A stretch of DNA of 42,029 bases, from the NCBI GenBank assembly GCA_022573895.1, contig JACZTB010000011.1, forward strand, positions 1 through 42,029, read 5' to 3'. The translations under genes were made by a program, and so were the position numbers. Under the pieces are notes generated by a model that saw only the letters and a list, made by a program, of their open reading frames with translations, had not been told where the DNA came from and ran no database searches. This DNA is from Nitrososphaerota archaeon (lineage in GTDB: Archaea; Thermoproteota; Nitrososphaeria; Nitrososphaerales; Nitrosopumilaceae). Positions 1-42,029 of the stretch are shown in pieces. Each line of letters opens with the position of its first letter. Positions within the stretch are counted from its first letter, which is position 1.

Positions 1-1
1 T

Positions 2-1300
2 CCATTAAAAAACACATTTGCTCTAATTGGGAGTTATAGAAATTACAATGAAGTTGAATCCATATTTAATCTCAATCAACCTAAATTTGAAAAACTAAAA
101 GCCATTAAAGCCAAAATAATTGAAGATAGTACAAGAATTTCTAAAAATGAGGAACCTATCATATTTGAATATTTGAAAAATAAATTATCTTTTAGATTAA
201 ATAATATTGAATCTGATTTATACGAGGGAAAAGTAAAAAACCCAAACAGCATTAGTGCTTTTGAATTTTTAAAAAAGGAACAAGAGTATGGCACTTTAAA
301 TAAATTATTGAATGATTACCTTGGTCTATCATTAGAAATTACACATAAAGAAGAAACTATGGAATATCACTTTAATTTCGTAGATTTGAAAGAAGAAAAA
401 ATAGCATTAGTTCAGGATCTTAGTGCTGGAGAAAAAGGCATTATTCATTTTATTTTTAGCATATATGGATATGATTTAGAATCAGGAGTAATGGTTATAG
501 ATGAACCTGAACTTCATCTTCATCCTCAAATTCAACAGAAATATTTGGATATTATTTCAAATACTATCCAATATCTAGATTTACAGTTTATCATTGCAAC
601 TCATTCTCCTATTTTTGTCAATGAAGAAACCATTGAGCATACATACAGATTCTATAAGAGTGAAGATGATTTTACACAAATTAAAACTTGTTCTAAAATA
701 GATGCAGATATGAAAAGTAGAATTCAGATGTTAAACTATACAAATTCGGCAATAGTATTTTTTGTGGAGAAAGTAATTCTTACAGAGGGTTATCGTGACA
801 AAATATTTTTCAAAAAATATCTAGAAAATTATAAAGCAAGACACAAAAAGGACATTTCTAAAATTGAAATATTAGCAATGGGAGGTGCAGGAGAATATGA
901 AAAATGGCATAAATTTTTAGAGGAATTTGAAATCAAGACGTATTACATAGGGGACGCTGATAATTTGAAGCATTCATACATTTCACATAATTCTGCAAAC
1001 TGGAATACTTTATTCAGTGGGGCAATGTTAAGAAATGATATTCTCTCATTAAAACAGAATGCGCCTGCGGAATATCAAAGGATGGTAAACGAAATCAAAC
1101 AACATTATGCTTCTGACATATATCTACTTCAAAATGGAGCGTTTGAAGATTATTTTGAACAAATGACTAATGAAAGTAAGTCAACAAAAGGGGTGACCAG
1201 TTTCTGTTTATCTGATAAATTTGAAAATTGGATTAATTCGAGTTACTATCACCCTTATGCAGTCGAAATAGAAGGCATTATGTTCAAAATTGTTAATTAA
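2..1300 (+). CDS. OLD-family ATPase/TOPRIM nuclease, 5' truncated by window edge
   Basis: The reading frame is open from base 2 with no stop, so the gene starts before the window and the N-terminal Walker A part is not seen. An internal TTG at 173 is not the real start. Visible motifs, in order: an ABC-type signature LSAGEKG (about base 419), Walker B VIDEPELHLHP (about 493), a switch histidine in IIATHSP (about 595), then a TOPRIM-like half with ILTEGYRD (about 778) and IGDADN (about 948). This is the ATPase plus TOPRIM layout of OLD nucleases, which act in phage defence, alone or in Gabija-like pairs. No UvrD-like helicase partner follows. The stop overlaps the stop of the convergent zinc-ribbon gene by four bases. 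Confidence 0.85.
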   Translation, partial: PLKNTFALIGSYRNYNEVESIFNLNQPKFEKLKAIKAKIIEDSTRISKNEEPIIFEYLKNKLSFRLNNIESDLYEGKVKNPNSISAFEFLKKEQEYGTLNKLLNDYLGLSLEITHKEETMEYHFNFVDLKEEKIALVQDLSAGEKGIIHFIFSIYGYDLESGVMVIDEPELHLHPQIQQKYLDIISNTIQYLDLQFIIATHSPIFVNEETIEHTYRFYKSEDDFTQIKTCSKIDADMKSRIQMLNYTNSAIVFFVEKVILTEGYRDKIFFKKYLENYKARHKKDISKIEILAMGGAGEYEKWHKFLEEFEIKTYYIGDADNLKHSYISHNSANWNTLFSGAMLRNDILSLKQNAPAEYQRMVNEIKQHYASDIYLLQNGAFEDYFEQMTNESKSTKGVTSFCLSDKFENWINSSYYHPYAVEIEGIMFKIVN

Positions 1301-1572
1301 TCACAATAAGGACATTCAACCTCCTTTGTCCTCTTTGATTTAACCATTGCAAGAAATACAGTATTACATTCAAAACAATAGAACTTTTTTCTGTGCCATT
1401 TCCTAGATTTGTAAAATAAAGCCTGCAACCAATTGATTTGATTACAATACAATTTCCAAACTCCATCTTCTATTTTGTAATAGTAATGATGCCAATGTTT
1501 CTTTGTAGAACGTTTATGTCTAAAATTTCCTCTATGTTTGTATGTTTTTGATACACTAATTACGTAAATCAT
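1297..1572 (-). CDS. Small basic zinc-ribbon protein
   Basis: A 91-residue protein of unknown function. The C-terminus carries a zinc-ribbon pattern, CFEC near residue 67 and CPYC at the end, so four cysteines can bind one zinc ion. The N-terminal half is rich in Lys, Arg, His, Tyr and Trp, which fits nucleic-acid binding. It starts with ATG. An inverted repeat at 1574-1601 lies directly in front of the start. It is convergent with the OLD gene and overlaps its stop codon. Its place in the island suggests a small element-borne binding protein, but I cannot name a family. Confidence 0.65.
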   Translation of the reverse strand: MIYVISVSKTYKHRGNFRHKRSTKKHWHHYYYKIEDGVWKLYCNQINWLQALFYKSRKWHRKKFYCFECNTVFLAMVKSKRTKEVECPYCD

Positions 1573-1573
1573 G

Positions 1574-1601
1574 ATACTTGTATGATACTTTAGTCAAGTA
1601 T
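1574..1601. promoter_or_regulatory. Inverted repeat at promoter of the zinc-ribbon gene
   Basis: ATACTTG at 1574-1580 is matched by its reverse complement CAAGTAT at 1595-1601, with a second direct ATACTT copy between them at 1585-1590. The repeat begins two bases before the start codon of the leftward gene that starts at 1572 and covers the place where its TATA box should lie. It looks like an operator, by inference only. Confidence 0.35.
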
Positions 1602-1625
1602 GTAATAAATACTGGTCATGACGAG

Positions 1626-2318
1626 TTATTTTTTATTTTTTGGAGAAAAAACTTCAATGCATCTGTCTAAATCATCTTTATCGTAAGGACACTTTTTATA
1701 ATGACGAATTTTACTGATAGCTTTTTTTACATCTTCTTCTTCGTAGTAACCCCAACAAATTCTACACAATGCTATGTATCGTGTTTCAGGTTCAAGAAAT
1801 TTTGGTGGCAGAGTCATCTTATGTCTTGTTTTGTAAAACTCTATTGCTTTTCTTTCATCTGCCTTTCTTGATGTTACTTGACTTAACATTGTAAGAAATT
1901 CCCTAATTTGTTCTGCTTGTTTATAGGCTAGTGAAGATTCGGGATAACGATTTTGAAAATAATGGATTCCTCTTTCAATTCCATCTATTGCAATGTTTAA
2001 TTTATTTTGTTCTTCATCTTCTGTATTTTCTCTATCATAAAATTGAAAACTTTGGAAAAAACTATCTATCATACTGGAAGAAAATAATTGATTCTTGTAT
2101 TCTTGATCTAAAAGTTTGTTTTCTGCAAGGTACTTGTAAGTTTCAAAATTAGCTAATGTTCGCTCAAGTGTTCGTTGCTTGTTAACGTGTAATTGACTCT
2201 CATCATAGTCTTTTTCTGTAAGATATTTTGAAAAATTAGGCTCAACCATTAAAGGCGTTTTAAGCCTCTTTGGCTGTTTCTTAATTTGTTCGCTTTTCGG
2301 AATATTCTTTTTATTCAT
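1626..2318 (-). CDS. Unknown protein with C-terminal Cys/His cluster
   Basis: A 230-residue protein that I do not recognise. The N-terminus is Lys-rich and polar, the middle (about 50-160) is predicted helical, with many Gln, Glu and Lys. The last 60 residues contain CRICWGYYEE, then H, CPYD and a further Cys (DRC), a possible treble-clef or zinc-finger site. It starts with ATG and is transcribed away from the 83-residue gene at 2398. The shared 80-base intergenic region holds a nested palindrome covering this gene's expected TATA position. A DNA-binding or element-maintenance role is possible but not shown. Confidence 0.6.
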   Translation of the reverse strand: MNKKNIPKSEQIKKQPKRLKTPLMVEPNFSKYLTEKDYDESQLHVNKQRTLERTLANFETYKYLAENKLLDQEYKNQLFSSSMIDSFFQSFQFYDRENTEDEEQNKLNIAIDGIERGIHYFQNRYPESSLAYKQAEQIREFLTMLSQVTSRKADERKAIEFYKTRHKMTLPPKFLEPETRYIALCRICWGYYEEEDVKKAISKIRHYKKCPYDKDDLDRCIEVFSPKNKK

Positions 2319-2338
2319 ACCTAAAATATTACTAATTT

Positions 2339-2362
2339 GTTCGTATTTACGTATTTACGAAC
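2339..2362. promoter_or_regulatory. Nested palindrome in divergent promoter region
   Basis: Outer arms GTTCGTA (2339-2345) and TACGAAC (2356-2362) flank a centred TACGTA (2348-2353), all sharing one dyad axis; 20 of 24 positions are symmetric. The same stretch can also be read as two tandem CGTATTTA units. It sits about 20-45 bases before the ATG of the leftward gene (start 2318), at its expected TATA box, and upstream of the rightward gene. An operator controlling the divergent pair is the simplest reading. Confidence 0.5.
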
Positions 2363-2367
2363 ATTAG

Positions 2368-2375
2368 ACTATAGT
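2368..2375 (+). promoter_or_regulatory. TATA-like box of the polymerase gene block
   Basis: ACTATAGT, itself a perfect 8-base palindrome, is centred about 26 bases before the ATG at 2398. This is the spacing expected for a leaderless archaeal transcript. It would drive the gene block leading to the DNA polymerase. Confidence 0.4.
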
Positions 2376-2397
2376 AATTGTAAAATTATTCCAAAGT

Positions 2398-2649
2398 ATG
2401 AAATCAAAAAATTCCGAAACCGTAATTGATTTCGGTGAAAAAAGAGTTCCACGCCAAAACTATTCTAGAGTAATTATTCTGGACAAGACCCTTTTGCAGA
2501 ATTGTGGCTGTGATGTATCGCCTGATTCTGAGATAAAGGCAAAAGTGGAACTAGTAAAAAGATCTGATGAAAATTTCATCAAGATCACTCCATTTTGTGA
2601 AGTCACACAAAATAAAAATGAATCAAAAGATTCAGGAGGAAAAAATTGA
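2398..2649 (+). CDS. Small unknown protein, first gene of polymerase block
   Basis: An 83-residue protein of unknown function. It is mixed in charge, with a predicted beta-strand segment (SRVIILDKTLL), two Cys in NCGCD, and a second strand-rich part ending in FIKITPFCEV; the tail is polar and disordered-looking. The central pattern loosely recalls small AbrB-like or OB-like beta proteins, but not enough to assign one. ATG start, with a TATA-like box 26 bases upstream. Its stop overlaps the TTG start of the next gene, so it is probably translated together with the genes leading to the polymerase. Confidence 0.6.
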   Translation: MKSKNSETVIDFGEKRVPRQNYSRVIILDKTLLQNCGCDVSPDSEIKAKVELVKRSDENFIKITPFCEVTQNKNESKDSGGKN

Positions 2650-2975
2650 GTGAAAACTCTACACTCCCTTCTTTTTTGAAATGGGGAGAATACAAAGGTC
2701 GAGAAGATAATCCCGACATAATATCTGTCGTAATTATCGACCCCGAACCATTCCCAACTCAGTACGATTGGAATGTATTAGCTAAGGTCGATATGATAGA
2801 TATGAACATTCCTTTGAAGGCAAAATCTACCAACAAAATACTCTATCGAGCATACAACAAACTTCTAAGAGAAAATAAAATCAAAGTAGGGACTAATCTA
2901 AAAATCAAAACTTGGTTGAGAAAGTCTACAAAGAATCCAGAATATGATTTGAGAGATTTTGAGATTATTCTCTAA
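2646..2975 (+). CDS. Unknown small protein, possible ssDNA-binding type
   Basis: A 109-residue protein. The TTG start is supported by a strong Shine-Dalgarno sequence (GGAGG about seven bases before it) and a four-base overlap with the preceding stop. The sequence alternates beta-like segments (SVVIIDPEPF, VLAKVDMIDM) with a basic helix (ILYRAYNKLLREN) and ends in DLRDFEIIL. Placement directly before a replicative polymerase would fit an OB-fold single-strand DNA-binding protein, but no diagnostic motif is visible and this is inference. No cysteines or membrane segments. Confidence 0.6.
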   Translation: MSENSTLPSFLKWGEYKGREDNPDIISVVIIDPEPFPTQYDWNVLAKVDMIDMNIPLKAKSTNKILYRAYNKLLRENKIKVGTNLKIKTWLRKSTKNPEYDLRDFEIIL

Positions 2976-3012
2976 TCTCTCATTTCATTTTTCTGAAATT
3001 GTGTGATGTATA

Positions 3013-3354
3013 ATGATATCAATAGACCTAGATAAAATTAACTCACTATTAGATGAGCTCAAAGGACTAAAAATCAAAGAAGCCGTTTCGCTACGTAAAC
3101 GACTAAACAAAGAAAAAGAAAAGATTGCAGTTCCTGAACCTAAACCCGAGTCTGTTGCAAGTGATTTGTTTGATGCAAACAGAAGACGTTCTAACTTTAT
3201 GAAAGGAGTTTGGCGTTATGTAAAATTGGTAAGAGATACATATCCCGAACTAAGAGAGCAGTTCACATCAAGGCAAATGTTTAGCCAGTTCTTTGCACGT
3301 AGACGAGGCGAAGATGTCGAGATTAATGATGTATTTTGGCAGAACCCGAGTTGA
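3013..3354 (+). CDS. Unknown basic protein overlapping polB; terminal-protein candidate
   Basis: A 113-residue protein, ATG start. The first 40 residues form a likely coiled coil (KINSLLDELKGLKIKEA), followed by a Pro/Glu linker and a basic helical C-terminus with RRRSNFMKGVWRYVKLVRD and FFARRRGED. It overlaps the start of the polymerase gene by 19 bases, so the two are translationally coupled. In other protein-primed replicons the terminal protein that primes DNA synthesis is often encoded just upstream of the polymerase. The position, charge and available Ser/Tyr residues make it a candidate, but there is no sequence signature for this role. Confidence 0.6.
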   Translation: MISIDLDKINSLLDELKGLKIKEAVSLRKRLNKEKEKIAVPEPKPESVASDLFDANRRRSNFMKGVWRYVKLVRDTYPELREQFTSRQMFSQFFARRRGEDVEINDVFWQNPS

Positions 3355-5156
3355 TTCCAGAATCTCTGCCAAAGATTCCACGCCTTAAACATCTAAGAAA
3401 AAGGGTTCAATTTCGCAGAAAAGCAATATCAGATAGGCGTAAAATCTACGCTTTAGATACGGAAACCACACAAAAAGGTGAATTATTACTCCTTGCAGAT
3501 AATGAGGGAAACTATATCGACTGTGATAAGTGCAAGATCAAAGAAGTCCTGAAATTTCTTTTCTCTAAAAGGTATGAGGGAACTTGGAATTTTTTTTGGA
3601 ATCTACATTTTGATGCAAGAATTATTCTTAGAATGATACTTTCAGAACTATCTGACAAAGACCTAAACAAGTTCTATTACACATTCAAATGCAAGATACA
3701 TGGTTATTCAATTCACTATATCGAAAAAAGAAAACTATCAATCAGAAAGGGAAAACATTCTGTAAACTTTTTTGATATTGCACAATTTTGCCCTCAAGCA
3801 GAATTAAAACAGGCTTACAAATCTGACATCAAAAAACCATTACCAAAATACTATGATGTAATGAAAGAATCAAGAAGTGATTTTACAAAAGACTATTACA
3901 AACGACACAAAAGACAAATGAGAACTTACTGCATTGATGATTGTATTCTCACTCAAGAACTATCCGTTCATTGGGTCGATATGTTTTACAAGGCGTTTTT
4001 GTTTTACCCATCTCATTGGATTTCTAGTGGTTACTTGGCAGAAAAGATTTTGATTAATCATGGTGTAATGATTCCAAAGTTTGATGATACTCCCTTAGAG
4101 ATTCAAGAACTAGCTTGGAACTGTTATGTAGGTGGAAGAATAGAACTTGTAACTAGAGGTTTTACTGATAAAGCCTACATCTACGACATTAATTCAGCTT
4201 ATCCTTATGCACTAACAAAAATTCCTGAATTTACTAAAGGTGATTGGATTCAATCAAAGACTGTTCTATCAAATGCCCTACTAGGATTTTTTAAAATCAA
4301 ATGTAACATTCCTGAAACAAAACACATCACGCCATTTTACTTCAAAGTTAGAAACAAGATTATTTTTCCCAATGGCGAATTTATCACGTATGCAACACTT
4401 GAGGAACTCAAATCATGTGAGGATTCATCGTGGTTTGAGATTTTAGAATCGTGGCAGTATGTGGATAGTAATCCGTTTTATCCATTCAAGCGAGTAATTG
4501 AGGAATTTTACGAGAAACGGCAGGAACTAAAAAGAAAGAAAGACCCCTTGGAACTACCTATCAAGATTATTTTAAACTCAATTTATGGAAAGACAACACA
4601 AACAACAGAAAACAAGATTGGGAATCTGTTTAATCCAATAATTGGCTCTAGCATTACAGGAATTACCAGAGCCATGCTGTATCATGCAATTATGGAACAT
4701 GGGATTGAAAATGACATAGTCATGATGTATACTGATAGTATCACTACTACCAAGAAACTAAACCTTGATTCAAAGAAACTAGGGGAATTTTCTTGTGACT
4801 TTAAGGGTTCGATCTATGCATTACAAAGTGGGTTCTATGCCAAGAACGGATACTTTGAGAAATCTCGGGGCATTGGACAACTTGGTGATGAAACCATTAT
4901 TCACAAAGACACAAAATTAGACTCAAAAGGAAGATTGGTTTACGAATTTGAAAAGACTAGAGTAGGAACTATCAAATTAAACATCAAACGCAAAACCCTA
5001 GAGAATATTGGTTCCTTTACTACTGTTAAGAAAAACTTGAAACTTAATGGTGATAGAGGTCGACATTGGTGGGGTAAACTTAGTGATGTTCGTCTTAAGG
5101 AACGTAACATTTCAACTCCATTTTCGTTTCCAATAGATGATCCTACAAAAATTTGA
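3336..5156 (+). CDS. Family B DNA polymerase, protein-primed type
   Basis: A 606-residue polymerase with an N-terminal 3'-5' exonuclease: Exo I YALDTETT (D41, E43), Exo II NLHFDARI, Exo III YCIDD. The polymerase core follows: motif A DINSAYPYAL (D284), motif B KIILNSIYGK (N414) and motif C MYTDSI (D467). The insertion between motifs A and B, the SAYP form of motif A and the short length are typical of protein-primed polymerases of viruses, linear plasmids and casposons. Motif C usually reads YxDTDS; here the first Asp position is Tyr. The TTG start overlaps the preceding gene. It is probably the replicative polymerase of the integrated element. Function as a class is sure; the exact start is less so. 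Confidence 0.93.
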   Translation: MAEPELIPESLPKIPRLKHLRKRVQFRRKAISDRRKIYALDTETTQKGELLLLADNEGNYIDCDKCKIKEVLKFLFSKRYEGTWNFFWNLHFDARIILRMILSELSDKDLNKFYYTFKCKIHGYSIHYIEKRKLSIRKGKHSVNFFDIAQFCPQAELKQAYKSDIKKPLPKYYDVMKESRSDFTKDYYKRHKRQMRTYCIDDCILTQELSVHWVDMFYKAFLFYPSHWISSGYLAEKILINHGVMIPKFDDTPLEIQELAWNCYVGGRIELVTRGFTDKAYIYDINSAYPYALTKIPEFTKGDWIQSKTVLSNALLGFFKIKCNIPETKHITPFYFKVRNKIIFPNGEFITYATLEELKSCEDSSWFEILESWQYVDSNPFYPFKRVIEEFYEKRQELKRKKDPLELPIKIILNSIYGKTTQTTENKIGNLFNPIIGSSITGITRAMLYHAIMEHGIENDIVMMYTDSITTTKKLNLDSKKLGEFSCDFKGSIYALQSGFYAKNGYFEKSRGIGQLGDETIIHKDTKLDSKGRLVYEFEKTRVGTIKLNIKRKTLENIGSFTTVKKNLKLNGDRGRHWWGKLSDVRLKERNISTPFSFPIDDPTKI

Positions 5157-5199
5157 ATTTAAGCATATTTTTCACTAAGTATGAGCATATTCTATAGAC

Positions 5200-5589
5200 T
5201 TGAAAATACAAAATTGGCTTTATGATGTGTTAGTAGATATGAAGATTGACGACATACATAGAAAAAAAATTCTGAAAACCTTGACGGATTATACAAAAAA
5301 TGAGGACATCCAGCAGTTTAAGGATGATTATGATCCTAAAACATACAAGAATTTAACAAACTTAGTTACGAATATTGTAGGTAGTATAACATCCTCTTAC
5401 GATGACGTCCATCAACAAATTAACAAAAATGGTAACGTCCTTACAGAAATTGCAAAACTTGGAAAAGGGGGTCAGAGAGCATCTAGTTGGAAGATGGGTA
5501 TGTATGCAGCATCCTTCTATATGGGAACTCGTGAAAGAACTTTAACAGAATTGTTTTCTGAAGATATTAAAAAATTAAGACAAAAATAA
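5200..5589 (+). CDS. Unknown helical protein downstream of polB
   Basis: A 129-residue protein with no motif I recognise. It is mostly helical and charged in the N-terminal two thirds; the last third contains GKGGQRASSWKMGMYAASFYMGTRERT, split by a short hydrophobic stretch that is too weak to be a clear membrane segment. The TTG at 5200 is used here; an ATG at 5239 is an alternative, and TATA-like stretches (5162-5169 and 5184-5195, sharing a repeated AGCATATT) fit either. It is the last gene of the rightward block and is followed by a hairpin region. Confidence 0.55.
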   Translation: MKIQNWLYDVLVDMKIDDIHRKKILKTLTDYTKNEDIQQFKDDYDPKTYKNLTNLVTNIVGSITSSYDDVHQQINKNGNVLTEIAKLGKGGQRASSWKMGMYAASFYMGTRERTLTELFSEDIKKLRQK

Positions 5590-5686
5590 GTATTCAAATT
5601 AATAAGCACTTTCCAACAAATCATACCATCATCCTACGTTAGTCAGACGCATGTTTTTACACACAAAGAGGGGGGATTGCCTTTTT

Positions 5687-5706
5687 ACAGATTATCTGTA
5701 ATCTGT
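5687..5706. terminator. Perfect hairpin between convergent genes
   Basis: ACAGATTA (5687-5694) and TAATCTGT (5699-5706) form a perfect 8-base-pair stem with a TCTG loop. It lies in the 171-base gap between the ends of two convergent genes (5589 and 5761), a natural place for a two-way terminator. A G-run at 5668-5675, rare in this AT-rich DNA, sits just upstream. A recombination or replication site is an alternative. Confidence 0.35.
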
Positions 5707-5760
5707 TTGGTAAATTCCTCAAGGTTGTAGATGATTAAAAAAGCTTTATAGTAATTTTAA

Positions 5761-7230
5761 TTATTTTGGAATATTTTCCAGATTTTTAATCACAAAAACT
5801 GTTAATTCTGCTTTCCCTGTTGCATTTTCATAAGTAATCTTTAATTCATCATATTGTGAGACTTCAAGAAATCCATCATCATACTCATTTCCCTGTGTTT
5901 TAGATATTGCTTTACCTTCAAAATCATACGGTTCTTTTGTACCGTCATCATTTACACCAATAAAACCCAAAATTCCTTGGAATATAGCTGTACCATTACC
6001 AGTTTCCTTTAAACGATAATTTTCAATTTTTCCTTTAGAACTTTGAATTATTAATTTAGAATCATTTCTATCACCTACAATTTCTGGAACTTGATTGTCT
6101 TTATCAGCATCAGGATCAATTACAGTCAGAATCATATCGGAACCCCAAGCATAAACCGATTTGTCTGATTGTAATACCGGTTTTCTTGCATCAATTCTGG
6201 TGAAATCTTGGGCTTCAGTTGTAGAATGTTTTGCTATTACAACATACTCTTCTCCAACTTCCCAACCATCATCATCCATGATAAAGGAGGTTTGATACAA
6301 ACCTGCTGACTTTAATTCTTCATTATCATATTTTTCAGGGTCGATCTGTTTTTCAACAAGTAGTTTTCCTTTGGAGTTAAAAACCTGAAAAATTATTGGT
6401 TCGCCAGAAATAACTTCAGGCATATTTGCACGCATGTAAACTGTACTATGAAGAGGGTAAACAATTCTATCAAAGGCAACAGAAATCTGTGGTAATGATA
6501 TTGGTTTCTTAATACGTAACTTGTCTTTCAAAATCGTTTCCTTATTATCATAATAGTACGAAATAGAACGAAGAATTTCTTCAGAATAAAATTTTAGTTG
6601 ACGCTCTTCAGTAGCATCTAAATCTCTAGTATGAGAAATTGCATTTCTAATAGGTTCAATTTCTTTTAGTTTAGAATCGATCTTATTTTTATCACGAAAA
6701 ACATATTGAAAAACATCATTCCAATTATTTTTCATAATAATTATTTTTGCATATTCTGTAAAATCAATATAATTAATCAATGATTGTTTTTTAAAATTCC
6801 AATCTTTTCTAGATTCATCATCATTCTTCCTTCCTTCAGCATCTTGTTTTACATCTCCAGGAATAAGTTGTTTCCACCAATTTTTGTTGATTTCAGATAG
6901 TTCTTGTTCAATAAGCTTTCGAATTATTTGTTCTAGGTTTTTCAGTATGACATATGACTGAGTGTTTAAATCATCAACCTTTTCTGTTTTTTCTAATTCT
7001 TTCTTACCAGTACTATTAATTTTATAAAATCTAAATTGTCCCGCACTTGTAGTATGGTCTATTAGATTATCTTGTTCCATTAGAATACAAAGTCCTTTGA
7101 CTTCCTTCACGTCCAGATTGCATTCTTTTGCTATTGTCTCATCGTCAACATCATATTCAGGGTTTTCTTTGAATTTTTTGTTGAGATAATCCAGAATTTT
7201 CATTTGTTTTTCTTTATCGGATAAAGACAA
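5761..7230 (-). CDS. wHTH - HEPN - Ig-like fusion protein
   Basis: A 489-residue protein with three parts. Residues about 8-75 look like a winged helix (DYLNKKF...IAKECNLDVKEVKGLCILM). Residues about 90-230 carry a helical HEPN-type domain with the signature RNAISH (R195, H200), as in Swt1-like and other RNA-cleaving HEPN proteins. Residues about 240-489 are beta-rich Ig-like repeats (for example LTVIDPDADKD, TAIFQGILGF) resembling the domains of secreted archaeal surface proteins. No signal peptide or membrane span is visible, so it should be cytoplasmic. TTG start; an ATG at 7203 is possible. An inverted repeat lies at its promoter. A nucleic-acid-sensing toxin or defence effector is the best guess. 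Confidence 0.75.
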   Translation of the reverse strand: MSLSDKEKQMKILDYLNKKFKENPEYDVDDETIAKECNLDVKEVKGLCILMEQDNLIDHTTSAGQFRFYKINSTGKKELEKTEKVDDLNTQSYVILKNLEQIIRKLIEQELSEINKNWWKQLIPGDVKQDAEGRKNDDESRKDWNFKKQSLINYIDFTEYAKIIIMKNNWNDVFQYVFRDKNKIDSKLKEIEPIRNAISHTRDLDATEERQLKFYSEEILRSISYYYDNKETILKDKLRIKKPISLPQISVAFDRIVYPLHSTVYMRANMPEVISGEPIIFQVFNSKGKLLVEKQIDPEKYDNEELKSAGLYQTSFIMDDDGWEVGEEYVVIAKHSTTEAQDFTRIDARKPVLQSDKSVYAWGSDMILTVIDPDADKDNQVPEIVGDRNDSKLIIQSSKGKIENYRLKETGNGTAIFQGILGFIGVNDDGTKEPYDFEGKAISKTQGNEYDDGFLEVSQYDELKITYENATGKAELTVFVIKNLENIPK

Positions 7231-7253
7231 TTTAATTAAAAATCGTGTAGGAC

Positions 7254-7282
7254 ATTCATAAAGTAAACTAAATTTTATGAAT
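7254..7282. promoter_or_regulatory. 9-bp inverted repeat upstream of HEPN fusion gene
   Basis: ATTCATAAA (7254-7262) and its exact reverse complement TTTATGAAT (7274-7282) are separated by 11 bases. They lie 24-52 bases before the TTG start at 7230, over the expected TATA box. A dyad operator for the HEPN fusion gene is inferred. Confidence 0.45.
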
Positions 7283-7331
7283 TAAAGTTCAAAAATTAAA
7301 TCAAAATTTAAGAGAAAATAGAAATTAGTGC

Positions 7332-7460
7332 CTAAAATTCGTCCTCTTCTTCATTTTCAATGACTTCATCACATTCAGGACACACAAAGTCACCTTCCTC
7401 ATCTGGAGTCATTATTTCGTCACAATCAGAGCATATGGGAACAGCCATCCAACGAGTCAT
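7332..7460 (-). CDS. 42-residue zinc-ribbon microprotein
   Basis: A complete 42-codon frame, ATG to TAG, giving a very acidic protein with CSDC near residue 10 and CPEC near residue 27, a compact four-Cys zinc ribbon. The C-terminus is almost all Asp and Glu. It starts two bases after the stop of the 49-residue gene upstream, so the two form an operon. The paired cysteines spaced for a zinc ribbon and the tight coupling argue for a real gene despite its size. Function unknown; such microproteins often act as adaptors or regulators. Confidence 0.7.
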   Translation of the reverse strand: MTRWMAVPICSDCDEIMTPDEEGDFVCPECDEVIENEEEDEF

Positions 7461-7462
7461 TT

Positions 7463-7612
7463 TCACTCTATCTCAAAAATAACTCGTTTTGGTTTGATGT
7501 TTTTTCTTTGAATATCATTGAATTTATCTTTGTTAATAGTACAGGTGATCGTACCATCAGACTCTATTGAACATTTTTGCAGAGGGATTTCATCTTTCAA
7601 ATCATTTTGCAT
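7463..7612 (-). CDS. 49-residue unknown microprotein
   Basis: A complete frame from ATG (7612) to TGA (7463). The protein alternates charged and beta-prone stretches: CSIESDGTITCTINKDKF, with two Cys nine residues apart, and a basic end KPKRVIFEIE. It is the first gene of a two-gene unit with the 42-residue zinc-ribbon protein, only two bases apart. I recognise no family. Codon use and tight spacing make it a likely gene. Confidence 0.6.
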   Translation of the reverse strand: MQNDLKDEIPLQKCSIESDGTITCTINKDKFNDIQRKNIKPKRVIFEIE

Positions 7613-7646
7613 AATAATTGATATCTTTGAGGTATTTTAAACACCC

Positions 7647-7961
7647 CTATTCCAAAGTATAGGAAACACGAATTTTTTTATCAAGTTTTCTTGAAGAAAA
7701 TATTCTATTATTATTTAAAGGAGTTGATATTTTTAAATTAGATTCACTAATTTGATTAGCAACTAATAATTTAGGCTCTATTTCATATTCAAATGTTTGT
7801 TGTTTGAATTTTTTTATCAAATAAAAAATCACATCTCCATAACTTAAATTCCATGTAGCAGAAATTTCATTTGCAACTATTTGTTTTAATTGATCAAGTT
7901 CATTTTTTAAAGAATTATTAATCATTATCTGAGAAAATGATTTTCTGCTAAATCTTTTCAT
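7647..7961 (-). CDS. Small basic protein, possible ribbon-helix-helix regulator
   Basis: A 104-residue, basic protein. The N-terminal 55 residues (SQIMINNSLKNELDQLKQIV followed by LSYGDVIFYLIKKFK) have the strand-helix-helix look of ribbon-helix-helix DNA-binding proteins, where the second helix often starts after a serine. The C-terminal half is polar and less structured. A perfect 12-base palindrome lies one base in front of its ATG, which would fit autoregulation by a dimeric binder. The family call is tentative. Confidence 0.55.
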   Translation of the reverse strand: MKRFSRKSFSQIMINNSLKNELDQLKQIVANEISATWNLSYGDVIFYLIKKFKQQTFEYEIEPKLLVANQISESNLKISTPLNNNRIFSSRKLDKKIRVSYTLE

Positions 7962-7962
7962 G

Positions 7963-7974
7963 TGTATCGATACA
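7963..7974. promoter_or_regulatory. Perfect 12-base palindrome at a start codon
   Basis: TGTATCGATACA is a perfect palindrome, one base upstream of the ATG of the leftward RHH-like gene that starts at 7961. Position and symmetry suggest an operator at the transcription start. Confidence 0.45.
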
Positions 7975-8088
7975 TATGGGATGATTTAAACACCAAGTTT
8001 TATCATAAAGATAAAATATTCAAAAAATATTTACATTAAAAAGAATCTGTTTGAATAATATATCATTTCAATCCATTAGAGTTATTCT

Positions 8089-9909
8089 CTATTTGGGTTT
8101 TCCACAAACACTACATTGAACTCCAATTCCACAAGGAATTTCATGTTCTATTTTTTGCTCAGACAGCTTAATACTAACATTGCCCATTTCGTGTCTTATA
8201 TCTACTATTCCATGTGGTTTTCCTTCTCTCATTAGTTTTTCTTTTATCTCCTGAAATTCTTTTCTTTTCTCTAAGGCAAGAACAAAAGAATTTGAATTCA
8301 TATGTTTGTCATAATCATCATACCAAGTTTCATAAGCTGAACGTAAATCTTTCATCTCAATTTGCTGCAAAATAGTAATATTGGATATTTTTTTTAAAAT
8401 GTATGAATATAATTGAGAAAATTCCTTTAATTCACTTGTTAAATCTGTCCATAATTGGTGATAATTCTCAAACATTTCATCATAGAACATCTCACTTCTC
8501 TTGATATGGGGGGTTGAGAGGCTAGTCGCAAGATCCCTCTTGGCATTGTTTTCCTCAATTACTTGAATTCTAGGGGATATTCGTAAAAAGGCCAAATATA
8601 GGAAGGAAATTTGCCTTTTAAAAATGGAAAGAAACATTTCCACATCAATTTTCTTCAAATTAGTCATGTCAAAATATGAGCCAATTGAGGTTCTCCAAAC
8701 TTTATGCGCAGGTATTAAAAGATGAAAAAATTCTCTATTGATGATTTCAACTAAGCGCTTTTGGTTATCACTTAGATCTGATTCTAATGATATTTTTAAA
8801 ATTTGTTCTGGAGTAGAAAAATTCCATATGGCTTCTATTTTTTCTAGTTTCTTTTTTATTATGCTATTTTTATTTTGAAATCTAATCTTCAATATGCCTT
8901 TATTCAAAAAATCCATTGAAGCATTTTCATTTTTTTCTAATTCCTGTTGAAATGTATCTATAATAAAATTCACACCATCTATTTTTGGAGTTTTATCTTC
9001 TTTTAAGAAATCTAAAATTAATGAAAATGGTTCTAATTCAAAATCATGTGTTATTTTTTTTATCTTTTGCCATATTGGTTTAATTTCAAAAAATTCAGAA
9101 ATATTTTTATCAATTAGATTATGGCACCCTAGCATATAGTTTGATAATTTATATCCTGAAGGTTTTTCCCAGATCAAAAACAAAAAAATTATTCCAAATA
9201 TAGTCAGAGAAATCTTGGAGTCTTTTGTTAATACATCATCTTCAGTTTGGAAAAAAAGGAGACATGGAAAAACATTTGATCTGTTATTATCAAAATTAAA
9301 ATATTTGTTTAATTTACTTAAAGAAATTTTTGTCTTTGATCTTTTTTTTGTCAGTTCAATTAACTTGTCAATTTTTTGATTAGGATTATAGCCAACCGAG
9401 CTCAAAAAGTCTGGTAACCATTTCTTTAGTTCGGGATATTTTTCATATAAAGAATAAAAATGCTTGAGTAACAGAAAGGTGTTTTTCTCTAGTGATGGCT
9501 GAATATTCATAGTATGTAATTTGTAAATTTTGATCATCTCCGGTAAAGAAAATTTTGCTGGATTTTTTGTATTCCAAAAAACATCAAAAATGATCTCCCA
9601 AAACTCATCAATAGTTAAATTACACTCTGTAAATAAAGTAGAGATTCCTGCATGTGTTAATTGTAAGATCTTTTGTGGTTTGCCTCGAATTTTTTTTATC
9701 TCTGCAAATTCTCTTTCAGCATTTTCAATTAACTCCTTTTTTCTTAATTCGTTTACTGCCTTGATTATTGATTGAGGGGTTAATTCAAACTTGTTTGCAA
9801 TTACTACATTTGATGAACGCTCATTTACGAACAAAAATATCATTATCTCTCTTTGTAACCCTGGGAATTTTCTCTTAACGAGGTTAGATTCTTGGATTAT
9901 ATCAGCCAT
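8089..9909 (-). CDS. Large winged-helix protein of unknown function
   Basis: A 606-residue protein. Residues about 14-95 form a MarR-like winged helix: LQREIMIFLFVNERSSNVV, then a recognition-helix region TPQSIIKAVNELRKKELIE and a basic wing KKIRGKPQKILQLT. The long remainder is helical with no motif I recognise. The C-terminus ends with three cysteines (CGIGVQCSVCGKPK), a possible half zinc site that could be completed in a dimer. ATG start. A perfect 17-base palindrome touches the start codon, so it may repress its own gene. It is divergent from the AbrB-like gene at 9968. Confidence 0.7.
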   Translation of the reverse strand: MADIIQESNLVKRKFPGLQREIMIFLFVNERSSNVVIANKFELTPQSIIKAVNELRKKELIENAEREFAEIKKIRGKPQKILQLTHAGISTLFTECNLTIDEFWEIIFDVFWNTKNPAKFSLPEMIKIYKLHTMNIQPSLEKNTFLLLKHFYSLYEKYPELKKWLPDFLSSVGYNPNQKIDKLIELTKKRSKTKISLSKLNKYFNFDNNRSNVFPCLLFFQTEDDVLTKDSKISLTIFGIIFLFLIWEKPSGYKLSNYMLGCHNLIDKNISEFFEIKPIWQKIKKITHDFELEPFSLILDFLKEDKTPKIDGVNFIIDTFQQELEKNENASMDFLNKGILKIRFQNKNSIIKKKLEKIEAIWNFSTPEQILKISLESDLSDNQKRLVEIINREFFHLLIPAHKVWRTSIGSYFDMTNLKKIDVEMFLSIFKRQISFLYLAFLRISPRIQVIEENNAKRDLATSLSTPHIKRSEMFYDEMFENYHQLWTDLTSELKEFSQLYSYILKKISNITILQQIEMKDLRSAYETWYDDYDKHMNSNSFVLALEKRKEFQEIKEKLMREGKPHGIVDIRHEMGNVSIKLSEQKIEHEIPCGIGVQCSVCGKPK

Positions 9910-9926
9910 TTAACTATAATAGTTAA
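9910..9926. promoter_or_regulatory. 17-base palindrome at start of wHTH gene
   Basis: TTAACTAT (9910-9917), one central A, and ATAGTTAA (9919-9926) form a perfect palindrome that directly abuts the ATG at 9907-9909 of the winged-helix gene. The half-site ATAGTTAA also occurs at the integrase start (13366-13373). A binding site for the winged-helix protein itself is the natural hypothesis. Confidence 0.5.
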
Positions 9927-9967
9927 TTTAGGCTTATTTAATATTGGCGGTAACTGCATAAACGTCT

Positions 9968-10228
9968 ATGTCAATAACACAACAATTTCCCAAAAACAAA
10001 CATATGATTGAAAAACAAAATAGGGTGAAAAAACTTGCCAAAATTCCTTCATATCTTTTAACTCATGAATTAACTGCTGCTCTAAAATTAAAAGAACAAT
10101 CTTTTATAATTTTAATTCCACAAAAACTAATTCAAAAACTTGGATATAACGGAGATGAAATTAATTTTGATCTAGTAAAATATGAAAATAAAATACATCT
10201 TATTCAATCAGATGGTGTGCTTAATTGA
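9968..10228 (+). CDS. AbrB/MazE-like small DNA-binding protein
   Basis: An 86-residue protein. The C-terminal half, SFIILIPQKLIQKLGYNGDE followed by a strand, loop and KIHLIQ, fits the swapped-hairpin AbrB/MazE/SpoVT fold (IP..L...LG...GDE pattern). The N-terminal half is basic and helical. ATG start, transcribed away from the 606-residue winged-helix gene, with four-base stop/start overlap with the next gene. AbrB-type proteins act as transcription regulators or as antitoxins; the following protein does not look like a known toxin, so a regulator is more likely. Confidence 0.65.
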   Translation: MSITQQFPKNKHMIEKQNRVKKLAKIPSYLLTHELTAALKLKEQSFIILIPQKLIQKLGYNGDEINFDLVKYENKIHLIQSDGVLN

Positions 10229-10530
10229 AATCAAAACAAAATTCTGATGAATTAGAAGATTTTGCACACAACTACATTCCATTTAGAACGAAATGTCCTG
10301 AATGTATTAGAATAATTAAAGGTAAAAATCATGTTAAAGTTCATAAGAATTTAGCTAGTCTTTCATGGCATATTAAAAGAGAGCACAAAACAATATCCAC
10401 TATTAAATTTAATATGATGGAAATAATAAAACTCTTAAAGACAATATCAAAGGCTCTAAATTTAGGGTTAACGTGCTCTGAAATTACAAAAATATGTAAA
10501 GCATCACATTTAGGAATGATATCATACTAA
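10225..10530 (+). CDS. Small C2H2-type zinc-finger protein
   Basis: A 101-residue protein with TTG start overlapping the AbrB-like gene's stop by four bases. It holds CPEC near residue 24 and H-x4-H in WHIKREHK about 25 residues later, a C2H2-like zinc finger. A basic, helical C-terminal half follows (IIKLLKTISKALNLGLTCSE). Small C2H2 proteins are common in archaeal viruses and plasmids, often as transcription factors. Operon with the AbrB-like protein suggests they work together. Confidence 0.65.
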   Translation: MKSKQNSDELEDFAHNYIPFRTKCPECIRIIKGKNHVKVHKNLASLSWHIKREHKTISTIKFNMMEIIKLLKTISKALNLGLTCSEITKICKASHLGMISY

Positions 10531-10594
10531 TGATTTGTAGTTATGATGATGGAAAGACCTGGATTGATTTAGAATAATTAATTTTTTAATTTGG

Positions 10595-12037
10595 TTAGGA
10601 TTTTATAAAGAGAGAGTCAGAATAAATTTTGATAGGCTCACTAAGATATCTCTGCAAGTCTTGGTCGTGTTTTGAAGTATTTCCAGACTTACAATTTAAG
10701 AAATGATCATCAATATGTATCGAAAAGTCATAATCATATACTGTATCAAAACCAACTTGTAATTCTAGGTCATTTTCAAAAGGTGCGGTATGCTCAATTT
10801 TAAGTTGAAATTCAATTTCTTTTTCAGTACCATCATTAAATTCTTTTTCTATCCATTTATTTTCAGTATGAACAGCTATTTCAAGACTACGTGGATCACC
10901 ATTAATTTTTGATACTTTTGCACCCTTAAATGGAATTGAAGATTTAAAACCAATTGAGTGACCTGTTGTTTTCACTTTTACTGTAAGAGTTCTTACACCT
11001 TCTACAAAATCCTGAATTTGTCTTGAAAAATATTTGCTTCCAAATTTTATTGGTAAAGCAATAATTTTTTCTCTAACCTCTTCTGGAAATTTTCGAATAA
11101 TTTGTTTTGATGATGGACCAATTATTATTAAACTAGGCTCATTTCTTAGCTTTAATTGCTCGATGAATGAATTTAGAATAAATTCATCATTAAATGCATA
11201 ACCCACCACATACCATTTTTCACACTTCATCAATCCACTCTTAAAATCCTGAAAAAGTGCATACCAAGGAAACAAATACAAATCTTTTTGCTGAATTGGA
11301 AATAGCATAACGTCTCCACCAGTTTGATAGGGTAGGAACCCCGAACTTTTTTTCTTAATGAGACTGCCGTTTTCTTTGTTAAATGTCCAATCTAAAGAAC
11401 CATGAAGCTTGGTAAATGAATGATCACCTAAAACTAATCGACCCGTATTGAATGAGTAATTATCAGAATGTGGTTGTTGATCAAAATGATCCTGAGGAGA
11501 TTCACAACTATTCCAAAAATATTCAAAAATATTATCATAGTTTGTAGTATAAGATTTCCAACCTGTTGCTAGATTGTATTTTCCATGGAAAGTTTTGTTA
11601 TTATTTCCTGTGACTATACCAAATAGAGGCACATAGGATTGTTCGTAAACTTCTCGAATCTTATCCTCTGAAAGATTTACTGTGCAAGAATTTTTTATGT
11701 ATTTTTTTAATTTATCTAATAATTTTTTAGCCTTTTCTTTATCATTTCCATCAAATGGTTCAGATAATCCAATTTTTGAAATGTAATACAATGCAAAATG
11801 ACCTAAATCTCTTGCTTTGGTTCCCTTTGAGATTCCTTCTATTACTGATAGCATTGCTTCGATGTCAATTGTTCCACTTCCAAATTGCTCACTGAGAGTT
11901 TTTTTTATCTGTGAATAATAATTAAAAAGTTCATTTTCCTCTTTAAGATCTTCTTCAAACTTTGTGACCATTTCTTGCATAGTGGGTATTTCAAATGGTC
12001 TTGAAGCTCCTGCACCAAAAAATACCAAATCAGGCAT
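10595..12037 (-). CDS. SIR2-domain protein, candidate NAD-degrading defence effector
   Basis: A 480-residue protein. Residues 6-14 read FFGAGASRP, the NAD-binding GAG-S motif; TTNYDNIFE (about 164-172), KLHGSLDW (about 210-217) and VVGYAFND (about 275-282) complete the SIR2 core with its Asn and His. This pattern belongs to SIR2-like NADases of defence systems rather than protein deacetylases, since no zinc-binding cysteines are present. Residues about 350-480 form a beta-rich C-terminal domain of unknown type, perhaps the sensor. ATG start. It sits next to the integrase gene, as cargo of the element. Function as an abortive-infection NADase is inferred from family knowledge. Confidence 0.82.
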   Translation of the reverse strand: MPDLVFFGAGASRPFEIPTMQEMVTKFEEDLKEENELFNYYSQIKKTLSEQFGSGTIDIEAMLSVIEGISKGTKARDLGHFALYYISKIGLSEPFDGNDKEKAKKLLDKLKKYIKNSCTVNLSEDKIREVYEQSYVPLFGIVTGNNNKTFHGKYNLATGWKSYTTNYDNIFEYFWNSCESPQDHFDQQPHSDNYSFNTGRLVLGDHSFTKLHGSLDWTFNKENGSLIKKKSSGFLPYQTGGDVMLFPIQQKDLYLFPWYALFQDFKSGLMKCEKWYVVGYAFNDEFILNSFIEQLKLRNEPSLIIIGPSSKQIIRKFPEEVREKIIALPIKFGSKYFSRQIQDFVEGVRTLTVKVKTTGHSIGFKSSIPFKGAKVSKINGDPRSLEIAVHTENKWIEKEFNDGTEKEIEFQLKIEHTAPFENDLELQVGFDTVYDYDFSIHIDDHFLNCKSGNTSKHDQDLQRYLSEPIKIYSDSLFIKS

Positions 12038-12088
12038 GATAATACTTTATGAATAGATATTAAAAATTGATCATTATACATCTAGATT

Positions 12089-13357
12089 CTAAACTCCTAT
12101 TCTTCTCTCTAAATTTTGTAACTGTCTTGATAAATTATCTACGATTCCACGAAGTTCTTGATTGTCTCTTTGCATATCTGAATAGTTCTGGTCACTCTTT
12201 TCAGTATCTGCAATTGTAAGTGCATGCTCTATCTCCAAGTAAGTTTTAGCTCGTGTTTTCTCATTTTGGCGATAATACACCAACTTCAAAGACTTGTGAC
12301 CCATTAGTGCTTCTGCAAAATCAGATTGGTGGGCATCTGTAACTTGGGTCTTAAACCAGGCCCGAAATGCATGAAAATGGATGGAATTTCTGCCATTTTC
12401 GTTTTTTGTATCAAGCTCTGTAACGTTCTTTATCATATTGGATAACTGCTTTTCTAAATTATGATTTGTGGATAATACACTTTTGGCGTATCTTTCTTCT
12501 TTAGAAATATTTCTGAGATTAGACTCTAGAATACTAATGTTTTTCTTATCCATTTTTTGAAGACCATTATTACCATATTCGTTTTTTTCCAATCGATCTC
12601 TTAGATTCCTTAACCTATCTTCATGTTGTAGTAAAAACACATAATCTTCATTTTTCATCTGTCTGTTCTTTCTTGAAAGATAATCTTTCAATGCACTTGC
12701 AGCTTCAGATGAGATGTGAGTTATTCTAGTTTCTCTAGTCTTTGTTGTTTCTGCCCTTATAGTAATTGTGACAGGTTCTGTGAAATTAATATCTGAGAAT
12801 CGAAGCTGTACAATTTCTCCTATTCTCATTCCACTAGAACATGCAATTAGTACAGTTGCTGCTAGCTTTGCATTTGCAAGTCGAACTATTCTATTTATGA
12901 TATCTTTTGATAGTCCTTTTTCGTAGACATTTATTTTTCGTGGAAGCTTGAATCTCTGCTTTATGTCCTCGTTGTATATTTTACAACCTTCGCCATTTAG
13001 AAACTCCTTTGCTACTGCGATATAATCACAAATTGTCTGATTGCTATATCCAATTTTGTCTGAATTTTCTCGTTTGTATTCTGCTAAAAACGAGTAGAAA
13101 TTATCCAAAATCTCAACTGGGTCTGTCTTTTTTGCCTCTATCTTTCTTAATATCTGAGAAATGTCAAGATTATATTGTATACGTAGGAATCTCATGAATT
13201 TCTTTAGTGCAGAGTTGTAGGTGTTTTTTGTAGAGAAACTACGAGATGTTCTAAACTTTTTCTCAAGAAATCTAGTAATTTTGTCCTCAACTGCCTGAAT
13301 TTGCATCAAGTCTGAGTCTTTCTCTGAGTTACTTAAAGACCGAGATGATAAAGTCAC
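12089..13357 (-). CDS. Tyrosine recombinase (integrase)
   Basis: A 422-residue site-specific recombinase. An N-terminal SAM-like core-binding domain (about 30-140) is followed by the catalytic domain: first Arg in SSGMRIGEIV (about R178), HAFRAW (H-x-x-R, Arg 332), MGHKSLKLVYYR with the likely nucleophile Tyr. A Lys in TTKTRETR is a candidate for the beta-hairpin lysine. The last 50 residues form a leucine-rich coiled coil (DNQELRGIVDNLSRQLQNLE), possibly for multimer contacts. GTG start at 13357, overlapped by a short palindrome. It is intact, unlike split SSV-type integrases. It lies 22 bases from mtnP at the presumed island edge, and so probably moves the island. Confidence 0.92.
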   Translation of the reverse strand: MTLSSRSLSNSEKDSDLMQIQAVEDKITRFLEKKFRTSRSFSTKNTYNSALKKFMRFLRIQYNLDISQILRKIEAKKTDPVEILDNFYSFLAEYKRENSDKIGYSNQTICDYIAVAKEFLNGEGCKIYNEDIKQRFKLPRKINVYEKGLSKDIINRIVRLANAKLAATVLIACSSGMRIGEIVQLRFSDINFTEPVTITIRAETTKTRETRITHISSEAASALKDYLSRKNRQMKNEDYVFLLQHEDRLRNLRDRLEKNEYGNNGLQKMDKKNISILESNLRNISKEERYAKSVLSTNHNLEKQLSNMIKNVTELDTKNENGRNSIHFHAFRAWFKTQVTDAHQSDFAEALMGHKSLKLVYYRQNEKTRAKTYLEIEHALTIADTEKSDQNYSDMQRDNQELRGIVDNLSRQLQNLERRIGV

Positions 13358-13373
13358 TATCTAGTATAGTTAA
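13356..13373. promoter_or_regulatory. Inverted repeat at integrase start codon
   Basis: ACTAT (13356-13360) and ATAGT (13366-13370) flank CTAGT; the right arm extends to ATAGTTAA (13366-13373), identical to the half-site at 9919-9926. It overlaps the GTG start of the integrase and lies between the integrase and mtnP. An operator that shuts off the integrase is possible. Confidence 0.35.
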
Positions 13374-13379
13374 AGATGA

Positions 13380-14171
13380 TTAAAACTCTGCTTCTTCTAA
13401 TGCCTTAGCACAAGAACAGCTTCTAGTTTTAGGAATTTTATCAATCAATTCTGTTAATACTATCTTTGTCTTCTCTACATTTTTTGAAAGTGTCTCTAAG
13501 ACTTTTTTTGCAGTTACAGGTTTTTCAGCCCAAACATCATAATCTGTAACTGTAGAAATTGAAACATAGCATATCTGTGCTTCTCTTGCTAGCTGACATT
13601 CTGGAACAAGTGTCATTCCAATGATATCTGCCCCAGTAAATCTGTATAACCTTGATTCTGCTTTAGTTGAAAATCGCGGTCCTTCAATACAGACATAGGT
13701 ACAATCTTTATGCATTTTCAAATTTTGTTTCTCTGTTACCTGAAGAATTAATGATTGTAATTCTGAACAAAAAGGATCAGCTACTGAAATATGAATTACT
13801 CTCCCTTCTTCTGAAAATGATCCATCTCTTGATTTTGTAAAATCTAAAAATTGTGATGGTAATGCAAAGTCTTCTGGCTCTAACTCTTCTTTTAGACTTC
13901 CAACTGCTGAAGGTGCTATGATCCTTGTCACTCCTAATTCTTTGAATGCCCAAATGTTCGCTTTGTAATTAATCATATGTGGTGGAATGGTGTGTTTTTT
14001 TCCATGCCTTGGAAGAAAAGCAATCTTCCTTCCTTTAAAAATTCCAACTGTTATGGTATCTGAAGGTTTACCATAAGGCGTGTCAATTTTCACTTCTTGT
14101 GGATTTTCAAGTAAACCTGAATCATAAATTCCTGTTCCTCCAAAAATTCCAATCTCAACATCTTTTTCCAT
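13380..14171 (-). CDS. mtnP: S-methyl-5'-thioadenosine phosphorylase
   Basis: A 263-residue enzyme that splits methylthioadenosine with phosphate into adenine and methylthioribose-1-phosphate in the cytoplasm. Seen: the N-terminal [21 protein letters not shown], the phosphate-site FLPRHGKKH, and the nucleoside-site region [16 protein letters not shown]. The C-terminal CSC pair (C252, C254) matches the CXC motif of hyperthermophile MTAP II enzymes, where it takes part in disulfide stability. The ATG overlaps the apt stop by one base, and the product adenine is the substrate of apt, so the two genes form a salvage operon. Confidence 0.95.
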
Positions 14172-14683
14172 TAATACTTCACCAATGATTTACAATCATA
14201 CTTGCTGATTCCTTTCATTCCATTTAGTTCTGTTAACTCTATGATAAACGCAAAACCTGAAATTTTTCCTCCTACTTTTTCAATTAATTTTGCAGATGCT
14301 TTTGCTGTACCACCAGTTGCAAGTAAATCATCACAAATGAGTATTCTTTGCCCTTTTTTGATAATGTCTTTTTGAATCTCTATTGTGTCCTTACCATATT
14401 CAATTGTGTATGATAATTTTGCAGTTTTTCCAGGTAATTTTCCTGCTTTTCTGATCATTATCATACCCTTGTTGTATCTTGAGGCCAAAACACAAGCTAA
14501 AATGAATCCTCTTGATTCAATTCCAGCAAACAAATCAATGTCTTTTGGATGAAAATGTTTTGAAAATTCATCTGCAATTAAAGACAAAGCTGCTGGATCT
14601 TTCAAAATTGGACTAAAGTCTCTAAACAATATTCCTTTTTTAGGAAAATTAGGAAATTCGGCAATTTTTTCTCTAAGATTCAT
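14171..14683 (-). CDS. apt: Adenine phosphoribosyltransferase
   Basis: A 170-residue type I phosphoribosyltransferase that makes AMP from adenine and PRPP. Diagnostic segments are [17 protein letters not shown] near the N-terminus, [10 protein letters not shown] (about 54-63) and the PRPP-binding loop [14 protein letters not shown] (about 115-128). The length is that of typical Apt. First gene of the apt-mtnP unit, with stop and start sharing one base. Together they recycle adenine released from methylthioadenosine, a by-product of polyamine synthesis. Confidence 0.96.
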
Positions 14684-14722
14684 GATGAGTGAGGTTTCTC
14701 GGTAAAATAAAATTGTTTGAAA

Positions 14723-16876
14723 TTATTTTTGACTCAATTCAAAAGTAGTTTCTATAGAACTAAATGCATCTGTTGCTCTGATTGTATAAATTCCAGGTTC
14801 TGTTTCTTTAGGAATTATCCAAGGTAAATTAATTTCTCCTTGACTTGATGCTATGAATGATAAAGTCTCGATGACTTTACCATCTTCTGCTATTATTTCA
14901 ATTTCTACGGTTTGCTTGGCACCAAATACTTTGACTATGATTGTTTCTCCAATTCCCGCAACTTTTTCTCCTTTTTCAACAAATATTTGTATTCCTTCAG
15001 ATATTGTTGCTAAAACTTCAATTTCTATAGTGTCCAAATTTTGACCACTTTTTGCATTAATTATCCACGTTCCTATTTTTGCATTACTTGGAATCCTAAA
15101 AGAGCTTTCTGAAATCTTTCCATTCTTGTCTGAGAAAGTCTCTTTTACTTTAACTTCATTCCCATCAGAATCATATAAAATAATGGTAAGTAAAACATTT
15201 GAAGCAGTATCTCCTAAAATTAAAATTGAATCACCTGGCAGGTAATTTATCTTTGTAGTGTTAATTTCAATTTTACCAGAACCTGTCTGGAGACCTACTG
15301 TAAAGATCTCTGTACTTTGAGTAGTTCCCTTACTAATAACGGCTGTGTATACTCCAGATGAATAACCCTCTAGATTAAGAAAATATGTTCCTCTACCATC
15401 TGGTTCCAATGTAATGGATGTTGTTACCCCTAGTGGTTTATCAGACGGATCAATTATTAGTAGACTAATTACATCTGATCCTTTTCCTATGAGCGAAATT
15501 ATGACTGTTTCTGTTGTTTTGTAATTCAACTTGTCTAATTCTATGTTGACTGGAATTAAGGGCAATTGCCCCACTCCTGCAAAAATAAATTCTTTTTCCT
15601 TTTCTTGTGTTAAAATTATTGTATATGTTCCTTTTATTGCACTTAGATCTGTTTGAAATTCAAACTCTACAAAACCAGAATCACCAATTTGGATGATATC
15701 TGAGAAAATCTCTTTTCCAAGAGGATCTTCTAATATTATTTCAATTGGTTTGTTTGGTAAGGCTGTTCCATTAAATTTCATGATTTCACCTTGATCAAAC
15801 TTTAAATTAATTGGGGCTATGTTTATTACTTTATCTGATTCTACTGTCCAATGCTTTAGTATACTTTGTCTTCCATCTGTAATAGTTACAGCATATTTTC
15901 CAAATGGAGTGTCTAATGGTATGATGATTGGCTCATCTAATTTCCAGTTTCCTTTGAAGTCTATTTCTGCTGTTCTTGAATTGATAATTTCTCCTTCTTG
16001 ATTAGTAACTGTTGATATTATTGCAGTACCAGGATCTCCTGTTCCAAAAATCTCTAAAAAGTCTCCTCTATGTATCACATCTGGAACTCCTTTAATTGTA
16101 AGTTTGATCTTTTCTGATTCTGGAATTCTATTTTGAATCTCTCCTATTCTGAGACTAATCTTTTTTTCTTCTCCGTATTTGTTTTTTATTTTGAAATCTA
16201 CTCTGTCGGCTTTTTGGTCCTCAGGAATTTTCATTGTAGTCATAAAGTGACCATTTTCATCTGTTTCAAAACTACCAATTTTTTTTGAATTAATGTAAAA
16301 ATCAAATTCTTGAGATGCACCAAATTGATCTCCTGTAACCCTTATTGATGAACCAACGTTTGGTTTCTCTGGGACTATTCTGAAGATTGATTCTGTAGAT
16401 ATACTTGTACCTGTATTATCTAAAATTTGATCTTGCTTGGGTTTTGTATTTTGAATTACCTTTGGCAGTTCTCCTGAAAACACTTTGCCTGTATCTATTT
16501 GGTTATCTCCTTTGTCTAATGCCTTCCAATTAATTCCAGGTTTTGCTTTATCTGTTTTAACACCAAACTTTACCGATTCACCTGGTTTGATTGTTTCAGA
16601 TGATGTGAAAATAATGACACCCAGAGGAGTTTTTTCACCTACCCACCCTTTTTCTGTTTTAAAAGATTTGAAACTAAAATCACTTCCAAGCCAAATTCTA
16701 AAAGTATTAACTCCTTCATCTGAATCATTTGTAAATTCAATAATTGTTGTTTCTTCAAACGCAAAACTTTTGACATTAATTTCTTCTGCATTTGCATCTG
16801 ATGAAATTGTAATAACTATTATTGAAAATAATAATATAATTGAAAGGAAAATTCCTCTCGTCGAGGATTTATTCAT
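14723..16876 (-). CDS. Secreted multi-domain Ig-like surface protein
   Basis: About 717 residues from the ATG at 16876; a TTG at 16894 would add six residues, but the ATG starts directly in a classic signal peptide (MNKSSTRGIFLSIILLF... ending near DANA). The rest is a chain of beta-sandwich repeats with recurrent cores such as KINYLPGDSILI and LDKLNYKTTETVII, like the macroglobulin/Ig-like domains common in thaumarchaeal exoproteins. There is no C-terminal membrane anchor or sorting motif, so it is released or held by partners. Specific role unknown. Confidence 0.8.
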   Translation of the reverse strand: MNKSSTRGIFLSIILLFSIIVITISSDANAEEINVKSFAFEETTIIEFTNDSDEGVNTFRIWLGSDFSFKSFKTEKGWVGEKTPLGVIIFTSSETIKPGESVKFGVKTDKAKPGINWKALDKGDNQIDTGKVFSGELPKVIQNTKPKQDQILDNTGTSISTESIFRIVPEKPNVGSSIRVTGDQFGASQEFDFYINSKKIGSFETDENGHFMTTMKIPEDQKADRVDFKIKNKYGEEKKISLRIGEIQNRIPESEKIKLTIKGVPDVIHRGDFLEIFGTGDPGTAIISTVTNQEGEIINSRTAEIDFKGNWKLDEPIIIPLDTPFGKYAVTITDGRQSILKHWTVESDKVINIAPINLKFDQGEIMKFNGTALPNKPIEIILEDPLGKEIFSDIIQIGDSGFVEFEFQTDLSAIKGTYTIILTQEKEKEFIFAGVGQLPLIPVNIELDKLNYKTTETVIISLIGKGSDVISLLIIDPSDKPLGVTTSITLEPDGRGTYFLNLEGYSSGVYTAVISKGTTQSTEIFTVGLQTGSGKIEINTTKINYLPGDSILILGDTASNVLLTIILYDSDGNEVKVKETFSDKNGKISESSFRIPSNAKIGTWIINAKSGQNLDTIEIEVLATISEGIQIFVEKGEKVAGIGETIIVKVFGAKQTVEIEIIAEDGKVIETLSFIASSQGEINLPWIIPKETEPGIYTIRATDAFSSIETTFELSQK

Positions 16877-16974
16877 GTAATTCAGCCTGTTCAACTCTCA
16901 CTTAACCCTTAAAGAGTTTTTCTTATCCTTGTATTTTTTAATTCAGTATTTTTCATGAGAAACCTTCTTAAATC

Positions 16975-19068
16975 TTAAGCCTTTGCCTTTTGAAATTTAT
17001 CAAGATCTTGCTTTCTAACTACATTTTGATATTGTCTAATTCTTTCAGCAATTAGTCTATACAATGATCTGAATTGGTCTTTTGTTTTATCTGATAGAAA
17101 ACTAGTTTCTTCTAGTGTAATTTTTTCACATATGTATCTGGTGATCTCTTCATTGTCAAATTCTCCCCAATCATCTTCTCTGTGCTCTTCCCATATCTTT
17201 CTCAACTTGTCTAAGATTCCTTTACTTTCTTTAGAAGCAACATCTTGAGGTGTGATATTTGAAAATCCCTCACGTCTCAACTTTATTTCATAAGTTTGAT
17301 TTACTACATGTAGATAATCTTCAAGAACGATATAATCTTCAATTGATTCTAGCTTTTTTCCTTCTCTCTCAAAGAAGATAGTCTGAATTGATGAGAATTC
17401 ATTTGATACTAATTGGGCAGAAATTTGTTTGGATTCTTCGGTATTGTCTAATAAAACAAATGTCTTGTAACCATGATTTCTGTAAAATATTGCTAAAGGT
17501 AAAACTGAATTTTTGTTGTATGCTGCAACAATATTCAGAGGATTCATTGATATATTTGGATCCTGTAGAAATTTGTCAAAAGCATTTAGATACATTGAAT
17601 CAGACATTGTCTCTACAATAATTACCGGTCTGGAGTTTGTTCCAATTTCTCTATCTACAATAGATTCAACCAGTCCTCTAGACAGTCCATACAAAATTGG
17701 TGTTAATGTATTATCATCAGCATTCCAATAATCATAGAAGATTCTGCTGAGATGTTTTCTTTTGTCTAACTCTACAACAAGTAGGTTTCCAGGAGTGTAG
17801 TCAAAGATCATAAATGGTGAATGTGTTGCATACAATACTTGGTTAGAACCAGCTAAATTTTTTAATAAATCTGAAATTCCCCTCTGCTGTATAGGATGAA
17901 GATTTCTTGCAGGCTCATCTAAAAGTAATATTGCTTCTTTTAATTCTGATCTTTGTGTTTCAGCTGCAAAGTTTACAATAAAAGAAAATGTCCACTTGAA
18001 GCCTTCTGCTCTTCTGTTTAACAATCCTGTGTTTGTAATTGTTCCATCTTTGTGAACATCTGAAATTACAACACTCAAAATATTTCCTGGATTGTATCTC
18101 AAATCTACATGGATGGGATCTCCCTTCCATACCGGATTCAATTTACTAGTCAATCTATTACCTGCTGCATTAAGAAGTTTGATACATTTTGAGGGACTCT
18201 CTTTTACTTTATCTAACTCTTTCATATCTAATTCAGCTAGATAGAAGAGATTTCTTACCGTCTCTGCTTTATCAAATTCTTCAATGTATTCAATCGAATT
18301 TACTTTTTCTCCTTTTTCTTCTTTAAGATATTCGTTAAGATTGATGTTTCCATAGATTTTTTTATAATCTGAAAAGTAAACAAATCTCGGATGTAATTCA
18401 GATGCAACAAAATTCTGCAAGGCTGTTTTTTGACTTTCACCACTTAGTAGATTTGAAAATTGGTTTTCTGGACTTTCATAGATTTTTTCCCATTCCTCAA
18501 TGACTTTAGGTTCTTGAACTGCTATGACATGAAATTGATTACTAAATTCTGCCATTTCAGTATCAAATGCTTCTTGGTTCTTTGGAACTGATCCTTCAAA
18601 GAATTTTGTATCAATCTGTATTCTAAGATGGTTTGGAAGAGTGTCTAAAAATCCCAGAATCTGCTTTGAGAAATTTTCCCATGAATTGAGTCCTTTATCC
18701 TCCTCTTCACCAAGTTCAATTTCTTCAAATTCGTATCGAACTTTTGAATTTCGATTCGTTCTAAATAATTTGATTTTTTTTATTTCGGGCAAGCCAGGAA
18801 ACTTTTCTTTTATTAGGCTAATTTCATTTTGGTTTAGTTCAAATTCTCCTTCCACTAATCTAATCTCATCTTTGAGCTCTTCAGCCATTTCGTCACAAAG
18901 ATCTAGTTCTGAAACCTGTTCATCCTTATTCAACAAGATTAATGCTTCAAGAATAGTGGTTTTTCCACTTTCATTTCTTCCAATAAAGGCTGCTAAATCA
19001 CCAACAGTAATTTCTCCAGAATCATGAATACAGCGAAATGCTTTAACTCTAAATTTCCTAAGTCGCAT
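16975..19068 (-). CDS. OLD-type ATP-dependent endonuclease (AAA_15)
   Basis: A 697-residue protein with a complete N-terminal SMC-like ATPase: Walker A GRNESGKTT (30-38), Walker B ILLLDEPARNLHP (about 385), switch YATHSPF. A TOPRIM-like half follows, VIIVETMSDSMYL (about 477) and FVLLDNTEES. The second TOPRIM acidic cluster reads DN rather than DxD, so nuclease activity should not be assumed. ATG start. It stands alone between a secreted protein and a small membrane protein on other transcripts. Compared with the fragment at the window start it is a separate gene, not a recent copy, since motif surroundings differ. Confidence 0.88.
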   Translation of the reverse strand: MRLRKFRVKAFRCIHDSGEITVGDLAAFIGRNESGKTTILEALILLNKDEQVSELDLCDEMAEELKDEIRLVEGEFELNQNEISLIKEKFPGLPEIKKIKLFRTNRNSKVRYEFEEIELGEEEDKGLNSWENFSKQILGFLDTLPNHLRIQIDTKFFEGSVPKNQEAFDTEMAEFSNQFHVIAVQEPKVIEEWEKIYESPENQFSNLLSGESQKTALQNFVASELHPRFVYFSDYKKIYGNINLNEYLKEEKGEKVNSIEYIEEFDKAETVRNLFYLAELDMKELDKVKESPSKCIKLLNAAGNRLTSKLNPVWKGDPIHVDLRYNPGNILSVVISDVHKDGTITNTGLLNRRAEGFKWTFSFIVNFAAETQRSELKEAILLLDEPARNLHPIQQRGISDLLKNLAGSNQVLYATHSPFMIFDYTPGNLLVVELDKRKHLSRIFYDYWNADDNTLTPILYGLSRGLVESIVDREIGTNSRPVIIVETMSDSMYLNAFDKFLQDPNISMNPLNIVAAYNKNSVLPLAIFYRNHGYKTFVLLDNTEESKQISAQLVSNEFSSIQTIFFEREGKKLESIEDYIVLEDYLHVVNQTYEIKLRREGFSNITPQDVASKESKGILDKLRKIWEEHREDDWGEFDNEEITRYICEKITLEETSFLSDKTKDQFRSLYRLIAERIRQYQNVVRKQDLDKFQKAKA

Positions 19069-19172
19069 CTAGCGATATTTAGTCGGCTACGATTTAACTC
19101 ATTCGTCAAATTGATCTTATGTTTTCTAATTTTGTTAAATAAATATAAGGGAATTACAGATTTTAAAACAAA

Positions 19173-19637
19173 ATGGTAACTAAGAAAGTTTTTGTTGTAT
19201 TTGTATTACCTATAATTTTTTCACTAATTTTTGGTTCTGTAGTAATGAATGATATTCTCCAAAAACCAGATAGAGAATTAAATATGTGGCCAATGTCTTT
19301 CTCAGAAGGATTTTCCTCTTATAATGCCCCAATTGAGATCATTGGTCTATCTAAACAGTATTCCACTTCTGAACCTATAGAAATCCAAGTCAAAATCGAT
19401 GATGTATCCTTTGATTGTGGGGATCTTTATGTTACAATTTATTCCATTGAAAAAAATGATGTAATTAATCAAAGTGGCTTCTTTGAGCAATGCTTTGAGA
19501 AAGGAAGTAAAATCCTTCCTGTAGGGGATGAATTTTCTAAAGTAATTGATACTCAAGGTTCTTACAAAATAGTCGCAGAAATGGTTTCAAAAAAACTCAT
19601 AAACATCTCAACAAGTGAAACATTTACTGTTAAATAG
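19173..19637 (+). CDS. Small secreted or membrane-anchored protein
   Basis: A 154-residue protein. Residues 5-25 form one hydrophobic segment (VFVVFVLPIIFSLIFGSVVM) that can be an uncleaved signal anchor. The outer part is beta-rich with two Cys (DVSFDCGDLY and FEQCFEKG) that may form a disulfide, resembling a single Ig-like domain. ATG start, with a TATA-like AATATAAG about 30 bases upstream. It precedes the TFE-beta-like gene by 52 bases on the same strand. Function unknown. Confidence 0.7.
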   Translation: MVTKKVFVVFVLPIIFSLIFGSVVMNDILQKPDRELNMWPMSFSEGFSSYNAPIEIIGLSKQYSTSEPIEIQVKIDDVSFDCGDLYVTIYSIEKNDVINQSGFFEQCFEKGSKILPVGDEFSKVIDTQGSYKIVAEMVSKKLINISTSETFTVK

Positions 19638-19692
19638 GAATGAATAATTGTATGATAAATAAGGAATTGAATTTAAAAAACGAGGTAATTTG

Positions 19693-20532
19693 ATGACAAA
19701 GAAAAAAGATTCTATAATTGATGAGGCCGAAAAAATTAAAGCAGAACTTGATGAACTCAAAAAGAAAAAGAAAATTTTAGATTCATACCCAGCAAAGAAA
19801 ACAACAAAGAAAGCTGAAGTAAAACCAGCCAAGAAAACAACCAAGAAAGCTGAAGTAAAACCAGCAAAGAAAACAACCAAGAAAGCTGAAGTAAAACCAG
19901 CAAAGAAAACAACAAAGAAAGCTGAAGTAAAACCAGCAAAGAAAACAACCAAGAAAGCTGAAGTAAAACCAGCAAAGAAAACAACAAAGAAAGCTGAAGT
20001 AAAACCAGCAAAGAAAACAACAAAGAAAGCTGAAGTAAAACCTGTAGAAAAAAAATTAACTAAAAAAGAGTTAGAAGAAACTAAAAAGGAAGCTGAAAAA
20101 ACACTAGAAGAAGAATTAGAAGAACAACTTTCTGAAAAAGAAATTGAAAACTTTAAAATTGAGAAAGTTGATATGGAAAGACTCACAAACAAAGTTTGTG
20201 ATATTTTAGCAGAACGTGAGTCAAATGGAATGTTTCAAAGTGAATTGTGGAAAAAACTTAAACTTACAACTCGTGATGGTGCTCGTCTAGCATTAAAACT
20301 AGAACGAATGGGAACAATTACTAGAGAAAAACTTCTTGAGAAGGATCGTTGGACTTACAAATTAATTTTAAAGAAGACTCCAATTAGTACACAATCAATT
20401 GAAAATGCTCCTTGTTTGGTTTGTCCTGTTGAACAGAAGTGTTCACTTGAAGGTGAAATTAGCCCAAGGAATTGTCAATTCATTGAAGATTGGGTAATTA
20501 TTGAAATGAAAAAACCTATGAAGTCCAAATGA
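19693..20532 (+). CDS. TFE-beta/RPC34-like winged-helix FeS protein with Lys-rich repeat tail
   Basis: A 279-residue protein from the ATG at 19693, which has GAGGT about six bases upstream. After a short helix, residues 33-116 are seven copies of PAKKTTKKAEVK, a histone H1-like basic tail, then an acidic coiled stretch. A winged helix (about 155-225, GMFQSELWKKLKLTTRDGAR) leads to four cysteines C241, C244, C250 and C261, spaced C-x2-C-x5-C-x10-C. That order matches TFE-beta, the archaeal RPC34/RPC39 ortholog with a 4Fe-4S cluster that helps promoter opening. The Lys-rich repeat is unusual for the family. Stop overlaps the rlmE start by four bases. Confidence 0.75.
   Translation: MTKKKDSIIDEAEKIKAELDELKKKKKILDSYPAKKTTKKAEVKPAKKTTKKAEVKPAKKTTKKAEVKPAKKTTKKAEVKPAKKTTKKAEVKPAKKTTKKAEVKPAKKTTKKAEVKPVEKKLTKKELEETKKEAEKTLEEELEEQLSEKEIENFKIEKVDMERLTNKVCDILAERESNGMFQSELWKKLKLTTRDGARLALKLERMGTITREKLLEKDRWTYKLILKKTPISTQSIENAPCLVCPVEQKCSLEGEISPRNCQFIEDWVIIEMKKPMKSK
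19789..20040 (+). repeat. Seven tandem 36-base coding repeats
   Basis: Seven in-frame 36-base units, each encoding PAKKTTKKAEVK, differ only at a few silent sites (for example CCAGCC versus CCAGCA and ACAACC versus ACAACA). Near identity means recent expansion or ongoing homogenisation; copy number is likely to vary between strains. Confidence 0.95.
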
Positions 20533-21122
20533 AACTGTTAGATGCTCGTAAAGATTACTATCGAAAGTTAGCTAATGAACAAGGTTTTCGAAGTAGATCT
20601 GCATTCAAACTCAAAGAACTAAACCAATCTTACCGTATAATCGGTCCTGGATTTTATGTTCTTGATTTAGGATGTGCCCCTGGTGGTTGGACTCAAATGG
20701 CTGTAAAATTAGTAGGGAACAAAGGTAAGGTTATGGGAATTGATTTATCATATGTTGAAGAGATTTCCGGCGCTTACATTATTAGAGAAAATATTGAGGA
20801 TGAGCATGTGATTGATGAAATTATGTCCTATTTTGAGCGTAAAGTTAACGCTATAATTTGTGATCTTTCTCCTAATGTTAGTGGAAATTGGTCAGTTGAT
20901 CATGCTAAGCAAATTTCTCTGAATTATGATTGTACCAAAATTATGGATAAAGTTTTAGCAAACAAAGGAAATGCTGTCTTCAAAATTTTTGATGGTGAAT
21001 ACTCGATGGAATTTAAAGATTATGTAAAAAAGAAATTTGCTAGAATAAATCTAACAAAACCTAAAGCTAGTAGAAAACAAAGTAGTGAATTATACTGTGT
21101 TTGTCTAGGCTTTATTGGATAG
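20529..21122 (+). CDS. rlmE: 23S rRNA 2'-O-methyltransferase, RlmE/FtsJ family
   Basis: A 197-residue SAM-dependent ribose methyltransferase. The K-D-K-E set is visible: Lys in RSRSAFKLKELN, SAM loop VLDLGCAPGGWTQMA, Asp in CDLSPNVSGNW, Lys in VFKIFDGE, Glu near SSELYCVCLGF. Family members methylate U2552-type sites in large-subunit rRNA. No extra TRAM domain is present. It is translationally coupled to the TFE-beta-like gene (ATGA overlap) and its stop overlaps the convergent trm1 stop by 11 bases. Confidence 0.93.
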   Translation: MKLLDARKDYYRKLANEQGFRSRSAFKLKELNQSYRIIGPGFYVLDLGCAPGGWTQMAVKLVGNKGKVMGIDLSYVEEISGAYIIRENIEDEHVIDEIMSYFERKVNAIICDLSPNVSGNWSVDHAKQISLNYDCTKIMDKVLANKGNAVFKIFDGEYSMEFKDYVKKKFARINLTKPKASRKQSSELYCVCLGFIG

Positions 21123-22260
21123 CCTGAAATGTTTTAATTATTTCGTTTATTTTTGCATCTGTCTTAAACCCTGTTGGACAAAATGATGTAACACTAGCTA
21201 GAAAGTTATTTTTTTGTAAATTTGATACTGCATTTTCTAATTTTGGAGGAGATGATTTCATTTTCGATGCAATCTCATCTATTGTAAAATATGTTCCAGG
21301 CATTTCTGATTCTTCAAGACATTTGTGAAGCGTTTTTTCACAAACTTTGTCTACTTGAAAATTTGGAATTTCTAATATCATGTTTTGAATAAATTCTTTG
21401 TTAAATATTTTTCCAATCCATAAAGGTCCTGCAACACTAATTTTTAATCTACACAATTCACATTTTTGTTCTTGCTCTAATGTAATTTTTCTGTGTCCAC
21501 AATTTTTACAGTGTAGAATATACCCAATGTTTTTTTGTAGATCTCGTCTATTTTGAACTTTTACATATGTTCGATAGTAGTGCATGTCACTTTCAACAAA
21601 CATAGGAATTATTTTAACTCCTAATCTTGCTGCTACTACTCTAAGGCAACCAAGAATTAATCTAATTGCAATTTCATTTCCATATTTAGTTCTTACAGGA
21701 ATTCCACCATACTTTCTTTTACATGCTCCTTGAAAGAATCCATTTAGAACTTGAAGATCTGTAGCTGCAGTTGATAAAATTCCTCCGTGCATAGTTGCTC
21801 TAATACCACAGTCAAAAAATGCTGCAGGAGAACCGAACGGATCTATGTCTACAATTGAACCTCTTTCTCCTCTTTTTGAATAATTACTTAAAAATCTACA
21901 AACCTCTTTTTCAGAAAATTCAATGTTGCTTAGATTGTTCAGTTTAGCTGAATATTCCGCAATTTTTAGAGCTGTTGGATTTAAATCATTGATTACTATT
22001 TTTTCTACTTTTAACTCATTTGCAACTCGTAATCCTCTTGCACCAATTCCTGACAATCCTTCCAAAAAAATCTTTGGACCCTGAAAATTTTTTAGAAATG
22101 CCGCATATGCAATTACTGAAAAATCTCTATTCAATTTGGCCTTTGGATTGAAAAATGCTGGTTTTTTTGGTGGAACTTTTTCTGTAATTGATTTTTTTGG
22201 AACAAGCAGCTTTGTTTTACCCTCTATAATCTCTTGAAAAGATTCATTTGGAATTTCCAA
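21112..22260 (-). CDS. trm1: tRNA (guanine26-N2)-dimethyltransferase
   Basis: A 382-residue Trm1, which converts G26 of tRNAs to m2G or m2,2G using SAM. Visible are the N-terminal IIEGKTKLLVP, the SAM fold region IFLEGLSGIGARGLRVA, the catalytic VDIDPFGSPAAFFD and a zinc ribbon CKNCGHRKI with CELC. A C-terminal winged-helix-like part (FTIDEIASKMKSSPPKL) completes the archaeal form. TTG start next to a 59-base divergent promoter region shared with RNase HII. Confidence 0.95.
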   Translation of the reverse strand: MEIPNESFQEIIEGKTKLLVPKKSITEKVPPKKPAFFNPKAKLNRDFSVIAYAAFLKNFQGPKIFLEGLSGIGARGLRVANELKVEKIVINDLNPTALKIAEYSAKLNNLSNIEFSEKEVCRFLSNYSKRGERGSIVDIDPFGSPAAFFDCGIRATMHGGILSTAATDLQVLNGFFQGACKRKYGGIPVRTKYGNEIAIRLILGCLRVVAARLGVKIIPMFVESDMHYYRTYVKVQNRRDLQKNIGYILHCKNCGHRKITLEQEQKCELCRLKISVAGPLWIGKIFNKEFIQNMILEIPNFQVDKVCEKTLHKCLEESEMPGTYFTIDEIASKMKSSPPKLENAVSNLQKNNFLASVTSFCPTGFKTDAKINEIIKTFQAIQ

Positions 22261-22319
22261 TTATTTTCTTTTTTTCTTAGTCTATAACGGTTTAATACTT
22301 GTGCTTTGAGACAAAATTC

Positions 22320-22940
22320 GTGCAAATTTGTGGTATTGATGATGCTGGACGTGGTTCTATGTTAGGACCATTAATTATAGCTGGAGTTTCCTTAGATAAA
22401 AAAAATTTAAGAAAACTATCATCAATAGGAGTAAAAGATTCAAAAAAACTTTCCCCTAAATTACGTGAACATCTTTACAAAAAAATTATTAAGATTGCTG
22501 ACGATTATTACATTGCCAAAATTTCCCCAAGATCTATTGATGCTAGTGTTAGGAAACATTGTCTAAATAGTTTGGAAGCAAAATATATGGCAAAAGTTAT
22601 TTTAAAACTAAACTCAAATACGTCATATGTTGATTCATGTGATGTTAATCCAAGAAGATTTGGAAAAGAAATATCCAAACTATCTGATAATCATAAAATC
22701 AAATCATATCATCATGCAGATAGTCGGTTTGTAATAGTTTCTGCTGCATCCATTCTGGCAAAAGTAACACGAGACAGAGCCATTACAAAGTTAAGAAAAA
22801 ATTATAATTTGGGAAGTGGATATCCTTCTGATTCAGTAAGTGTGAAATTTGTGACTAAATATTACAAAATTAATCATGTTATGCCAAGTTTTGTACGTAA
22901 AAGTTGGAAGCCTATTCGGCGAATCTTGGAAGATAATTAA
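22320..22940 (+). CDS. rnhB: Ribonuclease HII
   Basis: A 206-residue enzyme from the GTG at 22320; a TTG at 22299 would add seven residues, but a TTTAATA box centred near 22294 fits a leaderless start at 22320. It cleaves RNA in RNA-DNA hybrids and at single ribonucleotides. Seen: CGIDDAGRGS, KDSKKLS, YVDSCDVN and HHADSRFVIVSAASILAK. The canonical first motif is GIDEAGRG; here the Glu of the D-E-D-D set is Asp, a conservative change. Convergent with the fibrillarin gene, stops overlapping by four bases. Confidence 0.93.
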   Translation: MQICGIDDAGRGSMLGPLIIAGVSLDKKNLRKLSSIGVKDSKKLSPKLREHLYKKIIKIADDYYIAKISPRSIDASVRKHCLNSLEAKYMAKVILKLNSNTSYVDSCDVNPRRFGKEISKLSDNHKIKSYHHADSRFVIVSAASILAKVTRDRAITKLRKNYNLGSGYPSDSVSVKFVTKYYKINHVMPSFVRKSWKPIRRILEDN

Positions 22941-23611
22941 CCTCTATATTTTGCAATTACCATTGCATGATCTTTGTCATATGGATGCAAATCTATCAAC
23001 TGTAAAATATCAAAATTTGTTTTTAATTTAGCTACTTCTTCTTCAATAATTTTTTTCGGAGATTTTGTAACATCAATACTTCTTGTTTTAATGACTAAAA
23101 AGAAGTATCCCCCCTTTTTTAGAAACAAATGACAATTATCTATAGCAATTTTTGTTTGATCAGGTTGGGCAATGTCTACATAGATGACATCTACTTTACC
23201 AAATACAGAAAAGTATTCTTTAGGTTTTCTAGCATCCTGAAGAATTGGAATTATATTAGTTCTGAGTGATGCAACCCTATCTAAAAAATCTCTTGCAACT
23301 CTACTTGCATGTTCAACACTAAAAACTATCCCACTTGGACCAACAATATCTGAAATATGACTTACAGTTGTTCCAGTTGATGCCCCAAGATAAAGAACTT
23401 TGGTTTTGTTTTCAAAAGGAAATTCCTTAAGTTCATTCATTATAGATGCTGCTAATTTACTTCTAAACGGATCCCATAATCTGTACTCGATTCCTTTTTT
23501 GATGATCAGTTTTTCTTTGTATACTTGATTTCCAGGAACCAAATTTTCAGTAGCTAGTTTTTTTTCACCTTCTGATTTAATCCAAAAAAATGATTGATTA
23601 ACTTCTTCCAA
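22937..23611 (-). CDS. flpA: Fibrillarin-like rRNA/tRNA 2'-O-methyltransferase
   Basis: The SAM-dependent catalytic subunit of box C/D RNPs, which methylates ribose at guide-selected sites. Seen: NLVPGNQVYKEKLI, VLYLGASTGTTVSHISDIVG, IFSVEHASRVARDFL, VDVIYVDIAQPDQ and FLVIKTRSID. From the TTG at 23611 the protein has 224 residues, the usual archaeal length, and overlaps the nop5 stop by 14 bases. Upstream ATGs at 23677 (with a GAGGG purine run before it) and 23722 would add a charged extension read inside nop5 in another frame. The start is therefore uncertain; identity is not. Confidence 0.93.
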   Translation of the reverse strand: MEEVNQSFFWIKSEGEKKLATENLVPGNQVYKEKLIIKKGIEYRLWDPFRSKLAASIMNELKEFPFENKTKVLYLGASTGTTVSHISDIVGPSGIVFSVEHASRVARDFLDRVASLRTNIIPILQDARKPKEYFSVFGKVDVIYVDIAQPDQTKIAIDNCHLFLKKGGYFFLVIKTRSIDVTKSPKKIIEEEVAKLKTNFDILQLIDLHPYDKDHAMVIAKYRG

Positions 23612-24875
23612 ACTTTTTTCTCTTTTTATTTTTTGAATCTGATCTCTGTTTATACTTTCCACCCTCTCTTCTTCCATCTCTACCCTCTCTTCTTCTGGAA
23701 AAATCTCCAAAGGTTCCAACATCTCGTCTAAATGATTGAGGTTTTCTGATATCTTTTTCAGTTGGATTTTCGTATTTCTTGCCTATCTCATCCACTCTTA
23801 CATTGAGTTTTTCAAGCAAAGTCTCATTCAATCCTTCTCCGTAGACATCAACTCTTGCTGCAATTACTGCCTTTGCAGCAACTGCACGTGCAATTTTCCC
23901 TCTTTGCCATCTTGGAGCAGAATGCACCATTGCGTGTTGGAATAACAATCCATGTTTTGGTGGATTCGAACCTGTCTTTAATGATCTAAATAATGCTTTT
24001 TCAGCTCCTAAAACTTGTATTGTACTGGCAGGAAGTGATGCTAATCTTTTGAGACTTCCAGCCCTTCCTAAAATTCTTGCACCAACTGCAGTACCAAGTA
24101 TTGCTGAAAGATTTGGCGCAATTGACATCATTTCAGATTCAACATGATCTTCAAGTTTTTTACGTAAATCATGAAAATCTAAAATTTGTTTTGCAATTGA
24201 TTGTACTATTGTCAAATTATCATCCGAGATACTTCCTCCTCTGCTTTTTGATGAAATTAGGAATAACATTTCTACTTTTGATTCTGGAAAACCTGCATCC
24301 TCAAAAACTTGTTTTGTTAATGATTCACGTTTTCCAGCTATTACTATTTGTGCATATCCATTGATACTGTCAATTATATTATCTAATTCTGGAAAATGTA
24401 ATCCATACCATTCTCTTAGTCTTGAACTTAATGCATTTGCTATCTTATCAATTTCATCTAAGGAATTAATTGCTTGAATAATGTGAAGATCTGGACTTTC
24501 TGATACTTCAGTAACTATTGAAGATGATAGTCCTAGAGCAAATTCTCTAAGTTTTCCTAGTGTATCTTGAAGATTGCTAGCAAAACCTGAATCAACTATT
24601 ATTTGTGGTTTTGTTGCTTGTATGATCTCTAACTCTGATGATTCCATAATTTGTACATCGATAGAATATTTTTTCAAAATGACTAGTAATGATTCATCAC
24701 TAACAGTAACTACTCTCTGAATTGAAGATAGATAATTTATGAGCTCATTTAGTTTTGCTTCCTTGTTTTTTACTGAAAGATATTCTTTAACAGAATTTGA
24801 GAAAGGAAACGCTCTTTCAAGTTTTTTGTCATTGAAAACTGAGATTCCTAATTCTGTTAAAATCACAGAATACAT
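23598..24875 (-). CDS. nop5: Nop5/Nop56-type box C/D RNP protein
   Basis: A 425-residue scaffold protein that joins L7Ae-bound box C/D RNA to fibrillarin. The N-terminal fibrillarin-binding domain begins MYSVILTELGISV; a coiled coil occupies the middle; the Nop domain contains AILGTAVGARILGRAGSLKR and PPKHGLLFQHAMVHSAPRWQ. The C-terminal tail is short, basic and Gly/Arg-rich (GRDGRREGGKYKQR). The gene overlaps and precedes fibrillarin, so the two RNP subunits are made from one message. Confidence 0.96.
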   Translation of the reverse strand: MYSVILTELGISVFNDKKLERAFPFSNSVKEYLSVKNKEAKLNELINYLSSIQRVVTVSDESLLVILKKYSIDVQIMESSELEIIQATKPQIIVDSGFASNLQDTLGKLREFALGLSSSIVTEVSESPDLHIIQAINSLDEIDKIANALSSRLREWYGLHFPELDNIIDSINGYAQIVIAGKRESLTKQVFEDAGFPESKVEMLFLISSKSRGGSISDDNLTIVQSIAKQILDFHDLRKKLEDHVESEMMSIAPNLSAILGTAVGARILGRAGSLKRLASLPASTIQVLGAEKALFRSLKTGSNPPKHGLLFQHAMVHSAPRWQRGKIARAVAAKAVIAARVDVYGEGLNETLLEKLNVRVDEIGKKYENPTEKDIRKPQSFRRDVGTFGDFSRRREGRDGRREGGKYKQRSDSKNKKRKKFGRS

Positions 24876-24918
24876 GACTTGTTCAACCTAAATCACCTTT
24901 AAAAAACGTACCAGAATT

Positions 24919-25872
24919 TTGAATCAACTGTTATATTCGAAACTAGGTTCATTAATCAAAGTGGAACCCAGTCTTGCAACTTTGATAGGTCGAATTCAAT
25001 TAGACAGACCTGTAATGTTAGCATCAGGAATACTGGGAATCTCATTGGATGTATTTAATCGGCTATATCGCTCTGGAGCAGGAGCTGTAGTGACTAAATC
25101 TCTTAGTAAGGAACCATGGGAAGGATATCAAAATCCGACTATCTTTAGTGTAGAAGGCGGTGGTTGGATAAATGCTGTAGGTTTGTCAAATCCTGGAGCT
25201 CCAAATTTTGCTAAAATGATTGAACCCAACCAAGATGTTCCAATAATAGTAAGTTTGGTGGGTTCAATTCCTGAAGACTTTGAAATAATGATAAAAGAAT
25301 TTGAAAACTGCAAAGTTATTGCATATGAACTAAATCTATCATGTCCACATGTAGCTAAAGTTGGTTTAGAAGTAGGAGATGATCCTGAATTGGTAAAGAA
25401 AATTGTAACTACTGTTAAAAATACTACTAATGTTCCAGTTATTGCTAAAGTTGGTTTAGGTACCACTCATTATCTAAATACTGTAAGTGCCGCAATAGAA
25501 TCTGGTATTGATGCCATTACTGCCATCAACACTGTTAGAGCAATTGCAATTGATGTTGAAACACAACGACCAATCCTTAGTAACAAATTTGGTGGATTGT
25601 CTGGTACCCCAATTAAACCAATTGCATTGAGATGTGTTTATGAAATTTCTTCAAAATATGACATTCCAATAATTGGATGTGGTGGTATATCCACTTGGGA
25701 GGATGCAGTTGAATTTTTCTTGGCAGGAGCTTCTGCAATTCAACTTGGTAGTGCTGTTGGTGATAATTGGGTTGACGTCTTTGATGAAATTAACAAAGGA
25801 ATATTACAATATATGAAGAGAAAAGGCTATTCTAAAATAGAGGCAATAGTAGGTCTTGCAAAGAAATCATAA
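24919..25872 (+). CDS. pyrD: Dihydroorotate dehydrogenase, catalytic subunit (class 1B)
   Basis: A 317-residue FMN enzyme that oxidises dihydroorotate to orotate in pyrimidine synthesis. Visible: MLASGILGIS, the region GAGAVVTKSLS, the class-1 NLSCPHVAKVG with its catalytic Cys, KVGLGTTHY, NTVRAIAIDVE and the FMN phosphate-binding IIGCGGISTWEDA and AIQLGSAV. A Cys base and the directly following pyrK gene (17-base overlap) place it in class 1B, which passes electrons to NAD. TTG start at 24919, divergent from nop5. Confidence 0.95.
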   Translation: MNQLLYSKLGSLIKVEPSLATLIGRIQLDRPVMLASGILGISLDVFNRLYRSGAGAVVTKSLSKEPWEGYQNPTIFSVEGGGWINAVGLSNPGAPNFAKMIEPNQDVPIIVSLVGSIPEDFEIMIKEFENCKVIAYELNLSCPHVAKVGLEVGDDPELVKKIVTTVKNTTNVPVIAKVGLGTTHYLNTVSAAIESGIDAITAINTVRAIAIDVETQRPILSNKFGGLSGTPIKPIALRCVYEISSKYDIPIIGCGGISTWEDAVEFFLAGASAIQLGSAVGDNWVDVFDEINKGILQYMKRKGYSKIEAIVGLAKKS

Positions 25873-26668
25873 TCATCCAACAATTGTAACAATTGAAAAA
25901 GTAATTGATGAAACGCCAACTGTTAGAACTTTAGTTTTTTCAGATGAAGTAATGTCAAATATTCTTCCTGGACAGTTTGCAATGGTTTGGATTCCTGGAA
26001 TAAATGAATTACCAATGAGTGTAATGATTTCACAAGAATTTGGAAAGGCTGCCTTCACCGTAAGACAACATGGACCTGCTTCTACTGGATTGTTCAATAT
26101 TAAAGTTGGAGAACAAATTGGAATTAGGGGTCCATATGGAAACTCTTTTGATCTCAAAGAAGGAAAACTTTTGCTAGTTGGTGGTGGAACAGGTCTTGTT
26201 CCAATGATGCGATTACTTACTTTTTTAAAACCTACTGATAATGTCACTGTTCTAATAGGTGCTAAATCAAAAGACGAAGTCTTCTTTGAAGATTTGGCCA
26301 ACAGTCTTTTGAAAAACAATATTCATCAAGTAATTGTTTCTACTGATGATGATAGTTATGGCCAAAAAGGTTTTGTAACTGATTTGGTTGAAAAACTTCT
26401 CAACGAAACCCGTTTTGATGCTGTGTATACCTGTGGCCCTGAAATTATGATGTATAAAACAGTCCACTCGGCTCATTCTAGAGGAATATTTGTTCAGGCC
26501 AGTCTTGAACGAATGATGAAATGCGGAGTTGGAATTTGTGGTAGTTGCTGTGTTGGTGAGGATCTTGTTTGCAAGGATGGGACCGTATTTGATGGACAGC
26601 ATCTTTTATCAAACAAGGAATTTGGCCATTTTTACAGGAATAAGGCTGGAGTTTTAGAAAATTACTAG
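25856..26668 (+). CDS. pyrK: Dihydroorotate dehydrogenase electron-transfer subunit
   Basis: A 270-residue flavoprotein that carries electrons from PyrD to NAD. A ferredoxin-reductase-like fold binds FAD (LPGQFAMVWIP, RGPYGNSF) and NAD (LLVGGGTGLVPMMRL). The C-terminal 2Fe-2S site is C223-x4-C228-x2-C231-x7-C239 (KCGVGICGSC then VCKDG). The TTG start lies inside the end of pyrD; no ATG is available nearby, so translational coupling is likely. Confidence 0.94.
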   Translation: MQRNHNHPTIVTIEKVIDETPTVRTLVFSDEVMSNILPGQFAMVWIPGINELPMSVMISQEFGKAAFTVRQHGPASTGLFNIKVGEQIGIRGPYGNSFDLKEGKLLLVGGGTGLVPMMRLLTFLKPTDNVTVLIGAKSKDEVFFEDLANSLLKNNIHQVIVSTDDDSYGQKGFVTDLVEKLLNETRFDAVYTCGPEIMMYKTVHSAHSRGIFVQASLERMMKCGVGICGSCCVGEDLVCKDGTVFDGQHLLSNKEFGHFYRNKAGVLENY

Positions 26669-26717
26669 TTTTACTAGCAAGGTTTAAAATAAATCATAAA
26701 ATTAATTTCGTGAAGGA

Positions 26718-28442
26718 ATGGGAACTCCAAAAATAGTTTTAACTGCTGATCGTACTCTTATGTCACCATATAGGGGATTGTCTCTGGCAACATTTTTCGG
26801 ATGTGCACCAGCTCTTGATCCTCATAGAAAAAAAAACAGTTTTTGGTACAAGATTCTTGGAAACCAAGTTACTCCAAAGATTCTATTTGATTTTATTTGT
26901 AACTATATTCCTCATACAAATGGTGTTGCAAATTATGCACCATATGGATTAAGAAAATTAGAAGCTGGTTTGTTACGAGATGGATTTAGCAGACAGGATG
27001 TTGTTGTTGCTCATCCTGATCATATTGAGCAATTCATTGGACCTGAAACTGAAGTAATTGGAACCTATGAAATGGATCCTCTTGGAATGGGTCCAGTTAC
27101 TATGACATTTACTTATGGAAGAAAACAAATCTCTTATGATGAATTTTACAATACTGAATTACATTATAGAATTAAAGCTGCAAAAGCAAAAACTGGAAGT
27201 AAAGCAAAAGTAATTTCCGGTGCATCTGGAACTTGGCAATATAACTATGATCCTGAAAAAATTGAAGAATTTGGAATCTATGCAATATTAGAGGGAGAAC
27301 TCGGTGGAATTGCTCCAGAAATTGATGGACATGCAGGAAGATTCTTCAACTATTTGATTAACGGTGACTTTGATAACATGGATCCTTTCAGAAAGAGAAG
27401 TGACTTTAAAGTAAACATTAAGGAATTTGAAAGAAACGGAAAAAAGATTCATGCACGGTTTGTCAGTTTCTGGGATAGACCTAGCATAGACGATATTCCT
27501 AATATTATTGAACCAAGTATGCATGGAATGGTTGAAGTAATGCGTGGATGCGGACGTGGTTGTAAATTTTGTGATGTTACATTAAGATCATTGAGATACT
27601 ATCCCCCCGAAAAAGTCGTTAAAGAAATTGAAGTTAACATGAAGAAAGGTGGCGCTAAATCTGCATGGATTCATAGTGATGATATTTTTGTTTATGGAAT
27701 GGATCCAAGAACTTCAAAGGGAATGGAACCAAACCGAGAAGCACTTGAAGAATTGTTTACTGCTATAATGTCTACTGGTATTGAACACACAAATCCAACA
27801 CATGGAACATTGGCAGGAGCAATAGCTGATGAAAAACTTCTTCCAAATCTCTCAAAAATCATCAAAGCCAGTCCTGATAATCTGATTGGCATCCAAGTTG
27901 GATTTGAGACTGGAAGTTTGAGATTAATTGAGAAATATGCAGATAGAAAACTTGCACCTTATCGTCCAGAAGAATGGCATTGGGTTGTAAAAGAAGGTGT
28001 AAAGACAATGAACGAAAACTATTGGATTCCTGCATTTACACTCATAATGGGACTTGATAATGACGAAACCCCTGAAGACTCATGGGACTCTATTCGTTTA
28101 ATCAGTGAGTTAGAACATGAACAACCTGATGCAATGTTTACTGCTACTGCACTAACATTCGTTCCAATTGGGTTGCTAGAAAAATCTGATTTCTTTAACA
28201 TTGGAAATGAAATGACTGCTGCACAACTAGGTGTTTTATACAAGACATGGCAACATAATCTCAAATATGGTATTAAAAAATTTATGAATAGAACTGGTGC
28301 AAAAGGTCCTCGAAGATTATTCTTTAATGCACTCGCAAGAACTCTTGGTGGTATTCCACTTGGTGCAATGGAAAAATATGCACGTAGAAAGAGTAAGGAA
28401 CACGAACGAGTTATTGAGATTATTAAAGCGAAGTACTGGTAG
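26718..28442 (+). CDS. Radical SAM protein, B12-binding-like N-terminus
   Basis: A 574-residue protein. The radical SAM cluster site is C278-x3-C282-x2-C285 (RGCGRGCKFCD). The first 240 residues resemble the cobalamin-binding region that precedes radical SAM domains in many uncharacterised enzymes (GVANYAPYGLRKLEAGLL and VVVAHPDHIEQFIG), but no DxHxxG motif is evident. After the SAM barrel the C-terminus is basic (NRTGAKGPRRLFFNAL). Substrate unknown; tRNA or lipid modification would be guesses. ATG start, 49 bases after pyrK on the same strand. Confidence 0.85.
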   Translation: MGTPKIVLTADRTLMSPYRGLSLATFFGCAPALDPHRKKNSFWYKILGNQVTPKILFDFICNYIPHTNGVANYAPYGLRKLEAGLLRDGFSRQDVVVAHPDHIEQFIGPETEVIGTYEMDPLGMGPVTMTFTYGRKQISYDEFYNTELHYRIKAAKAKTGSKAKVISGASGTWQYNYDPEKIEEFGIYAILEGELGGIAPEIDGHAGRFFNYLINGDFDNMDPFRKRSDFKVNIKEFERNGKKIHARFVSFWDRPSIDDIPNIIEPSMHGMVEVMRGCGRGCKFCDVTLRSLRYYPPEKVVKEIEVNMKKGGAKSAWIHSDDIFVYGMDPRTSKGMEPNREALEELFTAIMSTGIEHTNPTHGTLAGAIADEKLLPNLSKIIKASPDNLIGIQVGFETGSLRLIEKYADRKLAPYRPEEWHWVVKEGVKTMNENYWIPAFTLIMGLDNDETPEDSWDSIRLISELEHEQPDAMFTATALTFVPIGLLEKSDFFNIGNEMTAAQLGVLYKTWQHNLKYGIKKFMNRTGAKGPRRLFFNALARTLGGIPLGAMEKYARRKSKEHERVIEIIKAKYW

Positions 28443-28482
28443 TTATACAAATACATAAATTCACTAATTCACGTTTATTATC

Positions 28483-28665
28483 ATGGCAACTCACGGCTCA
28501 ATTACAAAAGCAGGAAAAGTTAGAGGACAAACTCCAAAGATAGAAGGAAGAAAAATTGTAGGCACAAATTCTAGTCTTAGAAATAAAAGTAACTTTAGAA
28601 AGCGATTTATTCTTGGAAGATATCCAGGACAGAATAAACCCGGCCAAAGACGAAAGAGACAATAG
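28483..28665 (+). CDS. rps30e: Ribosomal protein S30e (eS30)
   Basis: A 60-residue, very basic small-subunit protein found in archaea and eukaryotes. HGSITKAGKVRGQTPKI near the start and the RKRFILGRYPGQNKPGQ end match eS30. No ubiquitin-like fusion, as expected in archaea. ATG start, with an AT-rich TATA-like box about 26-30 bases upstream. A short hairpin ATCGT-TTT-ACGAT lies 20 bases after the stop (28685-28697). Confidence 0.95.
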   Translation: MATHGSITKAGKVRGQTPKIEGRKIVGTNSSLRNKSNFRKRFILGRYPGQNKPGQRRKRQ

Positions 28666-28717
28666 TTGTTTTTACTAAAATTTTATCGTTTTACGATCAT
28701 TTGCTAAAACAACACTC

Positions 28718-28724
28718 TTATAAA
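28718..28724 (+). promoter_or_regulatory. TATA box of radA
   Basis: TTATAAA is centred 27 bases before the radA ATG at 28748, the expected distance for a leaderless transcript. Confidence 0.55.
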
Positions 28725-28731
28725 GTACTTG

Positions 28732-28748
28732 TACCGTACCATACGGTA
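28732..28748. promoter_or_regulatory. Palindrome at radA transcription start
   Basis: TACCGTA (28732-28738) and TACGGTA (28742-28748) are exact reverse complements with a CCA spacer. The dyad fills the space between the radA TATA box and its start codon and includes the A of the ATG. A repressor bound here would block the start site. No SOS-type regulator for this is known to me in archaea. Confidence 0.5.
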
Positions 28749-29917
28749 TGGTGGAAGATTTAAGATTAGATAGTTTAGATGGCGTAGGTCCTGTAACTAC
28801 AAGAAAATTATCTGATGCAGGTATCCATAACGTTATGGATCTTATTGTTAGAGGCCCAGTCGAAGTTGCAGAAATAACTGGAATGGAGAGAGATACTGCA
28901 GCAAAAATTGTAGAGAAAGCTAGACAACATCTAGTTGAAGGAGGAATACTTGCCAAGGACTTTGTTAGTGCAAGCGAAATTTACAAACGTAGACTAAGTA
29001 TTGGTAAAATTAGTACTGGTACAAACTGTCTTGATACTCTATTTGATGGTGGTATTGAAACTCAGGCATTAACAGAAGTTTATGGAGAATTTGGTTGTGG
29101 TAAAACACAATTTGCTCATACTCTATCTGTAATGGTTCAAAAACCTAAAGAAGAAGGTGGTCTTGACGGCAGTGTTTTGTACATTGACACTGAAAATACT
29201 TTCAGACCTGAAAGAATAGTAACAATTGCTCAAGCTCATGGAATGGATCCAGATAAAGTTCTAGATCGCATTATCGTTGCTCGTGCATATAACAGTGCAC
29301 ACCAAACATTAATTCTAGAAGAATCTGGTTCGATAATTGAAGAAAATAATGTTAAACTACTTGTTGTAGATTCTGCAGTTGGGTTGTTCCGTGCTGAGTA
29401 TCTTGGAAGAGGAACATTAGCAATTAGACAACAAAAACTAAATCATTTTGTTCATATGTTAGTAAGAATTGCAGAAACATATGATTGTGCTGCACTTGCA
29501 ACCAATCAAGTTATGGCCTCTCCTGATGTCTTCTTTGGAGATCCAACCCGTCCAGTTGGCGGAAATGTAGTTGCACATACAAGTACCTACAGAATATACT
29601 TTAAGAAATCCGGCAAGAAACGAATTGCTAGAATGGTAGATAGCCCTCATCATCCTGAAGAGGAAGTCATATTTGCTCTAGGTGAGGCAGGCGTTATGGA
29701 TCCTGAAGAGGCAGAGAAAAAGACAAAAAAGACTACCAAAAAGGTAACTACCAAAAAGGAAAAGGAGCCTAATGTAGAGACTATCGTAGAAACACCTGAA
29801 GTTGAAAAAATCACTGAAACTACAGAGGTTGAAACTCCTGCAGAAACATCTGAGATGGAAACAGTAGAATCCACAGTAGATACTGAATCAGATAATTCAG
29901 AACCAACAGAAGAGTAA
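28748..29917 (+). CDS. radA: RadA recombinase with unusual C-terminal tail
   Basis: The archaeal RecA/Rad51 family strand-exchange protein. The N-terminal helix-hairpin-helix domain (LDGVGPVTTRKLSDAG), the polymer-forming FVSASE (FxxA) motif, Walker A GEFGCGKTQ (about 112-120, with Cys where Ser is usual) and Walker B KLLVVDSAVG are all present, followed by the DNA-binding loops and a normal core end near EAGVMDPEEA. Some 70 further residues follow: first Lys/Thr-rich (KKTKKTTKKVTTKK), then Glu/Thr-rich and acidic. This makes it 389 residues instead of about 320-325. The ATG fits the TATA spacing. Confidence 0.96.
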   Translation: MVEDLRLDSLDGVGPVTTRKLSDAGIHNVMDLIVRGPVEVAEITGMERDTAAKIVEKARQHLVEGGILAKDFVSASEIYKRRLSIGKISTGTNCLDTLFDGGIETQALTEVYGEFGCGKTQFAHTLSVMVQKPKEEGGLDGSVLYIDTENTFRPERIVTIAQAHGMDPDKVLDRIIVARAYNSAHQTLILEESGSIIEENNVKLLVVDSAVGLFRAEYLGRGTLAIRQQKLNHFVHMLVRIAETYDCAALATNQVMASPDVFFGDPTRPVGGNVVAHTSTYRIYFKKSGKKRIARMVDSPHHPEEEVIFALGEAGVMDPEEAEKKTKKTTKKVTTKKEKEPNVETIVETPEVEKITETTEVETPAETSEMETVESTVDTESDNSEPTEE

Positions 29918-30017
29918 TTCCTCTCTTTTCTCTAATCTTTTAACTTCTTTTTGGAATTTATTTTATTTCTATTGCTATTGATTAAATTATAATATAATTG
30001 AGAATCTATTAAACATC

Positions 30018-31073
30018 ATGACAGATCTTTATCGCTTACTTCCAGAAGAGATGGAACAACTAGTAATTGACATGGGTTATCAAAGATATAGGGCAGACCA
30101 GATTTTATTACCCCTTTATTACAAATTTCCAAAAGATGTCTCTGAACTAAAACAACTTCCAAAGACAATGCGAAAAGAACTAGTTGAGGCTGGATATACA
30201 ATTGGTTCTGCAAAAGAAATTCATCGTGTTGTTAGTGATGATGGAGATACGACTAAACTATTACTCAATCTTACTGATGGTTCTCCTATAGAAACTGTAC
30301 TAATACAATATCCCTCATCAAAGATTAACGGTCATCCAAGATCAACAATTTGTGTTTCAACTCAGATTGGTTGTGCAATGAAATGTGTGTTTTGTGCAAC
30401 TGGTCAAATGGGGTTTGAAAAAAATATTAAAGCCGAAGAAATTGTAGCTCAAGTAATTCATTTTGCAGATATTTTACATCAACGCGGAGAACATGTAACA
30501 AATTTGGTTTTTATGGGAATGGGTGAACCAATGGCAAACTATGATGAGATGATTCGTGCTGTGCGAATTTTAACACATGATAGAGGTTTTGGAATTGGTC
30601 AACGAAATATTACCATCTCTACTATAGGTATTATATCTGGAATAGATAAACTGGCTGAAGAAAATCTACAGGTTGGTCTTGCTATATCTCTTCATGCTCC
30701 AAATAATGAATTACGAAAAAAACTGGTTCCTACAGCAGGACCTGATTCTGTTGAAGAGATAATTGAAGCAAGCAGACGATATTACAAAAAAACTGGTCGT
30801 CGTGTGACATTTGAATACGTACTTATGGCAGGAATTAATGACTCACCTGAAATTGCAGCAGAACTAGCTAAGATTTTACAAGGCAATGGAACTCATGTAA
30901 ATCTAATTCCTATCAATCCAACTGCTGGTGATTTTGAGCGACCAACACAAGATAACGTTCATGAATTTGAACGAATTTTGTATAATGCTGGTGTAAATTG
31001 TACTGTTCGCGTTGAAAAAGGCACCGAGATCTCAGCTGCATGTGGTCAACTTCGAACAGACATTGTTGGATAA
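30018..31073 (+). CDS. rlmN: RlmN-family radical SAM rRNA methyltransferase
   Basis: A 351-residue enzyme that methylates C2 of adenosine (A2503 type) in 23S rRNA, and in bacteria also in tRNA. The cluster cysteines are C119-x3-C123-x2-C126 (QIGCAMKCVFC). The two methyl-transfer cysteines of the family are conserved: C112 in STICVSTQ and C342 in ISAACGQL. Segments FMGMGEPMANYD and ISLHAPNNELR are family hallmarks. RlmN is mainly bacterial, so its presence here suggests old transfer. ATG start, separate transcript from radA. Confidence 0.92.
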   Translation: MTDLYRLLPEEMEQLVIDMGYQRYRADQILLPLYYKFPKDVSELKQLPKTMRKELVEAGYTIGSAKEIHRVVSDDGDTTKLLLNLTDGSPIETVLIQYPSSKINGHPRSTICVSTQIGCAMKCVFCATGQMGFEKNIKAEEIVAQVIHFADILHQRGEHVTNLVFMGMGEPMANYDEMIRAVRILTHDRGFGIGQRNITISTIGIISGIDKLAEENLQVGLAISLHAPNNELRKKLVPTAGPDSVEEIIEASRRYYKKTGRRVTFEYVLMAGINDSPEIAAELAKILQGNGTHVNLIPINPTAGDFERPTQDNVHEFERILYNAGVNCTVRVEKGTEISAACGQLRTDIVG

Positions 31074-31130
31074 GTTTTCCAAAATAATGTTCTAAGTCTT
31101 AAAATAGGGCTTTCAGAGGTTCTACACTAC

Positions 31131-31430
31131 ATGGCAACTAAGAGATCACATGGCCGTTCACACGGATTTAGATACAAAACCAGATCTGTTATGAAGAAAA
31201 AGAACCCAAGAGGAGTATCATTCTTGTTACGTGAATACCATGAAGGTCAACAAGCACTTATCATTATTGATCCAAGACAACACAAAGGATTGCCACACAG
31301 ACGATACCACGGTAAAGTGGGTGTAATCATAAACGTTGGTAGACGTGCTATAACACTTGATGTGAAATTAGGTAATAAATCGAAAACCTTAATCACTAGA
31401 TTGGATCATATCAAACCATTCGGAGTATAG
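31131..31430 (+). CDS. rpl21e: Ribosomal protein L21e (eL21)
   Basis: A 99-residue basic large-subunit protein of archaea and eukaryotes. The N-terminus RSHGRSHGFRYKTRS and the core HKGLPHRRYHGKVGVI are characteristic. First gene of the conserved archaeal L21e-rpo4-DUF655-ksgA-hemK operon; only two bases separate it from rpo4. Confidence 0.96.
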   Translation: MATKRSHGRSHGFRYKTRSVMKKKNPRGVSFLLREYHEGQQALIIIDPRQHKGLPHRRYHGKVGVIINVGRRAITLDVKLGNKSKTLITRLDHIKPFGV

Positions 31431-31432
31431 AT

Positions 31433-31759
31433 ATGGAAGAAGTAAAAAAGAAACTATCTATTTCTCTTTCAGAAGTTAAAGAAATTTTGGGTAAAGTAGA
31501 TGTTGAGGAGATGGACCAAATCCAACGTTGGACCTATGACTATGTTTCAAAATTTGTATCAATTGAATCCAAAGATGCAAAAGAAATGAAAAAACAACTC
31601 ATGAAAGAATGTGAATTAACACAAGACGAGGCTGTTGAAATTGTAAACATCAGACCAACAAGTTTAGCCGAATTACGTTCTTTTACATTTGGCTGGAAAA
31701 AACTAATTCTTGCTGAAACTCTAGAAAAAATACTCAAGATAATCAAGGAGCACTCGTAA
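31433..31759 (+). CDS. rpo4: DNA-directed RNA polymerase subunit Rpo4 (RpoF)
   Basis: A 108-residue subunit of the polymerase stalk, which pairs with Rpo7. Helical and charged, with RWTYDYVSKF, the HRDC-like helices ELTQDEAVEIVNIRP and the closing LETLEKILKIIKEHS-type helix. Identity is supported strongly by its operon position between L21e and the DUF655 gene, a gene order kept across archaea. ATG start two bases after the L21e stop. Confidence 0.93.
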   Translation: MEEVKKKLSISLSEVKEILGKVDVEEMDQIQRWTYDYVSKFVSIESKDAKEMKKQLMKECELTQDEAVEIVNIRPTSLAELRSFTFGWKKLILAETLEKILKIIKEHS

Positions 31760-31779
31760 CTTTTTAGGAGTATTTTATT

Positions 31780-32346
31780 TTGTACAGGGCACAATCATCC
31801 CCTAGAAAATATGAGGAATATGCATATGTTCTAGATTTTAACCCTAGAGGAAGATCAACTACTGTGAGAGGCAGAGAAGGAATTATAGTTACAGCTATTG
31901 GCGAAGATCATCTAACTCTTTTAGAAATTCTTGGAGTTTCCAATTCAACATTTGAGGTAAATGAGAGAATCTATATTGGAAAAGAGGGGCGAACTAAAGT
32001 TCTATCTGTCTTGGGAAAGCTAGAATATGATCACATTTCATCATCAGCTCAAAGTGAATTAACAGCAGTAGTAGAAAATATTGTGACTGTCAATGAATCA
32101 AAATTTGTTGAATATCTAAACAATGCACGACCATTAACACCGCGAATTCATGCACTTGAGTTAATTCCAGGAATTGGAAAGACCTACATGAAAATGATGC
32201 TTGAAGAAAGAGAAAAGAAAAAATTTGAAAGCTACCAAGATTTACAAGAGAGAGTTGGATTCAAAGATCCAATAAAACATATTTCACAACGAATTATGGA
32301 TGAAATTACTGGTCAGAGCAGAATGAATCTCTTTGTAAAGAGATGA
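31780..32346 (+). CDS. DUF655 RNA-binding-like protein
   Basis: A 188-residue archaeal protein of family DUF655, function unproven. The N-terminal part is OB-like (YVLDFNPRGRST, VTAIGEDHLTLLE); the C-terminal half has a helix-hairpin-helix LELIPGIGKTYMKMML, both nucleic-acid binding folds. TTG start. It lies in the ribosome and rRNA-modification operon and its stop overlaps the ksgA start by four bases, which hints at a role in ribosome maturation. Confidence 0.88.
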   Translation: MYRAQSSPRKYEEYAYVLDFNPRGRSTTVRGREGIIVTAIGEDHLTLLEILGVSNSTFEVNERIYIGKEGRTKVLSVLGKLEYDHISSSAQSELTAVVENIVTVNESKFVEYLNNARPLTPRIHALELIPGIGKTYMKMMLEEREKKKFESYQDLQERVGFKDPIKHISQRIMDEITGQSRMNLFVKR

Positions 32347-33050
32347 TAAAACGAAAAGAACTCGGGCAGCACTTTCTTAACTCAAATACAATAGCCAAAT
32401 TAATTGTTTCAGAGGCTAAAATTACAAAAGAAGATATTGTATTTGAGTTAGGAACTGGTTTAGGAATCTTAACTCCATTACTCTGCGAGAAAGCAAACAA
32501 AGTAATCTCAGTTGATGTCGATGAAAAACTTGTCAGAGATACAAAATCTACATTATCTGCTATTGACAATCTTATATTAAAATCAGGTGACGGCTTTAAG
32601 ACAAAAGATTCCTTTTCTATTTTTGTATCAAATCTACCATACTCTAAAAGTAAAGATGCAATAGAATGGCTTGCACAAATTTCTTTTTCTCATGGTATAA
32701 TTATGGTTCAAAAAGAATTTGCTGATAAACTGCTTACCAATTCATCAAAGAAGAGAAAAGCAGTAAGCATTATTGCTAACTATGCCTTTGAAATTATGAG
32801 CATCTCTAAGGTAGGGAAAAATAATTTTTCTCCTCCTCCAAAAGTTGATTCTGTAATTCTAAAAATAATCCAAAAAAACACTATGAAAAAAGATCTAATT
32901 CAAACAATCAACAAAATTTTCTCATATAGACGAAAAACTGTCAAAAATATTCTAAAACAATTCAACAAGGAAACTGTAATAGATAAACGATTAGACGATC
33001 TTTCAGGAGACGAAATAATTCACCTTGCAAATCAAATCCTTGAAAAATGA
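32343..33050 (+). CDS. ksgA: rRNA adenine N6,N6-dimethyltransferase KsgA/Dim1
   Basis: A 235-residue SAM enzyme that dimethylates two adjacent adenosines near the 3' end of 16S rRNA. Visible: GQHFLNSNTIAKLIV, SAM motif FELGTGLGILTPLL, ISVDVDEKLV and catalytic FVSNLPYSKSKDA (NLPY). The C-terminus has the small helical domain (KIFSYRRKTVKNIL). It is somewhat short for the family, with a trimmed C-terminal domain. Overlaps both neighbours in the operon. Confidence 0.94.
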   Translation: MIKRKELGQHFLNSNTIAKLIVSEAKITKEDIVFELGTGLGILTPLLCEKANKVISVDVDEKLVRDTKSTLSAIDNLILKSGDGFKTKDSFSIFVSNLPYSKSKDAIEWLAQISFSHGIIMVQKEFADKLLTNSSKKRKAVSIIANYAFEIMSISKVGKNNFSPPPKVDSVILKIIQKNTMKKDLIQTINKIFSYRRKTVKNILKQFNKETVIDKRLDDLSGDEIIHLANQILEK

Positions 33051-33558
33051 CGAGTATCCTCCTTCTGAGGATACTTTTTTTCTAGCAGATAATATTGAAA
33101 ATGAAAAAGGAAATTTTGCATTGGACATTGGAAGTGGTTCTGGATATCTGACAAAATTACTCTCTGAGAACTTTTCTTTTGTCGTTGGAACTGACATTAA
33201 CTATAATGCATTAGAACATCAAACCTACAAAACAAAAAATCTCATTTGCTGTAATGGTTCAGATGCATTAAAAATAAAATTTGACTTGATTATTTGTAAT
33301 CTACCTTATCTTGCAACTAATGAAATCTTGGATATTGCAACAGACGGTGGCTCAGAAGGGCTTGAAATACCTCTGAAGATAATAAAATCAGCTATCCCAT
33401 GCCTAAATGCATCAGGAAAATTTCTTTTTGTTACATCATCACTTTCAAATTATCAGGCATTGATTGATGCAACAAAAAAAGAAGGATTAACAGCAAAAGT
33501 TATTGCAAAAAAGAAATTATTTTTTGAAGAATTAATAATCATTGAAGCAAAAAAGTAA
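33025..33558 (+). CDS. HemK/Mtq2-type protein glutamine methyltransferase
   Basis: A 177-residue Rossmann-fold methyltransferase. EYPPSEDTFFLAD near the start, SAM loop ALDIGSGSGYLTKLL, VGTDINYNAL and the substrate motif ICNLPYLAT (NPPY type) identify the small archaeal/eukaryotic Mtq2 branch, which with a Trm112 partner methylates the GGQ glutamine of release factor aRF1. The TTG start lies 26 bases inside ksgA. Last gene of the operon. Confidence 0.88.
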   Translation: MQIKSLKNDEYPPSEDTFFLADNIENEKGNFALDIGSGSGYLTKLLSENFSFVVGTDINYNALEHQTYKTKNLICCNGSDALKIKFDLIICNLPYLATNEILDIATDGGSEGLEIPLKIIKSAIPCLNASGKFLFVTSSLSNYQALIDATKKEGLTAKVIAKKKLFFEELIIIEAKK

Positions 33559-34587
33559 TTATTTTTTTAATAGTTCTGCAGAACGTTTTGCAATCGCATC
33601 TGTCATTTCACTTGTTTTAGCATTACCACCAATATCATACGTCACAAATTTTCCTTCATTAATTATCTCAGCTGTAGCTTTGAAAATTACATCTCTAATT
33701 TCAGGCTCACCAAGATATTCTACCATCCATGCTGCAGATAAAATTGAAGCAGTAGGATTTACTTTATCCATTCCTTTGTATTTTGGTGCACTTCCATGTG
33801 CTGGCTCAAACATAGCATAATTATCACCGATGTTTGCAGAGTAAACATTTCCAATTGAACCGATATTACCTGAAGCACATTCTGATATAATATCCATAAA
33901 TAAATTTGTACTTAATAAAACAGAATTATTGAATCTTTCAGGATTTTTTACTAATTGTTGAGTCATATTATCAATATAGTATTCTTCAATCTCAATTCCT
34001 GGATTTTCTTGTGCAGCTCTTTCTACTTCACTCCAAAAAATTCCATCAGTTCTTTTTAGAATATTTCTTTTGGTAATTGCTATTACTTTTTTTAATCCAT
34101 ATTTTTTTGCCCATTCAAATGCCGAATTAACTATTCTTTTACAACCTTTTCTTGTTATTTTTCTAATTGCTATAGCAGAATCTTCAGATATATCAAACTC
34201 AATTCCTGCATACAATCCTTCTGTTGCTTCCCTAAAACATACAAAATCAAGCTTTGTATTTGGTGATAGTCTGTCGTATGTTTTAATGGGTCTAACATTT
34301 GCGTATAGCTCAAATTTTTGTCGTGTAGAAACAGCTACACTTCTTGGAGCATCAGGTGATGGTATTGTTGTAGTAGGACCTTTGTAGCAGGCATCGCTCT
34401 CTTCCATGATTTTTGATGTAGCATCAGGAATGTATGTGGCCCCACCATTTTTTTTCCATTGTTCTGAGCCTGCTTCACAGCGAATAAGCTCAATTTGGGT
34501 ATTACAAGCTTCTAAGACATGAATCATAGCATCAACTAATTCAGGACCAGTTCCGTCACCATTAATCACGGCTACTTTTTTACCCAT
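33559..34587 (-). CDS. Isocitrate/isopropylmalate-type dehydrogenase
   Basis: A 342-residue metal-dependent beta-decarboxylating dehydrogenase. Seen: VAVINGDGTGPELV, the substrate loop RQKFELYANVRP, FREATEGLYAGIE, ITKRNILKRTDG, and the NAD site FEPAHGSAPKYKGMDKVNP. The motif GSAPKYKG with no bulky NADP-type replacements suggests NAD use; isocitrate is the most likely substrate but isopropylmalate or homoisocitrate cannot be excluded by eye. The ATG at 34587 is chosen because a TTTAA/TTAAATA box (34613-34619) lies 29 bases upstream; a TTG at 34635 would add 16 residues. Convergent with the HemK-like gene. Confidence 0.88.
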   Translation of the reverse strand: MGKKVAVINGDGTGPELVDAMIHVLEACNTQIELIRCEAGSEQWKKNGGATYIPDATSKIMEESDACYKGPTTTIPSPDAPRSVAVSTRQKFELYANVRPIKTYDRLSPNTKLDFVCFREATEGLYAGIEFDISEDSAIAIRKITRKGCKRIVNSAFEWAKKYGLKKVIAITKRNILKRTDGIFWSEVERAAQENPGIEIEEYYIDNMTQQLVKNPERFNNSVLLSTNLFMDIISECASGNIGSIGNVYSANIGDNYAMFEPAHGSAPKYKGMDKVNPTASILSAAWMVEYLGEPEIRDVIFKATAEIINEGKFVTYDIGGNAKTSEMTDAIAKRSAELLKK

Positions 34588-34612
34588 TTCAGCGAGATTT
34601 GCCGATTGAGCG

Positions 34613-34619
34613 TATTTAA
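34613..34619 (-). promoter_or_regulatory. TATA box of the dehydrogenase gene
   Basis: TTAAATA on the minus strand, centred 29 bases before the ATG at 34587, supports a leaderless start there. Confidence 0.4.
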
Positions 34620-34710
34620 TTCTACTCTTGTCCAATAATTTGAATTTTTTTCCTGGCTATTTCCTATAGATGTAATTTATTAACATAATTTGATTTTATT
34701 TTGATAGAAG

Positions 34711-35457
34711 ATGATCATTGTACAGCTCTCAGATCTTCATGTAGGCTCTCAGTTTCTACCAGAAGTATTTGAAACAGTAGTCAAAGAGGTTAACGAGCTA
34801 AATCCTGATGTGATTGTGATTACAGGTGATCTAGCAAATGAAGGATTGATGAAAGAATATAAAAAATGTAAATCACTGTTGACAAAATTTAACACAAAAA
34901 AAATTATTTCAATTAGTGGAAATCATGATTATAGAAACACTGGTTATTTATTGTTCAAAAAATTTTTTCCATTTCAAACAGTCAACGAGTTAGACGATGA
35001 TATTGTTTTAGTAACAGTTGGAACTGCTAGACCTGACAGAAATGAAGGTGAAGTTGGATATCGTCAAAATCTCTGGTTAGAGAGAACTATGAAAAAATAC
35101 AAAGACAAGGTAAAGATTGTAGCAATGCATCATCACTTAATTCCAATTCCTGATACTGGTTCTGATCAGCTTACTGTTGTTGATGCTGGTGATGTTCTAA
35201 GAACAGTTTTGGATACTCAAGTTGATCTAGTTTTATGTGGACACAAACACAGACCTTGGGCTTGGAATTTTGGAAAACTAACAGTTGTTAACGCTGGAGC
35301 TGCCACATCTGAACGGGTTCGTGGATTATTTGAAAACACCTACAACATTCTTACTATTTCTAACAAAAAGGTACAAGTAGATCTCAAAATTGTAGATGGA
35401 AAAAGACTTCATATTGATGAAATTGTAAATAATTATAGCCAATTTGGCGAAGAGTGA
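34711..35457 (+). CDS. Calcineurin-like metallophosphoesterase
   Basis: A 248-residue phosphoesterase. The two-metal site is complete: LSDLHVG (D-x-H), ITGDLANEG, SGNHDYR, MHHHLIP and LCGHKHRPW. This order is that of class III cyclic nucleotide phosphodiesterase/CpdA-like enzymes, but the substrate cannot be read from sequence. ATG start, cytoplasmic. It ends 33 bases before the tRNA-Ser gene. Confidence 0.92.
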   Translation: MIIVQLSDLHVGSQFLPEVFETVVKEVNELNPDVIVITGDLANEGLMKEYKKCKSLLTKFNTKKIISISGNHDYRNTGYLLFKKFFPFQTVNELDDDIVLVTVGTARPDRNEGEVGYRQNLWLERTMKKYKDKVKIVAMHHHLIPIPDTGSDQLTVVDAGDVLRTVLDTQVDLVLCGHKHRPWAWNFGKLTVVNAGAATSERVRGLFENTYNILTISNKKVQVDLKIVDGKRLHIDEIVNNYSQFGEE

Positions 35458-35490
35458 ATTTATTTACAGATTAATTCTAGGCATCTTTAT

Positions 35491-35577
35491 GCGGGGGTCG
35501 CCTAGCCTGGTAGGGCGTGGGATTGCTAATTCCATGTTCGCAAGGACACGGGGGTTCGAATCCCCCTCCCCGCGCCA
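35491..35577 (+). tRNA. tRNA-Ser(GCT) with encoded CCA
   Basis: Acceptor stem GCGGGGG pairs with TCCCCGC (35567-35573), discriminator G, encoded CCA at 35575-35577. The anticodon arm is TGGGA-TTGCTAA-TTCCA, giving anticodon GCT for AGC/AGU serine. A long variable arm (type II) follows and the T arm is GGGGG-TTCGAAT-CCCCC. The gene is intact and has no intron; no integrated element is attached to it in the window. Confidence 0.97.
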
Positions 35578-35619
35578 TTAAAAATTAAATTTAATAGACC
35601 GGTTAAAGGAGTTTTTTTA

Positions 35620-35781
35620 ATGGGACGAAGAAAAACACAAAAAATTATTCGGACTGGTCCGAAAAATGCAACAACTGGAATGTGTCCTATGTGTAGAACA
35701 ATTGGTAAAATATTTCTTCTTGGTTCACCTGGAAAAGAGAGAGCAAAATGTGAAAAATGTCGCCAAGAGTTTGAATTATAG
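35620..35781 (+). CDS. 53-residue zinc-ribbon protein, Elf1-like
   Basis: A complete ATG-TAG frame preceded by a strong AAAGGAG eight bases upstream. The basic start MGRRKTQK, then CPMC (22-25) and CEKC (44-47), match the layout of Elf1-like transcription elongation proteins of archaea and eukaryotes (MGRRK start plus four-Cys zinc ribbon). It is shorter than eukaryotic Elf1 and the assignment is by layout only; a ribosome-associated zinc ribbon is the alternative. It lies 42 bases after tRNA-Ser. Confidence 0.75.
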   Translation: MGRRKTQKIIRTGPKNATTGMCPMCRTIGKIFLLGSPGKERAKCEKCRQEFEL

Positions 35782-35856
35782 TTAAAAAAGTCCCAGCCTA
35801 CATATCAAAATATCTACCCATAGCTTTTTAAGACAATTTTTTCCTGATAGATAATT

Positions 35857-36027
35857 ATGAGTTCAGAAGCTGAAACCATCTATGAGCGAGTTGCAAAACT
35901 TGAAGATGAAATTGCATTACTTAGAAGTGAAGTCGATATTCTCAAAGGAGCATTTAGAAATAAAATTGCTCGCCATGAAATATCATTGATCAAAAAAGGT
36001 CAGGACATTACTTCTATCATTGATTAA
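35857..36027 (+). CDS. 56-residue coiled-coil protein
   Basis: A complete ATG-TAA frame. Residues 5-32 show a heptad pattern (IYERVAKLEDEIALLRSEVD), a short coiled coil, followed by a basic helix. Its stop overlaps that of the convergent SirB1-like gene by 11 bases. No SD is obvious; AT-rich sequence about 26 bases upstream could be its TATA box. Probably a small dimerising adaptor; function unknown. Confidence 0.65.
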   Translation: MSSEAETIYERVAKLEDEIALLRSEVDILKGAFRNKIARHEISLIKKGQDITSIID

Positions 36028-36841
36028 TTTTTTGTTTTATACTTCTTATCATTTCTAAAATAAAATCTATATCTTCTGCATTTGGATTAATTTCTAAATA
36101 TTTGTTCAAATATTTTAATGCAGTTTCAGAATTTTGTAATCTTTCTTCTAAAATTCCCTTATCTCTGATATCTTCAGAAGAGTCAGGCTCAATAGCCAAA
36201 ACCATGTTAGTGCATCGCAGTGCTTTGTCATAAACAAAAGATTGTACATAGGAATTTTTCAAGTTACGAGTAATTCTTAAAAGAATTTGTTCTGACTCTA
36301 TCTCGTCCAGAAACTCTGGTTGAAACTTTAATTGTTCATTAAAATTAGTATCTAGAATTACCTGTAAGTCATCTCTATCTAATAGATTCCCGTCATGAAA
36401 TGGATCTAAAATAATCTCTTCGTTATATTTAACCAGAATGTGACTTGGAAATCCAACAATTTTAAGATCTAATCCAATAAACTTTGCAACTTCAACATAA
36501 AGAATTGAAATGGTAATAGGAAGACCTAATTTTTTATCAATAACTTCATTTAGAAAATTATGCTTTGGATTATAGTAATCATTGTCATCTCCACTAAAGC
36601 CTAAATTTTCAAAGAGATGTTCATTTAGCATTGAAATAAGATATGTTGGATTTTTAACATCATTGATTGACTCTTTTAGGGATATTCCTATTCGATTTAT
36701 CTTTTGAATATACTCTTCCACATCTAGATCAGGATATTCTAAAATCTGAGCAAATTTTAGACATTTTTCAACTAGGTTGAAGTTTAGATTTTTAACAAAT
36801 GAAAACCATTCTGCAGCAAATGGATCAAATTTTTCTTCCAA
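36017..36841 (-). CDS. SirB1-like transglutaminase-fold protein with TPR
   Basis: A 274-residue protein. Residues about 85-150 contain FLNEVIDKKLGLPITISILY and GFPSHILVKYNEEIILDPFHDG, the SirB1 family version of the transglutaminase-like fold, which keeps His and Asp but has no clear catalytic Cys here. A C-terminal TPR-like part (ALKYLNKYLEINPNAEDI) follows. TTG start, three bases after the stop of the upstream 409-residue gene, so they form an operon. A non-catalytic protein-binding role is likely. Confidence 0.82.
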   Translation of the reverse strand: MEEKFDPFAAEWFSFVKNLNFNLVEKCLKFAQILEYPDLDVEEYIQKINRIGISLKESINDVKNPTYLISMLNEHLFENLGFSGDDNDYYNPKHNFLNEVIDKKLGLPITISILYVEVAKFIGLDLKIVGFPSHILVKYNEEIILDPFHDGNLLDRDDLQVILDTNFNEQLKFQPEFLDEIESEQILLRITRNLKNSYVQSFVYDKALRCTNMVLAIEPDSSEDIRDKGILEERLQNSETALKYLNKYLEINPNAEDIDFILEMIRSIKQKINQ

Positions 36842-36844
36842 TTA

Positions 36845-38074
36845 TTACAAACTCATCTTTTTGAGATATAATTGAGGATCCTTGAGCTCTCTTGTGTTTG
36901 GAGGAATTTCAATCATTTTTTTGAAGGTGTCTTTACCTAGTTTTTCATATACTGCTCTGGTAAAGTCTTTCCCCATACTCTTTCTAATCTGATATGATGA
37001 GAAGTCTGTTTCCATAAATGTGGTAAGATAATTTTGAAAATCTTTATCATCTTTTAAGATATTTTCAATTGCAAAACTAGCCATTCCTTCCATTGCTGTA
37101 AATGCTGCATGGTGTTGTTGAATTGGAACTAGCCATCTCTTGTAAATATCTAAAAGTTGTGGAATAGATTCTTTTATCTTTGGATCTATTTCTACATGTG
37201 TAAATGTCATAACATCTGGTCCAATCTGTTCAATTAAGAAATGATCTGGATTCAAAAAGAAAAACAGATTTGCTTTTTTTGCAAATGGAAAATTATTTGG
37301 CACTGTCTGTAACTTGCAATACTCCGAAAGATTGTTGATGATTTCACTATCAAGTGATAAAATTATATTTGCTAATTCTTCATTAATTTTATTTACTACC
37401 ATTGCAGCATTTTTGTTTACTTGTTGTAGATTTCCTTGTGCAGAATGAATTAATTCTTCTAGTATTGTCATCTTCACTGCACCTATATATCCAGAATTTA
37501 CATTTTCAAATCTTGATTCATATGGCTCTTCTTGTTTGTGAAGAATTATCTGTGGATATTTTGATAAAATGAATTTGTTTAGATAAATTACAGAATCAAG
37601 ATAATCTCCATATGTTGTTGTAATTTTAGATATGTACTGAATTGCATATGTTGAGTATACTAAATACTTAGCAGTATCTTGTTGCATTAATTCTGCAATC
37701 TTTTTTAGATCTTCTTTTGCAACTGAGTGAAATAATTCTGTAACAAACACCTTTGCTTCTTTATCTGCAAATACTTTGTCACCCTTCATTTTTTTTAAAT
37801 CTACTAATTCTAGAAATTTTAGTTGTAAATTGTCAGGAACTTTAACACCTAGAAAATCTTCTACCTTATTTTTAAAAATTGGAAAAATTTCTTTGGCAAT
37901 ATCTTCTAATTCTTTGAATTGTATTTTATCTCCAAGACCTTCTTTGGCCTTTATTGCTAATTCTGTGATCTCTTTCTCTTCATCCATTTCAACTGATAAT
38001 TGACCAAATAGGGCTTCGGCAAACTCTTCATATTCTCCCAATTTGTATAAATCAAAAAATACCACATTTAACAT
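36845..38074 (-). CDS. Unknown protein with EExxH motif
   Basis: A 409-residue, largely helical cytoplasmic protein. The only suggestive motif is TILEELIHSAQ (about 205-215), where EELIH resembles a zinc metallopeptidase HExxH with Glu in the first position; a third ligand is not obvious, so activity is uncertain. ATG start. It is tightly coupled to the SirB1-like gene. I recognise no named family; probably a lineage-specific conserved protein. Confidence 0.7.
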   Translation of the reverse strand: MLNVVFFDLYKLGEYEEFAEALFGQLSVEMDEEKEITELAIKAKEGLGDKIQFKELEDIAKEIFPIFKNKVEDFLGVKVPDNLQLKFLELVDLKKMKGDKVFADKEAKVFVTELFHSVAKEDLKKIAELMQQDTAKYLVYSTYAIQYISKITTTYGDYLDSVIYLNKFILSKYPQIILHKQEEPYESRFENVNSGYIGAVKMTILEELIHSAQGNLQQVNKNAAMVVNKINEELANIILSLDSEIINNLSEYCKLQTVPNNFPFAKKANLFFFLNPDHFLIEQIGPDVMTFTHVEIDPKIKESIPQLLDIYKRWLVPIQQHHAAFTAMEGMASFAIENILKDDKDFQNYLTTFMETDFSSYQIRKSMGKDFTRAVYEKLGKDTFKKMIEIPPNTRELKDPQLYLKKMSL

Positions 38075-38169
38075 TATCTTGATTTTTTATATCAAAGAAA
38101 TTATGTTCATTAATTACTAATTTGTTGTTAGAAAATGCTAAGAATCTAGTCTTGAATTCTAAAGATGTG

Positions 38170-38433
38170 TTATGTGTTACTTTTGATGTCTTTATCTAGT
38201 TTTGATTCTGAAACTGAACATGTTTGATTATAACTGCCGCAACCATTCTTTCTTGTACCAAACCAAATCAATACTGATGGCATTAGTGCATAAAGTACCA
38301 TAGCGTTTGGAAATCCAAACAACGAATCGATTCCAGTAATATATCCTGATAATATTATTACTAGCATGCTAAGAGATGTAATTCCTGAAATTTTGTTAAT
38401 TCTATCTTTATTACCCATCTGTAAATCTATCAT
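38170..38433 (-). CDS. Small membrane protein with two spans
   Basis: An 87-residue protein with two hydrophobic segments (ITSLSMLVIILSGYI and AMVLYALMPSVLIWFG) joined by a short loop. Two Cys follow the second span (NGCGSYNQTC). ATG at 38433; a second ATG five codons later is an alternative start. Function unknown. Confidence 0.65.
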   Translation of the reverse strand: MIDLQMGNKDRINKISGITSLSMLVIILSGYITGIDSLFGFPNAMVLYALMPSVLIWFGTRKNGCGSYNQTCSVSESKLDKDIKSNT

Positions 38434-38491
38434 TTCTTAGTATTTAATAAAATTTCCAAATGATTTTAAAACAAACCAAATAGTTTTAGAG

Positions 38492-39241
38492 TCATACATT
38501 GAATTCATTTCCAGAATATTGTGGAGTTTTTTTTGGAATGTCCAAAATTTTCAAAGATTCCAAATATGTAAGATGCTTTGGGATTGATTCAGCATCACCA
38601 AAGGATACCAGTATTCTGTCATTGTGCTTAAGCACATACTGAGATATGTCCGAGTGGTATTCTTCTCCATTAATATAAAACACCAAGGATTGATCTTGTC
38701 CATTACAGAATCTGCCAGTTTTGATGTCAACAGATTCATCATAATTCAATATTATGCAATCTTGTGTTATCTTCATTCCAAATGATGCAAACAACATCTC
38801 CAATGGAACACTAGTTGCATGCTTGTGAATGAGATACGGGTTATGATTCTCAAAGTGGATGTATCTACTTGAAATCTGAAACTGTGGCAAGCCAAAGTTT
38901 AGCTGTTCACCATCCACAAAAACTGCAATTGCAGCATGTGCATGATCACTTCCATATTCACCTACCCCGTACTGATTTACCAGTTTTTTTTCAGGATCCA
39001 CATTGGTAATATTTTGAATAATATGTGAATCAATCTCGTTTTGGTTCATAAAATAGTATAAAAAGAATCCAGATGATACAATCAAAAAAGATACCGCAAT
39101 CACCAAAATTACCCTATTTTTTGGTTTAGACTTGCCGGTTCCTACATCAAAATACTCTGAATTACTCTCCTCAAAGCGACCAGGTAAGCTATAATCTGAA
39201 TCAAAGTCTTTAGGAAGAGTCTTTTCGTTGTCTTCTGGCAA
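38492..39241 (-). CDS. Membrane-anchored His-rich protein
   Basis: A 249-residue protein. A cytoplasmic polar N-terminus of about 42 residues is followed by one membrane span (VILVIAVSFLIVSSGFFLYY); the rest should be outside. The outer domain has many His residues: GSDHAHAAIAVFVDG, IHFENHNPYLIHKHATS, and a Cys pair (QDCIILNYD and RFCNGQD). Metal binding is possible, as in other His-rich exported proteins, but not shown. TTG start. No partner gene is evident. Confidence 0.7.
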   Translation of the reverse strand: MPEDNEKTLPKDFDSDYSLPGRFEESNSEYFDVGTGKSKPKNRVILVIAVSFLIVSSGFFLYYFMNQNEIDSHIIQNITNVDPEKKLVNQYGVGEYGSDHAHAAIAVFVDGEQLNFGLPQFQISSRYIHFENHNPYLIHKHATSVPLEMLFASFGMKITQDCIILNYDESVDIKTGRFCNGQDQSLVFYINGEEYHSDISQYVLKHNDRILVSFGDAESIPKHLTYLESLKILDIPKKTPQYSGNEFNV

Positions 39242-39342
39242 TTATCAATTCAAAAGCTTTGATTCTATAAATTTCATAGAGTTAAACTAGTTTTAGTTCA
39301 ATGTACTTTTCATCCAGATGAGGCAGAAAAATGAGTGCACTA

Positions 39343-40893
39343 TTATTCGGTAGCTACTTTGATAAATTTAGAAGGATCTCTGCCTTTTCCTTCAGGCAGT
39401 TCTGTAATTCCACCAGTCAAACTTTCAGTTACAATTCCTTTGGTTGCAAGTACTTTACTAGCCATTAGTGAAGTATTTCCAGCCATGCAAATCAGCAATG
39501 ATTTGCCTTTAGATCCTTGCAAATCTTTGCTTAGCTCTTCTGGAATTTGCTGTGTTGATAATAATTGTTCTATTGTACTTGCCTTTGGAACAGAGATTTT
39601 ACTTTTATCAACACCAAGAGATTTTGCAATTAACTCTATTCCTTCTTCGCGTGGAGTATACTGAGTATGAACCCAAATTATTCTATCATAGTCATTTACA
39701 CTTGCTACAGCCTCATCTAATGAAACTTGAACACGTTGATTCTTTGACATTGCTTCTAGAGTCTTTCTGTATTTTTCTATCCCATCAGCAACAATAACGA
39801 CAAACTTTCCACCACCACTAGAATTTGCCATAACTAGCACTTGATAAAGCTCAAGAGCAGTACTTTCACCTATATCATGACCTTTGTCTACAAAAAACTT
39901 TAGAAGATATTTTGCCTGCTCAAAATCTACTTCATGTTCTCCAGCATATTTCTCAGGTTCGTATAATTTCAAGCCTGATGCCTTGTCTTTTGTCCTAATT
40001 CCTGCAACATCTTGACCTGCAGGTGGAAACACTACATGCACTGATTTTTTCCCATATTTTTCAGATACGTATCTACTCAGACCACCAGAAGTACCACCTG
40101 TACCAAAAGTACAAACAATTTCAAAATTTTCTAGCGAATTACCATTTTCATGTAATTGTTGGTCAATCTCAACTGCTGTGACAGTTCTATGAACATCAAT
40201 ATTCAATTCATTGTCATATTGTTCTGGGCAGAATAATCCGTATATCTTAGCCAGAAATTTTGCCAAATTTATGATATCTTGTTTAACTAAAAGTGATTCA
40301 ATTTTAGAATTTTCTTTATCAAAAATAGTAGGATCAAAACCAAGTTCCAATAATTGTGAGCGAATATTAGCGGCAGTTGCTTTTGCAGTCAAAAGATCTG
40401 CTGCACCGTCTTTCATTCCTGGAGCGGGACAGATATCCATATCAAGATCTATAATTCGTATATTCTCATTTCTTAATTCCTTGAAGACTCCTTCTTGCAA
40501 CTTTCTTGATACAAGTGAAACCACAACTAATCCAAGTTTTGATAATAGCCCAAGAGCTATTCCGAAGTTTCCTGAGGTTGCTTCGATTATTGTTTGTCCA
40601 TTCTTTAGATTACCTGTAACAATAGCGTTGTGGATAATGTGAACTGCAGCTCTGACTTTGATCGAACCAGTTAGTAAGTTGGAATCAAATTTACCAAAAA
40701 CTTTTAGATCCGTATTTGTAAAATCTATTTTGTACACACTTTTAGCACATTCTTTCAAATCTTCAGTAAGATCAGTAAGTGGTGTTGCATTAACAATCTT
40801 CGTTTCTTCTAGATGAGGAACTTTACTCAATATCTCTTGTTCAAAGTTCTTTAGCAGAATGTTGTCAATATTATTTCCTTTAGATACTTCCAA
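39343..40893 (-). CDS. Cysteine synthase-like PLP enzyme fused to rhodanese domain
   Basis: A 516-residue two-domain protein. Residues about 40-350 are a fold-type II PLP enzyme: TGSIKVRAA with the Schiff-base Lys near residue 79, EATSGNFGIALG, and the phosphate loop TFGTGGTSGG. This is the cysteine synthase/cystathionine beta-synthase group. Residues about 390-510 look like a rhodanese domain with active loop ICMAGNTSLMAS (C469) and closing ESLTGGITELP. A sulfur-transferase partner fused to a cysteine-making or cysteine-using enzyme suggests sulfur relay. TTG start with GGAGAAG about six bases upstream. Confidence 0.85.
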   Translation of the reverse strand: MEVSKGNNIDNILLKNFEQEILSKVPHLEETKIVNATPLTDLTEDLKECAKSVYKIDFTNTDLKVFGKFDSNLLTGSIKVRAAVHIIHNAIVTGNLKNGQTIIEATSGNFGIALGLLSKLGLVVVSLVSRKLQEGVFKELRNENIRIIDLDMDICPAPGMKDGAADLLTAKATAANIRSQLLELGFDPTIFDKENSKIESLLVKQDIINLAKFLAKIYGLFCPEQYDNELNIDVHRTVTAVEIDQQLHENGNSLENFEIVCTFGTGGTSGGLSRYVSEKYGKKSVHVVFPPAGQDVAGIRTKDKASGLKLYEPEKYAGEHEVDFEQAKYLLKFFVDKGHDIGESTALELYQVLVMANSSGGGKFVVIVADGIEKYRKTLEAMSKNQRVQVSLDEAVASVNDYDRIIWVHTQYTPREEGIELIAKSLGVDKSKISVPKASTIEQLLSTQQIPEELSKDLQGSKGKSLLICMAGNTSLMASKVLATKGIVTESLTGGITELPEGKGRDPSKFIKVATE

Positions 40894-41135
40894 TAATCTT
40901 CTCCTTTGTATTATTATCTGGTATAATCATAATAAGATTACGAACTTTGAGCAGGACTTGCAAAATCAGTTTGACACTCTAAACTGTATTGCGGTGTTGA
41001 ACTTTTAGTTTGATATATGATGTGTGCCGGGGGTGGGTTTTGTGAAATTAGTTTGATACCAACATCTTTTGTTTATAAAGAAAATCTAAATTTTCAAAAA
41101 ATACTTTAATTCAAAATTATCAAAATAATATTTTC
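40894..41135. other. Intergenic stretch with short repeats
   Basis: No intact gene is visible here. It contains three direct copies of AGTTTGAYAY (40968, 41006, 41050), a hairpin CAGTTT/AAACTG (40967-40972 and 40981-40986) and a short G-rich patch near 41028-41036 that stands out from the AT-rich background. The promoter of the leftward cysteine synthase-like gene must lie at its left end. Confidence 0.4.
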
Positions 41136-41268
41136 ATGAGTAGCCAACTTTCACTAAACGATACTTGGTCTATTATACAAGAATCCTGAACTAAAACAGT
41201 TCCTTGATGAGAATCTAAAACCAATCTCTAAATCAGGACATTTAGTTAAAGAAGATGCAGTTTATTGA
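41136..41268 (+). pseudogene. Probable frameshifted small gene remnant
   Basis: An ATG at 41136 opens a frame of 17 codons (MSSQLSLNDTWSIIQES) that stops at 41189. A one-base shift continues as YKNPELKQFLDENLKPIS and on to a TGA at 41268, with a protein-like, non-random composition. Together they read as one small protein of about 44 residues with a single frameshift. The ancestral family is unknown. The remnant runs into the end of the convergent zinc-ribbon membrane gene. Confidence 0.4.
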
Positions 41269-41849
41269 AAAGATTTTATCATATCAATAATTTCCCCTAG
41301 CAAAATATCATCTGGATTCACGAAGAAAGTCCCAAGTATTGCAATGACTACTAAGGAAACTGCCCCAACCATTCTTATCATAATATCTTTTTTATTGTGT
41401 TTTTTCTGCTCTTTTGACAGTCCTTCAAGAACCGTTTTTGCAATTTTTTTTGTTAGATCCTCATCATCAATCCAAGTTCCATTTTGTTTAATCAAATTAA
41501 GATTGACATCATTCACAAAAGGAAAATTTTTTGCACTACATTCTTTGCAATTGATATTTTTTATTGTAATTTTAAATAAAATACTGATAAAAAATACAGA
41601 GTAAACTGCAACAATACTCAGGAAGAAAACCAAGTCTCCTTGAACAAAAAGATACCCATAAACTAAAACAAAGAAACCTAATGGGGGTAAAATAAAGACA
41701 AAATTTTGTTTTGCTCGAGGAGTTTGAAAACTCCTTTTCTTATGAGTCTGCAATTTCAGCGAGCCACAGTTAGAACAGTGCTTTAATGGACAAACTTTGG
41801 TCATATCGTTGTACTCTGTTTGACATAAAGGGCATTTCTTTTGTTGCAA
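41262..41849 (-). CDS. Zinc-ribbon membrane protein
   Basis: A 195-residue protein. The N-terminus has a zinc-binding cluster (KKCPLCQTEY then CPLKHCSNCG). Two adjacent membrane spans follow (about 48-90), a second Cys pair NCKECSA sits in the loop, and a last span lies near the C-terminus (MVGAVSLVVIAILGTFFV). ATG start. Such zinc-ribbon membrane proteins are frequent in archaea without known function. Confidence 0.7.
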   Translation of the reverse strand: MQQKKCPLCQTEYNDMTKVCPLKHCSNCGSLKLQTHKKRSFQTPRAKQNFVFILPPLGFFVLVYGYLFVQGDLVFFLSIVAVYSVFFISILFKITIKNINCKECSAKNFPFVNDVNLNLIKQNGTWIDDEDLTKKIAKTVLEGLSKEQKKHNKKDIMIRMVGAVSLVVIAILGTFFVNPDDILLGEIIDMIKSFQ

Positions 41850-41890
41850 GATTCAAATCCTCAAATATTGAATTTCATATCCACATTATG

Positions 41891-42029
41891 TTATAGTGAT
41901 GTCCAAAAGACAACATCAGAGGACATAAACATCAGAATCCCAGATTTTATGTTTGCTTGCTTTAGTCCCTTGCATCGATTTCTTATAGTGACCTCTGTAA
42001 TATCTGCAGCTTCTGCAACTTTTCGTTGA
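41891..42029 (-). CDS. tfb: Transcription initiation factor TFB, C-terminal end
   Basis: On the minus strand the frame is open to the window edge and ends with TAA at 41891-41893; 45 residues are visible. They begin QRKVAEAADITEVTIRNRCK, the last helix pair of the second cyclin repeat of TFB/TFIIB, where archaeal proteins typically read VAEAAGVTEVTIRNRYK. About 25 further residues (GILMFMSSDVVFWTSL) follow the normal end, an unusual hydrophobic tail. The remaining part of the gene lies beyond the window. The rightward 62-codon frame across the same bases is its shadow. Confidence 0.85.
   Translation of the reverse strand, partial: QRKVAEAADITEVTIRNRCKGLKQANIKSGILMFMSSDVVFWTSL

Follow-up and report, generated by a model that had tools for sequence, protein, structure and literature searches.

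A small protein encoded directly upstream of polB as candidate terminal protein of a family 1 casposon from Nitrosopumilaceae

Which protein could serve as primer for the protein-primed family B DNA polymerase (PolB) that is encoded near one edge of a contig from a Nitrosopumilaceae genome? The window analyzed here is this whole contig (G000:C11, 42,029 nucleotides), and its nearest named relative is found in a Nitrosopumilus MAG (L061). A first-pass annotation had proposed that the 113-residue product of an open reading frame directly upstream of the polymerase gene, termed p113 in the following, is the terminal protein of this polymerase. On the basis of sequence comparisons, we consider it rather probable that p113 is indeed the protein primer of a family 1 casposon. 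The annotation did not recognize the casposon, and its central idea was already in print: Krupovic et al. (2014) noted that a conserved, suitably placed gene of family 1 casposons "could encode a terminal protein" and that terminal proteins are highly divergent (PMC4046053). The proposal was thus made independently of the earlier work and is not new, and p113 is a good candidate that was largely anticipated.

The p113 gene and the polymerase gene that it overlaps

The p113 gene is located on the forward strand (3013-3354), begins with ATG, the sole start codon of its open frame, and ends with a TGA at 3352-3354. Its last 19 bases (3336-3354) overlap the beginning of polB, just as first described. 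The protein is 81% identical to its nearest relative from L061, and the differences between the two genes at first, second and third codon positions amount to 20, 8 and 39. When the overlap with polB is left out, dN/dS for this pair is 0.13, close to the value of 0.105 for polB, and since 30 relatives were found in addition, p113 is a real protein under purifying selection. The description of the protein as basic holds with a pI of 9.6 in the window and of 9.6 to 11.6 across the 30 relatives. Of the coiled coil originally claimed, solely two long predicted helices (residues 6-37 and 49-76) remain. They stem from an AlphaFold2 model based on a two-sequence input (mean pLDDT 73.8), which is helical throughout and leaves the tail (residues 111-113) loose (pLDDT <50).

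The statement that p113 has no other recognizable role is also borne out. A profile of the 30 members matched no convincing family in Pfam, NCBIfam or PHROG, and searches by sequence found no relative of solved structure. In comparisons of the predicted fold, the best Foldseek match had an E value of 0.34 and the best VIA Z was 4.4 (63 aligned, rmsd 3.9), the matches consisting of common helical arrangements. No terminal protein was among the matches compared, an absence that excludes nothing.

The polymerase gene (3336-5156, forward strand) starts with TTG at 3336, where the relatives carry ATG (MAES...). The two genes overlap by about 20 nt in 17 of the 30 loci and share an ATGA start/stop in 13. 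PolB matches Pfam family DNA_pol_B_2 (6e-21) and a PHROG DNA polymerase (3e-56), its nearest phage records are Hardyhisp2, His2 and His1, and, judged by similarity, it is a member of the protein-primed group of family B polymerases on the casposon/His1/His2 branch. Residues D41/E43, D93, Y198/D202, D284, K410 and D467 in Exo I-III and motifs A, B and C are invariant in 19 aligned sequences. Motif C reads [FY]ATDS or YTDS in casposon PolBs, with another residue in place of the first Asp of DTDS, the common form, in 19/19 aligned sequences; the same Asp is also missing from the aligned His1, His2, ABV, Toil and Forthebois polymerases. The insert between motifs A and B has approximately the length of the phi29 TPR1 in the alignment and is assigned to TPR1 by length and position alone. 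The TPR2 region between motifs B and C is, again in the alignment, much shorter than in phi29, PRD1, His1 and His2 and similar to that of ABV, Toil and Forthebois. A structure model of PolB proved unusable (pLDDT 37.6), and a PDB profile search with the PolB alignment returned no match at E 0.001. The family commonly contains isolated C-terminal PolB fragments (about residues 495-594), e.g. at G176:C1:990722-991260 and on G212:C37 and G116:C13, which are either decay products or point to a separate use of that domain.

The conserved tail and candidate priming residues

Only three columns of the 30-member p113 alignment are invariant, N111, P112 and S113, the codons of which occupy positions 3343-3351 on the forward strand. 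A final Pro follows the serine in 28/30 sequences, and the window protein and a near relative end on the Ser itself. Ser113 (codon at 3349-3351) is encoded by TCN in 14 of the 30 genes and by AGY in the other 16, and serine is kept throughout in both overlap arrangements. As a switch between TCN and AGY needs two base changes, selection appears to act on the amino acid, which makes Ser113 the favored candidate priming residue. The overlap with polB constrains the NPS codons in part. They overlap the polB start in 17/30 loci and precede it in 13/30, and in both arrangements their variation lies mainly at third positions of the p113 frame.

Three hydroxyl columns stand out, Ser60 (29/30), Tyr69 (29/30) and Ser113 (30/30), such conservation being necessary for a primer role and not sufficient for it. 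Tyr69 (codon at 3217-3219, forward strand) is the second candidate; it is His in L045 only, and the polB of L045 carries four stops. Ser60 was rejected as an essential primer, as L057, the repeats of which are intact (L087), has Ala at this position. To our knowledge, established priming residues sit inside the chain or near the N-terminus, and a last or next-to-last position would be unusual. We put forward only tentatively that p113 may prime from its C-terminal end.

In genes located just 5' of a pPolB gene outside casposons, Ser occurs within the last two residues in His1 (GSP), in His2 and the identical Hardyhisp2 (RSS) and in L169 (RPS). It is missing from the corresponding genes of LCBv1, ABV, ABV3, MetSV, Toil, DesireeRose, Forthebois, L118, L119 and L168, and L167 has no same-strand upstream gene within the stretch examined. 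With a background of 19% among open reading frames of at least 150 aa in the loci, a rule that pPolB partners end in Ser is unsupported. The L169 gene (G524:C9, 1943-2383), from a distant member of the phylum, precedes a PolB-like open reading frame and ends in Pro-Ser. The His2 and Hardyhisp2 proteins encoded just 5' of polB (L106:1942-2403 and L112:1930-2391) are identical; the spike proteins of His2 and Hardyhisp2 share 32% identity only (PMC8142566).

The casposon and the linkage of p113 to PolB

The genes around polB make up the replication module of a family 1 casposon, which is cut by the contig edge on its left side and has 5686 as its last base. The left part (1-2318) encodes an OLD-like nuclease (173-1300, forward strand), a casposon cargo protein truncated at the contig start, a zinc-ribbon protein (1297-1572, reverse strand) and a 230-aa protein (1626-2318, reverse strand). 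Upstream neighbors of p113 on the forward strand are genes for an 83-aa protein (2398-2649, no Pfam family) and a 109-aa protein (2646-2975, no family), both present in part of the elements only. The 109-aa protein was considered as a single-stranded DNA-binding protein (SSB) and rejected, having no family and no link to the Forthebois ssDNA-binding protein. Downstream of polB a 129-aa protein is encoded (5200-5589, forward strand) that occurs in the window only and was not found in the other loci compared. The casposon ends 97 bases past this frame with the right terminal repeat (5670-5686, AAAAAGGCAATCCCCCC on the reverse strand), and the DNA to the right of 5686 is outside the element. By analogy with eight complete elements, positions 5687-5699 are presumed to be one copy of a 13-bp target duplication. 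Cas1 was not found on the window contig, which breaks inside the element, and the search for a partner contig with the missing left end found only parts of the right-end stretch elsewhere in the genome and nowhere the whole.

Repeat detection covered 20 PolB places, two of them in L105, and left out L102 because its polB is broken. Terminal repeats together with a duplication of at least 13 bp were detected in 8/20 places. All eight elements enclose polB, p113 and Cas1, have 5'-AAAAA ends and are flanked by exact 13-bp duplications. Repeats without duplication are present in L089 and L104, those of L095 and L100 are weak or doubtful, and none were detected in eight places (L086, L092, L096, L097, L101, L103 and twice in L105). 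The family 1 casposons described from Nitrosopumilus and its relatives, to which these elements belong, have the same kind of PolB, small conserved upstream genes, OLD-type cargo and terminal repeats, with Cas1 in the relatives (PMC4046053, PMC6563490); the window copy differs in being cut by the contig edge, with Cas1 and the left end off the contig.

Many further casposon-like ends were seen in the same genome on contigs C9, C10, C23, C36, C41, C47, C51, C52 and C90 (L120-L145). Since two of them stand head to head on both C9 and C23, with a short duplication-like stretch between, casposon arrays are likely in this genome. In the window, the 3' end of a coding frame on the reverse strand (5687-5731; by eye ...IYNLEEFTKQITDNL and a stop) adjoins the casposon end. 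This 30-base flank recurs in near-identical form before the ends on C10, C36, C41, C51, C52 and C90 and represents a repeated insertion target. Between the casposon and the housekeeping genes lies an island with defence-like genes (5761-13357), encoding a HEPN protein (PDC-M34B model), a winged-HTH protein, a SIR2-like protein and a tyrosine integrase (12089-13357). The window contains two OLD/AriA-like ATPase-TOPRIM genes, the casposon cargo at 173-1300 and a second one at 16975-19068. A 280-aa protein (19690-20532) contains a lysine-rich KPAKKTTKKAEV repeat in about seven head-to-tail copies and is encoded beside a gene which we take to be that of an RlmE-like methyltransferase.

Searches of 250 genomes of the family found 30 relatives of p113 in 24 genomes, and in 30/30 cases polB follows directly on the same strand. 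Vice versa, all 30 PolB matches reaching the first 54 residues are accompanied by p113 (pairs hand-counted from two search tables), and those that begin only at residue 128 or beyond are fragments. The question raised by the first-pass annotation, whether homologues always accompany this type of polB, is thus answered in the affirmative for every match that keeps its N-terminus. Homologues without any polB, which the annotation had named as evidence against its reading, were not encountered. Profile searches with p113 found nothing further in the same 250 genomes and, in 398 genomes of the phylum, gave only one match outside the family, at chance level (E 7e-4) and inside a 1183-aa frame. A PolB match of some sort is present in 43, p113 in 24 and a Cas1 of any kind in 69 of the 250 genomes. 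Phage records contained six chance matches to p113 (E 6-10), IMG/VR gave no match to p113, PolB or the p113 alignment, and the PolB alignment retrieved from it two distant polymerases, L118 and L119.

Pairwise distances were compared for 18 elements with all three genes, one of the two L105 elements being dropped because both share one Cas1. They correlate strongly between polB and p113 (r=0.875) and hardly between polB and Cas1 (r=0.07) or p113 and Cas1 (r=0.11). The same split into two clusters (11 and 7 elements) applies to polB and p113, and Cas1 does not follow it. It follows that polB travels together with p113 and that Cas1 acts like an exchangeable component. This co-inheritance is partly plain linkage, as p113 overlaps or abuts polB, whereas Cas1 is 1.3-8.4 kb away. 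For 11 elements that contain the 109-aa protein and Cas1 as well, the correlation with polB is 0.41 for p113, 0.33 for the 109-aa protein and 0.29 for Cas1. The strict linkage, the co-variation with PolB and the invariant C-terminal serine strengthen the case for a terminal protein; p113 has no detectable sequence homology to a known one and is to be regarded as a candidate.

Strict pairing with PolB would suit any obligate partner, and p113 might act without priming, as an origin-binding, DNA-coating or processivity protein that binds the repeat ends or stabilizes a polymerase that seems to lack most of TPR2. All 30 relatives are basic, the protein is helical with two long predicted helices and the TPR2 region of PolB is short in the alignment, all of which would fit such a partner. 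We nevertheless judge this unlikely, since p113 matches no known DNA-binding family and the strongest constraint is on the C-terminal NPS with its invariant Ser and not on a basic surface. Furthermore, this reading would require a different primer protein, and none of the other small genes occurs in every element.

The latter point emerges from a count across 26 elements with a PolB open reading frame of >1300 nt, from which L003 (same contig as L061), L027, L102 and fragments were dropped. It yielded p113 in 25, the 109-aa protein in 15, the 83-aa protein in 14 and Cas1 in 20 elements, the six without Cas1 being short stretches. The sole element without p113, L101, carries a polB missing the first 127 residues and joined to other coding sequence. 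It is quite improbable that the terminal protein is instead the 109-aa protein, missing from 11/26 elements, the 83-aa protein, missing from 12/26, the product of a gene in the left part or a host protein. In all five second-branch loci inspected, the first larger gene met upstream of p113 is encoded on the opposite strand. Equally improbable is a start without any protein: the primer-independent PolBs known to us have no TPR1 insert, whereas casposon PolB keeps an insert of that size. These options gain some weight from the missing left end of the window element, from the three or four uncharacterized genes upstream of pPolB in family 1 casposons (PMC6563490) and from the existence of primer-independent PolBs (PMC7544198). 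The first-pass annotation had also asked for any other gene of the element matching a known terminal protein; there is none among the genes searched on the contig, and the left part of the element lies off the contig.

It is hardly credible that p113 is merely a small regulator or translational leader of polB with a tail reflecting the overlap and the ribosome-binding needs of the polB start, for although the two overlap arrangements and the GGAGG included in the W-R codons of many group II members could be read in this way, p113 is conserved along its length, with its low dN/dS applying outside the overlap, keeps Ser with changed codons and varies mainly at its own third positions, and its NPS does not vary in either arrangement, one of which places these codons before the polB start.

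Comparison with known systems and a possible priming mechanism

The arrangement of p113 and polB resembles that in phi29, in which the terminal protein gene (gp3) is located directly 5' of the polymerase gene (gp2) on the same strand, and that in PRD1, in which the gene for terminal protein P8 directly precedes that for polymerase P1. In contrast, gp3 has 266 aa in three domains and P8 has 259 aa, so that p113 with its 113 aa is less than half as long as either, and no sequence link to either protein was detected. The phi29 polymerase also differs from the casposon enzyme by its motif C (CDTDS versus ATDS) and its longer TPR2 region. PRD1 terminal protein primes from an internal Tyr. His1 ORF11 and His2 ORF15 share with p113 the position directly 5' of a related pPolB gene and a Ser within the last two residues; they differ in having no detectable homology to p113, and the Ser likeness may be chance in view of the background given above. 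An hhalign comparison of the p113 alignment with the phi29 and PRD1 terminal proteins and the upstream genes of His1, His2 and MetSV gave no match.

In phi29, the priming Ser resides in a disordered loop of the terminal protein and its exchange for Thr is inactivating, initiation takes place opposite a 3'-T of the template with sliding back, TPR1 is the main contact of the intermediate domain, which has two long helices, and a priming domain of four helices contacts TPR2 and the thumb (PMC4974454). By comparison, the two long helices of p113 may be the counterpart of the TPR1-binding part, and the C-terminal tail may do the priming. The 5'-AAAAA ends beside the 13-bp duplications are compatible with phi29-like priming.

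Starting from the observed gene, its strict linkage to polB and its constraint, the element ends of the relatives and a polymerase with a TPR1-sized insert, we infer the following scheme. p113 would pair with the PolB encoded directly after it, and PolB would link the first nucleotide, predicted to be dAMP opposite 3'-TTTTT, to a hydroxyl of p113 at the element ends. The accepting hydroxyl would most likely be that of Ser113 on the flexible tail and less likely that of Tyr69. Sliding back on the A run and strand extension would follow, with p113 staying on the 5' end, and the linear casposon copy would be integrated by Cas1 via its free 3' ends. Cas1 joins 3' ends to the target, and a protein on the 5' ends therefore need not block integration. 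A more far-reaching version, which we offer as a doubtful possibility, is that p113 represents a terminal protein in miniature, with a structure of a new type. Its invariant Asn-Pro-Ser(-Pro) tail would thread into the active site of the polymerase in the manner of a primer end, the phi29-type four-helix priming domain and its TPR2 holder would both be missing, and p113-PolB would form an autonomous module for replication, passed from casposon to casposon independently of Cas1.

An experimental test of protein priming in family 1 casposons was not found in the literature searched, in which it figures as a prediction only, and a 2023 review still speaks of three genes of unknown function (PMC9939771). 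As far as this literature goes, the new findings are the narrowing to one always-present gene, its invariant serine at the C-terminus and its exchange together with PolB as a pair. With several candidate genes cut to one and two residues named, a direct test of protein priming in a Cas1-based transposon comes within reach, using two small proteins. Should priming from the tail end prove true, its geometry would be new among family B polymerases, and it might provide a tiny primer-polymerase pair for in vitro use.
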